This document shows positions 1 to 64,000 of a DNA stretch of 64,000 nucleotides, piece after piece. Below the pieces are notes generated by a model, which was not told the origin of the DNA, ran no database searches, and saw nothing but the letters and a program-made list of their open reading frames with translations. Numbering within the stretch: the first letter of the stretch is position 1; the number at the start of each line of letters is the position of its first letter. The DNA is from Bradyrhizobium sp. KBS0727 (GTDB lineage Bacteria > Pseudomonadota > Alphaproteobacteria > Rhizobiales > Xanthobacteraceae), in the NCBI RefSeq assembly GCF_005937885.2, contig NZ_CP042176.1, positions 5,141,501 to 5,205,500 of the forward strand. The letters run 5' to 3'. The translations under genes were made by a program, and so were the position numbers.

Positions 1-159
1 CATCTTCTGCGTCACGATCCGCGCCGCAACGTCGACTGCGCTTGCGGCTGCCAGCGGCACGATCATCTTGATGGGCCGGTCGGGATAGGCGCTCTGCGCG
101 ACTGCATGGGAGCCCGGGAGCAGCGCAAGCGCCGGGATCAGCAAGTGGAACAGGCGCAT
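1..159 (-). CDS. Bug-family (TctC-like) tripartite tricarboxylate transporter binding protein, N-terminal part
   Basis: The first 53 codons of a minus-strand gene are present; the rest lies beyond the left edge. The protein starts MRLFHLLIPALALL, a signal peptide that probably ends near AVAQS. It continues with YPDRPIKMIVPLAA, the opening beta strand typical of Bug solute-binding proteins, which bind small carboxylates in the periplasm. The frame is open from the ATG at 159 to base 1. It diverges from the amidohydrolase at 337. A full-length Bug protein is at 39265-40218. The ligand cannot be inferred from this fragment. Confidence 0.8.
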   Translation of the reverse strand, partial: MRLFHLLIPALALLPGSHAVAQSAYPDRPIKMIVPLAAASAVDVAARIVTQKM

Positions 160-336
160 TTTCTGGTTTCTCCCGGTGGGCGATCACGTTTGCGGGTATC
201 GGCGGTGATCTTTGCAGGGATGATTGCCCTCCCGCATCCAACTTGGCAATGTGGTGGACGCCAAATTAAGAAATGAGCCGGCGCATCATGCAGCCGGCCG
301 GGGAAACGCCACCAAAAAAATCAAGGGAGGCTATCG

Positions 337-1425
337 ATGACCACCCGCAGGGACTTCCTGAAGGGCGCGGCCGCGTCCGGGATCACGTTTTGCAGTTGCG
401 GCATGCTGGATGCCGCGCATGCGCAATCAAAAGCCCCTCGCCTGCCGGTCAAGGTCAACGGCAAGCGCGTCTTGACGGTGGACGTGCATTCGCACTGTTA
501 TTTTCGCGAGGCCATCAACCTGATGGGCGACGGGGCCGACAAGGTCCTGCCACCGGTCAAGGGCGTGCCCGAGCACTTCATCGTCGTCGAGCAGCGCCTG
601 AAGGAAATGGACGCGATGGCGATCGACATGGAGGTGCTGTCGATCAATCCGTTCTGGTACGGCAAGGACCGCGACACGGCGGCCCAGATCATCAAGCTGC
701 AGAACGAGAAACTTGCGGAGCTTTGTGCCGCGCGGCCGGAGCGGTTCGCCGCCTTTGCCTCGCTGACGTTGCAATATCCGGATCTTGCCGTGCAGCAGCT
801 GGAGACCGCGGTCAGGAAGCAGGGCCTGCGCGGCGCAGCGGTCGGCGCCAGCGTGCTGGGCGAGGATTTTTCCGATCCGAAATTCCATCCCGTCTGGGCC
901 AAGGCGGAAGAACTCGGAGCAGTCCTGTTCATCCATCCACAGAGCACGCCCGAGTTGGCAAAACGCTTCAAGGGCAATGGCTGGCTGTCGAACACCATCG
1001 GCAATCCGCTCGACACCACGATCGCTCTGCAGCATCTGATCTTTGAGGGAACGCTCGATCGCTTCCCCGGGCTCAAGATCATCGCGGCCCACGGCGGCGG
1101 CTATCTCGGCTCCTATGCCGCGCGCTGCGACCATGCCTGCTTCGTATCGCCGCAAAACTGCAATCCGGCCATCACGCTGAAGAAGAAGCCGTCGGAATAT
1201 CTCAACCAGCTTTACTTCGATGCCATGGTGTTCACGCCGGAAGGCCTGCGGCATCTGGTGGCGCAGGTCGGCGCGAGCCAGGTGATGCTCGGGACCGACC
1301 ACCCGATTCCCTGGGAGCAGCACCCGGTCGACCATGTCTTCGCGACCACGACGCTGTCGGACAAGCAGAAGATCGCGATTCTCGGCGGCAACGCGGCGAA
1401 GTTGTTCGGGATGAAGGAGGCGTAG
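337..1425 (+). CDS. Tat-exported amidohydrolase (ACMSD-like TIM-barrel family)
   Basis: The 362-residue protein belongs to the amidohydrolase-2 superfamily, which includes aminocarboxymuconate-semialdehyde decarboxylase and gamma-resorcylate decarboxylase. The N-terminus has a twin-arginine signal (TTRRDFLKG, residues 2-10) ending near AHAQ30, so the enzyme is probably exported folded to the periplasm. Metal-site residues are visible: HSH at 51-53, H200 in FIHP, H252 in AAHGGG, and D321 in LGTDHP. An AAGGGAGG ribosome site sits just upstream of the ATG. The gene diverges from a Bug binding protein, so both may handle the same carboxylated or aromatic substrate. The reaction (hydrolysis or decarboxylation) is not determined by the sequence. 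Periplasmic targeting is unusual for ACMSD relatives but recurs in Tat-tagged members. Confidence 0.82.
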   Translation: MTTRRDFLKGAAASGITFCSCGMLDAAHAQSKAPRLPVKVNGKRVLTVDVHSHCYFREAINLMGDGADKVLPPVKGVPEHFIVVEQRLKEMDAMAIDMEVLSINPFWYGKDRDTAAQIIKLQNEKLAELCAARPERFAAFASLTLQYPDLAVQQLETAVRKQGLRGAAVGASVLGEDFSDPKFHPVWAKAEELGAVLFIHPQSTPELAKRFKGNGWLSNTIGNPLDTTIALQHLIFEGTLDRFPGLKIIAAHGGGYLGSYAARCDHACFVSPQNCNPAITLKKKPSEYLNQLYFDAMVFTPEGLRHLVAQVGASQVMLGTDHPIPWEQHPVDHVFATTTLSDKQKIAILGGNAAKLFGMKEA

Positions 1426-1428
1426 AGC

Positions 1429-1521
1429 CTTTTCGGTTCTGATTGAATCAGAACCGGGCTCTCATTTATTTTTACGCGTTTTCGTTACGCGAACCGGCGT
1501 CCACTTCGCTCGAAAACGCTA
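1429..1521. repeat. Dispersed intergenic palindromic repeat, family A, copy 1
   Basis: This copy lies between two convergent genes. Bases 1435-1455 form a perfect 10-bp stem (GGTTCTGATT/AATCAGAACC) with a one-base loop. A T-rich stretch follows, then the conserved tail ACGCGTTTTC..ACGCGAACCGG..CACTTCGCTCGAAAACGCT. The same unit is at 5067-5162, with degenerate or partial copies at 23014-23101 and 37839-37866. Because of the stem and following T residues it may also act as a terminator for one or both genes. Confidence 0.85.
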
Positions 1522-1533
1522 TAAGCCGCATTC

Positions 1534-2373
1534 TCAGAGCAACTTCCCATCCGCTCCGAAAAACGGGTGCGGCCCGTCAAACGTCCCGATCGGGACCTGA
1601 TGGGTGACGACGGTGCCAAATCCCTCACCCGGAAACCAGGTGTGAAGATGGAAAGCCGGCGGCTCGACCTTGAAGGAGGGCTCGCGCAGTTTGGCCAGAT
1701 CGAGATCGACGGCATGGTTTGGCGCCGGGCAGATCGTGGTCGGCACACCCGCAAACATCGTCAGCGTGGCGCGGTGGATATGCCCGGTCGCGATCAGTTG
1801 CACGCGCGGATGACGCCGGATGACGGGTGCAAACTCGCTGGCGTTGAGCAGATTCTGGCGGTCCATGTGCCAGATCCCGGCCTTGAACGGCGGATGGTGC
1901 AGGAACAGCAGCGCGGGACGGTCCGGCGCTGCCGCCAGCGTCGCGTCAAGCCATCGCAGCGTCGGCCCATCGAGCTGACCATGCGGCTTGCCGTGCACGC
2001 TGGAATCCAGCAGCACCAGGTCAAGCCCACCGACCTCGATCTTCTGGTTGAGCGCTCCCGCAGCAAAGGCATAGGACGCAGACGGAAGCGCCGCACGCAT
2101 CAATTCGCGCGAGTCGTGATTGCCGGGAATGCCGGCAAAGGGCAATTTGAGCGGCGCCAGCAGCCGCTTGAGATATTGATATTCGTCGGCCGACGGCGTG
2201 TCGGCAAGGTCGCCGGAGATAACCACGAAGTCAGGCGCCGGATCGAATTCGTTCAGCGCCGCGACACAGCGCTCAAGCGCCTTGGCGGTATCGACCCGGC
2301 CATAGGCCAGCAAGCCCGGCGGTTTGATATGCAGGTCGGAAATCTGGGCAATACGGACCGGCTTTGACGACAT
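1534..2373 (-). CDS. GpdQ/CpdA-like metallophosphoesterase
   Basis: This 279-residue calcineurin-like phosphoesterase carries the full dinuclear-metal motif set: DLH (13-15), GDLAD (54-58), GNHD (84-87), a later HHPP and a GHIH. It most resembles the GpdQ glycerophosphodiesterase and CpdA cyclic-nucleotide phosphodiesterase group. It is the last gene of a minus-strand operon with an ABC importer. The ATG at 2373 (SSKPVRIAQISDLH) is preferred over 2385 because it puts the DLH motif at the usual distance from the start and follows the ATPase stop at 2382 closely. No signal peptide is present, so it is cytoplasmic. Pairing with an importer suggests it cleaves an imported phosphodiester. That role is inference; cyclic AMP hydrolysis is the alternative. 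Confidence 0.85.
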   Translation of the reverse strand: MSSKPVRIAQISDLHIKPPGLLAYGRVDTAKALERCVAALNEFDPAPDFVVISGDLADTPSADEYQYLKRLLAPLKLPFAGIPGNHDSRELMRAALPSASYAFAAGALNQKIEVGGLDLVLLDSSVHGKPHGQLDGPTLRWLDATLAAAPDRPALLFLHHPPFKAGIWHMDRQNLLNASEFAPVIRRHPRVQLIATGHIHRATLTMFAGVPTTICPAPNHAVDLDLAKLREPSFKVEPPAFHLHTWFPGEGFGTVVTHQVPIGTFDGPHPFFGADGKLL

Positions 2374-2381
2374 ATGCCCTC

Positions 2382-3443
2382 TCACTCCTCTGGCGGCAGC
2401 AGGCGGACGGCGTCCGGCGAAATCGACAGTCCGACCCGATCCCCGGCGCTGGCGCGCACCGTATTCGGCGCATCGACGGTGAGCGGCCGATCGGATGCGC
2501 CGCTGACGACCAGCCGCTGCCGATCACCGATGAAGCTGACGCTGTCGATGCTGCCCGAAAGCGGCGCACTGCTGGGCTCCACAATGTGGATGGTTTCGGG
2601 GCGGATCATGGCGACCGCCGCCGGCATATCCGCGGCGCCGGCAACCGGCTGGCGCCCTCCTGGCAATACCAGATGACCGTTCTCGATCGCGGCTTCGACG
2701 ATATTCGCAGCGCCGATGAATTCGGCGACGAAGCGGTTTTTCGGCGTGAAGTAGATCTCCCGCGGCGTGCCGATCTGGGCAATCGATCCCTTCCGCATCA
2801 CAACCACGCGGTCGCCGAGCTCCATTGCTTCGGCCTGATCGTGCGTTACGTAGATCGTGGTGATCCCGAGCGCGCGCAGCAAACGGTTGAGCTCACCGCG
2901 CAGCCGGTCGCGCAATGCCGCGTCGAGCGCGGTCAGTGGCTCATCGAGCAGCAAAATGCCCGGCCGGATCGCAACCGCGCGCGCCAGCGCCACGCGCTGA
3001 CGCTGGCCGCCGGAAAGCTGATCGATGCGGCGGTTTTCCAGCCCGGAGATGTTGGTCAGCGCAACCAGTTCGGCGACGCGCGACGCACGCTCCTTGTCGG
3101 GTACGCCGCGAATCTTCAGGCCGTAGCCGATATTGTCGGCGACGCTCATGTTGGGAAACAGCGCGTAGGACTGAAACACCATGCCGACATTGCGCCGCTC
3201 GATCGGCACCGGCGTCATGTCCTTGCCGTCGAACAGCACCCTGCCGCCGGCGTCGGGCAATTCGAGGCCGGCGATGATGCGCAGCATGGTGGTCTTGCCG
3301 CAACCGGAAGGACCGAGCAGCACCAGCGTTTCGCCGCGGGCGATATCGAGGGTCGCAGGTTCAAGCGCGTGCGTTCCGTCGGCAAAAGTCTTGCCGCAGG
3401 TCTCGACACGCACGGAGGCGCCATGTCCGGCCTGCGTCATCAT
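2382..3443 (-). CDS. ABC transporter ATP-binding protein (PhnT/PotA-like)
   Basis: This is a 353-residue importer ATPase. It has Walker A GPSGCGKT (44-51), signature LSGGQ (143-147), Walker B LLLDEP (164-169), the H-loop VTHD and a C-terminal TOBE-type regulatory extension, as in PotA, FbpC and PhnT. The ATG at 3443 overlaps the upstream permease stop as ATGA, which points to translational coupling and fixes the start; the same frame stays open further upstream but there it overlaps the permease gene. It would energise the two permeases at 3440-5045. The substrate class is set by the binding protein (5181-6188) and hinted at by the phosphodiesterase downstream. Confidence 0.9.
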   Translation of the reverse strand: MMTQAGHGASVRVETCGKTFADGTHALEPATLDIARGETLVLLGPSGCGKTTMLRIIAGLELPDAGGRVLFDGKDMTPVPIERRNVGMVFQSYALFPNMSVADNIGYGLKIRGVPDKERASRVAELVALTNISGLENRRIDQLSGGQRQRVALARAVAIRPGILLLDEPLTALDAALRDRLRGELNRLLRALGITTIYVTHDQAEAMELGDRVVVMRKGSIAQIGTPREIYFTPKNRFVAEFIGAANIVEAAIENGHLVLPGGRQPVAGAADMPAAVAMIRPETIHIVEPSSAPLSGSIDSVSFIGDRQRLVVSGASDRPLTVDAPNTVRASAGDRVGLSISPDAVRLLPPEE

Positions 3444-4225
3444 CGCTTCTGTTCCTTCTCGGCAAACAATTGCATCGCGACCAGAAGCGGGATGATCATC
3501 ACGAAAAAGATCAGCGTATAAGCCGAGGCCACCTCCAGCCGCATCGAGGCGTAGCTGTCGGCGAGCCCGATCGGCAGCGTCTTGGTGAGCGGGGTGTGGA
3601 GCATCCAGGTGAGGTTGAACTCGCCAAGCGACAGCGTCACCACCATCAGGCTGCCCGCAAGTATTCCCGAGACGGCATTGGGCACGATCACATCGCGAAA
3701 ACGTCGCCACGGCGATGCGCCGAGCGATGCCGCGCCCTCGTCCAGCGTCTTGATGTCGACGGTTGCGAACACGGCCATGACAGAGCGAACCATGAAGGGC
3801 ATGGTGAAGATGACGTGACCGACGAGGATGAAGAGCCAGGAACGCCGGAAATCGCCGAAACTGCCGTAGGTCAGGAGCAGCGCTAATGCAATCGCGAGCC
3901 CCGGGATCGCCAGAGGCAACGTGATGATTTCTTCGACAATCCGCGCCATCCGCCCGCCCCGCACATGCAAGGCGTAAGCGGCGGGTACCCCCGCCGCGAG
4001 TGTCACCGCGAGGGTCGCCGACGCGATCACAAAAGACAGCAGGATTGTGCCGGCGTAGAGCTCCCACACCTGCGCTACCCATTGCAGCGTCACGCCGGAC
4101 TGGATACCGCGAAAGTAATTCACCGTGACGCCGGCGGAAATCGACAGGATCGCCGGCACCACGAGGAACGCGGCGACGAGCAGCGTGAAGATGAACTGAC
4201 CGGTAAAAATCAGGCGATCGCGCAT
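3440..4225 (-). CDS. ABC transporter permease (PhnV-like)
   Basis: This inner-membrane permease of 261 residues has about six hydrophobic segments and the EAA-loop region (DEGAASLGASPWRRF). That matches the binding-protein-dependent permeases of the iron and 2-aminoethylphosphonate type. The ATG at 4225 lies four bases after the stop of the preceding permease (4230); an in-frame ATG at 4273 would overlap that gene and add a non-hydrophobic Pro/Ala-rich leader. The end overlaps the ATPase start by four bases. It pairs with the permease at 4230-5045 to make the heterodimeric channel. Confidence 0.88.
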   Translation of the reverse strand: MRDRLIFTGQFIFTLLVAAFLVVPAILSISAGVTVNYFRGIQSGVTLQWVAQVWELYAGTILLSFVIASATLAVTLAAGVPAAYALHVRGGRMARIVEEIITLPLAIPGLAIALALLLTYGSFGDFRRSWLFILVGHVIFTMPFMVRSVMAVFATVDIKTLDEGAASLGASPWRRFRDVIVPNAVSGILAGSLMVVTLSLGEFNLTWMLHTPLTKTLPIGLADSYASMRLEVASAYTLIFFVMIIPLLVAMQLFAEKEQKR

Positions 4226-4229
4226 GGTG

Positions 4230-5045
4230 TCATCCGGCCGCGGCGACGGCGCTGCCGCTGAAGGAGCGGGCAAGCGCCAGAATGAACCAGGTGATAATGC
4301 CGAGCCCGACCGATAACGCCGCGGAGGTTGAGAAATTGGCGGCCAGCGTAAACTCGGTGTAGATCAGCATCGGCAGCACATCGATATTCGTCGCCAGCGT
4401 AAACGCCGTGCCGAATGCACCCATCGCGGTTGCGAAGGCGATCGCACCGGAAGCGACGAAGGCCGGCGCCAGCGCCGGCATCACGACGTCGCGCTGCACC
4501 GCCCATGGGCTTGCACCAAGCGAACGCGCCGCCTCTTCCAGGCCGACATCAAGCTTTTGCACCGCCGCCATGATGGTGAGGATGACACGGGGAATTGAGA
4601 AATAGAGATAGCCGAGGAACAGCCCGTAGATCGAATAGGCGAACACCAGCTTTTCGCCAAGCAGGCGGTTGGAGAGATCGCCGATCAGACCCTGACGGCC
4701 AGCCAGCAGAATGATCAGGAAGCCGATCACTACACCGGGAAACGCCAGTGGAAAGGTCAGCATCGCGATGAGGACGGCGCGACCCGGAAAGCGATGCCGC
4801 TGCAGAAACATCCCGGCAATGGTTGCCACGATCAGCGTAACCACGGTGGTCGCGGCTGCGAGCAAAACCGTATTGATGAGGGTTGCGCGGTAACGCGGCT
4901 CGGTCAGGATTGCCAGATAGCCCGCGAGGCCTTGCGGGCCTTCCGCGCCGGTCAGGACGAGCCGGGCCATCGGCAGCAGGAAGAATGCCCCCGTTATCGC
5001 CACAAGCGGCAGCAGGCACAGCCAGACAAAGGACCTATGTGACAT
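4230..5045 (-). CDS. ABC transporter permease (PhnU-like)
   Basis: This is the 271-residue first permease of the operon. It has a hydrophobic N-terminus (SHRSFVWLCLLPLV), about six membrane segments and the coupling-loop motif EEAARSLGASPW. The start at 5045 is chosen because the longer frame, from 5093, begins inside the palindromic repeat at 5067-5162. The gene is separated from the binding-protein gene by that repeat, which could lower permease expression relative to the binding protein, a common need in ABC operons. Confidence 0.87.
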   Translation of the reverse strand: MSHRSFVWLCLLPLVAITGAFFLLPMARLVLTGAEGPQGLAGYLAILTEPRYRATLINTVLLAAATTVVTLIVATIAGMFLQRHRFPGRAVLIAMLTFPLAFPGVVIGFLIILLAGRQGLIGDLSNRLLGEKLVFAYSIYGLFLGYLYFSIPRVILTIMAAVQKLDVGLEEAARSLGASPWAVQRDVVMPALAPAFVASGAIAFATAMGAFGTAFTLATNIDVLPMLIYTEFTLAANFSTSAALSVGLGIITWFILALARSFSGSAVAAAG

Positions 5046-5066
5046 CAAAGGAAATGGCGCCCCGGA

Positions 5067-5162
5067 GTTATGGTTCTGATTGATCAGAACCATAGCTCTA
5101 TCTCATGTTTTGACGCGTTTTCTTCACGCGAACCGGTACCCACTTCGCTCGAAAACGCTATT
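5067..5162. repeat. Dispersed intergenic palindromic repeat, family A, copy 2
   Basis: This copy sits inside the ABC operon, between the binding-protein gene (ends 5181) and the first permease. A near-perfect hairpin at 5067-5097 has a 12-bp uninterrupted stem (TATGGTTCTGAT/ATCAGAACCATA, loop TG). The tail TTGACGCGTTTTCTTCACGC..CACTTCGCTCGAAAACGCT is almost identical to copy 1. On the transcribed strand the stem could stabilise the upstream mRNA end or attenuate read-through. Confidence 0.85.
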
Positions 5163-5180
5163 ACCGGGGCCCATATTGCC

Positions 5181-6188
5181 TCAGCGGACCTCGGCGAGAT
5201 AGCGGTCGACAAAGCCTTTTTGCATGTTTTCCATCTGGCCCCAGTCGACGCTCTTCGCACGCGCGTAATCGCTGTCGGGCAGGAACTTCTTCTTGACGGC
5301 CTCAGGCAGCTCGATCGGCCGCGCCGGGCGGAGATAGGCATTGGTCCAGATCGCCTGCCCCTTGTCGGACAGCAGATAGTCCATCACCTTCTTGGCCTTG
5401 TCCTTGTCGGGCGCGTTCTTGACCAGGCCAACGACGTAAGGAAACACGACCGATCCTTCGCAGGGGATCACGAATTCAAAATTGCCCTTCTCGGAATACT
5501 TCGCGCGATAGGCGTTGAAATCATAATCCAGCAGGATCGGCATCTCGCCGGACACGACGCGGGCGTAGGACGTCTGTTTGGGAACGATTGGATCGTTCTT
5601 GCGCAGGTCCTTGAAGAAGTTGATCGCGGGGTCGAAATTCTTGTCGGATCCGCCGAGCGCCAGATTGATCGCGACAGCGCCGACATACCCTACCGCCGCC
5701 GACGACGGGTCGAGATAGCCCACCATGCCTTTATAGTCGGGCTTGAGGAGGTCCTTCCAGCAGGCCGGCACCGGCTTGCCGCCGAGCGCGTCCTTGTTCA
5801 CGAACAGGCCGAGGGTGCCGGAATGAATCGTGGTCCAGTAACCGTCGGCATCCTTCAGCCCGGCGGGGACCTGATCCCAATTCACGGGCTTGTAGGGCTC
5901 CAGCGCATCCTGAGCCTTCGCCTTCATGCCGAAGGTGACGCCGAAATAGCCGATATCGCCGACCGGATTGGCCTTCTCGGCGAGGATCTGCGCCAGCGCC
6001 TGGCCGGAGTTCTTGTTGTCGTGTGGGATGTCGTAGTTGAGGTCGGCCTTGATCGCCTTGAGCATCGAGGCCCAGTCGGCCCATTCCGGCGGACAATTGT
6101 AGCAGATGACGTCGGCCGCTTTGGCGGATCGCCAGGGCGCAATCACCGACAGCGCCAGCAAGACAACAACAAAACGGACGGTTTTCAT
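5181..6188 (-). CDS. ABC transporter substrate-binding protein (PhnS/iron-type, SBP_bac_6-like)
   Basis: This 335-residue periplasmic binding protein has a clear signal peptide (KTVRFVVVLLALSVIAPW, cleavage near AKA-AD). It shows the type II binding-protein pattern, with GQALAQILAEKANPVGDIGY in the first lobe and HSGTLGLFVNKDAL at the hinge. It is the first gene of the minus-strand operon that continues with two permeases, an ATPase and a phosphodiesterase. Families of this fold bind ferric ion, 2-aminoethylphosphonate, spermidine or other small ligands. The linked GpdQ-like enzyme makes an organophosphorus ligand plausible, but no ligand-specific residue can be read with confidence. A single Cys pair (ICYNC) lies just after the signal peptide. 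Confidence 0.87.
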   Translation of the reverse strand: MKTVRFVVVLLALSVIAPWRSAKAADVICYNCPPEWADWASMLKAIKADLNYDIPHDNKNSGQALAQILAEKANPVGDIGYFGVTFGMKAKAQDALEPYKPVNWDQVPAGLKDADGYWTTIHSGTLGLFVNKDALGGKPVPACWKDLLKPDYKGMVGYLDPSSAAVGYVGAVAINLALGGSDKNFDPAINFFKDLRKNDPIVPKQTSYARVVSGEMPILLDYDFNAYRAKYSEKGNFEFVIPCEGSVVFPYVVGLVKNAPDKDKAKKVMDYLLSDKGQAIWTNAYLRPARPIELPEAVKKKFLPDSDYARAKSVDWGQMENMQKGFVDRYLAEVR

Positions 6189-6350
6189 GGACTACCCCGG
6201 CTAGCATGGCGACTGAGGACTTCAGCACCAACCGGAGAGCAAGTATAGGCCGCGTATGAAGGTTTTGCGACAGAGCATATTGCTCTGCAGCAAACGGGGA
6301 TGGCGCGACCGCAGGCATCAACGAATTTGGTCAACCTGTGATTTCCGGGT

Positions 6351-6368
6351 AGTGTATCAGTTTGAAAT
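6351..6368 (+). promoter_or_regulatory. Arm 1 of an 18-bp inverted repeat upstream of a small membrane-protein gene
   Basis: The sequence AGTGTATCAGTTTGAAAT is repeated perfectly, in inverse orientation, at 6635-6652. This arm ends about 65 bases before the ATG at 6434, a plausible position for a transcription-factor site. Both arms also have GATTTCCGG in the same orientation nearby (6340 and 6656). I do not recognise the binding protein. Confidence 0.5.
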
Positions 6369-6433
6369 TTCGGCGGCCTTTTTCTTGTAAGGTCCGCGCT
6401 TAGCGGTAAGATTCGCAAGGGAGAGGCAACCCG

Positions 6434-6619
6434 ATGGCAAGTCTTCATATCTTTCTGACCATCCGCGATCGTCAAGACGCCGCGAAAAATCTCGTGCTGC
6501 AATACCGCATCGAGCGTGCGGCAAAATGGATGGGGCGCGTCGGTCTCGTGATGCTCGCCATCGGCATCCTCTGTATGATCGTCGGGCCCATGAGGCCGAA
6601 CCATTTCTACGGGAAATGA
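6434..6619 (+). CDS. Small single-pass membrane protein, unknown function
   Basis: The product has 61 residues. A charged N-terminal half (FLTIRDRQDAAKNLVLQYRIERAAKW) is followed by one hydrophobic segment (GLVMLAIGILCMIVG, about 38-52) and a short positive tail. A GGAG ribosome site precedes the ATG. Upstream and downstream lie the two arms of a perfect 18-bp inverted repeat, so it may be co-regulated with the alcohol dehydrogenase that follows. I do not recognise the family. Confidence 0.6.
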   Translation: MASLHIFLTIRDRQDAAKNLVLQYRIERAAKWMGRVGLVMLAIGILCMIVGPMRPNHFYGK

Positions 6620-6634
6620 ACGGGCTCAAGCGAG

Positions 6635-6652
6635 ATTTCAAACTGATACACT
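6635..6652 (-). promoter_or_regulatory. Arm 2 of the 18-bp inverted repeat, upstream of the alcohol dehydrogenase
   Basis: ATTTCAAACTGATACACT is the exact reverse complement of 6351-6368. It lies 41 bases upstream of the dehydrogenase ATG at 6693. Each arm precedes a gene start, which fits an operator better than a transposon end. Confidence 0.5.
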
Positions 6653-6692
6653 TCCGATTTCCGGTAAGTTCGAACGCGGGAGGATCCGCGCC

Positions 6693-7847
6693 ATGTACCA
6701 GCCCGACGGCGTCAAGACGTCGCCCGGGTTTCCGATTCCGGACCGCATGAAAGCCTGGGTGCTGGGGGATCCGGACCAGCTGTTGCTGCGCGACAAACCC
6801 GTACCGGTGCCCGCGCGCGCTGAAGTCCTGGTCCGCATCGACGCGGTGGCGATCTGCGCAACCGATCTCGAGATCATTCATTCGGGTTCGCCGGCCAGTA
6901 TTCAGGGCGGCCTGCCCTTCAACAGGAATTTCACGCCGGGCCATGAATATATGGGCACCGTTGCCGCGCTTGGGCCCGATGTCGACGAGTTCGCGATCGG
7001 CGAGCGGATCAGCGTGGAGATTCACGCCGGCTGCGGCCAGTGCAAGCGCTGCCGGCAAGGCATGTACACGTCATGCCTGAACTACGGGAAGCCCGAGAAA
7101 GGCCATCGCGCCAACGGCTTTACCACCGACGGCGGCTTTGCCGAATATGCCGTCAACCACATCAACACGCTGGCGCGGGTGCCCGACACCATGAGCGATG
7201 CGGAGGCGACGCTGGTCGTCACCGCCGGCACCTCGATGTATGGCCTGACAGAATTGGGAGGGTTAGTCGCGGGCGAGAGCGTCGTGGTGATCGGCCCGGG
7301 GCCGATCGGGCTGCTCGCGGTGGCCGTAGCCAAGGCGCTAGGCGCCAGCCCGGTGATCCTGACGGGGACCCGCAACAAGCGGTTGGCAATCGGCCAGGAG
7401 CTCGGCGCCGACCGAGTCGTCAACATCAACGACGAGGACGCCGTCGAGGTCGTCAGGCAGCTCACCGGCGGCATCGGCGCCGACTATGTCGTGGAATGCG
7501 CCGGCACCGAGGCGACCATCAACCAGGCCATTCACATGACCAATCGCGGCGGAAAAATCTGCCTCGCCGCGTTTCCGCACGATCCGGTGACGATGGACCT
7601 CGCCCATCTCGTGAAGAACAATATCTACGCTTACGGCATCCGCGGCGAAGGCCGTAGCGCTACCCGCCGCGCCATGGCGCTGATGGCGGAAAAGCGCTTC
7701 GATGCGACCCGAATTCACACCCACACATTTCCGCTCGCCGATCTGCCGACCGCGTTAAGATATGCGCGCGAGCGGGTCGAAGATGCCATCAAGGTGGTCG
7801 TCACCAACCGCCGGGTAAATGCGGTTGCGCATGCCGCGGCCGAGTAA
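6693..7847 (+). CDS. Zinc-dependent medium-chain alcohol dehydrogenase
   Basis: This is a 384-residue NAD(P)-dependent medium-chain dehydrogenase of the sorbitol/threonine dehydrogenase group. Catalytic-zinc ligands are visible at C55 (AVAICATD) and GHE (83-85). The structural-zinc lobe has four cysteines at 114, 117, 120 and 128 (CGQCKRC..SC). The Rossmann loop is VVVIGPGPIGLLA. A GGGAGGATC ribosome site precedes the ATG. It is convergent with the enoyl-CoA hydratase, with only five bases between stops. The substrate is unknown; it oxidises a secondary or primary alcohol in the cytoplasm. It has about 20 extra N-terminal residues before the domain (MKAWVLGDPDQ), so a start at Met19 is also possible. 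Confidence 0.87.
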   Translation: MYQPDGVKTSPGFPIPDRMKAWVLGDPDQLLLRDKPVPVPARAEVLVRIDAVAICATDLEIIHSGSPASIQGGLPFNRNFTPGHEYMGTVAALGPDVDEFAIGERISVEIHAGCGQCKRCRQGMYTSCLNYGKPEKGHRANGFTTDGGFAEYAVNHINTLARVPDTMSDAEATLVVTAGTSMYGLTELGGLVAGESVVVIGPGPIGLLAVAVAKALGASPVILTGTRNKRLAIGQELGADRVVNINDEDAVEVVRQLTGGIGADYVVECAGTEATINQAIHMTNRGGKICLAAFPHDPVTMDLAHLVKNNIYAYGIRGEGRSATRRAMALMAEKRFDATRIHTHTFPLADLPTALRYARERVEDAIKVVVTNRRVNAVAHAAAE

Positions 7848-7852
7848 GGCCG

Positions 7853-8668
7853 TCAACGCCCCTCGAACTTCGCCTCACGTTTCTGCATGAAGGCCTTGAT
7901 GCCTTCTTGCATATCGTGCGTCTTGAATAGCGGCAGGAGCTGCAGGTAGACGTGATGGACGTGGTCGGGGAACGTCTCGTTGAGCCCCATCCGCATCATG
8001 CGCTTGGCAGCCTGAACCGCCAGGGGCGCATTGGCCGCGATCTCCCGCGCTACTTCGCCCGCCCGCGCCATCAGGGCCGCGTCCGGCACGACCTCATTGG
8101 TGAGGCCCCATTCCAGGGCCTCCCGCGCCGAGAGCGTGCGGCCGGTAAAGATCAACTCGGATGCCTTGGCCCAGCCGATCATCCGCGGCAAAAACCACGT
8201 GCCACCCGATTCCGGAACCACGCCCCGCTTGACGAAGGCTGCCGCGAGCTTGGCCGATTCGGCCATGATGCGGATGTCGCAACCGAGCGCCGTATCCATG
8301 CCGTAACCGGCGGCCCCGCCATTGACGGCGCAAATGGTCGGCTTGTCCATGGATTGCAGAACGGTCGGCGGCGTGTTGCGCAGATCGAGCGACGTCGGAG
8401 AGGATGCCGAGCTAAGGCCGTCGCCACTTCGTTCCTTCCGCAGATCCAGGCCGGCACAAAACGCCCGTCCGTTTCCGGTGAGGATGACGCAACGGACGTC
8501 CCGGTCTTCATTTGCCCGGATGAGCAACCGCGTCAGATCATTGAGCATGGGGCCCGAAATCGTATTCATCCGCTCCGGCGCATTCAACGTGATGACGGCG
8601 ATATGGTCGGCGACGTCGTAGAGCACTTCGCTGGATTCGGTCTGCGTGGCGCGTTGAGCTTGTTCCAT
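7853..8668 (-). CDS. Enoyl-CoA hydratase/isomerase family protein
   Basis: This 271-residue crotonase-fold protein has the oxyanion-hole segment GRAFCAGLD (67-75) and the second hole region AVNGGAAGYGMD (114-125). The segment VPESGGTWFLPR (151-162) marks the hydratase-like subgroup with E/D before GG. It probably acts on an acyl-CoA intermediate. It follows the molybdenum hydroxylase large subunit on the same strand after a 41-base gap and is likely part of the same operon. The exact reaction (hydration, isomerisation or ring cleavage) is open. Confidence 0.88.
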   Translation of the reverse strand: MEQAQRATQTESSEVLYDVADHIAVITLNAPERMNTISGPMLNDLTRLLIRANEDRDVRCVILTGNGRAFCAGLDLRKERSGDGLSSASSPTSLDLRNTPPTVLQSMDKPTICAVNGGAAGYGMDTALGCDIRIMAESAKLAAAFVKRGVVPESGGTWFLPRMIGWAKASELIFTGRTLSAREALEWGLTNEVVPDAALMARAGEVAREIAANAPLAVQAAKRMMRMGLNETFPDHVHHVYLQLLPLFKTHDMQEGIKAFMQKREAKFEGR

Positions 8669-8709
8669 ATCGGCTTCTCTTTGTTCGTGTTTATCGGCGA
8701 CGCTACCGC

Positions 8710-11103
8710 TTAGATCCGTCCCAGGGCGGTCAGGATAACCTGAGGCGTCAGCGGAATCTCCGTGATAACAGCGCCAAACGGCCGGAGCGCATCGTTGACG
8801 GCATTGGTCACGGCCGCCGCCGCCCCTGCCGTACCAGCTTCGCCCGCGCCCTTTGCACCCAATTCGGTTTCAAGCGTCGGCGAAACCACATGCCCGACAT
8901 CGATATCCGGCATCTCACCGGACATCGGAACCAGATAGTCGGCCATGTTGGCGTTGGTGAGCTGACCGCGCTCGTCGTAGACACATTTTTCAAACAACGC
9001 GGCGCCAAGGCCCTGCACCACCCCGCCCCTGATCTGCTCATCGACCAGTTGCGGATTGATGATGGTGCCGCAATCCTCGACCACCCAATGCTTCAATAAC
9101 TTGACGAACCCCGTATCGGTATCAACCTCCAGCCACGAGGCCTGAACGCCGTTGGTAAAAGCGAACGGATATTCGCGCGGGACAAAATGGCGGGTCGCCA
9201 TCAGTTCGGGTTGAATGCCCGGCGGCAGCGTATCAGGGCGGAAATAGACGATACGCGCGAGCTCATTCAATTCGATGCGCGTCGCACCATCGCTGGCATT
9301 CACGACATTGTTGTTGACGATGTCGAGTTCACCCGCCGTCGACTGCAGGATGGCGGCGGCAACATCGAGAATATTCCTGCGCAGCACTTTCGCGGCTTGA
9401 AGCGCAGCTTCGCCGCCGATGCCGGCGCCGCGCGACGCCCAGGTGCCGCCGCCATAGGGCGTATTATCGGTATCGCCCAGAATGACACGGACACGGTCCA
9501 TCGAAATGCCGAGCGTGCTGCCGACAATCTGCGCGGTGAGCGATTCCGATCCCTGTCCCTGCTCGGTGATGCTGGTCTGGCAGATCACCGAGCCCTGGGC
9601 GTCCAGCCGCACGGCGACGCCGTCCTGCGATGAAATCTTCGCGCCGCCCACGCCATAGAATGCCGCGCTGGGGTTGGTAACTTCGATAAAACTGGCGATG
9701 CCGATACCGCGATGGATATTCCTGGTTCGCAAGGCCGCTTGCTCGGCGCGTAGCGCGTCATAATCCATCATGCTGATGAGCTTGGTCAGCGCGGCATGAT
9801 GTGACAATTGCTCGAAGCGCAACCCCGATGGCGACGCGCAGGGATATGCGTCGTCAGCAATCAAATTGCGACGACGGATTTCGACCGGGTCCATGCCGAT
9901 TTTCATGGCTGCCAGATCGACCAGGCCTTCGGTCACCGAGCAGGCGATCGGATGACCGACCGCGCGATACTGGCACATCACATTTTTATTCTGGAACACG
10001 ACGCGGGCACGGGCGCGGTAATTTTGGGTCACATAGGGACCGCCGACGAGATTGACGACCTGGTTGGCCTCGATCGCGCTGGTGCGCGGATACATCGAAT
10101 ACGGCCCGATCCCCGTGAGATCATCGATCTCGAATGCCGTGATGGTGCCATCACGCTGGACGCCGATCTTTCCCTTGCACCGATGGTCGCGGGCATGGAT
10201 GTCGGTGTTGAAGCTCTCGACCCGGTCGGCGACGAATTTGACCGGCCGCCGCAGGAGCTTCGATAGTGCATAGGTCGCCATCTCGTCGGCATAAATATGC
10301 ACCTTGATGCCGAACGAGCCGCCGACGTCCTTGCAGACCACGCGAACCTGAGCCTCCCTAAGCCCCAGATGCAGCGCGGCGATATTCTGCACCATGTGCG
10401 GCGCCTGGGTGCCTTGATAAATGGTCAGCCGCGCTTCCGCGGCATTCCAGTCAGCAACTACCGAGCGCGGCTCCAGCGTCACGCCGGTATGCCTTCCGAA
10501 GATGAACTCCGCCTCCACCACCTCGTCGGAGCCGGCAAAGGCCTGGTCCACCGCGCCGGCGTCGTGGTTCCGTTCAAAGGCCAGGTTGTCACCGAGCGAA
10601 GCATGAATCACAGGCGTCGCCGGATCGAGCGCCGTGCTCATGTCCGTTACGGCCTCAAGCTCCCCGTACTCGACCAAAATGTGTTCGGCGGCATCTTCGG
10701 CCGCACTCCGGCTGCTGGCCACCACGGCCGCGACCGCCTCGCCCTGCCAACACACGCGGTCGATCGCGATGGCGCTTTGCGGAGCGGATTTCAGGCCCTT
10801 CAAATGAGAGAGCACGCCGACCCACGGCGTGATGACAGCGGCAAGTTCCTGTCCGGTCACGACGGCGACCACGCCGGGCATACATTTTGCCGCTGACGCG
10901 TCAATGCGTATGATCTTTGCGTGCGCATACGGCGAGCGCAGGAACACGACATGCGCCATGCGTGGCAATTCGATGTCGCTGACATAGAGCCCGCGCCCCT
11001 GCATCAGGCGATCGAGGTTCGGCCTTGGCACGATCTTGCCGATATAGGAGTTCGGCCGGTCGAGCACCGAGAGCGGGTCTCGCTTTTCAGGTCCCGACGT
11101 CAT
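8710..11103 (-). CDS. Xanthine dehydrogenase-family molybdenum hydroxylase, large (molybdopterin-binding) subunit
   Basis: This 797-residue catalytic subunit of a CoxLMS-type hydroxylase binds the Mo cofactor (MCD form in related enzymes) and hydroxylates a carbon next to a heteroatom or carbonyl. Features are the N-terminal a/b hammerhead (RFTGRG-like MQGRGLYVSDIELP), GGGTWASRG in the cofactor region and the catalytic-glutamate motif GAKGAGEAG near the C-terminus. The active-site loop reads QYRAVGHP, not the AYRCSFR of true CO dehydrogenase CoxL, so CO oxidation is unlikely. The ATG at 11103 overlaps the small-subunit stop (ATGA); longer frames run into that gene. It forms an operon with the small and medium subunits upstream. 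Confidence 0.93.
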   Translation of the reverse strand: MTSGPEKRDPLSVLDRPNSYIGKIVPRPNLDRLMQGRGLYVSDIELPRMAHVVFLRSPYAHAKIIRIDASAAKCMPGVVAVVTGQELAAVITPWVGVLSHLKGLKSAPQSAIAIDRVCWQGEAVAAVVASSRSAAEDAAEHILVEYGELEAVTDMSTALDPATPVIHASLGDNLAFERNHDAGAVDQAFAGSDEVVEAEFIFGRHTGVTLEPRSVVADWNAAEARLTIYQGTQAPHMVQNIAALHLGLREAQVRVVCKDVGGSFGIKVHIYADEMATYALSKLLRRPVKFVADRVESFNTDIHARDHRCKGKIGVQRDGTITAFEIDDLTGIGPYSMYPRTSAIEANQVVNLVGGPYVTQNYRARARVVFQNKNVMCQYRAVGHPIACSVTEGLVDLAAMKIGMDPVEIRRRNLIADDAYPCASPSGLRFEQLSHHAALTKLISMMDYDALRAEQAALRTRNIHRGIGIASFIEVTNPSAAFYGVGGAKISSQDGVAVRLDAQGSVICQTSITEQGQGSESLTAQIVGSTLGISMDRVRVILGDTDNTPYGGGTWASRGAGIGGEAALQAAKVLRRNILDVAAAILQSTAGELDIVNNNVVNASDGATRIELNELARIVYFRPDTLPPGIQPELMATRHFVPREYPFAFTNGVQASWLEVDTDTGFVKLLKHWVVEDCGTIINPQLVDEQIRGGVVQGLGAALFEKCVYDERGQLTNANMADYLVPMSGEMPDIDVGHVVSPTLETELGAKGAGEAGTAGAAAAVTNAVNDALRPFGAVITEIPLTPQVILTALGRI

Positions 11104-11585
11104 GCGGTACGCCCGGCGCGTGCACGCGCGGTGGACTCGACGGCGTCGACAATCGCCTGATAGCCGGTGCAGCGGCAATAATTACCGGAAAGGTGCTCGC
11201 GGATCTGCTCTCGATCGGGGGCGGAGGTTTGCTTCAACAGATCCTGCGCCGCCATCAGCATTCCCGGCGTGCAAAAACCGCATTGCAACGCGTTGCGGTC
11301 ACGGAACGCCGCCTGCAAATCGGCGATCTCGCCGCTGTCGGACAGTCCTTCGATCGTCTCCACCGATGCATTGTCTGCCTGCACGGCCAGCATCAGGCAG
11401 GCGCGCACGATCTCGCCGTCAACGCGAACCGTGCACGCGCCGCAAACGCCATGCTCGCAGCCGACATGTGTGCCGGTCAATTTCAGATACTCACGCAGAA
11501 AATCCGCCAGATTGAGCCGCGGGAGCACTGAGGTATCGACACGTTCGCCATTCACTTCGAGCGAAATGGTTATGGGAGCCGTCAA
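11100..11585 (-). CDS. Molybdenum hydroxylase small subunit, two [2Fe-2S] clusters
   Basis: This is a 161-residue CoxS-like electron-transfer subunit. The ferredoxin-like cluster is bound by C43, C48, C51 and C63 (GCEHGVCGAC..C). The second, helical domain cluster is bound by C102, C105, C137 and C139 (CGFC..CRC). It passes electrons from the Mo centre to the FAD subunit. It overlaps both neighbours by four bases (ATGA), so the three subunits are translationally coupled. Length and cysteine spacing are normal for the family. Confidence 0.95.
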   Translation of the reverse strand: MTAPITISLEVNGERVDTSVLPRLNLADFLREYLKLTGTHVGCEHGVCGACTVRVDGEIVRACLMLAVQADNASVETIEGLSDSGEIADLQAAFRDRNALQCGFCTPGMLMAAQDLLKQTSAPDREQIREHLSGNYCRCTGYQAIVDAVESTARARAGRTA

Positions 11586-12463
11586 ACGAAGGCTCCCGCG
11601 TGGAGTTCGGGGCGGGAAAGCAGCTCGGACACGGAGCGCGCCAACAGGACCTTGGCCAGATGCCGGCGCATGGCAGGTGTTGCCTGATGATCCTCTTGCG
11701 GATCAAGTTCGTCAGCCAATGCAGACAAGGCCTCGGACAACACAGACGACGTGACCGCAACATTGACCAGTTTGCCGGCGGCCCCGGCGAGCAACGGGCG
11801 ATCGCCGACGGCAAAAAAGCCAAGCCGGAGATCGGCAAAGCGACCGTCATTGATGACCGCCTGCGCCGCCAGACCGACGATGGCGTAGTCGCCATGCCGG
11901 CGGGCGAATTCATGGAAAAAATGGCTGGATTGCCTTGGCGCGACCGGCAGGTCGACCGCGACCAGCAATTCCTGCGGCGACAGTGCCGTCTCGTATATTC
12001 CGGTGAAGAATTCCCTCGCGGCGATTCGCCGTTCGCCACCAGGACCGCGGACGACGATGGTGGCCGCCAGGGCGACCATACAGGCCGGCAGTTCTGAGGC
12101 TGGATCCGCGTGTGCCAGACTTCCCCCGATCGTGCCGCGGTTGCGGATCGCCGGATGCGCAACATGAGTGACCGCATCCGCCAGCAGGGGCGCGTGGGCC
12201 GCGATTTCGGTGGATTTCAGCAGGTCGACATAGCGGGTCAGGGCTCCGATGGTGAGGATTCCCTCCTTCACCGCGATCCCGCGCAACTCGGCAAGCCCCC
12301 CAATGTCGACAACGAGTTCGGGAGAGATCAGCCGCAGGTTCATCGCCGGCATCAGGCTCTGGCCGCCCGACAAGACCTTGGCCCTGTCGCCCTGATCGGC
12401 CAGCAGTTCCAGCGCATTTTCAACGCTGGTTGCGCGGGCATAAGCGAAAGCCGAGGCCTTCAT
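11582..12463 (-). CDS. Molybdenum hydroxylase medium subunit, FAD-binding (CoxM-like)
   Basis: This 293-residue FAD subunit has the two nucleotide-binding signatures of the family: AKVLSGGQSLMPAMNLR near residues 28-44 and the central TIGGSLAHADPASELP. It receives electrons from the 2Fe-2S subunit and hands them to an external acceptor. It is the first gene of the operon medium-small-large, with enoyl-CoA hydratase next. It diverges from the luciferase-like monooxygenase at 12637 across a 173-base promoter region, suggesting joint regulation of the two arms. Confidence 0.94.
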   Translation of the reverse strand: MKASAFAYARATSVENALELLADQGDRAKVLSGGQSLMPAMNLRLISPELVVDIGGLAELRGIAVKEGILTIGALTRYVDLLKSTEIAAHAPLLADAVTHVAHPAIRNRGTIGGSLAHADPASELPACMVALAATIVVRGPGGERRIAAREFFTGIYETALSPQELLVAVDLPVAPRQSSHFFHEFARRHGDYAIVGLAAQAVINDGRFADLRLGFFAVGDRPLLAGAAGKLVNVAVTSSVLSEALSALADELDPQEDHQATPAMRRHLAKVLLARSVSELLSRPELHAGAFV

Positions 12464-12636
12464 TTCGACGTGACCTCCCCGGCCGAATATGAGTATTTTC
12501 CCGAGATTAGACGGCGGCCCCTTTCAAAGGTCAAGTTTGTTTCTGGAGCGATTATTTAGACTTGGGACTTGTCATGATGCGGCGGACGAAGCACGTTCGC
12601 TGCCAAACAAAAAACTGTCGTTGGGAACAGCAGACT

Positions 12637-13743
12637 ATGAAGCTCGGGTTCTTTACCATGCCGATCCATCCTATCGACAAGGATTGGCGGCTATCTCTGA
12701 AGGAGGACCGCGAAGCTTTCCTGCTGGCGGACGAGCTGGGCTTCACCGAGGCCTATGTCGGCGAGCACATCACCGACAAAGCCGAGAACATCACCTCCTG
12801 CATCGCCTTCATCGCCTGGCTCGCCGCCGCGACGAAACAAATCAAGCTCGGCACCGGCACCGTCAACATGCCGAACGCGCATCCTGCTGCCGTTGCTGCC
12901 TCGATAGCGATGCTCGACCACATGCTCGACGGCCGCCTGATCTTTGGTATTAGCCCCGGCGGGCTGCTGTCGGACGCGGAAGTCTTCGGTAATCTCGAAG
13001 CGGACCGTAACGCGATGTTCCTGGAAGCGATCAACCAGGTCCTTCAAATCTGGGCGAGCGAGCCGCCGTATAATCTGCAAGGCAAATACTGGAACGTATC
13101 GGTTCAAAAGACCCTGATCGAGGATATCGGCCAGGGGTTCATCCCACGCCCCCTGCAACGGCCGCATCCGCCGATCGTGGTGACGGCGGTGGCGCCGTTC
13201 TCAAAGGGCGTGACGGAAGCGGCAGCGCGCGGCTGGGACCCGATCTCGGCAAACTTCCTGATGCCGGCCTGGGTGAAGAGCCACTGGCCTAAATACGTCG
13301 AAGGTTGCGAACGTTCCGGTCGTCCTGCCGATGCAGCGAATTGGCGCGTCGCCAAGAGCGTGTTCGTCGCCAACGACGCCGCGACTGCCAAGGCCTACGC
13401 GACCGACCCGAACGGGCCCTACGTTTACTATTATCGTTCGCTGTTCACCAAGCTGAAACGCGGCGGCCGCATCGAACTGTTCAAGACACGCCGAGACCAG
13501 CCGGACGACGAGGTGACGCTGGAGTCGATCTGCGACAAGCTCATCATTCACGGCACGCCCGACAGCGTGGCAGATCAGCTGTTGGCTTTTCAGGAAGAGA
13601 CCGGCCCGTTCGGCACGCTGCTCTATGCCGGCAAGGACTGGAAGGATCGCGAACTCGGGCGTCAGTCGATGATCCTGATGGCCGAAAAAGTCATGCCACG
13701 GGTCAACGCCGATATGGCCGGACGCGCGAAAGCCGCCGAATAG
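12637..13743 (+). CDS. LLM-class (luciferase-like) flavin-dependent oxidoreductase
   Basis: This 368-residue TIM-barrel monooxygenase of the bacterial luciferase superfamily uses reduced FMN supplied by a reductase. The start KLGFFTMPIHP, the EHITD motif and the segment GTGTVNMPNAHP are typical of the class. The ATG at 12637 has a GGGA-type site and the expected family N-terminus; the frame open from 12562 has no support. A flavin reductase lies nearby at 14698 on the other strand. Members of this class cleave heterocycles, such as the pyridine and pyrimidine ring-opening monooxygenases, or oxidise alkanes, sulfonates and amines. Context favours a ring-opening or hydroxylation step in a catabolic pathway. 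Confidence 0.88.
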   Translation: MKLGFFTMPIHPIDKDWRLSLKEDREAFLLADELGFTEAYVGEHITDKAENITSCIAFIAWLAAATKQIKLGTGTVNMPNAHPAAVAASIAMLDHMLDGRLIFGISPGGLLSDAEVFGNLEADRNAMFLEAINQVLQIWASEPPYNLQGKYWNVSVQKTLIEDIGQGFIPRPLQRPHPPIVVTAVAPFSKGVTEAAARGWDPISANFLMPAWVKSHWPKYVEGCERSGRPADAANWRVAKSVFVANDAATAKAYATDPNGPYVYYYRSLFTKLKRGGRIELFKTRRDQPDDEVTLESICDKLIIHGTPDSVADQLLAFQEETGPFGTLLYAGKDWKDRELGRQSMILMAEKVMPRVNADMAGRAKAAE

Positions 13744-13767
13744 TCCGCTCACTCAGGGAAACCGACC

Positions 13768-14643
13768 TTGGCTCTCAGCGATCGCATCCCCTATCAGGCT
13801 CAAATCGACCGGCCAAGGCTGACACTTCCCGGCGGCAGGAAGCTCGCCGTTTGGGTCATTTTAAATGTTGAGGAGTGGCGCATCGAGAACGCGATGCCGC
13901 GCACGGTGCTGAGCCCGCCGATGGGCCAGCCGCTATTGCCTGATGTGCCGAACTGGTCATGGCATGAATACGGCATGCGCGCCGGCTTCTGGCGCCAGTT
14001 CAAGGCGCTGACCGACCGCAAGATACCGGTGACCCTCGCGCTGAATGCCAATGTCTGCAACAGCTATCCTCGGGTTGCGTCCGCGGCGCTTGAAGCTGGC
14101 TTCGAGTTCATGGGCCACGGATTCCTGCAGGGCCCGATGCACAAGCTCGACAACCAGGCCGATACGATCAAACGCTCGGTCGAGACCATCGCGAAGTTCT
14201 CGGGAAAACCACCGCGATCCTGGGAGAGCCCCGGCCTCACCGAAACCGAGGAGACCCTCGACCTCCTGCGCCTCAACGGCATCGAATATCTGGCGGACTG
14301 GGTGATCGACGACCTGCCGCAGGATATCGCCACGCCTCACGGCAAGATCACAACGATCCCGTATTCGGTCGAAACCAACGATATCGTGATCCACGCACTG
14401 CAGCACCTGCCTTCCGAGCAATTCCTGAAGCGCTGCGCCGATCAGTTCGACCGGCTCTATCTCGAAGGCTCAACCAACGCGCGGATCATGGCGATCTCGA
14501 TTCATCCGTATATTACGGGCGTACCGCATCGTATCAAATATCTGGAAGCACTGCTCGATTACGTCATCGGCCATGATGGCGTCGCGCTGATGACCGCCAG
14601 CGAGATCGGAGATTGGTACCGAGCCGAAATGGCGAAGGCATAG
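13768..14643 (+). CDS. Polysaccharide deacetylase-fold hydrolase (PuuE/cyclic-imide-hydrolase-like)
   Basis: This 291-residue NodB-homology protein belongs to the group of metal-dependent C-N hydrolases related to allantoinase PuuE and cyclic imidases rather than cell-wall deacetylases. It has no signal peptide, and the segments NVEEW, SWESPGLTETEETLDLL and HPYITGVPHR resemble that group. The start is a TTG at 13768, 24 bases after the monooxygenase stop and preceded by AGGGA, so the two genes form an operon. A C-N hydrolase next to a heterocycle-type monooxygenase suggests it opens or trims the nitrogen-containing product. That role is inference. Confidence 0.78.
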   Translation: MALSDRIPYQAQIDRPRLTLPGGRKLAVWVILNVEEWRIENAMPRTVLSPPMGQPLLPDVPNWSWHEYGMRAGFWRQFKALTDRKIPVTLALNANVCNSYPRVASAALEAGFEFMGHGFLQGPMHKLDNQADTIKRSVETIAKFSGKPPRSWESPGLTETEETLDLLRLNGIEYLADWVIDDLPQDIATPHGKITTIPYSVETNDIVIHALQHLPSEQFLKRCADQFDRLYLEGSTNARIMAISIHPYITGVPHRIKYLEALLDYVIGHDGVALMTASEIGDWYRAEMAKA

Positions 14644-14668
14644 TCGGCACAATACAGTGGCACCTGAT

Positions 14669-14692
14669 CTGGCCACGCTTCGGCGTGGCCAG
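14669..14692. terminator. Bidirectional hairpin terminator candidate
   Basis: This is a perfect 10-bp stem CTGGCCACGC/GCGTGGCCAG closed by a TTCG tetraloop, placed between convergent genes ending at 14643 and 14698. There is no strong T tract on either side, so termination efficiency is uncertain. Confidence 0.7.
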
Positions 14693-14697
14693 ACGGC

Positions 14698-15246
14698 TTA
14701 CGGCTTGCTCTCGTCAGCAACAAACCGACCGAAACCACCGCGCGCAAACAACAGCGGCTCCTGACGATTATAGGCATAGGCCTCGACCGCGCCGAGGAAG
14801 ATGATGTGGTCGCCGCCATAGTACCGGTCCGCGGTGCGGCATTGGAAATTGGCAACACTGTCAGCCAGCACCGGCGCATTGCCGAGCCCCCGGGTCCAGC
14901 TCACGCTGGCGAATTTGTCGCCGGAGGATTTTGCGAATTGCGAGGCTAGCGCCTGCTGCGAGGCTCCGAGAACATTGATGGTGAAATGACTGGCATTCTG
15001 GAAGATGGTCAGGCCTTGCGAGAACATGCCGAGACTCCACAACACCAGCGGCGGGTTCAGGGACACCGAGGCAAAAGAGTTGCAGGTCACGCCATAAGGC
15101 TTTCCGTCAGCCGCCATCGCAGTAACGATAGTGACGCCGGTCGCAAACGTGCCCAACGCGTTGCGAAAGTCCCGGGGGTCGATGGCCGAGTTGTCGGCGG
15201 CGAATTCATTGGCCGGATCAGCCGGATGTTTGGGTGCGTCGGACAT
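14698..15246 (-). CDS. Flavin reductase (DIM6/NTAB, HpaC-like)
   Basis: This 182-residue FMN/FAD reductase of the flavin reductase-like domain family has the segments FATGVTIVTA, VTCNSFASVSLNPPLVLW and FTINVLGASQQALASQF. It would use NAD(P)H to supply reduced flavin to a partner monooxygenase. It lies 10 bases after the acyl-CoA-dehydrogenase-fold monooxygenase (15257-16483), the usual pairing in two-component hydroxylases. It could also serve the luciferase-like enzyme at 12637. The N-terminal 25 residues are a non-conserved polar extension. Confidence 0.9.
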   Translation of the reverse strand: MSDAPKHPADPANEFAADNSAIDPRDFRNALGTFATGVTIVTAMAADGKPYGVTCNSFASVSLNPPLVLWSLGMFSQGLTIFQNASHFTINVLGASQQALASQFAKSSGDKFASVSWTRGLGNAPVLADSVANFQCRTADRYYGGDHIIFLGAVEAYAYNRQEPLLFARGGFGRFVADESKP

Positions 15247-15256
15247 CCGCCTGGCC

Positions 15257-16483
15257 TCAAAGCGTCAGATTTTCGGACGGCAAGCCAAGCGCCACACGTC
15301 CATAATTGGTTCCCGCCGCATCGAAATTGAATGCGAGGTGCGAATTCACTGCATGGGCATCACGGAACTGCCGCTGCAACGCTCCTGACGTGAACAGACT
15401 GCGTGCGCCGCTCGCAGCAAACAAAAGCGATACCGCATCGGTGCAGAGGTTCACCGAAAACGCGCCATCGCGCCGCAACCTCGTCTTGGCCGCAATATCG
15501 GGAACGCGGTGACGCTGCGCGTTCGCCATCGCATCGATGCAGTTGGTGCGCATGATCAGGCGTGCGGCATCGATCTTGGCGGAGGCCTCCGCGATCTTGA
15601 TTTGCGTGGTCTGCATATCGCTGACCTTGGCGCGATTATAGGTCGAAGCCCGGTGACGCGCTAATTCGACATAGTCGTTCAGGCACGCCTGCGCGTTGCC
15701 GAGACCGACACCGGACAGCACGTACGGAAACAGGGAAAATACCGGCAGCGCATAGAGCGCATTTGGATTGACGGCGCTCCCGGGTGTCGGTCCGCCCGTG
15801 AGATCGCTCACGGAAATCGTCATCGGTTCAGCAACAAAGGCAGCCGTCACCCTGACATCGTTCGATCCGGTGCCACAGAGGCCGGTCGCGTTCCAGGTAT
15901 CATTGATCTTGTAATCGCGCCTGTTGAGCAGGAATATCCGGTATTCGATGCCATCGGCCTCATCGTCCGACGAGACCACACTGGCAAGCATATTCCAGTC
16001 GCAGGACTCGACGCCCGAGGAGAACGGCCAGTGGCCGTTCAGCTCATACCCCCCGTCGACCTTCCTGGCGCGACCGGCTGGAAAAACGAAGGACGATGCG
16101 ATCAGCGCGTTGACGTCTTTGTCCCAGACCGCCGCTTGCGCACGCGGGTCAAACATTGCCAGCATCCAGTGATGACTGGCGAGGTTGGCGAAATTCCACG
16201 CCACGGAAGCATCGGCCTGCCCCAGCGCATCCGCGCAATCGACCAGCGCGACATAGTCAAGCTCGGATCCGCCGACACGTTTGGGCTGCAAAATCCGGAA
16301 CAGGCCGGTATCGTGCAAATCACGCTCGGTTTCCGGCGGCAAGCGCCGCAGTTCTTCGGTTCTCTGGGCGCGGTCGCGCAACTCTGGAATCAGCGCCCTG
16401 GCGCGAGCGATCATGGCGGCATGGTTGCCCGGCCCCTCCCCGGCGGGCGAACCAGCATCTGGCCTGTGGCCGTCTCCCGTCAT
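15257..16483 (-). CDS. Acyl-CoA dehydrogenase-fold flavin monooxygenase (HsaA/DszC-like oxygenase component)
   Basis: This 408-residue protein has the acyl-CoA dehydrogenase fold of group D flavin monooxygenases, which use reduced flavin and O2 to hydroxylate phenols, thiophenes or steroid-derived catechols. The N-terminal helix set (RARALIPELRDRAQ..ETERDLHDTGLF) and the IKIAEASAKIDAARLIM segment are typical. The ATG at 16483 with GAGGT upstream is preferred to the frame opening at 16576. It is followed directly by its likely flavin reductase. Within the block it is the second oxygenase, besides the luciferase-like one. The substrate is unknown. Confidence 0.85.
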   Translation of the reverse strand: MTGDGHRPDAGSPAGEGPGNHAAMIARARALIPELRDRAQRTEELRRLPPETERDLHDTGLFRILQPKRVGGSELDYVALVDCADALGQADASVAWNFANLASHHWMLAMFDPRAQAAVWDKDVNALIASSFVFPAGRARKVDGGYELNGHWPFSSGVESCDWNMLASVVSSDDEADGIEYRIFLLNRRDYKINDTWNATGLCGTGSNDVRVTAAFVAEPMTISVSDLTGGPTPGSAVNPNALYALPVFSLFPYVLSGVGLGNAQACLNDYVELARHRASTYNRAKVSDMQTTQIKIAEASAKIDAARLIMRTNCIDAMANAQRHRVPDIAAKTRLRRDGAFSVNLCTDAVSLLFAASGARSLFTSGALQRQFRDAHAVNSHLAFNFDAAGTNYGRVALGLPSENLTL

Positions 16484-16813
16484 TGACGTTACCTCGGACG
16501 TTCCTCGCTCGCTACGTGTTCTGCGTTCTGATGCGGCCGAGCTTGGCCAGTCTATCGTCTGGTCACCAATGATCAAGGCACGCGGCGAACATGGCTACTC
16601 CGCCATATTATGCTGCTGCCAGCGTAACAGATATGCCTGCAATCGCCAGATGACCGCCGACAGCGCAACGCCAACCAGCATCCCCTACCCTATCTTTCAC
16701 GGCCTCAAGAACCACGAGGGGAAAGGTGTTGAGATTGTCGGCGAGGCGCGTCCCGCGCGGAGGAAGTTGAAAGAGGTCTCCAACTGAGGCGGCCTCTTGC
16801 TGGCCAGACAGTC
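16484..16813. other. Intergenic stretch without a supported gene
   Basis: About 330 bases contain no convincing gene. A short minus-strand frame at 16608-16856 lacks a ribosome site and family features. The 16-mer CCAACTGAGGCGGCCT ends at about 16795 and recurs at about 17056, on either side of the small secreted-protein gene. Promoter elements for the monooxygenase at 16483 should lie at its left end. Confidence 0.5.
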
Positions 16814-17032
16814 TTAATGCCCTCGATACTTTTCGGCTGGCCCCCATTGGCCGCATTTATTTCGGCAATATCCGTATGGGTACGCGTTCCAAAGCCCGCG
16901 CTCCTTTAGGTTTGCTCGGCACTGATTGAGGCATGCGAGGCCCCTGTCGTGCGCCGAGGCGGGGACGACAGCGGCTAAAAGTACGATGCCTATGCCACCG
17001 GCTATTGTAGCGATCCAATTTGAACGCATCAT
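16814..17032 (-). CDS. Small secreted protein with twin CX3C motif, unknown function
   Basis: The product has 72 residues starting MMRSNWIATIAGG. A signal peptide ends near VPASA-HD, and the mature peptide has four cysteines in two CX3C pairs (CLNQC and CRNKC) 17 residues apart. The spacing would suit two disulfides across a helical hairpin. A GGAGG site precedes the start at 17032; the longer frame from 17182 adds an improbable leader. I do not recognise the family. Confidence 0.6.
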   Translation of the reverse strand: MMRSNWIATIAGGIGIVLLAAVVPASAHDRGLACLNQCRANLKERGLWNAYPYGYCRNKCGQWGPAEKYRGH

Positions 17033-17070
17033 GGAGCGTCCTCCAACTGGGGTCACCAACTGAGGCGGCC

Positions 17071-17172
17071 TTAGTACAAGGCGAGCGCAATACCAAAGCA
17101 CGCGAACAGCGTCGCCGGGCTGAGCGTCACGTAGACCAGAGCCTCTTCCTTGCATTTTTTCAGATCGTGCAT
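17071..17172 (-). CDS. Possible 33-residue membrane peptide
   Basis: A short frame starts MHDLKKCKEEALVYV and ends with a hydrophobic run (TLFACFGIALALY). It is located just upstream of the small secreted-protein gene on the same strand. No strong ribosome site is visible. Its charged-then-hydrophobic layout is coding-like, but its length makes this a weak call. Confidence 0.3.
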   Translation of the reverse strand: MHDLKKCKEEALVYVTLSPATLFACFGIALALY

Positions 17173-17399
17173 TTGGCTTCAATGCCGATGCCGGAGACTG
17201 GTTCCTACAAGCGGCCAGGGAACTAGGTTCTGGGTAGGAGAACTACGGGGCTTAGGCCAAGCTTGGGTCGGCCGGACCAAAAGGGACCACTCCTAAAATT
17301 GTAAGGGGACCATTCACCATGTAATTGAATGGAAACGGGCCAGTACCCGAACGTTGCAGTACCTAGACGCACCCATTCGACAAGCGGGACGGCGCGCAA

Positions 17400-17539
17400 G
17401 ACTTGTGAAGTGCGAGCCACCAATGACCGTGATCAAACGCCGGGATGGGAGCGGTGTCGAGGAACGTCCGACGATGAAGTTCGGCGAGCGAATCCGCGAC
17501 ATCATCGTCCCGCCCATCAACCTCTCGAATTCGGTACAT
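17400..17539 (-). pseudogene. N-terminal remnant of a GNAT acetyltransferase
   Basis: From an ATG at 17539 the minus strand encodes MYRIREVDGRDDDVADSLAE and then a segment ending FDHGHWWLALH. This is the standard opening of a GNAT-family N-acetyltransferase: strand 1, helix 1 and the GHWWLA strand. After about 47 residues the similarity stops and the frame ends, so the CoA-binding half is missing. It is a truncated copy. An intact, different GNAT gene follows at 17599 on the plus strand. Confidence 0.55.
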
Positions 17540-17598
17540 TGGCGAGACTCTACAGACCTGATAGTTGTTGTTTGAGTCCACACGCTAACGAGCCATCG

Positions 17599-18084
17599 AT
17601 GAGAATTCGTGACGCTGTCCCGAACGATGCCTCCGCCGCGTGCGAGGTGATGCGGCGCTCCATCACAGAGCTCTGCGCTGCCGATCACGGCAACGCCCCA
17701 GTCATTCTGGGACGATGGCTGAGCAACAAGACGCCTGAAATATTCAGGTCATGGATCCGGCCTGGGAATTCCGTTCTCGTCGCCATCGATATCGAATCCG
17801 ACAATATCCTTGGCGTCGGCATCCTTGGCGTCGGCTGCGTTACCGATGACGGAGAGATCACACTCAATTATGTTTCGCCTGTTGCACGATTCCGCGGCGT
17901 AAGCACGGCCCTACTAGTGGATCTCGAAAAGCGGGCGATCGAGCGCGGTAACAGGGAGTGCCGACTTGAGAGCACGGAAACCGCGCGACGATTTTACCGG
18001 GCTAGAGGATACCGAGAAGAAGGAGCAGCCGGACGCAAATTCGGAACCGCCGCCGGCTATCCGATGTCAAAGCAAGTCAAATAA
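17599..18084 (+). CDS. GNAT-family N-acetyltransferase
   Basis: This 161-residue GNAT protein starts MRIRDAVPNDASAACEVM. The central strand is ILGVG and the acetyl-CoA loop is VARFRGVSTALLVDLEKRA (R/Q-x-x-G-x-S/A pattern). The C-terminal ARRFYRARGYREEG is the usual tyrosine-containing end. It would acetylate an amine of a small molecule or protein. The sequence ILGVGILGVGCV contains a short internal duplication of LGVG. Base composition around it is less GC-rich than that of the catabolic operons, which fits an acquired or relaxed region. Confidence 0.8.
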   Translation: MRIRDAVPNDASAACEVMRRSITELCAADHGNAPVILGRWLSNKTPEIFRSWIRPGNSVLVAIDIESDNILGVGILGVGCVTDDGEITLNYVSPVARFRGVSTALLVDLEKRAIERGNRECRLESTETARRFYRARGYREEGAAGRKFGTAAGYPMSKQVK

Positions 18085-18094
18085 CGCAGCAGGG

Positions 18095-18445
18095 CTATTT
18101 GCTAAGCATTGCCATGAAGCCCATCCAGACCGCGCCAACAAGGCCGGTAGCTATGACGGTAATTGCCGCCTTAAAGGCGTAGTTCTGCGCCTGCTCTACG
18201 CTCTTCCGCCACTTACGTAGATGGATAAAATCCGCTCTGATTTCCTTTCTGTCTTCCTCGTCAATACCAAATGAAGTCAGGATGGCCGTGACGGTCTTGA
18301 CCATCGCTTCATCCAATGTGTTATCGTTTACCCTACGCTGCTCGGCCAGCACCCCATGGACAGTGCTCCTGATTTCGTCCGGGCCCATCGCTTGATGATC
18401 CTCGCAACGTGCTAGCGACCGGATTTCAGTACGTGATTTGGCCAT
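18095..18445 (-). CDS. Conserved-looking small protein with C-terminal membrane anchor
   Basis: The product has 116 residues from the ATG at 18445 (AKSRTEIRSLARCE); a start at 18463 is also open. The middle is charged and helical (EAMVKTVTAILTSFGIDEEDRKEIRADF). The end is one hydrophobic helix (ITVIATGLVGAVWMGFMAML) followed by SK, so it looks tail-anchored. It is reminiscent of small proteins found near prophage genes, but I do not recognise a named family. Confidence 0.6.
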   Translation of the reverse strand: MAKSRTEIRSLARCEDHQAMGPDEIRSTVHGVLAEQRRVNDNTLDEAMVKTVTAILTSFGIDEEDRKEIRADFIHLRKWRKSVEQAQNYAFKAAITVIATGLVGAVWMGFMAMLSK

Positions 18446-18684
18446 GCCGGTGAATTTCCGCAATCAGGAAGAGCCGACACCAATGAATCGGCATCTGATT
18501 TTGCAGTGCACTATATATCCATGTTGGGCATCGCGACGACTCCGAAAGGTGGTAGTGTCGAAACGTCGTTCGATGCCGTCATCGCGCGAAGAGCTTTCTT
18601 CGGCCTTGATCCTGATCCGTGTTCTCTGCTTTAGAACGACCAACAATACGGGCCGGCCAATCGCGCGGCTTTTGGAGGAATACG

Positions 18685-20334
18685 ATGAACCTACCCGTCC
18701 GCGCGAATCCGCGCCCTCAGCCTTCCGACTCACCGCGCGGCCTGGCGCTGTTGCGCGATCCGCTGCTGAACAAGGGCACGGCATTCACCGAGCAGGAACG
18801 CGACGCGCTCGGATTGCGCGGCTTCCTGCCGGCGCACGTATTTTCGATGCAGACGCAGGTCGAGCGCGTAATGGCCAATTTGCGCGAATTGCCCAACGAC
18901 CTCGCCAAATATGTGGCGCTGAACGAACTGCACGACCGCAACGAAGCCCTGTTCTTCCGCGTCGTGTCCGACAACATCGATGAAATCCAGCCGCTGATCT
19001 ACACCCCGACGGTAGGCCTCGCCTGCCAGCGCTTCGGCTACATCTTCCAGCGGCCGCGCGGCCTGTTCATCGCGGCCTGCGATCGCGGGCGTATTGCCGA
19101 GCTTTTGGCCAACTGGCCCTATTCGACCAAACTGATCGTGGTCACCGACGGCGAGCGTATCCTGGGCCTCGGCGACCTCGGCGCCAATGGCATGGGCATT
19201 CCGGTCGGCAAGCTGTCGCTCTATTCCGCCTGCGCCGGCATTCATCCGGAGCTCTGCCTGCCGGTGGTGCTCGATGTCGGCACCAACAATGAGGCGCTGC
19301 TGAACGATCCCTATTATATCGGCATGCGCCAGCGGCGCCTGAGCGGCGCGGCCTATGACGAGTTCGTCGACGAGTTTGTCACCGCGGCGCGCGAAACCTT
19401 CCCCGGCGTCATGATCCAGTTCGAGGATTTCGCCAATCACTCGGCCTTCCGTCTGCTGCACAAATATCGCGACGTCATTCCCGTCTTCAACGACGACATT
19501 CAGGGGACGGCTGCGGTCGCGCTCGCAGGCCTGTTCTCGGCGCTACGTGTCACCGGCGGCAAGCTCGCGGACCAGACCGTGCTTTTCCTCGGCGCGGGAG
19601 AAGCCGCAACGGGGATCGCCGACCTCATCGTTTCAGCCATGATGACCGAAGGGTTGACCGAAGCCGAGGCCATCAGGCGCACCTGGCTGGTGGATTCACG
19701 CGGCCTCGTCGTCAAGGATCGCGCCGGCCTCACCGAGCACAAGCTTCGCTACGCACACGATCAGGCGCCGATTGGCGATTTTCTGACCGCGATCAACACG
19801 CTCAAGCCCACCGCGATCATCGGCGTCGCGGCGGTCGGCGGTGCGTTCACGCCTGAAGTGCTGCAGGCCATGGCCGGGCTCAACGAGCGGCCGATCGTGT
19901 TTGCGCTCTCCAATCCGACCTCGAAGGCGGAATGCTCCGCCGAGGAAGCCTATCGCTACACCGGCGGTCGCGCGCTGTTCGCATGCGGCAGCCCCTTTGA
20001 TCCGGTAAAATTCGACGGCAAGACGTTCGTGCCGCGCCAGGGCAACAATTCCTACATCTTCCCCGGCGTCGGGCTTGGCGCAACGGCGTGCGGGGCACGA
20101 CTGGTGACCGACGAAATGTTCATGGTTGCCGCTCATGCGCTGGCGCAACTCGTCAGTCCGGAAGACCTGGCGCAGGGCAGCCTTTATCCGGCGCTGCCGC
20201 GGATCCGCGAAGTCTCCGCCCGCATCGCCGAGGCGGTCGCTGTCGTTGCCTACAACAACGGGCTTGCGACCGGACACGCACCGAACGACATGACGGCGTT
20301 CATTCATGCGAAGATGTACGATCCGCATTATTGA
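18685..20334 (+). CDS. maeA: NAD-dependent malic enzyme (MaeA/SfcA type)
   Basis: This 549-residue enzyme oxidatively decarboxylates malate to pyruvate, and its length is right for the large bacterial/eukaryotic-type enzyme. Visible motifs are the catalytic-tyrosine segment LIYTPTVGLACQRFG (Tyr106), metal-binding FEDF (236-239) and FNDDIQGT (258-265), the nucleotide loop FLGAGEAATG (291-300) and FALSNPTS. GGAGGAA precedes the ATG at 18685; the frame open from 18619 has no site. It connects C4-dicarboxylate use with pyruvate supply. It stands alone, with no co-directional neighbour within 700 bases other than small genes. Confidence 0.94.
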   Translation: MNLPVRANPRPQPSDSPRGLALLRDPLLNKGTAFTEQERDALGLRGFLPAHVFSMQTQVERVMANLRELPNDLAKYVALNELHDRNEALFFRVVSDNIDEIQPLIYTPTVGLACQRFGYIFQRPRGLFIAACDRGRIAELLANWPYSTKLIVVTDGERILGLGDLGANGMGIPVGKLSLYSACAGIHPELCLPVVLDVGTNNEALLNDPYYIGMRQRRLSGAAYDEFVDEFVTAARETFPGVMIQFEDFANHSAFRLLHKYRDVIPVFNDDIQGTAAVALAGLFSALRVTGGKLADQTVLFLGAGEAATGIADLIVSAMMTEGLTEAEAIRRTWLVDSRGLVVKDRAGLTEHKLRYAHDQAPIGDFLTAINTLKPTAIIGVAAVGGAFTPEVLQAMAGLNERPIVFALSNPTSKAECSAEEAYRYTGGRALFACGSPFDPVKFDGKTFVPRQGNNSYIFPGVGLGATACGARLVTDEMFMVAAHALAQLVSPEDLAQGSLYPALPRIREVSARIAEAVAVVAYNNGLATGHAPNDMTAFIHAKMYDPHY

Positions 20335-20482
20335 GCACGCGCGGTTTCGAATCGATGCCGTCCGGCCCGGCACGCCGGTCCGTGGCGGTATCCGGGACCA
20401 CGGTGCGAAAGGGCAATGGCCGGAAAATCCGTGTGCTCGCTGTCGTGCCCGGGGCTCGGCATGAGTTGAATGATCTCGGCAC

Positions 20483-20554
20483 TCAAGAACACCCCTCCCA
20501 AATCGCGACAGCAATCAATCCGACAAGGGCGAGCGATATCAGATAAGCGGTCAT
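20483..20554 (-). CDS. 23-residue membrane peptide
   Basis: ATG at 20554 to TGA at 20483 gives MTAYLISLALVGLIAVAIW plus EGCS, essentially one transmembrane helix. I recall near-identical mini-proteins recurring in Bradyrhizobium genomes, which supports it as a real small gene; this is memory, not a search. GAGAAGCC upstream is a weak ribosome site. Confidence 0.45.
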   Translation of the reverse strand: MTAYLISLALVGLIAVAIWEGCS

Positions 20555-20809
20555 TGGCTTCTCGCTTGCAATGAATATGCGGCATGATCGCAAGGCCGAT
20601 CATTTCGGGCACGAACCCTATCCCCACCGGGGGCCGCGTGCGGTCGTGGATTTCAGCCCACGCCGCGCGCTGGCACGTTCGCGCATGCCGGCTAATAGTG
20701 CTCATGGTTGGAGGCTCGGACGGCGGCACGCTGCGACGCCCGTGCGGCAGGCGTTGGGAGACGTGGCGCCGCGATGTGCGACCGCCGTCCGATTCAAAAA
20801 GCTCGTGAA

Positions 20810-20842
20810 AAAGCCCGCGGCGGATTTCTCCGCGCGGGCTTT
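20810..20842 (+). terminator. Hairpin with trailing T residues
   Basis: The stem AAAGCCCGCG/CGCGGGCTTT is perfect over 10 bp with a 13-base loop. It looks like an intrinsic terminator and may end transcripts from the plus strand. It is fused to repeat family D, so it may travel with the repeat. Confidence 0.6.
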
Positions 20843-20849
20843 ATGATTT

Positions 20850-20893
20850 CTGCGATGATGTCGTTTTGCCCCTGATTTGCCCGACGTGCCAAA
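20850..20893 (+). repeat. Direct repeat family D, copy 1
   Basis: The unit is TGCGATGATGTCGTTTTGCC followed by CCTGATTTGCCCGACGTGCCAA. It is almost identical to 21028-21068 and partly shared with 21375-21417. Confidence 0.8.
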
Positions 20894-21027
20894 CTATTTT
20901 CGAGCCGTCAACAAATTGCGGAAAATGCAACACAACTAATTGGACGAATTGAAACTTCCCTGACCGATTGTCGCTCACAGAACGAAAAACCCGCTGCCGG
21001 TTTCCCAGCGCGGGCTTTACGATATTG

Positions 21028-21068
21028 GCGATGATGTCGTTTTGCCCCTGATTTGCCCGACGCGTCAA
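21028..21068 (+). repeat. Direct repeat family D, copy 2
   Basis: This copy matches copy 1 over the whole GCGATGATGTCGTTTTGCCC and CTGATTTGCCCGACG block. An imperfect GC-rich hairpin (about 20986-21018, ending GCGGGCTTT) precedes it, as in copy 1, so the duplicated unit is about 85 bases long. Confidence 0.8.
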
Positions 21069-21165
21069 GCGCTATATGATTTGGTCCGGCGTATCGACAT
21101 TCAGGCGAAATCACTGGACGCCGGTTGGCAAACCAGGCGCCCACCAGAGCGCAAGGAGGCCATCG

Positions 21166-21351
21166 ATGTTTTTCGTTGCTACCGTGCTCGCAATCCTGTC
21201 GGGCCTGTTCTATGCGGCAAGCCACCATGAGATCGGCTCACTGGGTGTCACGATGTGCCAGTATGGCAGCCCGTTCTGCGACAACCCGCTGCTCGTCCTG
21301 ACGGGAGCAGGTCTTGCCGCATGCTGGGGCGCATTCGTCAGCGTCCGCTGA
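21166..21351 (+). CDS. Small two-helix membrane protein
   Basis: The product has 61 residues, with AAGGAGG eight bases before the ATG. Two hydrophobic segments (FFVATVLAILSGLFYAA and LLVLTGAGLAACWGAFV) flank a loop with two cysteines (MCQYGSPFCDNP). It resembles unnamed small membrane proteins common in rhizobia. Function unknown. It is flanked by copies of repeat family D. Confidence 0.65.
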   Translation: MFFVATVLAILSGLFYAASHHEIGSLGVTMCQYGSPFCDNPLLVLTGAGLAACWGAFVSVR

Positions 21352-21374
21352 CGTCGCTGCCTTTACGAATTTTC

Positions 21375-21417
21375 GTGATGATGCCCCTATGCCCCTGATT
21401 TGCCCGACGTGTCAAAT
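21375..21417 (+). repeat. Direct repeat family D, copy 3 (diverged)
   Basis: GTGATGATGCCCCTATGCCC then CTGATTTGCCCGACGTGTCAA. The right half is identical to the other copies; the left half has changed and lacks the GC-rich hairpin. Confidence 0.7.
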
Positions 21418-21481
21418 TCAGGATGGCCCGATGCCCCCTCCGGGCGTCGGGCCCGGCGGCGCAGGACCGCAATCTGGAACC

Positions 21482-21769
21482 TCAACGCGTTTCCGGATTG
21501 GCCGGATAAATCGGCTTTGGCCCGGCCGGATCAGGCTCCAGCCTCGGGTTCGGTTCGCTCGGCACGACGCTGGCCTCGGCCGCGCGGGCAGCCTCGCCGG
21601 TGGTGCCGTAGTGGGCCATCGCTGCGGTTTGCACCTTGGGCTTGTTCCTGGGCCCGTGATCGACGATCAGCATGCCGAGCACGCCCAGAACAGCAATCGC
21701 AATCGCGACCAGCAGCGGTATCCCGCCGCTTCGCATCGAATGATTTTCTCTCGATTGATCGTTCGTCAT
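21482..21769 (-). CDS. Membrane-anchored small protein with proline-rich tail
   Basis: The product has 95 residues. A short cytoplasmic lead (TNDQSRENHSMRSGG) is followed by one transmembrane helix (PLLVAIAIAVLGVLGMLIV) and an outside tail rich in Pro, Ala and Glu, ending NPRLEPDPAGPKPIYPANP. Function is unknown and no domain is recognised. The layout suggests a periplasmic linker or cell-envelope role. Confidence 0.6.
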   Translation of the reverse strand: MTNDQSRENHSMRSGGIPLLVAIAIAVLGVLGMLIVDHGPRNKPKVQTAAMAHYGTTGEAARAAEASVVPSEPNPRLEPDPAGPKPIYPANPETR

Positions 21770-21950
21770 TTCGACGTCCCGGGTTGATTTCCTCTGATGA
21801 AATCAAATCCCATCGACGACGATGGTTCCGCTTCCGGACCATTGGGCGGCAAAGCCAGCGCGGAACAAAATTCTCTCTCAGGTATTGTTCCATCAGACCG
21901 TTATTTGACGGCCTCCCGCGGGTGCGAACCATTTCAGTGAGCAGCAAAAC

Positions 21951-22208
21951 GTGAACATCGAACCATCAGAGCCATCGCAACCCGGCATGGCGGAGCGTGC
22001 CATCGACACCGCGACCGATGTGTCACGCACGATTACCGAAGTGTCCGCTGCGCTTCGGGCCGCAGTCGATCGCCTAAGCAAAGCGATCGCAACGGCGCGA
22101 CAACCTGGAAATCCGCTATCCACCGTCAGCGCCATCACCCGCGAAGCGCCGCTGGCGAGCTTGTTCGTCGCCTTCCTGTTCGGTGTCGCAGTCGCGCGAC
22201 GGCGCTAG
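21951..22208 (+). CDS. Small helical protein with C-terminal anchor (DUF883/ElaB-like layout)
   Basis: The product has 85 residues. The N-terminal part is amphipathic (ERAIDTATDVSRTITEVSAA) and the C-terminus is hydrophobic (PLASLFVAFLFGVAVARRR) with a positive end. This layout matches the inner-membrane-anchored stress proteins of the DUF883/ElaB type, although sequence identity cannot be tested here. It is convergent with the phasin gene, with three bases between the stops. Confidence 0.6.
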   Translation: MNIEPSEPSQPGMAERAIDTATDVSRTITEVSAALRAAVDRLSKAIATARQPGNPLSTVSAITREAPLASLFVAFLFGVAVARRR

Positions 22209-22211
22209 CTC

Positions 22212-22565
22212 TCAGAGTTTGATTTTCGTCGCGTCCTTCGCGGCCGACATCACGCCGCCCGTGATCTGGCGCATATGCTCGCCGGCGTTGGTGAACTGGC
22301 TTCGTAGGAATTCCGACTGGATGCGCATCGCTTCCTGGAGATCGGTCGCATGAACCAGCTTGCGGGCATGCTCGAACGCAGCCTTCATGTTCTGCTCGGT
22401 GAAGGACAACGCCTGCTTGGAAATCTCGGTGCCCGCGCCCGGCATCGAGGTCATCGACTTGCCGGCAGCATCGAAGAACATGCCGAACGCCTTTTCTGCC
22501 TGATCAATGGTTTTTTCGGCCAGATCGCGCAGTTCGGCCGGAACTTCGATTTTCGGTTCAATCAT
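22212..22565 (-). CDS. Phasin family protein
   Basis: This 117-residue phasin coats polyhydroxyalkanoate granules. It has the typical helical core (LAEKTIDQAEKAFGMFFDAA, FTEQNMKAAFEHARKLVHA, and AMRIQSEFLRSQF followed by AGEHMRQI). The ATG at 22565 follows GGAGAAAG at good distance; the open frame from 22739 is not needed. It is monocistronic here. It fits an organism storing carbon from the many acyl-CoA pathways in this window. Confidence 0.9.
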   Translation of the reverse strand: MIEPKIEVPAELRDLAEKTIDQAEKAFGMFFDAAGKSMTSMPGAGTEISKQALSFTEQNMKAAFEHARKLVHATDLQEAMRIQSEFLRSQFTNAGEHMRQITGGVMSAAKDATKIKL

Positions 22566-22827
22566 GACCACTTTCTCCAATGTCCCCTTCGGGAAGCTAG
22601 CATAATTCCGGGCCGCGTCTGCCGCCGTATTGGGCCAAAGCGGCCCGCCATGAGGCCACCGGCAGGGCCCATCGCCAAGGAATAATTTCCTGTCCGCCCG
22701 TAACGTTACGGGCGCCCCGCCCGATTCCAATCGAGTCAACAGTGTGGCATAGTGATTCGGGGTTAGGGCTCAACTGTCGGTGGCGTTGCGTCTCTTGTTA
22801 CGTCTCTCTTGGGGACTTGGGGATAAG

Positions 22828-23013
22828 ATGCTGCAAACTTTCAGGCCGACGCCGACCTGCACGCGATTCCAGACCAGCATAGAAATGCCGTGTATCAAAT
22901 GCGGCGCGCAGATGCGGCTGGCCACGATCGAGCCGCGCGATCAAACATATGACGTGCTGACTTATCGGTGCGCGCCCTGTAACTCCGGCGAGAGCTTTCT
23001 GAAAGCACGCTAG
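22828..23013 (+). CDS. Small CxxC zinc-ribbon protein
   Basis: The product has 61 residues with two CxxC knuckles, PCIKCG (about 26-31) and RCAPCN (about 48-53), separated by the segment LATIEPRDQTYDVLTY, likely a one-zinc ribbon. The start at 22828 follows GGGGAT; an internal start at the Met before PCIKCG would keep both knuckles. I recall similar unnamed proteins in rhizobia, and no function is known. Repeat family A copy 3 begins immediately after the stop. Confidence 0.6.
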   Translation: MLQTFRPTPTCTRFQTSIEMPCIKCGAQMRLATIEPRDQTYDVLTYRCAPCNSGESFLKAR

Positions 23014-23101
23014 AGTTTATCGGTTCTGATCAAACAGGCTCCGGTCGTTTGTTTGACGCATGTTCTTCACGCGAGCAGGCACCCCCTCGTTCGAAAATGC
23101 C
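23014..23101. repeat. Dispersed repeat family A, copy 3 (degenerate)
   Basis: CGGTTCTGATCAAACAGGCT then TTTGACGCATGTTCTTCACG, then a diverged CCCCCTCGTTCGAAAATGCC. The order of blocks is the same as in copies 1 and 2, but the hairpin is broken by substitutions. Confidence 0.7.
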
Positions 23102-23114
23102 ATGGAACGAACCG

Positions 23115-23315
23115 CTACCCGTTCAGCACGGCGGTCCCTGCCGGTGTCAGCACAGGCCCTTCGTCACGAACCTCGATCATGCCGAGGTCGGTCAGGATGC
23201 GCATATCCTCGTCGCTGACGGGCGACATCTTCAGCCGGCGCGCCTGAATGTCGCGTAGCGTCCAGCGAAGTCCGATAGCTCTTTCAAGGCCGAGTTCAGC
23301 GAAGGGATTATCCAT
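23115..23315 (-). CDS. Small unknown protein
   Basis: The product has 66 residues from the ATG at 23315 (DNPFAELGLERAIGLRWTLR); an ATG at 23324 is also in frame. The sequence is charged, predicted helical, with DIQARRLKMSPVSDEDMRIL in the middle and a short strand-rich end. The latter half (LTDLGMIEVRDEGPVLTPAG) resembles the wing of a winged-helix DNA-binding domain. Function unknown. Confidence 0.55.
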   Translation of the reverse strand: MDNPFAELGLERAIGLRWTLRDIQARRLKMSPVSDEDMRILTDLGMIEVRDEGPVLTPAGTAVLNG

Positions 23316-23461
23316 TCGCTTCAATTATTGGGAGATTTCGATCAGATTTTGTCTTTGCTGCGGCGTATTCTTGAACGCACATGATATTGCGGCGAGGGCG
23401 CCGTAGCGGCGGCTTCGCGAGAAGCCACCATCCTGGCCTGTCAACCCGGTACTCGCCGCCT

Positions 23462-24595
23462 TCAGTACCGATAGGGTTCGATATCCAGCAACGGGAAGGC
23501 GCTGAACACGCTCGGCGGATTGGTCGGCGCCGCCGGATGCAGGCAGGATTTGTTCAGCTCGCCGAGACTGGTGAGGCCGAGCAACCCGAGACATCGGATC
23601 ATTTCATCCTCCAGCAGCTCCAGCATTCGCACGATGCCGGCCTCGCCGGCTGCAGCGAGCGCCCAACATTGCAGGCGGCCGATCCCGACCAGATCGGCGC
23701 CGGACGCGATCGCCTTTATAATGTCGGTGCCACGGCAGATCGAGCCATCGACCATGATCTTGGCGCGGCCAGCGACGGCATCGACGATTTCCGGCAGCAC
23801 ATGCATCGAACCGCGGCCGTGGTCGAGCTGGCGGCCGCCGTGGTTCGACACATAGATCCAGTCCACGCCGTGATCGAGCGCGATCTTCGCGTCCTCTGCG
23901 GTAGCGATCCCCTTGAGCACCAGCGGGATCTTGTACTTGTCCTTGATCAGCTTGACGGTGCGCCATTCCAGTCCCTTCTGGAAGTCGCCGCCGGTGGCGC
24001 GGATCCGGCTTTCGCGGACATAGCGCTTGGCGATATCGCGTTCGCGCCGGCTGTAATGCGCGGTGTCGACGGTCAGGCAGAACGCCGAATAGCCGTGTTC
24101 GATCGTGCGGCTGACGACATCCTCGACAAAGGCGTCATCGCCGCGGACATAAAGCTGGTAGATGCGTAACGCATCGGGCGCAGCCTTTGCGGTCGCCTCA
24201 AGGCCCGGCTCGGACACGGAGCTGAGCATATGGGCGGCGCCGAAATGACCGGCTCCGCGCGCCACGGCGGCGCCGGAGGCGGGATCGAAGATTTCGAGGG
24301 CCCCAACCGGCGCAATCATGACCGGGATGCGCAATTTGCGGCCGAAGACCTCGGTGGAGGCGTCGACCTTGGCAACGTTGCGCAGGACCCGCGGCCGGAA
24401 CGCGATCTCGTCCAACGCCATACGGTTGCGCCGCATGGTGGTTTCGGTCTCCGAGGCGCCGACGATGTAGTCCCAGGCGTTCTGGTTCAGGCGGGCGCGA
24501 GCTTTCTTGACGAATTCGTGGAGATTCTGGAATTCTTCGCCGCTGGCACCCAGCTCGACATTTCTCGTCGGCCGGATGGGGGTCCCGTCATTCAT
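23462..24595 (-). CDS. FMN-dependent alpha-hydroxy-acid oxidase/dehydrogenase
   Basis: This 377-residue protein of the glycolate oxidase/lactate oxidase/LldD family oxidises a 2-hydroxy acid using FMN. Recognisable parts are ILAPVG-like MIAPVGALEIF, the FMN region CLTVDT, the loop VLKGIATAEDA and the catalytic histidine segment YVSNHGGRQLDH. The ATG at 24595 with GGGAGAG upstream is chosen over the 24622 frame opening. Absence of a membrane segment suggests an oxidase-type soluble enzyme. It lies alone on its strand; two tiny genes sit upstream. Confidence 0.9.
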   Translation of the reverse strand: MNDGTPIRPTRNVELGASGEEFQNLHEFVKKARARLNQNAWDYIVGASETETTMRRNRMALDEIAFRPRVLRNVAKVDASTEVFGRKLRIPVMIAPVGALEIFDPASGAAVARGAGHFGAAHMLSSVSEPGLEATAKAAPDALRIYQLYVRGDDAFVEDVVSRTIEHGYSAFCLTVDTAHYSRRERDIAKRYVRESRIRATGGDFQKGLEWRTVKLIKDKYKIPLVLKGIATAEDAKIALDHGVDWIYVSNHGGRQLDHGRGSMHVLPEIVDAVAGRAKIMVDGSICRGTDIIKAIASGADLVGIGRLQCWALAAAGEAGIVRMLELLEDEMIRCLGLLGLTSLGELNKSCLHPAAPTNPPSVFSAFPLLDIEPYRY

Positions 24596-24689
24596 GGTGT
24601 TTCTCTCCCGTTTTGGCGGCACATTAGCCGCAGAAACGGGAAAAGCTACCGCTTTGAACGGGTTATTCCGGTGCGAGAACGGAGGGCTG

Positions 24690-24818
24690 CTATTCGCTGA
24701 AGAGGTGCATCGGCGAGGGGTGGAAAATTCCCGCGCCCGAAACCTGGGACGCGATCAGGAAGGCCGCCATCACGGCCGGCACGCTGACGAACCGCAGAAA
24801 TTGATCAATCGAAAGCAT
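24690..24818 (-). CDS. 42-residue membrane peptide
   Basis: A short frame starts MLSIDQFLRFVSVPAVMAAF and continues hydrophobic up to QVSGAG. GGGGAC upstream could be a ribosome site. It precedes the hydroxy-acid oxidase gene on the same strand. Coding is plausible but unproven. Confidence 0.4.
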   Translation of the reverse strand: MLSIDQFLRFVSVPAVMAAFLIASQVSGAGIFHPSPMHLFSE

Positions 24819-24852
24819 GAATGTCGTCCCCAAAGGTGCTTCAGGCGCGAAT

Positions 24853-24963
24853 TCAGTTCGCCCCTTGTGTCGTGCGCTGATCGGTCGTGAAAAGCTGGTC
24901 GGTATAGGCCGCCCCGGAAATCGTGAGCAGCGCAAGAAGCGAGATGAAGGCCAGCGTTTTCAT
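24853..24963 (-). CDS. 36-residue secreted or membrane peptide
   Basis: A short frame starts MKTLAFISLLALLTISGAAY, a good signal-peptide-like segment, followed by TDQLFTTDQRTTQGAN. No strong ribosome site is seen. It is in tandem with the 42-residue peptide downstream. Confidence 0.4.
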   Translation of the reverse strand: MKTLAFISLLALLTISGAAYTDQLFTTDQRTTQGAN

Positions 24964-25147
24964 GGCGCCAGCGTCGATCTCGATTGTGGCCGAAAACGTT
25001 AGAGTTCGGCGCCTTTTCGGGACCAACACAAGGGGACTTCGTGGCCGCGCACTCCCGCTTCGCGGCCACCGTTCGACTGGAAAAAATGCGTTTGCGCAGG
25101 CACGACGGAGCCTTGCTGCGCCTGCCCCGCCTGCAAATCGCTTCGGC

Positions 25148-26419
25148 TCAGGCGGTATTTCCGGCCTTACCGAAAGCCCCCGCCTCGGCCAAGGCCGCAA
25201 TGCTGCGGTCATCATAACCGAGCGTGTTGCGCAGCACTTCCCTGGTATGCTCGCCGAGCAGCGGCGCGGCGACGGGATCGATCGACGGCGTCAAGCTCAT
25301 ATGCAGCGGCGTTTCGATATTGGGCACCGCACCTGCGGTCGGATGCGGGATCTGGCTGAGGCGATCGCGGCCGCGCACTTCCGGCGAGTTGAAGCCTTGT
25401 TCTACCGTGCGCAGATAGCCGACGGGAATGTTGGCCTTCTTCATCTTCGCCATCCAGTGCTCGAGCGTGTCGCTGGCAAAAACGCCGGCGATGATGCCGC
25501 GCAACTTTTCCCTGTTGGCGGTTCGGTTTTTCCGATGGGCGAATTCCGGATCGGTGACGAGGTCGGGCCGATCGAGCACCTCCGTCACGAGACGGCGGTA
25601 GAGCCGATCATTGGCGCAGGCCATGTATAGCGGCCCGTCGGATGCCTGATAAACGCCAACGGTGGGCGAGCCGTTCGGCGAATTGCCGAAACGGCCCGGG
25701 TTCTCACCGCTGATCAGATAGGCCATGCCGTAAAAGCCGGTCAACGCCACAGCGGTGTCGATCAGCGCGACCTCGACCTGCTGGCCGCGGCCGAGCCGGT
25801 CGCGGGCAATCAAGGCCAGCAGGATCGCATTGCAGGCCGACATGCCGGTCGCCATGTCGACGATCGGCGATCCAGTACGGACCGGCTCCCCATCCGGAAA
25901 GCCATTGAGCGACATGAAGCCGCTTTCGGCTTGCGTGATCGGGTCGAAGCCCGGGCGCAGGGCGAACTCGCCCTTGCGGCCATAGGCCGAGATCGAGCAA
26001 TAGATCAGGCGCGGATTGGTCGGCGCGACCGAGGCGTAGTCGAGCCCGTATTTCTTCATCACACCGCCGGAGAAATTCTCCACCACCACATCCGCTTTCG
26101 CGATCAGCTGGCGCGCAAGCTCCAGCGCTGCCGGATTGGTGAAATCCAACGCAATGCCGCGCTTGTTGCGATTGAGACTGATAAAGGCCGCGCTCTCGCC
26201 GCCGATTTCCGCGTGCTCGTAATGGCGGGTATCGTCGCCCCCGTCCGGGTTTTCGATCTTGATCACTTGGGCGCCAAAATCGGCCAGCGTTTGCGTGCAG
26301 GCGGGACCGGCAACGACACGGGTAAAGTCGACGACCAGCAGACCATCAAGGGCAGTCGGCTCGCCCTTTGCGCGCGGCGTTCGCTCGGGCAATTGCGGTC
26401 CTGCGGACATTTCGGGCAT
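25148..26419 (-). CDS. Class III (CaiB/BaiF) CoA-transferase
   Basis: This 423-residue formyl-CoA transferase-like enzyme moves CoA between carboxylic acids. Key parts are GLLVVDFTRVVAGPACTQTL, ADFGAQVIKIENPDGGD, LNRNKRGIALD (about 82-92) and the catalytic aspartate at D188 in PIVDMATGMSA. No signal peptide. It is monocistronic, unlike the other CoA-transferases in the window, which sit beside transporters. The substrate cannot be told from sequence. Confidence 0.92.
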   Translation of the reverse strand: MPEMSAGPQLPERTPRAKGEPTALDGLLVVDFTRVVAGPACTQTLADFGAQVIKIENPDGGDDTRHYEHAEIGGESAAFISLNRNKRGIALDFTNPAALELARQLIAKADVVVENFSGGVMKKYGLDYASVAPTNPRLIYCSISAYGRKGEFALRPGFDPITQAESGFMSLNGFPDGEPVRTGSPIVDMATGMSACNAILLALIARDRLGRGQQVEVALIDTAVALTGFYGMAYLISGENPGRFGNSPNGSPTVGVYQASDGPLYMACANDRLYRRLVTEVLDRPDLVTDPEFAHRKNRTANREKLRGIIAGVFASDTLEHWMAKMKKANIPVGYLRTVEQGFNSPEVRGRDRLSQIPHPTAGAVPNIETPLHMSLTPSIDPVAAPLLGEHTREVLRNTLGYDDRSIAALAEAGAFGKAGNTA

Positions 26420-26795
26420 TTCCTCTTATTGTTTTGCATGGCGAAACTGGCGGCCAGCGCCGCAAGAAACGGCTTCGGGGCCTTTTAGCGGAAGCCCGCC
26501 GATAACGCCAAACCCCGATTTTGCAGGGCGGGAGCTGCCGCTGACATAGCTCTCGGGCCAGCGCGCCCGCGCGGCTTGCCGCTCCCGCTCCGCAACCGGC
26601 CGATGCCCTCGTTGCTGCCCGAGGGGCCCCTGACGTGAGCCTTGCTTCTTATGCACGGAGCCGAACCGCGCAGAGATTCGCCCCAAACACCGCCGCCCGA
26701 CCCCTGGGTCTGTCCAGGCAGTCGGGCGGCGCGAAGAGTTGAGAAGTGCGCAGCGACAATGCTCGCCGCGCCGTTGCCGATGAGAACCCGTCTCC
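26420..26795. other. Intergenic stretch with one strong hairpin
   Basis: About 375 bases between two minus-strand genes. It shows no supported gene; the minus frame at 26426-26686 is Arg/Gly-rich without family features. It contains the GC-rich hairpin at 26691-26731. Confidence 0.5.
26691..26731. repeat. Long GC-rich inverted repeat
   Basis: The stem CGCCGCCCGAC/GTCGGGCGGCG is perfect over 11 bp, with an inner CTGG/CCAG that extends the hairpin and a loop of about six bases. It lies downstream of the GFA gene (minus strand), so it could terminate that transcript, though it lacks a T run. Confidence 0.6.
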
Positions 26796-27218
26796 CTACT
26801 CGGCGACCATTTCGCCGGAGCCGCCGAGCTCTGCGGGAAAATCCTTCAGTTTAGGCAGACCGTCGCGCATCGGCAGCACCGTGTCGGCATAATTGACATG
26901 GACGCCGGGTGTGAAAGCCAGCGTCGGAAGCGTGGCGGCGAATACGTCGACGAGTCCGAGCGTCGGATGAACGGTCATCAGATGACCGCCGCACTTCGCG
27001 CAGTACTTGCGCTGACTCATCGGTGTCTTCTCGAACGTCGCAACGTGTTGCGCGCCGGAGGTAACCTGCACCGCTTCCGGCTTCCACAGGCTGAAGGCAT
27101 TCACAGGCCCGCCCGACCACGACCGGCACGAACTGCAGTGGCAGTAGCCCATGCCTTCCGGCGAACCGGAGACCTGCACTTCGACCGCGCCGCAAAAGCA
27201 GCTTCCAGTATGTTTCAT
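26796..27218 (-). CDS. GFA (glutathione-dependent formaldehyde-activating enzyme-like) domain protein
   Basis: This 140-residue beta-fold protein of the GFA/CENP-V family shows the zinc-binding cysteine pattern: SCFCGAV near the N-terminus, CHCSSC (about 26-31) and KYCAKCGGHL (about 71-80). Family members are often annotated as S-(hydroxymethyl)glutathione synthases, but most have no proven activity. It is 36 bases from the methyltransferase gene upstream and may be co-transcribed with it. Confidence 0.88.
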   Translation of the reverse strand: MKHTGSCFCGAVEVQVSGSPEGMGYCHCSSCRSWSGGPVNAFSLWKPEAVQVTSGAQHVATFEKTPMSQRKYCAKCGGHLMTVHPTLGLVDVFAATLPTLAFTPGVHVNYADTVLPMRDGLPKLKDFPAELGGSGEMVAE

Positions 27219-27254
27219 GACTTTATGTTCCTTACAATTTGAGGGTCGTTCAGA

Positions 27255-28025
27255 TCAGTTTCGCCACGGGAGCAGCATCGAGACCCGCTCCCGGTAACGG
27301 CGGTAGTCGTCACCGAACATCGCGGTGAGATCGCGCTCTTCCAGCAGAATGCCGACGAAGATATACGCCGTCGTCACCGCCGCAAACAACAGGTGTCCCG
27401 CGGTCATCGTCGGCGCCGCCCAAAAGGCGATGATGAAGCCGAGGTAAATCGGATGCCGCACAAAATTGTAGAGCAGCGGCGTCCGGAACACCGGCGACGA
27501 CATCTCCCGTCCGGCAAGATGGTTGGCAACCTGGTGCAATCCGAACAGTTCGAAATGATTGATCAGGAAGGTGCTGGTGAAAACGATCACCCAGCCGACG
27601 AACGACAATCCGGTAACAACCGCGGCCATTTCCGGCTCCTCGACGTGCCAGATCACCGCCGGCATCGGACGCCACTGCCAGAACAGCAGGAGCAGCGTCA
27701 GGCTTGCGAGCAGCACATAGGTGCTGCGCTCGACCGGTTCGGGAATAAACCGCGTCCACCATTGTTTAAACGATTTGCGCGCCATCACGCTGTGCTGGAG
27801 GGCAAACAACGACATCAGTGCGAGATTGATCGCGAACGCTTCAAATACGCGAGATTTCGCACCGGTATCGATGGCTTTCGGCACAACAAGGCCAGCGACG
27901 AAGCCGATGGCATACAGAATCGTGAAGAGAAATGTGAGATAGGCCACAGCGCCGAACAGAAATGCAGTCAATTTGAGCATTCGGTTACCCGGCGCCGCCG
28001 GGCCAAGGGCATCGACTTCGGTCAT
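27255..28025 (-). CDS. mddA: Methanethiol S-methyltransferase (MddA-like membrane protein)
   Basis: This 256-residue integral membrane protein has about five hydrophobic segments and the isoprenylcysteine-methyltransferase-like C-terminal signature FVRHPIYLGFIIAFWAAP plus LLEERDL..YRRYRERV. These match MddA, which methylates methanethiol to dimethyl sulfide and is documented in Bradyrhizobium. The related NnrU and PEMT-like proteins are the alternatives, but the tail motif and length fit MddA best. It diverges from a winged-helix/TPR regulator across 116 bases and is followed by the GFA gene. Confidence 0.78.
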   Translation of the reverse strand: MTEVDALGPAAPGNRMLKLTAFLFGAVAYLTFLFTILYAIGFVAGLVVPKAIDTGAKSRVFEAFAINLALMSLFALQHSVMARKSFKQWWTRFIPEPVERSTYVLLASLTLLLLFWQWRPMPAVIWHVEEPEMAAVVTGLSFVGWVIVFTSTFLINHFELFGLHQVANHLAGREMSSPVFRTPLLYNFVRHPIYLGFIIAFWAAPTMTAGHLLFAAVTTAYIFVGILLEERDLTAMFGDDYRRYRERVSMLLPWRN

Positions 28026-28141
28026 AAAAATGTCTCCGCTGCAGGCAATTGGATCGCAACTCCCGGTTTATGCGGGATACACGACCGGAAGACTTTGCCT
28101 GTTGCTTGAGGTTGACTTGATTGTTTCTTGAGAAAGTTACG

Positions 28142-29716
28142 ATGACGTACCTGACATTCAGCTTTGACAATCACACCCTCGATACCAGCCGCCGCGAATT
28201 GCGACGCGGCAGCGAGCTGGTCGCGACGCAGCCGCAGGTGTTCGATCTGCTCGTCCATCTCTTGAAGCACCGCGACCACGTCGTCAGCAGGGACGACCTG
28301 ATCGCCCTGGTATGGGGCGGCCGGATCGTGTCGGACTCCACGCTCGACAGCCGCATCAACGCCGCTCGAAATGCCGTCGGCGACAACGGCAAGGAGCAGA
28401 AGCTGATCCGGACCTTTCCGCGCAAGGGCCTTCGCTTCGTCGGCGCCGTGAACAAGCATTCTGACGGCGGTCCGCCGGCTGCCGCACTGCAGGAAGGCGC
28501 CGAGCAGCCGCAGCCGGCGTTACCGTTGCCGGACCGGCCGGCGATCGCTGTGCTGCCGTTCGACAACATGAGCGACGACCAGGAACAGGAATATTTCTCC
28601 GACGGCATCAGCGAGGACATCATCACCGCGCTGTCGAAATTGCGCTGGTTCTTCGTAATCGCGCGCAACTCCTCGTTCACCTACAAGGGCAAGGCGGTGC
28701 ACATGAAGCAGATCGCTGCCGAACTCGGCGTCCGCTACGTCGTCGAGGGCAGCGTGCGAAAGAGCGGCGATCGGGTGCGCATTACCGCGCAGCTCAACGA
28801 TACCGCGACCGGCAGCCACATCTGGGCGGAGCATTACGACCGCAACCTGACCGACGTGTTCGCCGTGCAGGACGAGATCACCGACGCCATCGTGACGGCG
28901 ATCGAGCCGCAGATATATGCCGCGGAAAATTTTCGCAGCCGGCGCAAGGCCCCGAACAGCGTGGACGCCTGGGACCTGGTGATGCGGGCGCTGTCGCATC
29001 ACTGGCGGGTAACGCGAACGGACAGTGCTGCCGCCAAGGCCCTGCTGGAAAAAGCGATTGCGATCGATCCGGACTACGGTCAGGCGCTGTCCTTGATTGC
29101 GACCAACCAGATGTTCGGCGTGCATCTGGGCTGGACCGATATTGCGTCCGCCGCCCCGATAGCCGAGCGGGCGGCGTTGGCGGCCATCGCGGCCGACGGC
29201 GAGGACGCCTGGGCGCATACCGCGCTCGGCAGCGTCTATTTCTCGACCCGCCGGCTCGACAATTCGTTGGCCGAATTCGAACTGGCGCTGCAGCTCAACC
29301 CCAATTTTTCGCTGGCGCAAGGCTACTACGCCCTGGCGCTGTGCTATAGCGGTCGCTGGCAGGACGCCTATGCGGCCACGCAACGTGCCATTCGCCAGAG
29401 CCCGCGCGATCCGTCCTCAGCGATCTATCACGGCGTTGCCGCCTACGCCCAGTTCGTCGGGAAGAACTATTGTGAGGCAATGACGCTAGCGCGCGAGGCG
29501 ACCCGGCAGCGTGGCGATCTCACCGGCGCCTACCGGGTGCTGACAGTTGCCGCCGGCATGGCCGGACACATCGACGTCGCCAAGGCGGCACTTGCGGAAT
29601 TGCGCCGGACCCAGCCCAATATTTCGCTCGCCTGGATCGCGACCCAGCTACCCTGGAAACTCGATGCCGATCGCGAGCACTATCTCGAAGGCTTTCGCCG
29701 CGCGGGACTTGAGTAG
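28142..29716 (+). CDS. Winged-helix (OmpR/CadC-type) regulator fused to TolB-like and TPR domains
   Basis: The product has 524 residues. Residues 1-100 are a trans_reg_C winged helix (PQVFDLLVHLLKHRDHVVSR, then DSRINAARNAVGDNG). Residues about 130-260 form the TolB/adenylate-cyclase-associated region (AVLPFDNMSDDQEQEYFSDG). The C-terminal half is TPR-like (GQALSLIATNQMF, EDAWAHTALGSVYFSTRRLD, LAQGYYALALCYSGRW). No membrane helix is evident, unlike CadC. The start at 28142 gives the family N-terminus TYLTFSFDNHTLD. It diverges from mddA, so it may control that gene. The ligand or partner sensed by the TPR is unknown. Confidence 0.85.
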   Translation: MTYLTFSFDNHTLDTSRRELRRGSELVATQPQVFDLLVHLLKHRDHVVSRDDLIALVWGGRIVSDSTLDSRINAARNAVGDNGKEQKLIRTFPRKGLRFVGAVNKHSDGGPPAAALQEGAEQPQPALPLPDRPAIAVLPFDNMSDDQEQEYFSDGISEDIITALSKLRWFFVIARNSSFTYKGKAVHMKQIAAELGVRYVVEGSVRKSGDRVRITAQLNDTATGSHIWAEHYDRNLTDVFAVQDEITDAIVTAIEPQIYAAENFRSRRKAPNSVDAWDLVMRALSHHWRVTRTDSAAAKALLEKAIAIDPDYGQALSLIATNQMFGVHLGWTDIASAAPIAERAALAAIAADGEDAWAHTALGSVYFSTRRLDNSLAEFELALQLNPNFSLAQGYYALALCYSGRWQDAYAATQRAIRQSPRDPSSAIYHGVAAYAQFVGKNYCEAMTLAREATRQRGDLTGAYRVLTVAAGMAGHIDVAKAALAELRRTQPNISLAWIATQLPWKLDADREHYLEGFRRAGLE

Positions 29717-29729
29717 GGAACCGGATTAG

Positions 29730-29756
29730 ACTCCAACTGGAGCGGCCACGGCTGCT
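29730..29756. terminator. Weak hairpin between convergent genes
   Basis: CTCCAACTGGAG and GGAGC..GCTCC form two alternative short stems just after the regulator stop and before the end of the minus-strand gene at 29763. There is no T tract. Confidence 0.3.
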
Positions 29757-29762
29757 CCGCCA

Positions 29763-30815
29763 TCACTGCTGCTTCTCCCAGAACGACAGCAGCCCCTGCG
29801 AGGCCGAACCTCCGATCACGCAGGGAATGCCCACCGCCACCTGCCCCAGCGCCGCCGCCGAGACGCAACCGAGCGCGACTGCGCCGACACCGACCTGCCC
29901 CCAGAAGTCGAGATTGCGCCGGCTGTCCGAGCCCTTGGTCTTGAGCTCGTCCACGGCCGCGAGCGCATCCTTGCGCAACGCCGCGATCTGCACGGTGTCG
30001 GCGGCCTCGATCACTTCACCAAGCGGCGCCTTGACCGCCGCCGGCTGCTTGCCAAGTTCGCTGCGAAGATATTCGCGCAAACCGCCATCGCGGATCGCAT
30101 AACTCGCCAGCGTATAGCGCGCCATGCTCCCGACCGTCAGCTTGTCGACCGTATCCCGGCTCCTGCTCCACGGCAGCATCTGCAGGATGCGCTGGATCGG
30201 CGCATGCGAGCCGGTTGCAAAGTAATATCCCCAGAGCGTGTCCAGCAGATCCTGGTTGCTCGCGAATGTCAGCGTCGTGTTCAGCTTCTTGTCGTCCTTG
30301 GCGAAGGGGTTCTTGGTGAAGGCCCCCTTCAGCTTGTCGAGCATGCCGGGCTTCACCTCTTCCAGCGGAATATCGGTCAGCGTCGGCAGCTTGCCCGAAA
30401 GATAGCTGTCGATCATCACCTGCCGCGCCGGCATTCGCGGGGCCACCCGGCGCAATATGTTTCTCCAGTCCGGCAGCCCCGAATAGGCGATGGCGCGGAC
30501 GATCACCCATTCGTCTTCCGGCGGGACTGGAAACAGGCCGGCGATGAGTTGCTCGGCCTTGAGCGGACTGGATCCGATCGCGCCCGCGATAAAGCCGAGA
30601 TAGATGCCGGCGTTTTCCGGCTCCTTGAAGGTCTGCGAATGAAACAGTACGCGCACGGCGGCGGGGACATGCGCGTAGTCCGGCTTCGCGCGGTAGTTAT
30701 AGATCCACTGCTGGACCACGCCGAGCGACGCACGCGCATCGACATCCGGCGTCTTCTCTGCATGGGCGGACTGGATCAGCATGAGCGAGGCTGCAACGAG
30801 GGCCGCATAACGCAT
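29763..30815 (-). CDS. Secreted protein of unknown function
   Basis: The product has 350 residues. The N-terminus RYAALVAASLMLIQSAHA-EK is a signal peptide. The mature part is helical, with no motif I recognise. Segments include VVQQWIYNYRAKPDYAHVP, RMPARQVMIDSYLSGKLP and a hydrophobic C-terminal patch (VGVGAVALGCVSAAALGQVA) that may associate with or span a membrane. It diverges from the BamA-like gene, so a link to outer-membrane biogenesis is possible. I recall similar unnamed proteins in rhizobia, but this is not verified. Confidence 0.72.
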   Translation of the reverse strand: MRYAALVAASLMLIQSAHAEKTPDVDARASLGVVQQWIYNYRAKPDYAHVPAAVRVLFHSQTFKEPENAGIYLGFIAGAIGSSPLKAEQLIAGLFPVPPEDEWVIVRAIAYSGLPDWRNILRRVAPRMPARQVMIDSYLSGKLPTLTDIPLEEVKPGMLDKLKGAFTKNPFAKDDKKLNTTLTFASNQDLLDTLWGYYFATGSHAPIQRILQMLPWSRSRDTVDKLTVGSMARYTLASYAIRDGGLREYLRSELGKQPAAVKAPLGEVIEAADTVQIAALRKDALAAVDELKTKGSDSRRNLDFWGQVGVGAVALGCVSAAALGQVAVGIPCVIGGSASQGLLSFWEKQQ

Positions 30816-31048
30816 GTGATGCTCCTGGCGAAAGGCTGGCGCGTGGCGCAGCCACTGCGCGAACGTCCCGGTCTCTTTCGAGCACGAAGCATGAAGCGGC
30901 TATTGCGACAATTCTGAGAACCGAACGGTCTATCAAGACGTTCAAATTGTGGCGCCTGGACTACCTCGGCCTGCAACTCACCTTACGGGAGACATTTTTT
31001 CGCCCAGCGCAGGCAATTCGATCGGCGCCGGGCGGATGGGAGACCGAC

Positions 31049-33385
31049 GTGAAGACCTTGTGCATCACGCATTGCAAGCGGTCGCACCGATGGCGCGTCG
31101 CCGCGTGCTGGCTTTCCGGTACGCTCGCGTTGCTATCCGTGACATCGGTTGCCGCCGAGCCGTCGCACGACCTGATCGTCGTCGAGGGAAACCGCCGCGT
31201 CGATGCGGAAACGGTGCGGTCGTATTTTCACGCCGCGCCGGACGGAAGGTTCGACGAGGCCGCGCGCGATGCGGCATTGAAGGCCTTGATCGCAACCGGC
31301 CTGTTCGACAACGTTTCCATAGATCGTTCCGGCGAGCGGCTTGTCGTGCATCTGTCCGAGGCCGCTGTGCTCGACCGCGTCGCATTCGAAGGCAACAAGA
31401 AGGTCAAGGACGCCGATCTCACGGCGGCGATTGCGTCCAAGCCGCGCGGCACGCTGCAGCGCGCCACGGTGCAGGCCGACGTCGGCCGCATCATCGAGGC
31501 TTACCGGCATGTCGGTCGCGACGACGTCAGGGTCGAACCCGAGATCATCGACCGCGGCAACGGCCGCGCCGACCTCATCTATGCCATCACCGAAGGCGCC
31601 AAGACCACGGTTCGGCAGATCCATTTCACCGGCAATCATGTTTTCGGCAAGCGACAGCTGAACGCCGTCATCAAGACGTCGGAAACGAACATGCTGAGCT
31701 TCCTGACCGGCGGCGACGTCTACGATCCCGATCGCATCGCGCAGGATCGGGAACAACTACGAATCTACTATCGCAGCAAGGGTTATGCCGACGCTGGCGT
31801 GGTTTCCGCCAGCGCGGAATACGATCCGGCGATCAAGGGGTTTGCGCTGACTTTCGCGATCGACGAGGGCCCGCTCTATCATTTCGGCGACGTCAGCGTC
31901 AGCTGCGACATTCCGGAGCTGGATTGCGACAAGCTTCGCCGGCTGCCGCTCGCCCATGCAGGCGCGGTGTTCGACGCCAACGCACTGGACAAGTCCACCG
32001 AAGTCCTCGCCGTCGAGATGGCAAAGCTCGGCTATCCCTTTGCGCGGGCTACACCCCGCCTCGACCGCGATGCCGCCGCCCAACGCATCGACATCGCCTT
32101 CGTGATCGATCAGGGGCCTCGAACCTATGTCGAGCGTATCGATATCCACGGCAATACGCGCACCCGCGACTACGTGATCCGGCGCGAATTCGATATCGCC
32201 GAGGGCGATCCCTATAACAAGACGTTGATCGATCGGGCCGAGCGGCATCTGAAGAACTTGAACTATTTCAAGACCGTCAAGATCTCGGACAGGCCTGGCT
32301 CGACGCCGGATCGGATCGTGCTCGACGTCGAGGCCATCGACCAGTCGACCGGCGATATCAATATCGCCGGCGGTTACTCCACCACCGACGGCGCCCTCGT
32401 CGAACTCAAGGTCGGTGAGCGCAATCTCTACGGTTCGGGGAAAAACGTGCAGGCCACCTTCACCTACGGTCAATATGCCCGCGGGGTCGATCTGGCAGCT
32501 TCCGAGCCATATTTCCTGGGCACCAAGGTTTCGGCCGGGATCGAGCTGTTCGGCCGACAAAATGACGCCACCAGTTACCAGTCCTATGCCAGCACCACCT
32601 ACGGCGCGACGCTGCAACTTGGCACGCCGATCAACGAGCAACTCGGCATGCAGTGGCGCTACTCGATCTACAACCAGAACATCACGCTGGTGCCGAACGG
32701 CTCCGGCCTGACGCCATCGCTGCCGATCCAGCAGGCGGCCGCCGCCGGCCCGGCCTGGGTTTCCGCCACCGGCAGCACCGCGACCTATAGCACGCTCGAC
32801 AACACCAAGAGCCCGACCAGCGGAATCAAATCGCAGCTCAGCCAGGATCTGGCCGGCCTTGGCGGCGACGTCAAATTCCTGCGGACCGCCGAGGACGTGC
32901 GCTATTACAAATCGATCAACAGCGACCTGGTCGGCATGATTCGGGCGCAAGGCGGCTATATCACCGGATGGGGCGGCCAGCAGGTGCCGCTGATGAACAA
33001 CTTCTTCGGCGGCCCAACCATGGTGCGGGGGTTTGCGCCCAACGGCTTTGGGCCGCGCGATCTGACGCCCGGCACCACCATGGATAATGTCGGCGGCAGC
33101 ATGTACTGGGCAACGACCGCGGAACTACAAAGCGCGATCCCCGGCGTGCCCGATGAATACGGCCTCAAGGCAGGCGCTTTCGTCGATGCCGGCAGCGTGT
33201 TTCGTTACAGCGGATCGACCGCCTCGCTGCAGGTCGCCAACAAGAGCGTCGTGCGCTCGTCGGTCGGCGCCGGCCTGACCTGGGCGTCGCCGTTCGGTGC
33301 CCTGACCGTCGACTACGCCGTGCCGCTGACGAAAGCCGCCTACGACGTGGTGCAGCCGCTGCGATTCAGCGCCGGTGGGTTCTAG
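31049..33385 (+). CDS. BamA/Omp85-family outer-membrane assembly protein (probable second copy)
   Basis: The 778-residue product starts from a GTG at 31049 with GGGAGA upstream; an ATG at 30947 would add 34 residues with no signal-peptide character. A signal peptide ends near SVAA-EP. Residues about 40-360 hold repeated POTRA-type segments (IVVEGNRRVDAETV, DRVAFEGNKKVKDADLTAAI, IHFTGNHVFGKRQL, VERIDIHGNTRTRDYVIRRE). The C-terminal barrel has the L6 motif MVRGFAP and ends in phenylalanine (RFSAGGF). The usual bamA neighbours (rseP, skp, lpxD) are absent, so this is likely a paralog. It could insert a specialised set of outer-membrane proteins. Confidence 0.85.
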   Translation: MKTLCITHCKRSHRWRVAACWLSGTLALLSVTSVAAEPSHDLIVVEGNRRVDAETVRSYFHAAPDGRFDEAARDAALKALIATGLFDNVSIDRSGERLVVHLSEAAVLDRVAFEGNKKVKDADLTAAIASKPRGTLQRATVQADVGRIIEAYRHVGRDDVRVEPEIIDRGNGRADLIYAITEGAKTTVRQIHFTGNHVFGKRQLNAVIKTSETNMLSFLTGGDVYDPDRIAQDREQLRIYYRSKGYADAGVVSASAEYDPAIKGFALTFAIDEGPLYHFGDVSVSCDIPELDCDKLRRLPLAHAGAVFDANALDKSTEVLAVEMAKLGYPFARATPRLDRDAAAQRIDIAFVIDQGPRTYVERIDIHGNTRTRDYVIRREFDIAEGDPYNKTLIDRAERHLKNLNYFKTVKISDRPGSTPDRIVLDVEAIDQSTGDINIAGGYSTTDGALVELKVGERNLYGSGKNVQATFTYGQYARGVDLAASEPYFLGTKVSAGIELFGRQNDATSYQSYASTTYGATLQLGTPINEQLGMQWRYSIYNQNITLVPNGSGLTPSLPIQQAAAAGPAWVSATGSTATYSTLDNTKSPTSGIKSQLSQDLAGLGGDVKFLRTAEDVRYYKSINSDLVGMIRAQGGYITGWGGQQVPLMNNFFGGPTMVRGFAPNGFGPRDLTPGTTMDNVGGSMYWATTAELQSAIPGVPDEYGLKAGAFVDAGSVFRYSGSTASLQVANKSVVRSSVGAGLTWASPFGALTVDYAVPLTKAAYDVVQPLRFSAGGF

Positions 33386-33402
33386 CCTGCAGGCGAGCAC
33401 CG

Positions 33403-33873
33403 CTACTGCTTCTTCAGCGTATAGACCGTGTTGTTCAGGCCGACTTCAGCCGTCGTTGCATCGACGAAATGAAAGTCGATCTCGCATCCGGTTTCCACCG
33501 TCTTGATGCCATTGCCGGTAAAGCCGAGCGAAGCGGCAATCTTGTTCAGGTCGACCGATTTGTCCTTTGACTTCATCTCTTCGAACGCGCCCTGGAAGAT
33601 CATATCGGCCGTATAATTCCTTTCCTTGTAGTGCGCCGACTTGCAGGCCAGGGGCTCGGGCCCGGCGATCTCTTTGGTCTTGAACACGACGGCCTTGCCG
33701 ATCAGGCGCGCCTGCTCCGCAACGTCGGGCTTCAGTTCTGGATCGGCCCACGGCGCCGTCGTTGCGCCGGAAACCTTCCAGGTCCCGAGATAGGTTGCAT
33801 CGGCCGCGATGGCAGCGACAGCCATCGCTGCACCAATGCAGGCAAGAAGACAGGTTACAACGGCGTCTTTCAT
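33403..33873 (-). CDS. Small periplasmic protein, unknown function
   Basis: The product has 156 residues from the ATG at 33873, which has GGGGGG upstream. The frame from 34041 is open but improbable. A signal peptide (KDAVVTCLLACIGAAMAVAA) is followed by YLGTWKVSGATTAPWADPEL, resembling small lipocalin-like or copper-resistance-type beta proteins, and ends NNTVYTLKKQ. Two cysteines (LACKS, ETGCEID) could form a disulfide. It is convergent with the BamA-like gene. Confidence 0.65.
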   Translation of the reverse strand: MKDAVVTCLLACIGAAMAVAAIAADATYLGTWKVSGATTAPWADPELKPDVAEQARLIGKAVVFKTKEIAGPEPLACKSAHYKERNYTADMIFQGAFEEMKSKDKSVDLNKIAASLGFTGNGIKTVETGCEIDFHFVDATTAEVGLNNTVYTLKKQ

Positions 33874-33989
33874 GATGGCCCCCCGGGTTACCGCGTTTTG
33901 ACGGCGCCGGGCGCCGTTTGGTTCATTCCCCGACGGCCGTATTTCCACCGAAATGGCCTTCGACGCAGGTCCGCGCGCGATGCAGACCG

Positions 33990-34541
33990 TCAGCGCTTCT
34001 GCGTCGCGAACCCGTAGATCAGCGCCAGACGGTCGAGGCATTCGTAGAAGCGCCTCGCGAAATAGTCGCGCCAGCGCTGGGTGCGCAATCCCCGCCGCTG
34101 CCCGATCTGTTCCATGGACATGCCGTGAACCAGCACATCATGAACCAGCGCCGAGCCGTCGGCGCCGAGTTCGCGCTCGGCGCGGTTCAGCCGCAGCACC
34201 GCCTTGCGCTGTCCTTCGGTGATCGGTTCGCGCATCTGGCCGCCATCGACATATTCCCGGGTCGGATCGACCGCGCGCGGGCCCCGCTCGGCCTTTTCCC
34301 AATCGCTCTGGAAGGCGCGTCCGGCCTGATACTGTGCCTCGTCGATCTGGCGGTGCGAATGCAACCGCCCCAGCGGATCGTTGCGGATCGAGCGCAGCGC
34401 CACGATCTTCTCGCCGGGATCAAGCGCAAGTGGATTGTCGACCTCGACGGTCGCGACTTCGGCGTTGCGCAACAGATCCCGCGCCCGTCGGTCATGCGCC
34501 TTGGCGGGGTTGTGGGGCTTTTTGCGTTTCGCTTTGGGCAT
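33990..34541 (-). CDS. DUF6456-like protein of GcrA-linked module
   Basis: The product has 183 residues. The N-terminus is strongly basic (PKAKRKKPHNPAKAHDRRAR). The middle has MREPITEGQRKAVLRLNRAERELG and the end HGMSMEQIGQRRGLRTQRWRDYF, a helix-turn-helix-like segment followed by CLDRLALIYGF. This agrees with the DUF6456 family often found near GcrA-like and phage regulatory genes. It is probably a DNA-associated protein. It lies 54 bases downstream of the GcrA-like gene on the same strand. The family assignment is from memory of the layout and is not certain. Confidence 0.65.
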   Translation of the reverse strand: MPKAKRKKPHNPAKAHDRRARDLLRNAEVATVEVDNPLALDPGEKIVALRSIRNDPLGRLHSHRQIDEAQYQAGRAFQSDWEKAERGPRAVDPTREYVDGGQMREPITEGQRKAVLRLNRAERELGADGSALVHDVLVHGMSMEQIGQRRGLRTQRWRDYFARRFYECLDRLALIYGFATQKR

Positions 34542-34595
34542 ATCTGGCGGTCTCCTTTCGACAATGACATTCGAATGCGGGTTGAAAAATCCTCG

Positions 34596-35129
34596 TTACG
34601 CCGTCTCCACGATCCGCAGCCAGATGGCGCCGGCCTCGCGCTCCGGCGGCACGACGGGATCGCGGCTCAAATGAAAATGCGGCGTGCAATAGCTCGAACC
34701 GGGCCGGCGCGGGTGACCGCAGAAGGTGATGGCTTCGCCCTCTTGGTCGCCGCTATAGGGATAGCGGCAATCGCCGCGCTCGAGCTCGATCAGCGAAAGG
34801 TGGCGCGGCTCGACTCCGGCGCAACGCAGCTTCGGCGGCTCTTGCGCCTTCAGAGGTGGTGTCGGCCAGCGTAGCGCAGCCCATCCGGGCTCGGCCGGCC
34901 GAGGTTTGACAATTCTCTCCAGCCGCGGCGGCTCCGCCTGCAGCAGGGGCTGTGGACGATCGGGACCGCCAAGTCCCATTCGCCTGGCGCGGCCGATCGC
35001 GGCGTTCCGCGTATAGGCCGTCTTGAACTTCAGGTTGATCGCCTTGACGATCTCCGAAAATGGCAGCCGCTCGGCGAGATGCTTGCGCAGGGCGTCCGAA
35101 TGCTCAGGCGGCCAGCTTGTCTGCTCCAT
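34596..35129 (-). CDS. GcrA-family cell-cycle regulator-like protein
   Basis: The product has 177 residues. GcrA binds sigma70 and methylated GANTC promoter sites in alphaproteobacteria. Here residues about 4-53 form the N-terminal DNA-binding domain (SWPPEHSDALRKHLAERLPF..AAIGRARRMGLGG). The C-terminus keeps the Cys/His segment GDCRYPYSGD..ITFCGHPRRPGSSYCTPH. The middle is a proline-rich linker. It is shorter in the N-terminal consensus than the housekeeping GcrA, so it is more likely an accessory copy of the kind carried by prophages and islands. It is divergent from the S24-type repressor, across three operators. Confidence 0.78.
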   Translation of the reverse strand: MEQTSWPPEHSDALRKHLAERLPFSEIVKAINLKFKTAYTRNAAIGRARRMGLGGPDRPQPLLQAEPPRLERIVKPRPAEPGWAALRWPTPPLKAQEPPKLRCAGVEPRHLSLIELERGDCRYPYSGDQEGEAITFCGHPRRPGSSYCTPHFHLSRDPVVPPEREAGAIWLRIVETA

Positions 35130-35169
35130 TACTCCCACCTCTTCCCTGTCACGCCCGGCCCGCCCTCAA

Positions 35170-35186
35170 TTTCTGATATTCCGAAA
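35170..35186. promoter_or_regulatory. Operator O1 for the S24-type repressor
   Basis: TTTCTGATATTCCGAAA, a 17-bp imperfect palindrome of the form TTTCNGA-N3-TCNGAAA. It is the copy nearest the GcrA-like gene, in the divergent promoter region. Confidence 0.6.
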
Positions 35187-35202
35187 TCAAAGTCAAGCTT
35201 GA

Positions 35203-35219
35203 TTTCTGATAATCGGAAT
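35203..35219. promoter_or_regulatory. Operator O2 for the S24-type repressor
   Basis: TTTCTGATAATCGGAAT, the middle copy, 33 bases from O1 and 25 bases from O3 (start to start), in the same orientation. Three aligned copies between divergent genes are the pattern of phage-type repressor operators. Confidence 0.6.
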
Positions 35220-35227
35220 TGCTATCA

Positions 35228-35244
35228 TTTCTGAAATTCGGAAA
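35228..35244. promoter_or_regulatory. Operator O3 for the S24-type repressor
   Basis: TTTCTGAAATTCGGAAA ends 9 bases before the repressor ATG at 35254 and overlaps the ribosome-site region (GGAAAGGATGAG), so binding here could shut off the repressor's own gene. Confidence 0.6.
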
Positions 35245-35253
35245 GGATGAGCC

Positions 35254-35892
35254 ATGCTGGACATCAGGCTGATCGAACGCGGACTGGAGAAGCCGGGCAA
35301 GACCAAGGGCGGTCTCGCCGCGGCCATGGGCGTTCGTCCGGGCGCGGTCTCCGAGATCCTGTCGGGGATTCGCCTGATCAAGGCGTCGGAAATCGCGCCG
35401 ATCATGGAGTATCTCGAACTGAACTCGGTGCCGATCATGGGCCGCGTCGGCGCCGGCGCCTCGATCGAGCCCGAGCACGAGCAGGTGCCGCCGGAAGGCC
35501 TTGGCGAGGTCGAACTGCCCTTCCCGATAGCCGAAGAGACCATCGCGTTCGAGGTCGCCGGCGATTCCATGCTGCCCAAATACGAAAATGGCGATATTAT
35601 CGTGGTCTTTCGCGAACAGCATCATCCGCTGTCGAGTTTCTACGGCGAGGAAGCCGCCGTGCGCCTGAAGACCGGCGAACGCTATCTGAAGACGATCGAG
35701 CGGGGAAAATCCGCCGCACTGGTCAATCTCACAAGTTTCAATGCCAAGCCGATCAGCGGAGTAAAGCTCGAATGGATCGGCGAGATCTGCGTCACTCTGC
35801 CGAGAGGCCAGATCGAACGGCTGCGCAACAAGGCGCTGACGCGGACGCGCAAGGCGGCCAAGGCGCCGGGCGGACGGACGCCGGAAAAGTAA
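35254..35892 (+). CDS. S24-type self-cleaving repressor (LexA/CI-like)
   Basis: The product has 212 residues. The N-terminal helix-turn-helix (about 10-50: TKGGLAAAMGVRPGAVSEIL) is followed by a cleavage-region sequence GRVGAGAS, where the Ala67-Gly68 bond matches the LexA/CI scissile site. The peptidase dyad is visible: Ser105 in AGDSMLPKY and probably Lys146 in RYLKTI. The C-terminal tail (RTRKAAKAPGG) is basic. This is a DNA-damage-cleavable repressor layout. It faces operators O1-O3 upstream and O4 downstream. The operator differs from the alphaproteobacterial LexA box (GTTC-N7-GTTC), so it is not the housekeeping LexA. Confidence 0.85.
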   Translation: MLDIRLIERGLEKPGKTKGGLAAAMGVRPGAVSEILSGIRLIKASEIAPIMEYLELNSVPIMGRVGAGASIEPEHEQVPPEGLGEVELPFPIAEETIAFEVAGDSMLPKYENGDIIVVFREQHHPLSSFYGEEAAVRLKTGERYLKTIERGKSAALVNLTSFNAKPISGVKLEWIGEICVTLPRGQIERLRNKALTRTRKAAKAPGGRTPEK

Positions 35893-35953
35893 CCGGCCCG
35901 ACAGTAGGGTGATTCTGCCCGACGGACCCGGACAGAGCCGCCAGGGCGACGTC

Positions 35954-35970
35954 TTTCCGATTTGCCGAAT
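35954..35970. promoter_or_regulatory. Possible degenerate operator O5
   Basis: TTTCCGATTTGCCGAAT matches the operator consensus at most positions and lies 32 bases before O4, about the same spacing as O1 to O2. It is a weak match on its own. Confidence 0.3.
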
Positions 35971-35985
35971 TTTGCGCTGGACTTT

Positions 35986-36002
35986 TTTCTGATTTTCAGA
36001 AA
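35986..36002. promoter_or_regulatory. Operator O4, perfect palindrome
   Basis: TTTCTGATTTTCAGAAA: 7-bp arms, no mismatch, 3-base centre. It is located downstream of the repressor gene and about 50 bases before the start of the small gene at 36053, a normal operator position. Confidence 0.65.
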
Positions 36003-36052
36003 TAATGCCGTCGTTCGATTCCCATTCCCCGGATGAGGGCCAGATCGCCAGC

Positions 36053-36328
36053 ATGCAATACTTCGTCGTGATGGTCGACTACGGCCGGCGCGGCCGCGAG
36101 GCCGTCGTCGACCCGGAAATCACCCGTCGCAAGGTCGTCTCGCGGATCGCGTCCGGCGAATACGCGAACATCAGCTTCATTCATGAAATCGCGGATTGCT
36201 CGGTCGAGGACATCACCGCCGATATACTGAGCGAAGCCGCCCTGCCCGACATCGACGCGGCGGGCCCCGATCTGCAGGCTAACCAATTCGATCATGTTCG
36301 CGATCGGCGCAAGCATGAGACGATTTGA
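36053..36328 (+). CDS. Small protein, putatively repressor-controlled
   Basis: The product has 91 residues from the ATG at 36053 (QYFVVMVDYGRRGREAVVDP), with GAGGG 13 bases upstream. An ATG at 36005 is in frame but would overlap operator O4 and have no ribosome site. The sequence is mixed alpha/beta with an acidic segment (EIADCSVEDITADILSEAAL) and a charged end. I recall similar unnamed proteins near regulators in rhizobia, but I do not recognise a function. Its position suggests it is derepressed together with the S24 regulon. Confidence 0.6.
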   Translation: MQYFVVMVDYGRRGREAVVDPEITRRKVVSRIASGEYANISFIHEIADCSVEDITADILSEAALPDIDAAGPDLQANQFDHVRDRRKHETI

Positions 36329-36486
36329 GGGCGCGCGATCGCGGTCTTCCTCAAAAGCGCCTTCCTCAAAAAATTGTGATCGTCTACCAATTCCAGGCGC
36401 TGGCAATCGGCTTAATTTTCCTTCACGCAGAGTCTATTCGAACGTGGCGGACAGTCGCGCTAGATTCGCGACTCAATTCCTCCGGC

Positions 36487-37800
36487 ATGCAAAGTTCTCA
36501 ACTCTCAATGTATCCTTCCATGAAGGCCGAGATTGCCGCGCGCGACGGCGATCTCCGGCTCTGTCTCCTGCTCGGAATCGCGGCCTGGTTTCTCTTTTTG
36601 GATCACGTTCCGCACAACGCGGTCAATCTGCTGACCATGCGCAATTACGGATTCAGCGGTGCCACCGACCTGTTCGTGTTCGTCGGCGGCTATACCGCCG
36701 CTATCCTCTACGGAAGGATGATGCTGGAGCGCGGCTTCATCGTGACGGTCACCCGCGTCTTCAAGCGGCTGTGGCAGCTCTATGCCGCCTATGTGGTCCT
36801 GTTCGTGATCTATATCGACCTGATCGGATACGTCGCGCGGAAATCCGCGGCACCCGAAATCATCGGCGAATTCAATGTTACCGGGATCGTCGATCACACC
36901 ATCCGGACACTGATTTACGGCCTGTTGCTGCAGGCCAAGCCGCTCAACCTCGATGTGCTGCAGCTCTTCATCGTGTTGATGGCATTCTTCCCGTTCGTGC
37001 TGTTCGGGATGATGCGCCGCCCTGGCCTGACAATGGCCGGGTCGGTCGGCTTGTACATGGTGGCCCGGCATCTCGACTGGAACCTGTCGGCCTATCCGGA
37101 TGGACGCTGGTATTTCAATCCCTTCTGCTGGCAACTGCTGTTTGTGCTTGGGGGCTGGCTTGCCCTGAGCCGCGCCAAGGCGATGCGCGCCATCCACGCG
37201 CTGCAGGAAATCTCGCTCCTGCGCATGGCGGCGCTGTTGTACCTGCTGTTCGCATTGATCGTGACGCTGGCCGGGAAATTCCCGCAGCTCGCCGCGATGA
37301 TGCCGGAGCCCGTGCTCGATACTTTCCTTCCCAACGACAAGGAAAGCATCGCCCCCTACCGGGTGCTGCACTTCCTGGCGCTGGCTTTCCTCTTCAGCCA
37401 CTTGGTGCCACGGGACTGGCGCGGCTTTCAATGGCCGGCGCTGCAGCCGCTCATGAAGTGCGGCGAAGAATGGCTGCCCGTGTTCTGCGCCGGCGTATTC
37501 CTGTCGTTTGCCGGACACTTCATCCTGATCACGGGTCCAGATTCACTCGCCATGCAGGTCCTCGTCAGCATTGCCGGAATTGCCGCCATGACAGGCGTTG
37601 CCTATTACGTGTCCTGGTCCAGACGGCAGGACCTAAAGCCCGCGCGCTCGCACAGTCCTGACCAAGCCGCGACGCTGGTTCCTACGGCGCATGCTCAATA
37701 TGAGCACGGATCGATTGGCTGGCCTGATCGATCCAGCCAAACTTCGTCACGGCCGCAATCATGTTCGACAGACCTTCCTGCCACCATGCCTCGGATTTGA
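36487..37800 (+). CDS. opgC: OpgC-domain membrane protein (succinyl-modification of periplasmic glucans)
   Basis: This 437-residue polytopic membrane protein has about ten hydrophobic segments. The OpgC signature starts RDGDLRLCLLLGIAAWFLFL and continues DHVPHNAVNLLTMRNYGFSG. OpgC adds succinyl groups to osmoregulated periplasmic glucans. The Met at 36487 is chosen tentatively; Met at 36508 and 36520 are alternatives, and no clear ribosome site is seen for any. The last 60 residues are Ser/Pro-rich, without membrane segments, and probably not part of the domain. No other opg gene is nearby, so a role with opgGH elsewhere is assumed. Confidence 0.82.
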   Translation: MQSSQLSMYPSMKAEIAARDGDLRLCLLLGIAAWFLFLDHVPHNAVNLLTMRNYGFSGATDLFVFVGGYTAAILYGRMMLERGFIVTVTRVFKRLWQLYAAYVVLFVIYIDLIGYVARKSAAPEIIGEFNVTGIVDHTIRTLIYGLLLQAKPLNLDVLQLFIVLMAFFPFVLFGMMRRPGLTMAGSVGLYMVARHLDWNLSAYPDGRWYFNPFCWQLLFVLGGWLALSRAKAMRAIHALQEISLLRMAALLYLLFALIVTLAGKFPQLAAMMPEPVLDTFLPNDKESIAPYRVLHFLALAFLFSHLVPRDWRGFQWPALQPLMKCGEEWLPVFCAGVFLSFAGHFILITGPDSLAMQVLVSIAGIAAMTGVAYYVSWSRRQDLKPARSHSPDQAATLVPTAHAQYEHGSIGWPDRSSQTSSRPQSCSTDLPATMPRI

Positions 37801-37812
37801 GCGAAGGCCATG

Positions 37813-37833
37813 CCCTCGGACTTGATCCGAGGG
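37813..37833. terminator. Hairpin between OpgC and thiolase genes
   Basis: CCCTCGGA/TCCGAGGG stem of 8 bp with a five-base loop, in a convergent intergenic region immediately before repeat A copy 4. Confidence 0.55.
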
Positions 37834-37838
37834 TGTTA

Positions 37839-37866
37839 CCGGTTCGCGTGAAGAAAACGCGTCAAA
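37839..37866 (-). repeat. Dispersed repeat family A, copy 4 (truncated, inverted)
   Basis: CCGGTTCGCGTGAAGAAAAC followed by GCGTCAAA is the reverse complement of the tail TTGACGC..TTCTTCACGCGAACCGG of copy 2. Only the tail is present; the hairpin block is absent. Confidence 0.7.
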
Positions 37867-37876
37867 CCAAGAAAGC

Positions 37877-39109
37877 CTAGACCCGCTCGATGATGATGGC
37901 CGGCGCCATGCCGCCGGCGGCGCACATCGTCACCAGGCCGCGCTTGAGATTGCGTCGCTCCAGCTCGTCGAGCACGGTGCCGATCAGGATCGAACCGGTC
38001 GCCCCGATCGGGTGGCCGAGCGCAATCGAGCCGCCATTGACGTTGACCTTGTCGCGGTCGAGCTTGAGGTCGCGAATGAATTTTTCGGCGACGACCGCAA
38101 AGGCTTCGTTGATCTCGAACAGGTCGATATCGTCGATCGTGAGGCCGGCCTTGGCCAGCACCTTGCGGGCCGCCGGCACCGGCGCATTCAGCATCAGAGT
38201 CGGCGAGTCCCCCATGTTCGCCATCGCGACCACACGAGCACGCGGCTTCAGGCCATGCGCCTTGGCATAGCTCGGCGAGGCCAGCAGGATCGCGGCCGAG
38301 CCATCGACGACGCCGGAGGAATTGCCGGCATGGTGCATGAAGTTAATGTCGAGGCCGGGATGTTTTTCGAGAATGAGATTGCGGTAGGTGGTGCCCTTGT
38401 CGTCGAGCGGATAGTCGGCAATCGCTGAAAAGGCCGGCTTCAGTCCGGCCAACCCTTCGAGCGTGGTCTGCGGGCGCGGATATTCCTCGCGGTCGAGCGC
38501 GAGACTGCCGTCCTCGTGGTAGACCGGCACGAGGCTCTTGTCGAAATGGCCGCCCTTGATCGCGGCCGCCGCCCGCTTCTGGCTTTCAAGGCCCAGTTGA
38601 TCGACGTCCTGCCGCGTGATGCCTTCGAGCGACGCCACCGCATCGGCGCAAACGCCCTGATGCGACTGCGGATGCCGGGCGCGCAGGCGGAGATTGCCGT
38701 TGTCCATCATGAACGGCCCCTCGCCGCGGCGGCCTTCCATCGACATCATCTCGGTGCCGCCGGCGATCACGAGATCCTCGGAGCCGGACATGATGGCGTT
38801 GGCCGCCATGTTGACGCTGGTGATGCCGGACCCGCAAAAGCGATCCAGCGTCACGCCGCTGGCGCGCACGTCGTAACCGGCATCGAGCGCCGACATCCGG
38901 CCGAGATCGCCGCTCTGCGGACCGCGCTGGGAACTGGTTCCCCAGATGATGTCATCGACATCGGCGGTATTGATGCCGGTGCGATCGGCCAGCGCGCGCA
39001 ATACAGTCGCGCCGAGTTGCTGCGGATGGATACCCGCCAATGCACCCTTGCCGGCCTTGCCAATGCCGCGCGGCGTCCTGCATGCGTCGATGATCAGCGC
39101 GTCAACCAT
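37877..39109 (-). CDS. Acetyl-CoA acetyltransferase/acyl-CoA thiolase
   Basis: This 410-residue thiolase carries out thiolysis or condensation of acyl-CoAs. The nucleophile is Cys92 in LDRFCGSGITS. The other catalytic parts are FEINEAFA, GGSIALGHPIGATG and the C-terminal active-site cysteine in MCAAGGMAPA. The ATG at 39109 with GGAAAC upstream is preferred; the frame is open further up to 39211 through a tandem repeat. It would close the catabolic series of acyl-CoA enzymes in this window. The exact chain-length preference is unknown. Confidence 0.93.
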   Translation of the reverse strand: MVDALIIDACRTPRGIGKAGKGALAGIHPQQLGATVLRALADRTGINTADVDDIIWGTSSQRGPQSGDLGRMSALDAGYDVRASGVTLDRFCGSGITSVNMAANAIMSGSEDLVIAGGTEMMSMEGRRGEGPFMMDNGNLRLRARHPQSHQGVCADAVASLEGITRQDVDQLGLESQKRAAAAIKGGHFDKSLVPVYHEDGSLALDREEYPRPQTTLEGLAGLKPAFSAIADYPLDDKGTTYRNLILEKHPGLDINFMHHAGNSSGVVDGSAAILLASPSYAKAHGLKPRARVVAMANMGDSPTLMLNAPVPAARKVLAKAGLTIDDIDLFEINEAFAVVAEKFIRDLKLDRDKVNVNGGSIALGHPIGATGSILIGTVLDELERRNLKRGLVTMCAAGGMAPAIIIERV

Positions 39110-39127
39110 GGTGTTTCCTTCACGGGT

Positions 39128-39179
39128 TTTCTTTACGAAATTTCTTTGCGAGGTTTCTTTACGAGATTTCTTGGAGAAG
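39128..39179. repeat. Four tandem 13-bp repeats upstream of the thiolase
   Basis: Units TTTCTTTACGAAA, TTTCTTTGCGAGG, TTTCTTTACGAGA and TTTCTTGGAGAAG are head to tail, 19 bases or more before the thiolase ATG. On the transcribed strand each unit gives an A-rich AAAGAAA. Confidence 0.75.
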
Positions 39180-39264
39180 CCTGTTGATTGGCCGCATTTG
39201 CAGCCGATCATGCGCCAAAGTCAATTCACCCTGCCCCCGCATCCGGACACCTCCGACGTGCCCT

Positions 39265-40218
39265 TCAATCAACCCTGGCGCCGGTCGCCTTGACGATGTC
39301 ACCCCAGCGCGAATATTCGCTTTTGATGAACGCGCCAAACCCTTCCGGTCCGGCCGTGCGCTGAATCACGCCTAGGGCCACGAATTTCTGGCCGATGTCG
39401 TCGGATTGAACGACCTTGATAATCGCGGCGCTGAGCGCCTCGACCCGTTCCTTCGGCGTTCCCGCCGGAACCACGAAGCCGAGCCAGGCTGCGAGACCGA
39501 AGCCCGGAAAGCCTTGTTCGGCCAGCGTCGGCGTATCGGGAAAGGCCGGCACGCGCTGCGAATAACCACTCGCGATCAGCCGCAAGCCCCCGGACTGGAT
39601 GAAGGGCTGGGTCACGGCCACCGTATCCATCGCGCTGTTCACGACGCCCGCCATCAGGTCGGTCATTGCCGGTGCGCTGCCGCGATAGGGGACGTGCAGC
39701 ATGGTGATGCCGGCGCGCCGCTTGAAGTCTTCCATGCCGAGATGCGACAGCGTACCATTGCCGGAAGACGCGTAGACGAACTTGTCGGGGTGCGCCTTCG
39801 CATAGGCGATCAGTTCCGGCACGGTCTTCACCGGCAATGACGGGTTGACCACCAGCAGCATCGGCAAGTCGCAGATCAGCGCCACCGGCGCAAAATCCTT
39901 CAACGTATCGTAGCCGACGGATTTATAGAGATGCGGATTGGCGACCATCGAGGCCAGCGGCGCCAGCACCAGCGTGCGGCCGTCCGGCGGCGACTTGGCG
40001 AGGCCTGCAAGCGCGATACTGCCGCCCTGCCCCGGCCGGTTCTCGACGATGAACGTCTCACCAAGGATCGGACCGATGCGTTCGGCGATCAGGCGGGCGA
40101 TGATATCCGTCGCCTGCCCTGGCGGAAATCCGACGACGATGCGCGACACTTCGGCCGCCTGCGCCGGTGCCAGTGCGGCCAGGAACAGCGCCAGCGCGAC
40201 AACCACGATGCGTTTCAT
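39265..40218 (-). CDS. Bug-family (TctC-like) substrate-binding protein
   Basis: This 317-residue periplasmic protein has a signal peptide (KRIVVVALALFLAALAPAQA). It shows the Bug pattern RIVVGFPPGQATDIIARLI, ENRPGQGGSIALAGLAKSPP near 57-79, the bridge PYRGSAPAMTDLMAGVV and the C-terminal PAGTPKERVEALSAAI. It binds a small carboxylate. It follows the CoA-transferase at 40230 on the same strand after 11 bases, which suggests that the bound acid is activated by that enzyme. No TctA/TctB membrane genes are in the window. Confidence 0.92.
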   Translation of the reverse strand: MKRIVVVALALFLAALAPAQAAEVSRIVVGFPPGQATDIIARLIAERIGPILGETFIVENRPGQGGSIALAGLAKSPPDGRTLVLAPLASMVANPHLYKSVGYDTLKDFAPVALICDLPMLLVVNPSLPVKTVPELIAYAKAHPDKFVYASSGNGTLSHLGMEDFKRRAGITMLHVPYRGSAPAMTDLMAGVVNSAMDTVAVTQPFIQSGGLRLIASGYSQRVPAFPDTPTLAEQGFPGFGLAAWLGFVVPAGTPKERVEALSAAIIKVVQSDDIGQKFVALGVIQRTAGPEGFGAFIKSEYSRWGDIVKATGARVD

Positions 40219-40229
40219 TGGTCGTTCCC

Positions 40230-41459
40230 CTAAATGATGCGCGCGGCGCGCAGCCGGTCTATCTCATCCGGCGTCAGCCCCAGCGCGGCGTAGATCTCAT
40301 CATTGTGCTGGCCGATCGAAGGGCCGGCGCTGAGCACCGCGCCCGGCGTTTCCGAGAAGCGCGGCACCACGCATTGCATGCGGACGTTACCGAGTTCCGG
40401 ATCAGCCACACTGACGATGGTCTCGCGTGCGATGAAGTGCGGATCGGCAAAGATATCGGCGGCGTCATAGATCGGCGAGAAGCCGACTTCGTGCGCCTCG
40501 AACCGCGTGCGCAGTTCCGCCAAGGTGAGACGCGCGATGGCGCCGCCAACGATGGCATCCAGCGCGTCGCGGTTTTTTACCCGCGCCGGATTGTCGGCAA
40601 ACCTGGGATCGCCCAGCAAGTCCCCGAGTTCGAGCGCGGCGCATAGCCGGACGAAGATGCTCTGGGTGGAAGCGGCGATCGATGCCCATTTGCCGTCGCC
40701 GGTCGCATAGATATTGCCGGGCGCGGCATACTGGCTGCGATTGCCGCTGGCGGTTCGCACCACGCCGAGTTGGTCGTATTCGATGGCGAGGAAGTCGAGC
40801 GTGCGCAGCATCGCTTCCGTCATCGAGCAATCGATCTCCTGGCCACGCGCCGCCGGCTCTTCCTTCAGCCTGTACAGCGCCGACAGCACGCCGACCGCGC
40901 CGAACAGTCCGCCGATCGCATCCGAGATCGGATAGCCGAGATGCAGCGGCGAGCCGCCCTCCTCGCCGCACATCCGGGTGAAGCCGCTCATCGCCTCGAA
41001 GATCCGCGCAAAGCCGGGACGGTCGCGATAAGGCCCGGTCTGCCCGAAGCCGGTGACGCGGAGGATCGTCAGCCGCGGATTGATCTGCTGCAGCCACTCC
41101 CGGGTGATACCCCACTGGTCTAGCGTGCCGGAACGGAAATTCTCGATCAGGACATCACGGTCGCCGAGCAGCCGCGCCAGCAGCGCCATGCCGTCCGGCT
41201 TGCGCAGATCGAGCGTGATGCCCTTCTTGTTGCGGTTGGTGACCTTCCACCACAGCGGCACGTCGTTCTTGTGCGGCGCCAGTTCGCGGAGCGGATCGCC
41301 CTTGCCCGGCAACTCGACCTTGATGACGTCGGCACCGAGATCGGCCAGCAGAGTTGCTGCGAACGGACCGGCCACCACGGTCGACATATCGAGGATGCGC
41401 AGGCCGACGAGCGGGCCGGAAGGACGGGGTGAAGCGGAGGATGCGGCTGAAGGTTTCAT
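40230..41459 (-). CDS. Class III (CaiB/BaiF) CoA-transferase
   Basis: The product has 409 residues. Family features are VGLRILDMSTVVAGPFAATL, ADLGADVIKVELPGKGDPLR, NRNKKGITLDL (about 75-85) and catalytic Asp180 in GYPISDAIGG. It forms an operon with the Bug protein downstream and is divergent from the LysR regulator at 41500. The 40-base gap between the two starts must hold the LysR binding site. It is likely induced by the acid it activates. Confidence 0.92.
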   Translation of the reverse strand: MKPSAASSASPRPSGPLVGLRILDMSTVVAGPFAATLLADLGADVIKVELPGKGDPLRELAPHKNDVPLWWKVTNRNKKGITLDLRKPDGMALLARLLGDRDVLIENFRSGTLDQWGITREWLQQINPRLTILRVTGFGQTGPYRDRPGFARIFEAMSGFTRMCGEEGGSPLHLGYPISDAIGGLFGAVGVLSALYRLKEEPAARGQEIDCSMTEAMLRTLDFLAIEYDQLGVVRTASGNRSQYAAPGNIYATGDGKWASIAASTQSIFVRLCAALELGDLLGDPRFADNPARVKNRDALDAIVGGAIARLTLAELRTRFEAHEVGFSPIYDAADIFADPHFIARETIVSVADPELGNVRMQCVVPRFSETPGAVLSAGPSIGQHNDEIYAALGLTPDEIDRLRAARII

Positions 41460-41499
41460 GCCGGCATCCTAGCCGGGCGCCAATCCATGCTGTAGGATC

Positions 41500-42471
41500 A
41501 TGCCAGATAATTCAGAATTGCTGAAACGGCATATCCGGCAGATGGAGCTGCGACACCTCAGGGCATTCGTCGAAGTCGCGACGCACGGCAGTTATGTCCG
41601 CGCCGCGAATGCGCTCGGCATCGCGCAATCGGCCTTGAGCCGCCAGGTCTCGGCGCTGGAGCGCGCGGTCGGCGGCCGGCTGTTTCACCGCACCGGGCGC
41701 GGGGTCGCGCTGACCGAGATCGGCGAGCGGGTGCTGCCGCAGGGACGCGCGCTGATCGCGGATGCCTTGGCCTTCGAGCAGGCCGCCAAGAGCCCCGGCG
41801 ACCGGCCTTCCGGCGAAGTCACGCTCGGGCTGGTGCCGGTCGCATCACGCGCGTTCGTCGCCGGGCTGACCGCATTGCTGCGCGACGATTATCCGGGGAT
41901 CCGGCTGCGCGTGCTTGAGGGCTATAGCGGCCAGGTGGAGGAATGGCTCGCAACCCAGCGGGTGGATATCGCGGTCTATAATCGTTACCGGCGCGGCCGG
42001 GTCGCCAACGCCGAGGCCATCATGCGCGCGGACACCCATCTGATCATCCGCAGCAGCCACCCGATCGCGAAAGGCGCCGAGGTGGCGTTGCGCGCCCTTG
42101 CCGATGTCCCGCTGGCGCTGCCGGTGCGGCCGAACAGCCTGACAAACCTTCTGACCGGCCTCGCCGCAGCCCAGCATTTCGACCTCGATATTAGGCTGGA
42201 GGCGAGTTCGACCTCGCTGATCGGCGAGACCATCCGCGCCTCCGACCTTGCCACCATCTCGCCCGCGCATGTGTTCGCCCGCGAAATCGCTTCCGGCGAA
42301 TTCAGCGCCGTGCGAATCGTGCGTCCGACCATCGAACAGACAACCTGGATGTCGTTCGGCTCGCACCGGCCGCTATCGGCCGCGGCCGAGATCGTGACGC
42401 GCCTGATCCGAAAACTGGCTGCGCCGAAGCGCGGACCAACGGCGCGTCCCAGGCGGCCCGCGACCTCCTGA
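41500..42471 (+). CDS. LysR-type transcriptional regulator
   Basis: The product has 323 residues. The N-terminal helix-turn-helix is in ELRHLRAFVEVATHGSYVRA, then LGIAQSALSRQVSALE. The effector-binding domain follows from about residue 105 (SGEVTLGLVPVASRAF). It diverges from the CoA-transferase/Bug operon (40-base gap) and lies upstream of the TRAP operon in the same direction, so it could regulate both. The first 15 residues (PDNSELLKRHIRQ) are an extension before the usual Met. Confidence 0.92.
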   Translation: MPDNSELLKRHIRQMELRHLRAFVEVATHGSYVRAANALGIAQSALSRQVSALERAVGGRLFHRTGRGVALTEIGERVLPQGRALIADALAFEQAAKSPGDRPSGEVTLGLVPVASRAFVAGLTALLRDDYPGIRLRVLEGYSGQVEEWLATQRVDIAVYNRYRRGRVANAEAIMRADTHLIIRSSHPIAKGAEVALRALADVPLALPVRPNSLTNLLTGLAAAQHFDLDIRLEASSTSLIGETIRASDLATISPAHVFAREIASGEFSAVRIVRPTIEQTTWMSFGSHRPLSAAAEIVTRLIRKLAAPKRGPTARPRRPATS

Positions 42472-42614
42472 AGCATTTGGTCTCAGGCCCTGCGTCCCCC
42501 GGTTGTGAGGCCCATCATCTTCAGCCGGAGCGCCGTCCTTGACGATCAATTTCCTTTATGCGCAGCTATTTCAAACAACAACATGTCCCTTGGGAGGAAA
42601 TCTTGGGAGGAGAT

Positions 42615-43646
42615 ATGGTCGCGCTTCTGCGAACGCTTGCCGGTTCCGGCCTTCTGATTGCAACAACCGTTCTGGCACAGGCCGCGGACCCGGTGAAACT
42701 GCGCGTGGCCGACTCGTTTCCGAAGGGCCACTATCTGGTCAAGCTAATCCTTGAACCCTGGATGGAAGAGGTCACGAAGCGTACCAACGGCGCGGTGACC
42801 TTCGAGCACTATCCAGCCCAGCAGCTCGGCAAGGCGACCGACATGCTGAAGCTGACGCAGACCGGCGTCGCCGATATCGGCTATGTCGCCCCGGCCTATA
42901 CGTCGGACAAGATGCCGGTCTCCGAAGTGGCGATGCTGCCAGGAGCGTTCGAGCATTCCTGCCAAGGCACCCTCGCCTACTGGAAGCAGGCGCGGACCGG
43001 CGTGATCGCGGAGCAGGATTATACCGCAAACAACATCCGCCTGCTGCTCGCCGTGAGCCTGCCGCAATACCGCATCTTCACCGTCAAGAATCCGGTGAAG
43101 GATCCCGCTGATGTCACCGGCCTGAAATTGCGCTCCACCGGCGGCGCGCAGGACCTTACCCTGCGCGCGATCGGCGCCGTACCGGTGCGCATGGCGGCCC
43201 CCGACGCCTATGAATCGCTGTCGCGCGGCACCATGGACGGGCTGCTGTTTCCGCTCGAGAGCGTGGTCGCCTATGGCGCCGACAAGCTCGTCAAATATTC
43301 CACCGACGGCGTCGGCTTCGGCAGCTTCATCGTCTCCTATTCGATCAGCGACAGCGCCTGGAAGAAGCTGACTCCGGAGATCCAGAAGGCGATGGTCGAT
43401 GTCGCTGAAGAGATCATTCCTTCCGCCTGCCAGTCGGTGCAGAAGTCGGACGACGAGACCAAGAAGTCGCTCGAAGCCAAGGGCATTCGTTTTGATGCCC
43501 TCTCGCCTGAGGTCAACGTCAAGTTCAAGGACCTGATGAAGGGCGTCGCCAAGACCTGGTCGGAAGGACTGGACGGGCGCGGCAAGCGCGGCAGCGACGC
43601 GCTGAAGGAATTCGACGCGGCGGTAGCGGCCATTTCCGCCAAATAG
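42615..43646 (+). CDS. TRAP transporter solute-binding protein (DctP-like), first
   Basis: The product has 343 residues from the ATG at 42615, with GGGAGGAGAT upstream; a frame from 42558 is open but begins upstream of the ribosome site. A signal peptide (VALLRTLAGSGLLIATTVL) ends near QAA-DP. Family features are FPKGHYLVKLILEPWMEEV and the conserved GLKLRSTGG..RMAAPDAYESLSRG region that contains the carboxylate-binding Arg. It is the first gene of the TRAP operon. Its paralog at 45565 shares the same segments. Confidence 0.9.
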   Translation: MVALLRTLAGSGLLIATTVLAQAADPVKLRVADSFPKGHYLVKLILEPWMEEVTKRTNGAVTFEHYPAQQLGKATDMLKLTQTGVADIGYVAPAYTSDKMPVSEVAMLPGAFEHSCQGTLAYWKQARTGVIAEQDYTANNIRLLLAVSLPQYRIFTVKNPVKDPADVTGLKLRSTGGAQDLTLRAIGAVPVRMAAPDAYESLSRGTMDGLLFPLESVVAYGADKLVKYSTDGVGFGSFIVSYSISDSAWKKLTPEIQKAMVDVAEEIIPSACQSVQKSDDETKKSLEAKGIRFDALSPEVNVKFKDLMKGVAKTWSEGLDGRGKRGSDALKEFDAAVAAISAK

Positions 43647-43700
43647 ACGCAAGACGCGGTTCGCCGCAGCCTGCAAGATAGGCACCTGGGGAGGTGAATT

Positions 43701-44249
43701 TTGCTCGACGGAATATTAAAGGTGCTGGCCACGATCGAGAAGATCGCCTCGACCATTGCCGCGGTGTTCATGTTTGCGATCATGATCATCGTGTTCGGCG
43801 ACGTCATCATGCGCTACGCCTTCAACAAGCCGTTCTCGTGGGCCTATGACCTGATCTCGCTGTATCTGATGGCGGGTATTTTCTTCCTGGTTCTCTCCGA
43901 GGCTTACACCGACCGCGCGCATGTCAGCGTGGATATACTGCAGCAGAAATTCTCGCCGCCGATGATCCGCCTGTCCGAGATCGTCACCTGCATCGTCGGC
44001 ATCACGGTGTTCGCGCTGATCGCCTATCTCGGCTTCCTGCGCGCCGCCGACAGCTTCCGCTCCTCCGACGTCATGGCCGGCGCGATCCCGTGGCCGATGT
44101 GGCCCTCGATCGGCATGGTACCTTTCGGCGCCGGGCTCATCACTCTCCGGCTGGCCGCGCACCTGATCGGTCATGTCCTCTCACTCGCCACCGGGCGCGC
44201 CGTGATCGCGCTGCCTGCCGCCCACGCCGCCGGAGAAACCTTCGAATGA
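43701..44249 (+). CDS. TRAP transporter small permease (DctQ-like)
   Basis: This 182-residue membrane protein has four hydrophobic segments, including AAVFMFAIMIIVFGDVIMRY, with FNKPFSWAYDLISL following as typical for DctQ. It starts with TTG at 43701, preceded by GGGGAGGTG. Its stop overlaps the DctM start as ATGA. It forms the complex with the large permease that imports a carboxylate with sodium or protons. Confidence 0.9.
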   Translation: MLDGILKVLATIEKIASTIAAVFMFAIMIIVFGDVIMRYAFNKPFSWAYDLISLYLMAGIFFLVLSEAYTDRAHVSVDILQQKFSPPMIRLSEIVTCIVGITVFALIAYLGFLRAADSFRSSDVMAGAIPWPMWPSIGMVPFGAGLITLRLAAHLIGHVLSLATGRAVIALPAAHAAGETFE

Positions 44250-45535
44250 TTCTCACTCTGGCGATGGTGGTGCTGTTCGTGCTTCTCGCGATCGGCACCC
44301 CGGTAGGCTTTGCGATGGCGGGCTCGGGTGTCCTCGGGCTCTATCTGATCGGCGGCATGCCGATGCTGTCAGGCATCCTGCAGACCGCGCCGCTGTCGGC
44401 GGTGACGTCTTACGAATTGATCACCATCCCGATGTTCCTGCTGATGGCCGAGTTCGTTCTGGTCAGTGGCATTGCCGACGATCTGTTCAAGGCGACCGCC
44501 GCCTGGGTCGGCAAGATCCCCGGCGGTCTCGGCATGGCAACGGCGCTCGCCGGCGCAGGGTTCGGCGCGATCTGCGGCACCAGCACGGCGTCGGCTGCAA
44601 CGCTGTCGGCAACCAGCCTGCCCGCGATGCTGAAGCAGGGCTATGAGCCGAAAATGGCAGCCGGCGTGGTCGCCATTTCAGGCACGCTCGCAATGCTGAT
44701 CCCGCCGTCGGTGGCGCTCGTCATCTATGGGCTGCTCGCCGAAGTGAATATCGGCGCGCTGCTGATCGGCGGCGTCATCCCCGGCATTCTCGTGACTTTC
44801 ACCATCATGGCCACCGTCTGGTTCCTGGCCTGGCAGGATCCGTCGCGTGCGCCTTCGGCGCCCGCGGTTTCGCTCGCCGAGAAATTCCGGATGCTCCGGG
44901 TGGTCGGTCCGATGCTGTTGCTGTTCGGCATGGTGACCGGTGTGATCTATACCGGTGTCGCGACGCCGACCGAAGCCTCGGCCCTCGGCGCATTCGGCGC
45001 CTTCGTGCTTGCGATCTGGAAGGGCAAGATCAATCCGCAGTCGCTGCGCAGCGCGCTTTTGCGCTCGGCTCACGGCACCTGCATGATCGCAATGATCCTG
45101 TTCGGCGCCTCGATCTTTGGCTACTTTTTTACTCTGACGCAGGTGACGCAAAATCTGGTGGCCTGGGTCGGCGGCCTGCATGTCGCCCCCTGGATCATCC
45201 TGACCATCATCCTGTTCGGCTACATCGTGCTCGGCTCCTTCATGGACCAGATCGCGATCCTGGTGCTCACGGTTCCGATCGTGCTGCCGCTGATCAAATC
45301 GCTGGGCTACGATCCACTCTGGTTCGGCGTCATCAAGATCGTCACTGCCGAGGTCGGCATGATCACGCCGCCGGTCGGACTGAACTGCTTCGTGGTGGCA
45401 CGCTATTCGGGACGACCGGTCGCTGAAGTGTTCCACGGCGTGTTTCCGCATTTCGTCGCCCATCTGTTCGCGATCGCGATCCTGGTGGTCTGGCCGCAGA
45501 TCATTCTCTGGCTGCCCATCAAGATGGGTTACTGA
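44246..45535 (+). CDS. TRAP transporter large permease (DctM-like)
   Basis: This 429-residue membrane protein with about twelve hydrophobic segments forms the transport channel. The family pattern is visible at LAGAGFGAICGTSTASAATL and at PKMAAGVVAISGTLAMLIPP, with the C-terminal part GYIVLGSFMDQIAILVLTVP. The ATG at 44246 overlaps the small permease stop; frames further upstream run through that gene. Downstream is the second binding protein. Confidence 0.93.
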   Translation: MILTLAMVVLFVLLAIGTPVGFAMAGSGVLGLYLIGGMPMLSGILQTAPLSAVTSYELITIPMFLLMAEFVLVSGIADDLFKATAAWVGKIPGGLGMATALAGAGFGAICGTSTASAATLSATSLPAMLKQGYEPKMAAGVVAISGTLAMLIPPSVALVIYGLLAEVNIGALLIGGVIPGILVTFTIMATVWFLAWQDPSRAPSAPAVSLAEKFRMLRVVGPMLLLFGMVTGVIYTGVATPTEASALGAFGAFVLAIWKGKINPQSLRSALLRSAHGTCMIAMILFGASIFGYFFTLTQVTQNLVAWVGGLHVAPWIILTIILFGYIVLGSFMDQIAILVLTVPIVLPLIKSLGYDPLWFGVIKIVTAEVGMITPPVGLNCFVVARYSGRPVAEVFHGVFPHFVAHLFAIAILVVWPQIILWLPIKMGY

Positions 45536-45564
45536 GGCAACAACAATAACGGGAGCGAAATCTC

Positions 45565-46602
45565 ATGATCGCAGGTCTCAACAAACGATCCGTCCTTGGG
45601 CTGACCTTCCTTGCCACCGCGGCATACCCCGCCGCGGCGCAGGAGAAGATCACGCTGCGCCTCGCCGAGAGCCTTCCTGCTGGTCACGTCATTCATGAAC
45701 TGGTGGCCAAGCCGTTCATGGAGCTGGTGACCAAGGGCACCAGCGGGCAGGTGACATTTCAGGAATACCCCGCCGAGCAGCTCGGCAAGGCCAAGGACAT
45801 GGCGCAACTCACCGTCGCCGGGGTCGCCGACATCTCCTATATCGTCCCGTCCTACTCGTCGGAGAAATATCCGTTGACCGCGGTCGCCGAATTACCGGGC
45901 ATCTTCCAGACCGAATGCCAAGGCTCGCTCGCGTTCTACAAGATTTCGCATAATGGCGGAATCCTGGAGACCAAGGAATTCGGACCCAATCAGTTGAGGC
46001 CACTGGTGACCATCGCGCTGCCTGCCTATCAGATCCAGCTCGCCAACAGCCGCGAGGTCAAGACCGCCAAGGATCTCGAAGGTCTGAAGATCCGCACCAC
46101 CGGCGGCGCCATGGACCTGATGATGCGCTCGATCGGCGGCGTTCCCGTTCGTATGGCCGCGCCCGAGATCTATGAATCGCTGACCCGTGGCACCCTCGAC
46201 GGCCTGATCTTTTCGTACCAGAGCTCGGTGTCGTACGAGTTCGGCAAGATCCTCAAGTCCGGCACCGAGGGCCTGAACTTCGGCACAGCGATCTTCACCT
46301 ATTCGATCGGCGAAGCCAAATTCAAGTCGCTACCCGAGAACGTCCGCAAGGTGCTGGTCGAGGCCGGTGAGCAGACCACGCGCGAAGGCTGTAAGCGCTT
46401 CGAGGATGGCGAACTGGCGGCGGCCGAGAAGATCAAGTCGCAGGGCATGAAGGTGATCAACTTCAGCGCCGAGGACAAGAAAGTGTTCGACACCGCGTTC
46501 AAGGCAGTGGCTGAGGACTGGGTCAAGGACATCAACAAGCGCAACAAGCCCGGCACCGAGGTGTACAAGGCCTTAACCGAGGCTTTGGCCGCGGGCCATT
46601 GA
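45565..46602 (+). CDS. TRAP transporter solute-binding protein (DctP-like), second
   Basis: The product has 345 residues, with a signal peptide (GLNKRSVLGLTFLATAAYPA) ending near AAA-QE. It shares with the first binding protein the segments GTSGQVTFQEYPAEQLGKAK and LKIRTTGG..RMAAPEIYESLTRG. GGGAGCG precedes the ATG. It is placed after DctM rather than before DctQ, giving the unusual order P-Q-M-P. It probably recognises a different but related acid, sharing one membrane channel. Confidence 0.9.
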   Translation: MIAGLNKRSVLGLTFLATAAYPAAAQEKITLRLAESLPAGHVIHELVAKPFMELVTKGTSGQVTFQEYPAEQLGKAKDMAQLTVAGVADISYIVPSYSSEKYPLTAVAELPGIFQTECQGSLAFYKISHNGGILETKEFGPNQLRPLVTIALPAYQIQLANSREVKTAKDLEGLKIRTTGGAMDLMMRSIGGVPVRMAAPEIYESLTRGTLDGLIFSYQSSVSYEFGKILKSGTEGLNFGTAIFTYSIGEAKFKSLPENVRKVLVEAGEQTTREGCKRFEDGELAAAEKIKSQGMKVINFSAEDKKVFDTAFKAVAEDWVKDINKRNKPGTEVYKALTEALAAGH

Positions 46603-47861
46603 CCGGGCATCCCGTGACAAGCACCACAACTTCCGCGCCGGCGGGACCGCTCGCCGGCGTCAGGATCCTCGATCTCACCAGTGTGATGATGGGTCCCTAT
46701 GCGACCATGATCCTCGGCGACTACGGCGCCGACGTCATCAAGGTCGAGAGCCCCGACGGCGACGTCATGCGCTTCGCCGCCCCGATGCGTCATCCCAAAA
46801 TGGGCGCGATGTATCTGCAGGGTAATCGCAACAAGCGCTCCATCGTGCTCGACCTCAAGAAGCCCGGCGGGCGCGCGGCGTTGCTCCGGCTGGCAGCGAC
46901 CGCCGATGTCTTCGTCCACAATGTCAGGCCGGCGGCGATGGCCCGGCTCAGGCTCGGCGCCGACGATCTGCTCGCGATCAACCCGCGGCTGGTCTATGCC
47001 AGCCTGCACGGTTTTGGCGAAACCGGTCCCTATGCCGGACGGCCCGCTTATGACGACCTGATCCAGGGCCTGACCGCATTGCCGGCGCTGACCGGAAAGA
47101 TCACCGGCGAGCCGCGCTACTCGCCGGCCACGATGGCCGACCGGATCGTCGGGCTGAATGCGGTCCACGCCATCCTGGCGGCGCTTTTTCACCGCGAGCG
47201 CAGCGGCGAAGGCCAAGCCATCGAAATCCCGATGTTCGAAACCATGGCGCAGTTCGTGCTTGGCGATCACATGGCCGGCCGCAGTTTCGAGCCGCCGATC
47301 GGGCCAGCAGGCTATTCGCGGTTGCTGTCGCCCGATCGCCGGCCCTACCAGACCAGCGACGGCTATGTCTGCGCGCTGGTCTACTCCGACAAGCAGTGGA
47401 ATGCGTTCTTTCGCCTGATCGGCCTCGTCAACGAAGCCGACCGCGACCCGCGCCTGAACGGCATCAGCGCGCGCACGAGGAACTACGACTTCGTCTACGA
47501 CTGGTTTTCGCAAGTGATGAAGACCCGCACCACGGCCGAATGGATGGCGTTTTTCAACGAGGCCGACATTCCGCATGCGCCGATGCACGACCTCGACAGC
47601 CTGATCGACGACCCGCATCTCGCCGCGGTCGGATTGCTTCACACCATCGACCACCCGACCGAAGGCCCGCTGCGCGTCGCCGGCCCCGCCGCGACCTGGA
47701 GCAAGACCCCTCCCTCGATCCGGCATCACCCGCCGCGGCTTGGCGAGCATGGCGGCGAGATCTTGCGCGAGGCCGGGTTTTCGGAAGACGAAATTGCAGC
47801 ACTTGCGGTGGAAGGCGCATTGATTGAGTCGGACAACACCGATCTCAATCAGTCATCCTGA
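46599..47861 (+). CDS. Class III (CaiB/BaiF) CoA-transferase
   Basis: The product has 420 residues. The start is TTG at 46599, overlapping the stop of the second DctP; a GTG at 46614 is an alternative five codons later. Family features are AGVRILDLTSVMMGPYATMI, LGDYGADVIKVESPDGD, GNRNKRSIVLDL and catalytic Asp181 in SPATMADRIVGLN. It is the last gene of the TRAP operon, consistent with uptake of an acid and its activation to a CoA thioester. The short C-terminal tail (LIESDNTDLNQSS) is not conserved. Confidence 0.9.
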   Translation: MTGHPVTSTTTSAPAGPLAGVRILDLTSVMMGPYATMILGDYGADVIKVESPDGDVMRFAAPMRHPKMGAMYLQGNRNKRSIVLDLKKPGGRAALLRLAATADVFVHNVRPAAMARLRLGADDLLAINPRLVYASLHGFGETGPYAGRPAYDDLIQGLTALPALTGKITGEPRYSPATMADRIVGLNAVHAILAALFHRERSGEGQAIEIPMFETMAQFVLGDHMAGRSFEPPIGPAGYSRLLSPDRRPYQTSDGYVCALVYSDKQWNAFFRLIGLVNEADRDPRLNGISARTRNYDFVYDWFSQVMKTRTTAEWMAFFNEADIPHAPMHDLDSLIDDPHLAAVGLLHTIDHPTEGPLRVAGPAATWSKTPPSIRHHPPRLGEHGGEILREAGFSEDEIAALAVEGALIESDNTDLNQSS

Positions 47862-47990
47862 GGCGGGAGCCTTGCGGTGCACTTGCACCGCTGGGCGAGC
47901 CGCGAGGGTGCGCGGCCCGGCTGGAGGCCGTCGCCCTTCGAGACGGCCGCGTTGCGCCACAGCTCCCTCTACGTCATTGCAATGACGGGA
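47848..47990. repeat. Intergenic palindromic repeat, family B (degenerate)
   Basis: Sequence after the CoA-transferase stop contains CATCCTGAGGCGGGAG, CTTCGAGACGGCCGCGTTGC and a 16-bp perfect palindrome CGTCATTGCAATGACG (47972-47987). I recall similar blocks at gene borders in Bradyrhizobium. It lies between two convergent genes and may terminate them. Confidence 0.55.
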
Positions 47991-47997
47991 ACGGGAC

Positions 47998-50900
47998 CTA
48001 CCACGCGTCGATGCACGGCCGCTTGCGGTGGTTGCGCGGTTCGGGCTTCGGCACCGAGCGCAGGCCGGACATGATCCAGTGCCTGGTATCGGCGGGATCG
48101 ATCACCTCGTCGATCTCCAGCACCGAGGCGATCGAGACCGCCTTGCCGTTGGCATAGAGCTCGGCGACCTTGGCCTTGTACCAGTTCTCGCGCTCGACGG
48201 GATCGGCGATCGCTTCCATCTCCTTGCGGAAGCCGAGCCGCACATAGCCTTCCAGGCCCATGCCGCCGAACTCGCCGGTCGGCCATGCCACCGTGAAGAA
48301 CGAGGCGTGGAAGCCGCCGCCGATCATGGATTGCGCGCCGAGACCGTAGCCCTTGCGCAACACGATGCCGAACAGCGGCACGGTGAGGCTGGCGCCGGTC
48401 ACGAACATGCGCGCGACGTGGCGCACGATCGCGGTCTTTTCCGCCTCGGGACCGACCATGAAGCCCGGCGTGTCACACAGCGACACGATCGGAATATCGA
48501 AGGCGTCGCAGAGCTGCAGGAAGCGCGCGGCCTTGTCGCCGGCCGCGGCATCGATCGCGCCGCCGAGGTGCTTTGGATTGTTGGCGATCAGGCCGAACGG
48601 CTTGCCCTCGATGCGGATGAACGCCGTGATCATGCCGACGCCGAAATCCCTGCGGATTTCCAGCACCGATCCTTCGTCGGCGACGAGATCGATGACGGTC
48701 CGGATGTCATAGACCCGCAGGCGATTTTCCGGAATCGCCCGCCGCAGCAGCCGCTGGTCCGGCGCTTTCCAGTCCGCGACCGCGCCCTGGAAATACGACA
48801 GATACTTCTGCGCGACCGAAGTCGCCTCCTCCTCGTCCTCGACGAGGATATCGATCACGCCATTCGGCGACTGGAACGACACCGGGCCTACTTCGGCCGG
48901 GTGATAGACGCCAAGGCCGCCGCCCTCGATCATCGCGGGGCCGCCCATGCCGATCGATGCATTTTTCGTCGCGATGATGACGTCGCAGCAGCCGAGCATC
49001 GCGGCATTACCCGCGAAGCAATAGCCGGAGACGACGCCGATCACCGGCACCAGCCCGGACAGTTTTGCGAACTGCACGAACGACGGTCCGTCGAGGCCGG
49101 TCATGCCGAGCCGGTCGGTATCGCCGGGACGGCCGCCGCCGCCTTCGGCATAGAACACCAGCGGCAACTTCCACTGCTCGACCAGGCCCAGCATGCGGTC
49201 GATCTTCTTGTGGTTCATGTGGCCTTGCGTGCCGGCCAGCACGGTATAGTCGTAGGAGATCACCATGCAGCGCGCGCCCTCGGCGCCGAATTTGTCGGCG
49301 TTGACGGTGGCGACGCCGGAGATCAGGCCGTCGGCCGGCGTGTTCATGATGAGATCGTCGACCTTCCGGCGGCGGCGTTGCGCCGCGATCGCCAGCGAGC
49401 CGTATTCGACGAACGAGCCTTCGTCGACCAGTTGCGCGACGTTCTCCCGCGCCGTGCGCTGGTTGGTCTTGCGGCGACGCTCGACCGAGGCCGGGCGATT
49501 TTCATCGAGCGTGATGGCGTGGCGCGCGATCAGCTCGGCCAGGTCAGGGCGGATGTGATCGAGATCGACGGTCTCTTCCTCGGCTATGTCATGGGCGTCG
49601 ATCTCGGCGGGTTCGAGATACAGGATCGCCTCGTCCTGCATCAGGGTCACGCCGGCGCCCGCAATCACCTTGGTCACCTTGCCGCCGTGTGGCGCCGTCA
49701 CCAGATGCTCCATCTTCATCGATTCCAGCACGGCGATCTGCTGGCCGGGGCGCACGAGATCGCCTTCCCGCACCTCGATCGCGACGATGGTGCCCTGCAA
49801 CGGCGCGGGGACCGCAACCGAACCAGCGGGGCCTGCCGTCGAGGTCTCGGCCTTGGGCGCGCCGTTCTCGGCCGCGCTGCCGGCCTCGGCGAGCAACGAC
49901 TCCGCCGTGGTTTCCCTGGCGGCGCCGACCAACTCGGCGGCATGTGCATCGATAAAACCGGTGCTGACATGGTTGGCGGCAAAATCCGGATGCGCCAGGA
50001 TCGCGGCCAGGAACGGAATATTGGTGGCGACACCGCCGATCCGGAACTCGCGCAGCGTTCGCTGCGCCTTTTGCACCACGTCGGTCCATTTCCCGCCCGG
50101 CGCATGCACGATCACCTTAGCGAGCAGCGAGTCGAAGGCGGCGCTGGTCCTGTAGCCGGAGTAGCCAAACGTATCGACGCGCACGCCGGGGCCAGACGGC
50201 AGGTCGAACATCGACAGCGTTCCGCCGGTCGGCTTGGTAGCCCCGGTCTCGTCCATCACTTCCATGTTGACGCGGAGCTGCATGGCGTAGCCGCGCGGCT
50301 TTGGGATATAGGCCTGCGCCAGCCCGAGCGAGCCCAGCGTGGCGCCGGCCGCGACCGCAAGCTGCGCCTGCACCAGATCGACGCCCAGCACTTCCTCGGT
50401 CACGGTATGCTCGACCTGAAGCCGCGGGTTGGCTTCGATGAAGGCGAACGCCTTGTCGTCGCCCTTGTCTTTTCCCTGAGCCTCGTTATCGACTAGAAAT
50501 TCGAAGGTGCCGAGGTTGCCGTAGTTCGCGGCAGCCGCCAGCTTCTTGGCGGCATCGATGATGCGCGAACGCAGGCCATCGGTCAGCGAGGGGCTCGGTG
50601 CCACCTCGATCAGTTTCTGGTTGCGGCGCTGGATCGTGCATTCGCGCTCCCAGAGATGGCTGACCGCGCCATGCTGGTCGCAGATGATCTGCACTTCGAT
50701 GTGGCGGGCATTGCGGATCAGCCGCTCGACATAGACGCCGTCGCTGCCAAACGCGGCCTTGGCCTCGGACTGGCAGCGCGCATAGGCCTCGTCCAGCTTG
50801 GCGGCATCCTCGACGATCCGCATGCCGCGGCCGCCGCCGCCGGCGATGGCCTTGATCATCACAGCTGCGCCGTCGCCCTGGGATGCGAAAAAGGCCTTGA

Positions 50901-51327
50901 CGTCGTCGAGGCTGGTCGGTCCCTCGGTTCCCTCGATGATGGGGACGCCGCACTGCGTCGCCAGCGCCTTGGCCTGCCCCTTGTCGCCGAACAGATCGAG
51001 CGCCTCGGGCGACGGACCGATGAAGACGATTTGCTCTTCCGCACAACGCCGCGCCAGCGCCGAGTTCTCGCTCAGGAAACCGTAACCGGGGTGCAGCGCA
51101 TCGCAACCCGTGGCCTTGGTGGCGGCGATGACCGCCTCGATGTCGAGATAGGCGCGCGCGCCCCGCCCCGGGATCTCGTGGGCCGTGTCGGCGCTGCGGA
51201 CATGCAGCGACAGCGCGTCGTCGGCCGGATAGATCGCGACCGTCGCAAGGCCGGCTTCGCTCGCAGCCCGCGCGATGCGAATGGCGATCTCGCCGCGGTT
51301 GGCGATCAGCAATTTCTGAAAGGACAT
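47998..51327 (-). CDS. Single-chain acyl-CoA carboxylase (biotin carboxylase, biotin carrier and carboxyltransferase in one protein)
   Basis: The product has 1109 residues. Residues 1-450 form a biotin carboxylase with ATP-grasp loop GGGGRGMR (163-170) and catalytic FIEANPRLQVEH (296-307). Residues about 505-580 form the biotinyl domain with LESMKMEH; the biotinylated lysine is K538. Residues about 600-1109 form the carboxyltransferase (SFVEYGSLAIA, LVFYAEGGGGRPG, GGPAMIEGGGLGVY). The usual enzymes split these parts over two or more subunits. The layout matches the single-chain long-chain acyl-CoA carboxylases of mycobacteria. A Lys/Asp/Gly insert (AQGKDKGDDKAF, about 283-294) interrupts the carboxylase domain. 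It is the last gene of a peptide-type ABC/CoA-transferase run. Confidence 0.92.
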   Translation of the reverse strand: MSFQKLLIANRGEIAIRIARAASEAGLATVAIYPADDALSLHVRSADTAHEIPGRGARAYLDIEAVIAATKATGCDALHPGYGFLSENSALARRCAEEQIVFIGPSPEALDLFGDKGQAKALATQCGVPIIEGTEGPTSLDDVKAFFASQGDGAAVMIKAIAGGGGRGMRIVEDAAKLDEAYARCQSEAKAAFGSDGVYVERLIRNARHIEVQIICDQHGAVSHLWERECTIQRRNQKLIEVAPSPSLTDGLRSRIIDAAKKLAAAANYGNLGTFEFLVDNEAQGKDKGDDKAFAFIEANPRLQVEHTVTEEVLGVDLVQAQLAVAAGATLGSLGLAQAYIPKPRGYAMQLRVNMEVMDETGATKPTGGTLSMFDLPSGPGVRVDTFGYSGYRTSAAFDSLLAKVIVHAPGGKWTDVVQKAQRTLREFRIGGVATNIPFLAAILAHPDFAANHVSTGFIDAHAAELVGAARETTAESLLAEAGSAAENGAPKAETSTAGPAGSVAVPAPLQGTIVAIEVREGDLVRPGQQIAVLESMKMEHLVTAPHGGKVTKVIAGAGVTLMQDEAILYLEPAEIDAHDIAEEETVDLDHIRPDLAELIARHAITLDENRPASVERRRKTNQRTARENVAQLVDEGSFVEYGSLAIAAQRRRRKVDDLIMNTPADGLISGVATVNADKFGAEGARCMVISYDYTVLAGTQGHMNHKKIDRMLGLVEQWKLPLVFYAEGGGGRPGDTDRLGMTGLDGPSFVQFAKLSGLVPVIGVVSGYCFAGNAAMLGCCDVIIATKNASIGMGGPAMIEGGGLGVYHPAEVGPVSFQSPNGVIDILVEDEEEATSVAQKYLSYFQGAVADWKAPDQRLLRRAIPENRLRVYDIRTVIDLVADEGSVLEIRRDFGVGMITAFIRIEGKPFGLIANNPKHLGGAIDAAAGDKAARFLQLCDAFDIPIVSLCDTPGFMVGPEAEKTAIVRHVARMFVTGASLTVPLFGIVLRKGYGLGAQSMIGGGFHASFFTVAWPTGEFGGMGLEGYVRLGFRKEMEAIADPVERENWYKAKVAELYANGKAVSIASVLEIDEVIDPADTRHWIMSGLRSVPKPEPRNHRKRPCIDAW

Positions 51328-51360
51328 GAATGCTTCCGTTTGGGCTGTGGCGTGGTGGCG

Positions 51361-52245
51361 TTAGCGATCTCTCATGGTCGGATCGAGCACGATGCGCAGG
51401 GATTCGCCGAGGGCATTGAATGCCAACGAGACTACCAGAATGGCAAGCCCCGGCGCGTACATTTGCTCGGGCGCGATCTCCATATACTGGTAGGCGCGGG
51501 CCAGCATGGCGCCCCAGCTCGGGTTCGGTGGCTGGATACCAAGGCCGAGGAAGCTCAGGCTGGCCTCCGCCAGCAGCGCCGCAGCCAGCAGCAAGGTCAC
51601 CTGGACGATGACCGGCTGCAACGCGTTCGGCAGCACATGCTTCCACAGGATGTGCCAGGCCGGCGCGCCGAAACACCTGGAGGCATCGACATAGAGCTCC
51701 TGCCGCACGATCAGCGTGCGGGCGCGGACAATTCTGGCGAGTGCCGGGAACATCACGATGCCGATCGCGATCATGCCGTTGGTCAGGCCAATGCCGAGCG
51801 CGCCGGTGACGGCAATCGCCAGCACGATGGCCGGGAACGACAGAAAGGTGTCGATGACGCGGCTGATGATGTCGTCGGTCCAGCCGCCGAAGAAACCGGC
51901 GGCGAGCCCGACCGGCAGGCCAATGGCGACGGCGACGCCGACCGCGAGTAGGCTGGCATAAACCGTGGCCGGGGCGCCGTAGATCAGCCGGCTAAAAATG
52001 TCGCGGCCGAGATCGTCGGTGCCGAGCAGATGTTGCGGCCCCGGCGCGGCCAGCATGTTATTGACGTCCTGCGCGGTCGGCGCATAGGGCGCGATCCAGG
52101 GCGCGCCGATGGCGACGATCACCAGCGCCAGCAGCACGAGGATCGCCAGCGCCGCGCGCAGATCCCCCGACAGCCAGCGGAACAGGCGTTGTGGCCTCCC
52201 CGGCTCGGCCTGCGGTTTGCGTGTGGCGAGCGACAGATCTGTCAT
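51361..52245 (-). CDS. Peptide-type ABC transporter permease (DppC-like)
   Basis: This 294-residue permease has the DppC N-terminal extension, GPQHLLGTDDLGRDIFSRLI and the coupling segment HILWKHVLPNALQPVIVQVT. The ATG at 52245 overlaps the DppB stop as ATGA; the long frame from 52749 is another gene's region. It forms the channel with DppB. It is 33 bases from the acyl-CoA carboxylase gene. Confidence 0.93.
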   Translation of the reverse strand: MTDLSLATRKPQAEPGRPQRLFRWLSGDLRAALAILVLLALVIVAIGAPWIAPYAPTAQDVNNMLAAPGPQHLLGTDDLGRDIFSRLIYGAPATVYASLLAVGVAVAIGLPVGLAAGFFGGWTDDIISRVIDTFLSFPAIVLAIAVTGALGIGLTNGMIAIGIVMFPALARIVRARTLIVRQELYVDASRCFGAPAWHILWKHVLPNALQPVIVQVTLLLAAALLAEASLSFLGLGIQPPNPSWGAMLARAYQYMEIAPEQMYAPGLAILVVSLAFNALGESLRIVLDPTMRDR

Positions 52246-53198
52246 TGCTCGATCCTCGGATCGACGGCGGCGCATAAGAGATCGGCGATCAGGTTGACCG
52301 CGATGACCACGATCACCATCGTGAACACCACGCCCTGCACGATCGGAAAATCGCGCTGGATGGCGCCGCGCACGATCAGGCTGCCGAGGCCGGGTACGGC
52401 AAACACCGCCTCGATCACGACGGTCGCGGCCAGCATGCGGTTGACCAAAAGGCTGATGATGGTGAACAGGTTGACGCTGACGTTCTTCAGGCCGTGCTGC
52501 CAGAGGATGCGCGACATCGACAGGCCCTTGGCGTGCAGGGTCCGGACATATTGCGATGACAGCACTTCCAGCAGCGAGCCGCGCAACTGCCGCGCCACTT
52601 CCGCCATGCCGTAGGCGGCAATCGCGATACCGGGCAGCAACGCGTGGCGGATCGCGTCGAGCGGCGACACGCTGAACGATTTGGCGCCGGTCGCCGGCAG
52701 CCAGTTCAGTTTTAGCGAAATCTCGGCGACCAGGATCATTGCCAGCCAAAAGCCGGGAATGGCGACACCGAGCGAGGCGATCAGGCTGACCGTCTTGTCG
52801 ATCCAGCCATTGGGTTTGACCGCGGCGATCACGCCCATCGGGATGCCCGTCACCAGCGCCAATACCAGCGCAATCGCCACGATCAGCAGCGTGTTGGGAA
52901 AGGCGCGGCCGATCGAGGTCGCGACCTTCTCGCCCGTCAGCAGCGATTGCGAGAGATCGCCCTGCACGACGTTGCCGAGCCAGGCGCCATACTGCACCAG
53001 GAACGGCCGGTCCAGGCCGTAAAGGTTTCTGATCTCGGCAATGCGGGTGTCGGTGGCGTTGTCGCCGGCCAAGGTCACCGCGATGTCGCCGGGCACCAGC
53101 TTGAGCAGCGCGAACACCATGAAGGTCGCAAGCAGGATGACGGGCAACGCCTGCAACAGGCGGCCGCCGATCACCCGTGCCGGACTTCGTCGCGCCAT
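52242..53198 (-). CDS. Peptide-type ABC transporter permease (DppB-like)
   Basis: This 318-residue permease starts with a hydrophobic N-terminus (RLLQALPVILLATFMVFALL) and the family strand KLVPGDIAVTLAGDN. The interaction segment is at LRGSLLEVLSSQYVRTLHAKGL. Its stop overlaps the DppC start by four bases. The binding-protein gene ends at 53202, three bases before this start, so the three genes are tightly linked. Confidence 0.93.
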   Translation of the reverse strand: MARRSPARVIGGRLLQALPVILLATFMVFALLKLVPGDIAVTLAGDNATDTRIAEIRNLYGLDRPFLVQYGAWLGNVVQGDLSQSLLTGEKVATSIGRAFPNTLLIVAIALVLALVTGIPMGVIAAVKPNGWIDKTVSLIASLGVAIPGFWLAMILVAEISLKLNWLPATGAKSFSVSPLDAIRHALLPGIAIAAYGMAEVARQLRGSLLEVLSSQYVRTLHAKGLSMSRILWQHGLKNVSVNLFTIISLLVNRMLAATVVIEAVFAVPGLGSLIVRGAIQRDFPIVQGVVFTMVIVVIAVNLIADLLCAAVDPRIEQ

Positions 53199-53201
53199 GA
53201 A

Positions 53202-54749
53202 CTAGCTCTCCAGCCAGACGTCGTCGTATTTCGGCTTGCCGAGAAGATTGGGCCTGTAGCCTTGCACCTTCTTGTTCATCGCCACCAGTTCGAACTGGAA
53301 CGCGAGCGGCAGCACGAACGCATTTTCCATCACCAGCCGCTGTACCGTCGCAAACGCCTTGCTGCGGGTCTCGATATCTTCCGACGCCCGCGATTCCTTG
53401 ATGGCAGCTTCGAGTTCCGACGGTACCGGTGCGCGGCCGCCATTGTAATAGGCGTCCTTGGTGAACATCAGCGAGTAAGTGAGGCTGGGATCGGGGCGGC
53501 CGGTCCAGGCCGCGAGCAGGCCCGAGTGGCGCTTCTCGGGGCCGAAGAAAGCGGCGGACGCCTCCGCGATCGGCGCGTTGACGAACTTCACGTTCATCCC
53601 GGCCTTGCGGAACATCTCGATCAGGATTTCCTGGCGCTGCACCGAATCCTGATCGTTGTAGCCACCGATCTCGATCGCGGTGCCTTCCTTGAAGCCGGCC
53701 TCGGCCAACAGCTTGCGTGCCTTGTCGGGATCATAAGGATAGAGCGCGGCCACCGACTTGTCGTAGGCCCAATGCGCCTTCGGCAGGTTCATGTAAGCGG
53801 GCTCGGCGAGGCCGGCGAGCGCCGCCTTGACGAAGGCTTCGCGATCGACCGCGAAATTGAACGCCTGCCGCACCTTGATGTTGTCGAACGGCGGCTTCGC
53901 CCAGTTCAGGAAGATCTGGAACACGTAGAGTGTCGGCCCGTTGAAGACCTTCACCGAGGGGACGCGATCCATGATCGCCTTCTGGCGCGGCGGCAACTGG
54001 TAGATCAGGTCGTTCTGGCCGGCGGTGACCGAGCGCGCGCCGGTGGTCAGTTCCGGAATGATCGAAAACTCGATGCCGTCAGGATAAGGACGGTTCGGCT
54101 TCCAGTATTTCTCGTAGCGCTTGACGACGATCTTTTCGCCGTCGGCCCAGCTTACGAAGGCATAGGCGCCGGTGCCGACCGGCGTACGATTGAGGCTGCC
54201 GGCTGCGGCCGCTTTCAGCGCGGTCGGCGAGACCATCATGCCGGCACGGTCGGACAGAATGCCGGGCAGCGCCGCATCCGGCGTGCTCAGCTTCATCGTC
54301 ACCTGCATTGGGCCAGTAACCTCGGCCGATGCCATCGAAGCGAGATCGGCCTTGATGTTGGATTTCGCATCGCTCTTGTTGCGCTCGAGGTTGAACTTCA
54401 CAGCTTCGGCATCGAGCGGCGTTCCGTCGTGAAAGGTGACGCCGGCGCGGATGTTGAGCACCAGCGTATTCGGATCAGTGAACTTCCAGCTCTCGGCGAG
54501 ACCCGGCTTGGGCTTCAGCGTCTCGAAATCCCATTCGGTCAGTGTGTCATACATCGTGAACAGGAAGGCGTGATCGGAGCCGGCGCCGCCGGTGGCCGGA
54601 TCGAGGCTCGACGGATTGGCCGGCGCCGAGATGCGCAAAGTTCCGCCGCGTTTCGGTGTGGTTTGCGCGAAGGCGCTGCCGCTCAGCGTCACGCCGGCCA
54701 GCGCGCCAGATATCAGCGCCATCAGCTCGCGTCGGGTGGTGTGGGTCAT
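53202..54749 (-). CDS. Peptide-type ABC transporter substrate-binding protein (SBP_bac_5)
   Basis: This 515-residue extracellular binding protein has the N-terminal TTRRELMALISG, which may be a Tat-type signal, and cleavage near AFA-QT. The domain opens with GGTLRISAPANPSSLDPATG. The conserved PYDPDKARKLLAEAGF is typical of the DppA/NikA family. The ATG at 54749 with GGAGGAC upstream is chosen over the open frame from 54899. Such proteins bind peptides, nickel, glutathione or other compounds. Near CoA-transferases it may bind a non-peptide organic acid or amide. Confidence 0.92.
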   Translation of the reverse strand: MTHTTRRELMALISGALAGVTLSGSAFAQTTPKRGGTLRISAPANPSSLDPATGGAGSDHAFLFTMYDTLTEWDFETLKPKPGLAESWKFTDPNTLVLNIRAGVTFHDGTPLDAEAVKFNLERNKSDAKSNIKADLASMASAEVTGPMQVTMKLSTPDAALPGILSDRAGMMVSPTALKAAAAGSLNRTPVGTGAYAFVSWADGEKIVVKRYEKYWKPNRPYPDGIEFSIIPELTTGARSVTAGQNDLIYQLPPRQKAIMDRVPSVKVFNGPTLYVFQIFLNWAKPPFDNIKVRQAFNFAVDREAFVKAALAGLAEPAYMNLPKAHWAYDKSVAALYPYDPDKARKLLAEAGFKEGTAIEIGGYNDQDSVQRQEILIEMFRKAGMNVKFVNAPIAEASAAFFGPEKRHSGLLAAWTGRPDPSLTYSLMFTKDAYYNGGRAPVPSELEAAIKESRASEDIETRSKAFATVQRLVMENAFVLPLAFQFELVAMNKKVQGYRPNLLGKPKYDDVWLES

Positions 54750-54766
54750 GGCTAGTCCTCCGGCAG

Positions 54767-55786
54767 TTAGTTCGGCGAAAAATTCGGACGATCGGCGAAA
54801 TGGCAGGCGACCCAGTGATCGGGCAACAGCTCGCGCCAGTCCGGCGTCTTCTCGGCGCAGAGATCCTGCGCATACTGGCAGCGGGTACGGAACCGACATC
54901 CCGACGGCGGATCGATCGGGCTCGGGATTTCACCCTGCAGCATGATCCTGGCAGCGCCGCGCATGGTCGACGGCAACGGCCGCGGTTCGGCCGACAGCAG
55001 CGCCTGAGTATAGGGATGCAACGGCTTTTCCGAAACCTGTTCCGTGGGCCCGAGCTCGACGAAGCGTCCCAGATACATCACGGCGATGCGCTCGCTGATA
55101 TGCGACACCACGGCGAGATCGTGGGTGATGAAGACGTAAGTGAGCCCGAGGTCGCGCTGCAGCTCGGCGAACAGATTGAGCACGTCGCCGCGGATGGACA
55201 TATCCAGCGCCGCCACCACCTCGTCGCAGACGATCAGTTTCGGCCGCAAGGTCAGCGCCCGCGCGATCACCACGCGCTGCTTCTGGCCGCCGGACAACTG
55301 ATGCGGATAACGCGCGCCGATATCCGGAGGCAGGCCGACCCGGTCGAGCGCCTCGCGGGCCCGCGTCAATCGTTCGGCTTTGGTGCCGGCGCGCGCCAGT
55401 TCCAGCGGCTCCAGCACCGAGGACAGGATCGTCATGCGCGGGTTGAGCGCGGCGTTGGGGTCCTGAAAGATGATCTGGTAGTCGCGGCGGTGGCTCTGGA
55501 ACTGCTTGCGCGGCATCGCCAGCGGATCGACGCCGTTGTGCAGGATCGCGCCCGCGCTGGGCTTCAACAAAAACACCAGCGCGCGGCCGATCGTGGTCTT
55601 GCCCGATCCGGATTCGCCGATGATGCCGAAGGTCTCGCCGCGGCGAACGTCAAAATTGACGCCGTCGACCGCCTTGACCGTGGCGCGGCGGTCGCCGGTC
55701 TGGAACTGGACCTGCAGATCGCGCACCGAGACAATTGAATCCTGGACAATGGAGTCGTTCGTAATATCGGCGGCCGGGGCGTTCAT
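54767..55786 (-). CDS. Peptide-type ABC transporter ATP-binding protein (DppF/OppF-like)
   Basis: This 339-residue ATPase has Walker A GESGSGKT, LSGGQKQR, a Walker B reading LIVCDEVVAALD (E at the catalytic position) and the C-terminal oligopeptide-transport domain with PLHPYTQALLSAEP and CRFRTRCQYAQDLC. The ATG at 55786 overlaps the OppD stop as ATGA. It pairs with the D subunit to power the importer. Confidence 0.93.
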   Translation of the reverse strand: MNAPAADITNDSIVQDSIVSVRDLQVQFQTGDRRATVKAVDGVNFDVRRGETFGIIGESGSGKTTIGRALVFLLKPSAGAILHNGVDPLAMPRKQFQSHRRDYQIIFQDPNAALNPRMTILSSVLEPLELARAGTKAERLTRAREALDRVGLPPDIGARYPHQLSGGQKQRVVIARALTLRPKLIVCDEVVAALDMSIRGDVLNLFAELQRDLGLTYVFITHDLAVVSHISERIAVMYLGRFVELGPTEQVSEKPLHPYTQALLSAEPRPLPSTMRGAARIMLQGEIPSPIDPPSGCRFRTRCQYAQDLCAEKTPDWRELLPDHWVACHFADRPNFSPN

Positions 55787-56862
55787 GGGCGGGCGACCAT
55801 CGCTGCAATCGGCGCCGTGGCCGCATGCTGCAGCGCGCCGGGCAGATCGAGTTCGGCAAAGCGCCAGCAGCGCACCTTGCGGCCGCCCCCGGCATCGCGC
55901 AATTCCTGCTCGGCCTCGCAAGCCTGCACCGCGTGCGGACAGCGCGCCTTGAACCGGCAGCCGTTCGGCATATCGGCAAGGGAAGGTACTCTCCCGGGAA
56001 TCGACGGCAGCTTGCCGTGGCGCGGACTCAAATGCGGCAACGAGCGCAGCAGCCCCGACGTATAGGGATGCAGCGGCCGCACCAGCGCGGCGTCGACGCC
56101 GGCGTCCTCGATCACCTCGCCGGCATACATCGTGATCATGCGGGTACAGGTCTCGGCGACGACGCCGAGGTCGTGCGTGATCAGCATCAGCGCGGTGTTG
56201 GAGGTCTCGCTGAGGTCGCGCAGCAATTCCAGGATTTGCGCCTGCACGGTGACGTCAAGCGCGGTGGTCGGTTCGTCCGCGATCAGAAGCTGCGGACCGC
56301 AAATCAAACTGGCTGCGATCATCACCCTCTGGCGCATGCCGCCGGACAATTGATGCGGATAATCGTCGATGCGCCGCTCCGGCGAGGCGATGCCGACACG
56401 GCGGAGCATATCCAGCGTGCGTTCCCTCGCCTCCTCCTTGCCGACGCCGGTATGGATGCGCAGGGTTTCAGCAATCTGGTGGCCGACGGTGAACACCGGA
56501 TCGAGCGCGCTCATCGGCTCCTGGAAGATCATGGCGATGCGGCGGCCGCGGATCGCGCGCATGGCACGGCCGGAGCATGTGGCGAGATCGACCCCATCGA
56601 ACAGGATCGAGCCGTCGAGGCCGGCCATATTGTTCGGCAACAGCCGCAGGATCGAAAGTCCCGTAATCGTCTTGCCGCAGCCGCTTTCGCCGACGATGCC
56701 GACGCGCTCGCCGGGCGCAATGTCGAAATCGATCTTGCGCGTCGCCTGCCAGACGCCTTGCGAGGTCTTGAAGCGGATGCCGAGGCCGCGCACAGACATC
56801 AGCGCCTGCGGGCTAACCGCAATCGCTTCCGCCTCGCGCTGTGCCGACCGCGCCGTTGCCAT
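55783..56862 (-). CDS. Peptide-type ABC transporter ATP-binding protein (DppD/OppD-like)
   Basis: This 359-residue ATPase has Walker A GESGCGKT (58-65), [12 protein letters not shown], Walker [13 protein letters not shown] and the C-terminal domain ([12 protein letters not shown] and [14 protein letters not shown]). Its start shares one base with the stop of the double CoA-transferase gene (TGATG), so translation is coupled to it. That direct coupling ties the CoA-transferase to the uptake system. Confidence 0.93.
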
Positions 56863-59303
56863 CAGCCTGCCGCCCGCTTCTTCTCTTTCACGAGCTGTTC
56901 TTCCATCAGCATCTCGGTACCGATGATGCCGTCGCGCGTGAGCTGCGCGATCTCGGCCTCCGACAGCCCGAGCAGGCCGCCGAGGATTTCGTTGTTGTGT
57001 TCGCCGAGCGTCGGCGGCGCGCGACGGATGGCAAACGGTGCTTCGTTCTCGCGGAACGGCATCGACGGTTGCGGATGTTTGCCGATGAAGGCGCGGTCGA
57101 CCTGCTGGATGAAGCCGCGCGCGCGCAACTGCGGGTCTTGCAGAAGTTCAATCGGCAGCCGCGCCACGCCGGCGGCAATGCCCGCCGCCTGCAATTCCTT
57201 CATCGCCGCTTCCGGATCGCGCGCGGCGGTCCACGCCGCAATTGCGGCCTCGATCTCGCTTTCGATCACGCGCCGCCCCGCGGCGGTTTTCAGCTTCGCA
57301 TCGAAGGCCCAGTCGGCGCGGCCGAGCAGCGTCGCCAGCTTCGGCCACATCGCGTCGCTGGAAACCGCGACCATGATCCAGTTGTCGGAACCGGAGCAGG
57401 GAAAACAGCCATGCGGCACGAAATCCGGATGACGGTTGCCGTATTTCAATGGTTGCTTGCCATCGATCGAATGCGCGGTGATCCAGGGCGCGGCAAACGG
57501 CATCATGCATTCGATCTGCGCCAGATCGATGAACTGGCCCTTGCCGGTGAGTTTGGCGTGGATCAGCGCCGTGAGAACGGCGGCGCAGCCGTTGAGGCCG
57601 CCGACGGCATCGCCGAACGCCGTATGGCTCATGACCGGCGGACCCAGGGGATCGCCGACCACGCTCGGCAGGCCCGAACCTTGCTCGAGCGTCGAACCAT
57701 AGGCGCGGCAGTCGCGGTGGCTGCTGCCGGCGCCAAACGCCGACATCGACATCATAACGAGTTTTGGATTGAGCTTGCTCAGGACGTCGTAGCCGAGGCC
57801 CATCTTCGGCAACACCTCGACCGAATAATTGTCGACCACGAGATCGGCGTCGGCCAGCAGACGCTTGGCGAGCGCCAAGCCCTGCGGCCGGGTCAGGTCG
57901 AGCGTGATGCCGCGCTTGTTGCGGTTCATGATGCAGTAGCGGACCGACTTCTCGTACATCTGCTCCTGGACATAGGCCCGACGGCGGTCGACGCCGCGCC
58001 ACCAGTCCGGATATTGTGTCGCCTCGATCTTGATCACGTCGGCGCCGAGATCAGCCAGCGTGCGCGTGCAGACCGGGCCGGCCCAGCCCATCGAGAAATC
58101 GACCACACGAATGCCTTCGAGCGGCAGGCGTTTCTGCCCCTGCGGTGCCGGCGCCGTTGCACGAACGGCCTCGGTGACATGGGCGCTGCCCATCATCTGC
58201 TCGCCGATATCGGGAACCGCGCCGCCCTTGCGCGGCGGCGTTCCGGTCAGGCGCTGCATCGAACCAGCCGTAAAACCGCTCTCGTCGCCGATAATAACCG
58301 GCACGATCGCGCCGCGCGCCTTCTTTTCCTCATCGGCGACGAGATCGGCGATCTCAGGCACCGGCACGATCGGGATCTTGCGCCGCAAGCCTTCCGCGAA
58401 CCATTCCTGCGCGGTGCGCGTCTTCAGCTTCGGGATGAATTGGCTCTCGATGACATCGACATGCTGCAAACGGTCGACGCCGAGAAACAAGGAGGCGTCG
58501 TCGCGCAAGTCAGGCAATCCAAGCATCTCGCAGAAGGAACGCCATTGCGCAGGGGTCACCGTGGTGACGCCGAGCCAGCCTTGTTTGGTCTCGTAGATGC
58601 CGACCGGAAAGGTCGGCCAGAACCTGTTGACGCCGATCCGCCGCATGATATCGCCGCGTGAGAACGCCTCGAACATGATGTATTCGGTTACGGCGATCGA
58701 GGACTCGAAGATGCTCAGGCGGCTGCTGCGGCCGCGCCCATCCTGCATCCGCCCTAGCACCGACGAGGCGGCGGCGATGAAACCCCAGAGCCCGGCGAAG
58801 ATGCCGGTCTGGAAATCCGGCGCGTACATTGGCGTTCCCTCGGCGGGACCGACCAGTTTGACAAGGCCGACCAGCGCGCGAATCGTGGAGTCCGTCGCCT
58901 CGAATTTGGCGTAGGGCCCCTCGCCGCCGAACCAGCTCGCCTCCAGGTGAATGAGGCCGGGATGATGCCGCCTGAGTTCGGCGAGTTCGATCGCAGGACA
59001 ATCCGCCGCATCGACGTCGCGGCCGTCGAGCAGGATGTCGCAGCCGGCGATCAGTTCGGCCAGGCGCGATACCGCCTTCGGGTCATTCGGATCGAGCGCG
59101 ATACTCGACTTGTTGAAATTCAGAAACGCAAACCACGCGCTGTTGCCTTTCGGCGTCAACGGCGCGGCGCGGCGCAGCGGATCACCCGCCGGCGGTTCGA
59201 TCTTCTGAACATTGGCGCCGAAATCCGCGAACAGGCGGGCGCAATAGCTCGTTGCGGCTGCGCTCCCGATTTCGACAATCCGCAGATGCGACAACGCGCC
59301 CAT
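56862..59303 (-). CDS. Tandem (double) class III CoA-transferase
   Basis: The product has 813 residues, about twice the family length, with two CaiB/BaiF domains. Domain 1 (about 1-370) has LRIVEIGSAAATSYCARLFA, ADFGANVQKIEPPAGDPLRR and MYAPDFQTGIF at the catalytic position. Domain 2 (about 390-790) has GIRVVDFSMGWAGPVCTRTL, DLGADVIKIEA, MNRNKRGITLDL and TAFGDAVGGLNG with the catalytic aspartate. Domain 1 is more diverged and its active site less clearly conserved. GAGGAAGC precedes the ATG; a GTG three bases upstream is possible. It is coupled to the OppD gene. Confidence 0.9.
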   Translation of the reverse strand: MGALSHLRIVEIGSAAATSYCARLFADFGANVQKIEPPAGDPLRRAAPLTPKGNSAWFAFLNFNKSSIALDPNDPKAVSRLAELIAGCDILLDGRDVDAADCPAIELAELRRHHPGLIHLEASWFGGEGPYAKFEATDSTIRALVGLVKLVGPAEGTPMYAPDFQTGIFAGLWGFIAAASSVLGRMQDGRGRSSRLSIFESSIAVTEYIMFEAFSRGDIMRRIGVNRFWPTFPVGIYETKQGWLGVTTVTPAQWRSFCEMLGLPDLRDDASLFLGVDRLQHVDVIESQFIPKLKTRTAQEWFAEGLRRKIPIVPVPEIADLVADEEKKARGAIVPVIIGDESGFTAGSMQRLTGTPPRKGGAVPDIGEQMMGSAHVTEAVRATAPAPQGQKRLPLEGIRVVDFSMGWAGPVCTRTLADLGADVIKIEATQYPDWWRGVDRRRAYVQEQMYEKSVRYCIMNRNKRGITLDLTRPQGLALAKRLLADADLVVDNYSVEVLPKMGLGYDVLSKLNPKLVMMSMSAFGAGSSHRDCRAYGSTLEQGSGLPSVVGDPLGPPVMSHTAFGDAVGGLNGCAAVLTALIHAKLTGKGQFIDLAQIECMMPFAAPWITAHSIDGKQPLKYGNRHPDFVPHGCFPCSGSDNWIMVAVSSDAMWPKLATLLGRADWAFDAKLKTAAGRRVIESEIEAAIAAWTAARDPEAAMKELQAAGIAAGVARLPIELLQDPQLRARGFIQQVDRAFIGKHPQPSMPFRENEAPFAIRRAPPTLGEHNNEILGGLLGLSEAEIAQLTRDGIIGTEMLMEEQLVKEKKRAAG

Positions 59304-59449
59304 CACGCTTCCTCATGGCCAAACGACCGGCACAAAGTGATTGCCGGTTCAATTTCTTGTTGGCGACCATGAAACCGCGCCCGCCTGCTGATGCAAGCGG
59401 AATTTTGTTCCGCGTTACGGAATACGCTGATGACGCCGACGTGAAGGGA

Positions 59450-60892
59450 TTAACTGCAATCCAGCTGCTGCTCAAACCAGTTTTGCAAGCCGGCCGAGAG
59501 TTGTGGCCATGCTCGCTGTAGACCTGAGAGTTTCCCGGCATTGACGCGGAAGATTCCGCGCAGTTCCTGCTCGATCGCAGGCAGATCGACTCCCAGGCAA
59601 CGGCCTTCGCTGGCGATCAATCGTCCGTCGACAACCACGTCGCGCACCAGCTGTGCATTGCCCCTGGCGAACAGGAGATCGATCGGATCGACCGGCATGA
59701 TCGCGTCGCGGTCGAGCCGGTCGAGATCGAGGGTAACAAAGTCGGCTGGCGCGCCGGATACTAACGCCCCGGTTCCGGGCGCACCGGTGGCCTTGCGGCC
59801 GTTGGCGATCGCAAGGCCGAAGAATTCGGCAGGCGCCCACGTCCGCTGGAAGCCGAGACCGCCGTGCACCATCTGCACCAGCCGCATCTCGCGGAGCACA
59901 TCGTCGTCCTCGTCGAGCGCCAATCCGTCGACGCCGACGGCAATCGCGCAGCCGCATCGATGCGCCGCGGCGATCGGCGCCAGGCCGGAACGCAGATGCA
60001 TGTTGGAACTGAAATTGGTGACGATGCGCGCGCCGGAGGCCGCGATCATCTCGATCTCGTCCGGGCGCGCATGGATACCATGCGCCAAGGTCAGCCGTTC
60101 CGACAGGAAGCCGATGTCGCGGAGATAGCGCACGATACCGTCCGGAAAATTCGTATCGGCCCAGGCACGCTGATAGATGGTCTCCAGCAGATGCATGTGA
60201 ATGCGCCGGCCGGTCGTGGCCGAATTCTCCGCCACCGCTTCGAGCAGCGGCTTCGAGCACCACTGCACGCCAGCGGGGCCGAGTTGCACATCGACCTTCG
60301 GGCCAGATATCGCGGCAGCGATCGCATCGGTCAGTTCGATGTAGGCTTTCGGCGACATCGGCGCGCGGACGAACAACTCCTCGATGGTCTTGCGGTCGTC
60401 GCTCGCAAGCCCCGACAAGACAGGCTCGCCGTCGCCATACACAATCGGATTCTGGTCGCGCACCGCAATCGCAAAGGCGATGCGGATTCCGACATCGGAC
60501 GCCGCGCGTGCGATCGCTTTTGCCTCTTCGACCAGCGGCATGGTGCCGCTCGGCCGGGTGTAATGCACCATCATCGCGGCACAGCCTGCCCGCGCCGAAC
60601 GCGCCAGCGCGGCGGCCGCCGTCAGATAAGGATCGACCGGCGTACCGATCGCCGAACGCAAGATCCAGCTTTCCAAGGGCATCCCGATCGCGCCGAACGA
60701 GGATGCGGTCGGCCGCGCATGGTCGTGGGCATTGACGAAGGCCGGAAGCACAAGCGAGCGCGGCGCGGTCGCGGGTGGGGCTCCCCCGGAGATCGAGGTG
60801 ATGATACCGTTGTCGTGCCGGAGGACGACGTTCGAGAGCAGGCCACGGCCGGGGCCGGAGAAGAGGCTGGCGGCCGTGACATCTCCGGACAT
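59450..60892 (-). CDS. Amidohydrolase (cytosine/guanine deaminase-like)
   Basis: This 480-residue metal-dependent amidohydrolase has the metal HxH as NAHDH (H56, H58), the histidine of HMHLLET, LAHGIHA and the acidic GVDGLALDEDDD. The later segment FVTLDLDRLDRDAI is typical of the deaminase/chlorohydrolase group. It starts with SGDVTAASLFSG and has no signal peptide, so it is cytoplasmic. Located between two ABC import systems, it may deaminate or hydrolyse an imported heterocycle. Substrate unknown. Confidence 0.88.
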   Translation of the reverse strand: MSGDVTAASLFSGPGRGLLSNVVLRHDNGIITSISGGAPPATAPRSLVLPAFVNAHDHARPTASSFGAIGMPLESWILRSAIGTPVDPYLTAAAALARSARAGCAAMMVHYTRPSGTMPLVEEAKAIARAASDVGIRIAFAIAVRDQNPIVYGDGEPVLSGLASDDRKTIEELFVRAPMSPKAYIELTDAIAAAISGPKVDVQLGPAGVQWCSKPLLEAVAENSATTGRRIHMHLLETIYQRAWADTNFPDGIVRYLRDIGFLSERLTLAHGIHARPDEIEMIAASGARIVTNFSSNMHLRSGLAPIAAAHRCGCAIAVGVDGLALDEDDDVLREMRLVQMVHGGLGFQRTWAPAEFFGLAIANGRKATGAPGTGALVSGAPADFVTLDLDRLDRDAIMPVDPIDLLFARGNAQLVRDVVVDGRLIASEGRCLGVDLPAIEQELRGIFRVNAGKLSGLQRAWPQLSAGLQNWFEQQLDCS

Positions 60893-60913
60893 GACTGTGC
60901 GCCTTCTCTATCT

Positions 60914-61015
60914 GTCATTCCGGGGCGATGCGGAGCATCGAACCCGGAATCTCGAGATTCCCCGATGCGCCATTGCGCATCTGAGGTCTGGTGCTTCGCA
61001 CCATCCCGGAATGAC
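60914..61015. repeat. Intergenic palindromic repeat, family C
   Basis: Ends are GTCATTCCGGG and CCCGGAATGAC, perfect 11-bp inverted arms about 80 bases apart. Between them is CGAACCCGGAATCTCGAGAT, an inner palindrome, and GGTGCTTCGCACC, a small hairpin. I recall this block as abundant in Bradyrhizobium. It lies between the binding protein gene (ends 61029) and the amidohydrolase start and could attenuate transcription. Confidence 0.75.
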
Positions 61016-61028
61016 GGGCTTACGCCCG

Positions 61029-62054
61029 TCAATTCGCCGTATAGGTCAACTCGCGATCCGCACGCGGCGGCAGGAATTCGCGCGAGAAGATTTCCGACGC
61101 GGCCGGCACGCGGGCGAGCTGGTAGCCTTCGGCAATGATGCCGATGGCGCGGGTCATGCGGTCGTCCTTGACGTCGCCGACGCCGATTTCCTTCATTTCG
61201 GGCGAGACGATCAGCTTGTCGAAGGAATACTGCAGCCGGCGCTTCTCGACGTCGACATTGATCAGGTTGTCGTAGTTCAGCGCCGCCTTCATGCCGGCGT
61301 TCTGGTCCTTGGCGACCGCGATCATGCCCTTGTTGATGGCGCGGACGAGGCCGGCGACGGCCTTCGGGTTCGACGCCAGGAGCTTGCGCGATACCATCAC
61401 GCCGTTGGAATAGAGGTCCATGCCGTAGTCGCCGAACGAGAACCACTTGTAGTCCTTGTCGGGATCCTGGCGGTTCAGCACCAGGTTGAAGTAGCTGGTG
61501 ATATTGAACACCAGGGCGGCGTCGATATCGCCCTTGATCAGCATTGGCTCCTGCAGGTTGGGCGCCATGTTCGAAATCTTGATCTTCTCGCCTTCCAGCT
61601 TGTTCTTCTGCACGAACACCGGCAGCAGCCGCGTGGTCGGCGTACCCTGCGCGCCACCGAGCGTATGGCCTTCGAAATCCTTGATGCTGTTGATGCCGCT
61701 GCTGTTCTTGGTCACGATCGCGAACGGCGGCTGGTTCCAGATCATGTAGACCATGACCGGCGCGTCCTGCGGCTTGGTCGAGGCGTTCTGGATGATGGCA
61801 TTGACGTCGCCGAAGCCGGCGTCATAGGCGCCGGACATGATGCGCGTCACCGTGGCACCGGAGCCCTCGCCCTGGTCGATTACGACGTTGAGGCCCTCTT
61901 GCTTGAAGTAGCCGTTGTCCTGGGCATAGAAGAACGCGGCGTCGCTGCCTTGCGTCTTCCAGCCCAGCGTGAACTTGATCGTCGTGTCCTCGGCGCTGGC
62001 GGCGCTTGTGAACAGAACGGCTCCCAACAGCGCGGCACTTACTTTGGCTAACAT
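61029..62054 (-). CDS. NMT1/ThiY-type ABC transporter substrate-binding protein
   Basis: This 341-residue periplasmic protein has a signal peptide (LAKVSAALLGAVLFTSAASA). The domain begins TIKFTLGWKTQGSDAAFFYA, then QDNGYFKQEGLNVVIDQGEG, and has the GATVTRIMSG segment. That matches NMT1/SsuA-like proteins that bind pyrimidines, riboflavin, alkanesulfonates or related small molecules. It precedes the amidohydrolase in transcription order, separated by repeat family C. A deaminase next to a pyrimidine-type importer is consistent with use of a nitrogen heterocycle. Confidence 0.88.
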   Translation of the reverse strand: MLAKVSAALLGAVLFTSAASAEDTTIKFTLGWKTQGSDAAFFYAQDNGYFKQEGLNVVIDQGEGSGATVTRIMSGAYDAGFGDVNAIIQNASTKPQDAPVMVYMIWNQPPFAIVTKNSSGINSIKDFEGHTLGGAQGTPTTRLLPVFVQKNKLEGEKIKISNMAPNLQEPMLIKGDIDAALVFNITSYFNLVLNRQDPDKDYKWFSFGDYGMDLYSNGVMVSRKLLASNPKAVAGLVRAINKGMIAVAKDQNAGMKAALNYDNLINVDVEKRRLQYSFDKLIVSPEMKEIGVGDVKDDRMTRAIGIIAEGYQLARVPAASEIFSREFLPPRADRELTYTAN

Positions 62055-62095
62055 GTTGACCTCCTGGGTTGGATGGCGGTTGACGAAATCTTGTT

Positions 62096-62872
62096 TCAGG
62101 TTGCGATCAGATCGTTCTTGCGGGTGGCCCAGCCGGTGACGCGCCCCTCGATGACAGAGAAGATCACGTAGAGCGCGACGCCGAGGCCGGCGAGCACGAA
62201 CAGGCCGGCGAACACCAGCGGCACATTGAAATTGGACGATGCGGTCATCATGACGTTGCCGATGCCGCGGTTGGAGGCGACGGTCTCGGACAGCACGGCG
62301 CCGACAAAGGCGTAGGAGATCGCAACCTTCAGCGACGCAAAGAAGAACGGCATCGTGCGGGGCAGGCCGACATTCCAGAGAATGTCTAATTTGCTGGCGC
62401 CGAGCGCCTTAAGCACGTCTTCGAGTTCGGGCTCGGTGGTCGCGAGCCCGGTCGCGATGTTGACGACGATCGGAAAGAAGCAGATCGACAGCGCCGTCAG
62501 CACCGCCGGCACCGAACCGGAGCCGAACCACAGTACGAAGATCGGCACCACGGCGACCTTCGGGATCGAGGAGAAGCCGACCAGCAGCGGATAGCAGGTA
62601 TCGTAGGCGGTCTTGGAGACGCCGATCACCGCGCCAAGCACGACACCGAGGCCGACGCCAAGCACGAAGCCGATCATGGTGGTCGCCAGGGTCTGCAGGA
62701 TATGCGGCCACAGGATCGGGAATTTCTGGAACAGCGTGACGAACACCTGCGACGGACGCGGCAGCACCAGGTCGGACATCCCGGTCATCACGCAGAACAA
62801 TTCCCACGCGACAAAGAACAAGACGATCAATCCCGCCGACCAGGCTTTTTGGCGATAATCGAGATCGGGCAT
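62096..62872 (-). CDS. NMT1/SsuC-type ABC transporter permease
   Basis: This 258-residue permease has about six membrane segments (LIVLFFVAWELFCVM, IGFVLGVGLGVVLGAVIGV, VAVVPIFVLWFGSGSVPAVL) and the coupling loop DVLKALGASKLDILWNVGLP. It is followed by the binding-protein gene after 41 bases and preceded by the ATPase after two bases. The three genes make a complete importer. Confidence 0.92.
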   Translation of the reverse strand: MPDLDYRQKAWSAGLIVLFFVAWELFCVMTGMSDLVLPRPSQVFVTLFQKFPILWPHILQTLATTMIGFVLGVGLGVVLGAVIGVSKTAYDTCYPLLVGFSSIPKVAVVPIFVLWFGSGSVPAVLTALSICFFPIVVNIATGLATTEPELEDVLKALGASKLDILWNVGLPRTMPFFFASLKVAISYAFVGAVLSETVASNRGIGNVMMTASSNFNVPLVFAGLFVLAGLGVALYVIFSVIEGRVTGWATRKNDLIAT

Positions 62873-62874
62873 GA

Positions 62875-63774
62875 TCAGGCCACTCCCTGTTTTGACGCCG
62901 TCTCTTTTGCGGCAGTTCTTGCGTCGACGATGAACGCGCGAAGTTTCTGGTTGAGCGCGACGAAATCCGGCTCGAAGGTTCTGGCGACCGTGCGCGGGCG
63001 CTCGAAGTCGACACGGCTGTCGTCGACGATGCGGCCCGGCCGCGCGCTCATCACGCAGATGCGGCTGCCGAGGAACGCCGCTTCGCGCAGATCATGGGTC
63101 ACCAGCAGCACGGTCGGCTTGTGCGCGATCCAGAGGCCCTGAAGGATCGACCACAGCTCTTCACGGGTGAACTGGTCAAGCGCGCCGAAGGGTTCATCGA
63201 GCAGCAGCATGCGCGGCTCATGAATCAAGGCGCGGCACAGATTCGCGCGCTGAAGCATGCCGCCGGAGAGTTGCCAGGGATAACGGCTGCCGAACCCCTT
63301 GAGGCCGACCTGCTCCAAGAGCGTATTGGCCTTGTCGCGGAATTCGGTCTTGCGCAGTTTGCGGAATTGCGAGCGGAACGGTTCGACGATCTTGAGCGGC
63401 AGCATGATGTTCCGCTCGATCGTCATCCAGGGCAGCATGGTCGGATTCTGGAACGCCATGCCGACGCGCAGCGCACGCGCAGCGACTTCACGGCCACCGA
63501 CGATGACGACGCCGGTGGTCGGCTGCACCAGTCCTGAGACCAGCCGCAAGATGGTGGACTTACCGCAGCCGGACGGCCCGACCAGGGCGACAAACTCGCC
63601 GTCGGCGATCCGCAAGCTCGTGGCCGATAGCGCCGGCACCGCGCGGTCGCCGCGGCCGAAGGTAACGGAGGCGTCCGACAGTTCGATCGCAATCGGCATG
63701 GCGGCGGACGGAACCGGCGCGCCCTTGAATTCCTGATCTGGTTGCATGCGCATCATGGCTGGAAGTGCATGCAA
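62875..63774 (-). CDS. NMT1/SsuB-type ABC transporter ATP-binding protein
   Basis: This 299-residue ATPase has Walker A GPSGCGKS, LSGGMLQRANLC in the signature region, Walker B LLLDEPFGALD and VTHDLREAAFL. The full frame from 63774 is given; in-frame ATG codons at 63756, 63747 and 63699 are possible, and the last gives the normal family N-terminus (PIAIELSDASVTFG). No clear ribosome site separates them. It heads the long minus-strand run that ends with the acyl-CoA carboxylase. Confidence 0.9.
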   Translation of the reverse strand: MHALPAMMRMQPDQEFKGAPVPSAAMPIAIELSDASVTFGRGDRAVPALSATSLRIADGEFVALVGPSGCGKSTILRLVSGLVQPTTGVVIVGGREVAARALRVGMAFQNPTMLPWMTIERNIMLPLKIVEPFRSQFRKLRKTEFRDKANTLLEQVGLKGFGSRYPWQLSGGMLQRANLCRALIHEPRMLLLDEPFGALDQFTREELWSILQGLWIAHKPTVLLVTHDLREAAFLGSRICVMSARPGRIVDDSRVDFERPRTVARTFEPDFVALNQKLRAFIVDARTAAKETASKQGVA

Positions 63775-63951
63775 GCCGGATGCCAGCGAGACTCGCGTTG
63801 AAAATCAACGGGATCGCAAAAAGACGGTGCCATTCGCCGGATTCGTTTTGGGCAATCCGCCCGTCAAACTGCATGCAATTGAGGCGCTCATTCGCTGCCC
63901 AATTGTGATATCAAATGCCCATTCGAAGCACTTCCTTTCAGGATTCGCCCG

Positions 63952-64000
63952 ATGGCGCCTCGTCCAGGCAGTAAGACTGCGGAATCGTCCGACAAGGTCA
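63952..64000 (+). CDS. Start of a plus-strand gene, running off the window
   Basis: ATG at 63952 with AGGA upstream encodes MAPRPGSKTAESSDKV before the right edge. A basic, Ser/Thr-rich opening of this type is common in TetR- and GntR-family regulators, and the position divergent to the importer operon suits a regulator. It is too short for identification. Confidence 0.35.
   Translation, partial: MAPRPGSKTAESSDKV

Follow-up and report, generated by a model that had tools for sequence, protein, structure and literature searches.

A probable λ-CI-like phage immunity switch, domesticated in Bradyrhizobium, and its operator at dispersed structured-RNA repeats

Within the 64-kb stretch of Bradyrhizobium DNA analysed here (64,000 nucleotides, hereafter the window), a gene for an S24-type repressor is surrounded by palindromes that look like its operators. 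Is this a free-standing switch that the host built for its own use, or is it something taken from a phage? Our results suggested the latter: judged from sequence comparison and a structure model, the module is probably a domesticated, λ-CI-like phage immunity switch.

The initial annotation of this DNA had reported four operator-like sites (O1 to O4), the S24 gene and a degenerate fifth site 32 bp before O4, and all of them lie where it had put them (Table 1). The arrangement reads O1-33-O2-25-O3, plus the O5/O4 pair before the small gene; the 33-bp distance from O1 to O2 had also been given correctly, and the layout as a whole is largely kept in relatives. The sites said to share one orientation are present, but their orientation carries little meaning, since they are near-palindromes. 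The single mismatch of O2 is located in its outer arm. Nine matches to TTTCNGANNNTCNGAAA with two or fewer mismatches were found in the window, compared to a shuffle mean of 1.91, and none of 100 window shuffles reached nine. The perfect 17-mer is found at four places in the 7.3-Mb genome, three of them at this locus (O1, O3 and O4) and the fourth, at C1:666924, at the head of a repeat element. In the genome-wide motif search that had been proposed, the core TTCNGAWWWTCNGAA occurs five times in the window's own genome, four of them here, while its reversed control is absent; with one mismatch allowed, the counts are 26 and 6, respectively.

Table 1. Positions in the window of the operators, promoter-like sequences and genes of the switch.
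Feature	Position	Strand	Location or basis
Operator O1, TTTCTGATATTCCGAAA	35170..35186		between the S24 gene and the GcrA-like gene
Operator O2, TTTCTGATAATCGGAAT	35203..35219		within the spacer of the S24 promoter-like site
Operator O3, TTTCTGAAATTCGGAAA	35228..35244		immediately 5' of the S24 start codon
Operator O4, TTTCTGATTTTCAGAAA	35986..36002		within the spacer of the small gene's promoter-like site
O5, degenerate partner site	35954..35970		two mismatches; O4 lies 32 bp further on
Promoter-like TTGATT-18-TATCAT, S24 gene	35199..35228	+	consensus match
Promoter-like TGGACT-17-AATAAT, small gene	35978..36006	+	consensus match
TTGACT, likely -35 of a divergent promoter	35191..35196	-	sequence
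HTH (XRE type) plus S24 peptidase repressor, 212 aa	35254..35892	+	Pfam, PHROG, fold
GcrA-family gene, divergent, 180 aa	34596..35138	-	Pfam GcrA, E 5.3e-29
DUF6456 protein, likely second gene of the divergent unit	33990..34541	-	profile match
Small protein MQYFVVMVDYG..., 91 aa	36053..36328	+	predicted target of O4/O5

O2 lies in the spacer of the promoter-like site of the S24 gene itself, a geometry that agrees with autoregulation, and O4 lies in the spacer of a second promoter-like site. Two promoter-like consensus matches were found in the region, compared to a shuffle mean of 0.2, and TTGAC precedes the small gene in 68 of the 74 relatives that have the MQYF start. On the leftward side, 76 of 80 relatives have the motif [AG]TCAAG in the 140 bp 5' of the S24 gene; it is the likely -35 of the divergent promoter, for which a good -10 was not seen. 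The LexA-box consensus of the alphaproteobacteria is GTTC-N7-GTTC. No perfect copy of it exists between 35100 and 36100, in keeping with the proposal that the module has an operator distinct from the LexA box, and copies with one mismatch, scored on sequence only, are at chance level in the window (48, with 47.6 expected). The visible targets include no SOS gene, a point against the reading proposed here.

The S24 protein matched Pfam Peptidase_S24 (E 1.5e-11), with HTH_31 and HTH_3 slightly under the cut-off; at E 0.1 Pfam added one irrelevant weak match and no LexA DNA-binding domain. NCBIfam gave no match, and among the PHROGs the protein belongs with the repressor family phrog_4 (E 2.1e-14). 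The Ala-Gly bond, Ser105 and the lysine of the dyad, which had been picked out from the one sequence, stood up in comparison: A67-G68, S105 and K146 do not vary across 30 of 30 orthologs, and in a 31-row alignment that includes phage homologues G68, S105 and K146 are invariant and A67 is present in at least 90% of the rows. By its domain, Ala-Gly bond, Ser and Lys, the protein is thus assigned, on sequence and model, to the S24 self-cleaving repressor class. The AlphaFold model made from the alignment with phage homologues (pLDDT 83.9) was used instead of a shallow-alignment model (pLDDT 47.5), which was set aside. The best Foldseek match of the model used was the λ repressor on the RecA filament (λ CI-RecA, 8gmu), and further matches were other λ repressor structures (2ho0, 3bdn) and the mycobacterial LexA. 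Since a sequence search against solved structures gave nothing significant (best E 0.2), the likeness to λ rests on fold comparison and family profiles. In the available part of a report on peat-moss viruses, an S24 gene is placed on a virus contig (PMC12142844).

These features bear on the possibility that the protein is a LexA-like SOS repressor in its own right, with a small regulon to itself, its phage likeness being mere shared domain ancestry. LexA too has the S24 half, the Ala-Gly bond and the Ser-Lys dyad, so that the conserved dyad and bond found here, as well as the genus-wide conservation described below, would suit this idea. However, LexA has another DNA-binding domain and another operator than the repressor of the module, and repair genes are not among the targets here; LexA membership was rejected because Pfam showed no LexA-type winged HTH (at E 0.1) and no perfect LexA-type box lies nearby. 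Moreover, the top structure matches are to λ CI, phage contigs have the same operators at nearly equal spacings, and our family sample confines the S24 protein to one genus and two genomes of another. We consider an independent repressor of this kind improbable.

On one side of the S24 gene the window has the GcrA-like and DUF6456 genes, and on the other the small protein gene and OpgC. The GcrA-like, S24 and small genes were found together in 30 of 30 fetched loci, with the GcrA-like gene divergent. The GcrA family is known as a sigma-factor cofactor, and membership in it suggests such a role for this protein, which scores 37.6 bits, far under the cut-off of 280 of the NCBI GcrA equivalog. 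The DUF6456 protein matches the phage family phrog_21451 (function unknown; E 9.9e-21). The small protein had no match in Pfam, NCBIfam (as a 107-aa form) or the PHROGs at E 0.1. O4 had been described as standing before this gene, and this is right as to position; the start taken for the gene, 36005, is most likely not. Since the predicted -10 ends at 36006 and the MQYF start is present in 74 of 80 named relatives, the gene most likely begins with the ATG at 36053. We also observed that genome G127 has a second match to the small protein, a partial one, and that two other genera (G233 and G287) have distant homologues.

A full-length S24 ortholog is present in 34 of 36 genomes of the genus, the window's own counted, and the two genomes without it are 89% and 94% complete. 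In a sample of 198 genomes of the family, 13 matched the protein at E<=1e-30, 11 from the same genus and 2 from one other genus; the named relatives of the locus are mostly Bradyrhizobium. In the best 80 of 180 named loci, the O1-O2-O3 triple, scored at spacings of 32-35 and 24-27 bp, totals six mismatches or fewer in 74 loci and 7-11 in the remaining six, compared to 11-17 in Markov shuffles (one per locus). The O5/O4 pair, 31-34 bp apart (mostly 31-32), has at most four mismatches in 68 of the 80 loci and 5-7 in the other 12, with shuffles at 5-9. The operators are weaker in the more distant clade. In the upstream regions of this clade (L018-L030), all three operators are unlike those of the near clade and vary little within the clade; those of L018, for example, are ATTCCGGTATTCCGAAT, ATTCTGATATTCATAAT and ATTCCGAATTTCGGATT.

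Weaker operators in one clade, together with a phage-like ancestry, are what a neutral prophage scar with no present function might leave behind. However, the ortholog, its synteny and the operator layout are retained genus-wide, and the reading frame stays open over its first 195 codons in each of the 30 aligned orthologs (identity down to 77%); several orthologs stop earlier at the C-terminus, among the last aligned codons. A scar is therefore a very improbable explanation.

The initial annotation was right in part, but the module does not look like a free-standing analogue of LexA. The protein and its three-plus-two operators match the immunity regions of temperate phages. The divergent genes are matched on the phage side as well, some strongly and some weakly, and some relatives have the operator many times over elsewhere in the genome. 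Four IMG/VR contigs, probably from one phage (L244-L247), encode a repressor 79% identical to that of the window. Their sites lie at -83, -50 (this one with a single mismatch) and -25, and a tandem operator pair with a 32-bp spacing follows downstream, which completes the full layout. In the stretches examined, up to 12.6 kb, these contigs have no match to the GcrA-like or small gene. L244 covers part of a 49-kb contig; its divergent gene encodes a short CII-like protein, and among the genes farther out are those for an AAA ATPase, a protein of the PDDEXK type and an HNH-like protein (the CII and HNH labels are our own reading).

A second contig of this kind supplied the CII-like protein used as query against IMG/VR. 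This search gave 29 contigs, of which 19 were counted after five near-duplicates and the five most distant contigs (L346-L350) had been dropped. An operator with at most one mismatch is present in the CI/CII-like intergenic region of 17 of these 19 dereplicated contigs, compared to about 1% of the shuffles of each, and in 14 of 16 when L322, L329 and L334, known from operator or repressor searches, are taken out. Among the spacings, 33 occurs in 11 cases and 25 in 10, the rest being 32, 24 and 59, and 9 of the 19 have an operator pair 32-33 bp apart elsewhere as well. L346-L350 have no site at two or fewer mismatches within 200 bp. The CI proteins of these contigs have the HTH in common and diverge behind it. 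Across L244-L247, L272-L274 and L318-L345 we observed one operator type and the three-plus-two spacing, with repressors differing behind the HTH, and as a group these contigs resemble an immunity superfamily.

Another genus of the family has a prophage-like locus by our own frame reading (L239), with an S24 protein 55-56% identical, two one-mismatch sites and, on the divergent side, a DUF6456 homologue 52% identical. This homologue, the phrog_21451 match and weak resemblances to GcrA in the leftward operons of phages (E 1e-4 to 0.013) point to a possible phage origin of the GcrA-like/DUF6456 pair as well. The tree has an open fork (84/90) on whether the CI of phage L244 falls outside or inside the host group, so the phage-to-host direction is not proven; we infer that transfer went from phage to host. 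The nearest named phage repressors (Mwe-Yong1, Mwe-JY08 and Ruegeria 45A6) have the S24 domain in common and lack the operator, and plasmid records gave four weak relatives. The operator is likewise absent from three prophage-like loci of the same genus with related early genes, found with the CII-like gene as query (2 of 146 genomes at E<=1e-8) or with the AAA gene (1 of 146 genomes at E<=1e-40). That these queries gave no same-genus prophage with this operator is compatible with immunity, and points to it weakly. Two prophage-like loci with a CII-like gene (L316 and L317, in G081 and G167) show, by eye, a different operator-like repeat around GTAGCG...CGCTAC.

How would such a switch work? 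Read from the sequence, the S24 repressor would bind the 15-17 bp dyad TTTCNGA-N3-TCNGAAA and occupy the promoter spacers, shutting off its own gene through O2/O3. At O1 it would keep the GcrA-like and DUF6456 genes off, and at O4, with the weaker partner site, the gene for the small MQYF protein. DNA damage would then cause RecA-stimulated self-cleavage at A67-G68 by the S105/K146 dyad, and the genes would be derepressed. Phage contigs with a lysogeny region have these same operators, so an incoming phage of this immunity type would presumably be silenced by the protein as well.

The repressor could also be real and yet not be cleaved upon damage, its S24 half serving to dimerise and an antirepressor or another signal releasing the genes, as with DicA and Rem of the Qin prophage. 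Such control of prophage repressors exists, according to the available part of PMC10448788. The constancy of A67, G68, S105 and K146 in the orthologs, which extends to the phage homologues in the 31-row alignment (A67 nearly so), argues against it, and we regard release by an antirepressor or another signal in place of cleavage as unlikely.

The operator is not confined to the home locus. The core, a pattern taken from O1-O4 alone, matched in 104 of 146 genomes of the genus, several of them with 20-54 sites, and its reversed control matched 0 or 1 times per genome. Among 34 ortholog genomes, with home-locus sites counted in, those with a near S24 protein (at least 82% identity) have a median of 8 sites, compared to 1 in the others (17 genomes each, p 1.6e-6, not corrected for phylogeny); in six of the near-clade genomes the count is just 2-5. 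A role as chromosome-organising sites (54 in the 9.1 Mb of G077) was set aside, since the sites head repeat elements. Among 62 dispersed sites, at loci chosen by the site, 56 lie 65-134 bp upstream of the body of a repeat element and six have no such body. Their positions fall mostly into three classes, 73-76, 88-92 and 116-128 bp before the body.

When copies were selected by the repeat body instead, the 160 bp in front of it contained the exact core in 17 of the 19 copies from G074, in 20 of 30 from G077 (the other 10 have one mismatch) and in only 1 of 26 from the window's own genome (G000). The copies used were 19 of 21, 30 of 40 and 26 of 36 listed, and at most 40 candidates were scored out of 60, 128 and 71, respectively. 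The family, of which L085, L301, L312 and L096 are examples, has at least 21 matches in G074, at least 40 in G077 and at least 36 in G000, and occurs also in G076. It spread recently in G077, since 27 of the 40 matches listed are 97-100% identical to the query copy. The body is nearly absent from two genomes with a more distant S24 protein (two short matches each). Because the homologous stretch of the window's own genome lacks the palindrome, the operator seems to have arisen at different positions, either as a first gain or anew after a loss. In a modest test for selection on the repeat operators, the ten fixed operator positions are invariant in 17 copies of G074 (probability 0.006 for ten random columns); note that these copies were kept for matching the pattern, 2 of 19 being dropped, and that 55 of 89 neighbouring columns are invariant as well.

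The repeat body, of about 330 nt, has a predicted RNA fold of 74 pairs, 18 of them with compensatory changes (16 copies from five genomes). Doubly changed cells number 50, compared to 14 in shuffles (0 of 500), a figure that is not a probability because the copies are related and their alignment also supplied the structure. When the partners were slid by one to three columns, pairing fell from 98% to 33-49%. Rfam had no match at the gathering threshold for four repeat loci and the window, nor at E up to 5 for one repeat copy.

Two further kinds of sequence were observed near operator copies. At L299 and L309 (G074 C6:30610 and G076 C3:274666), the same operator heads a second repeat-like sequence, cacctggttgcttccca, and after the operator come a sequence of the TTGAC type and CAAATCAGT. 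To the left of the operator-bearing copies L062 and L078 lies the published consensus palindrome of Br-REP1, CCGGAATCTCGAGATTCCGG, so the repeats are nested or adjacent; L076 has a changed version. Br-REP1 and Br-REP2 are, in the available part of PMC5082802, likewise dispersed intergenic repeats of Bradyrhizobium; they are short palindromes, whereas the operator-bearing element has the structured RNA body.

Does the repressor act at these repeats? The palindromes might instead be bound by another protein, or be a structural part of the repeat, and have nothing to do with the S24 repressor. Repeat copies share ancestry, so their number is not independent evidence, and this idea would sit well with the single palindrome-bearing copy inspected in the window's own genome and with the one-mismatch copies of G077. 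On the other hand, a pattern derived from O1-O4 finds up to 54 sites per genome with a reversed control at 0 or 1; the sites form three position classes, and at two more loci another repeat-like sequence lies behind the operator. In addition, the G074 copies keep the exact core although their bodies average 87% identity, and among the 34 ortholog genomes high counts are confined to the near clade. We regard unrelated palindromes as quite possible. Should the repressor control the repeat RNAs, this could hardly apply in the window's own organism, because there only one inspected copy carries the site. In its widest form, the proposal is that a fixed phage repressor became, in some species, a genome-wide silencer of dozens of the ~330-nt RNA copies, all released together on DNA damage or when a phage titrates or inactivates the repressor; the RNA would have acquired the operator more than once, and the cell would have standing immunity to every temperate phage using it. 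This proposal is tentative and somewhat doubtful.

As occurs with λ CI, which has an HTH and an S24 half with an Ala-Gly bond and a Ser-Lys dyad, three operators at divergent promoters and further operators at a second early promoter (OL/OR), the protein studied here joins an HTH to an S24 half with the same bond and dyad, O1-O3 lie between divergent genes and O5/O4 at a second promoter. Unlike λ, the gene is chromosomal and has no recognisable phage structural genes beside it; a GcrA-like gene takes the place of Cro/CII, and a single small protein gene lies behind the second operator region. By its layout, the locus is a λ-type region as regards the divergent CI, the operators between and those at the second promoter, and adjoining Cro/CII-like and phage replication or structural genes were not found at the window locus.

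The closest published analogue is Francisella FddR, whose binding and ciprofloxacin response were demonstrated by experiment (PMC13148647, seen in part), while the Bradyrhizobium module is known from sequence. FddR has the operator GTG-N11-CAC in place of TTTCNGA-N3-TCNGAAA. Judged from its genes and sites, the module belongs to the same class, that of chromosomal, genus-wide, phage-derived S24 repressors with their own palindrome at their own promoter and at divergent genes, the direction of transfer being left open by the tree. Unlike what the available part of that report describes for FddR, the operator and spacings recur here in phage contigs, and RNA repeats carry the operator in some species. 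DicA/DicC of the cryptic E. coli prophage Qin (PMC10448788) is a second published case, in which a retained prophage repressor with a CI/Cro-like partner governs an operon of a small protein and a small RNA. DicA differs in that it is relieved by the Rem antirepressor and sits in Qin, and the available part of the report makes no claim of genus-wide fixation.

Among the titles and abstract openings listed in searches of the open PMC literature, we found no description of the module or of the operator-bearing repeat. Relative to the parts of the FddR and DicA reports available, the operator geometry shared with phages and the operator-bearing structured-RNA repeats are new. Since phage contigs still have these operators, a single protein would give experimental access to domestication, immunity and host regulation alike. 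If our reading is true, the module adds, beside FddR, a clear case of a phage repressor turned core bacterial regulator, in a genus of nitrogen-fixing soil bacteria. And if the link to the repeats is true, a phage-derived damage switch would be tied to a large dispersed family of structured RNAs outside Rfam.
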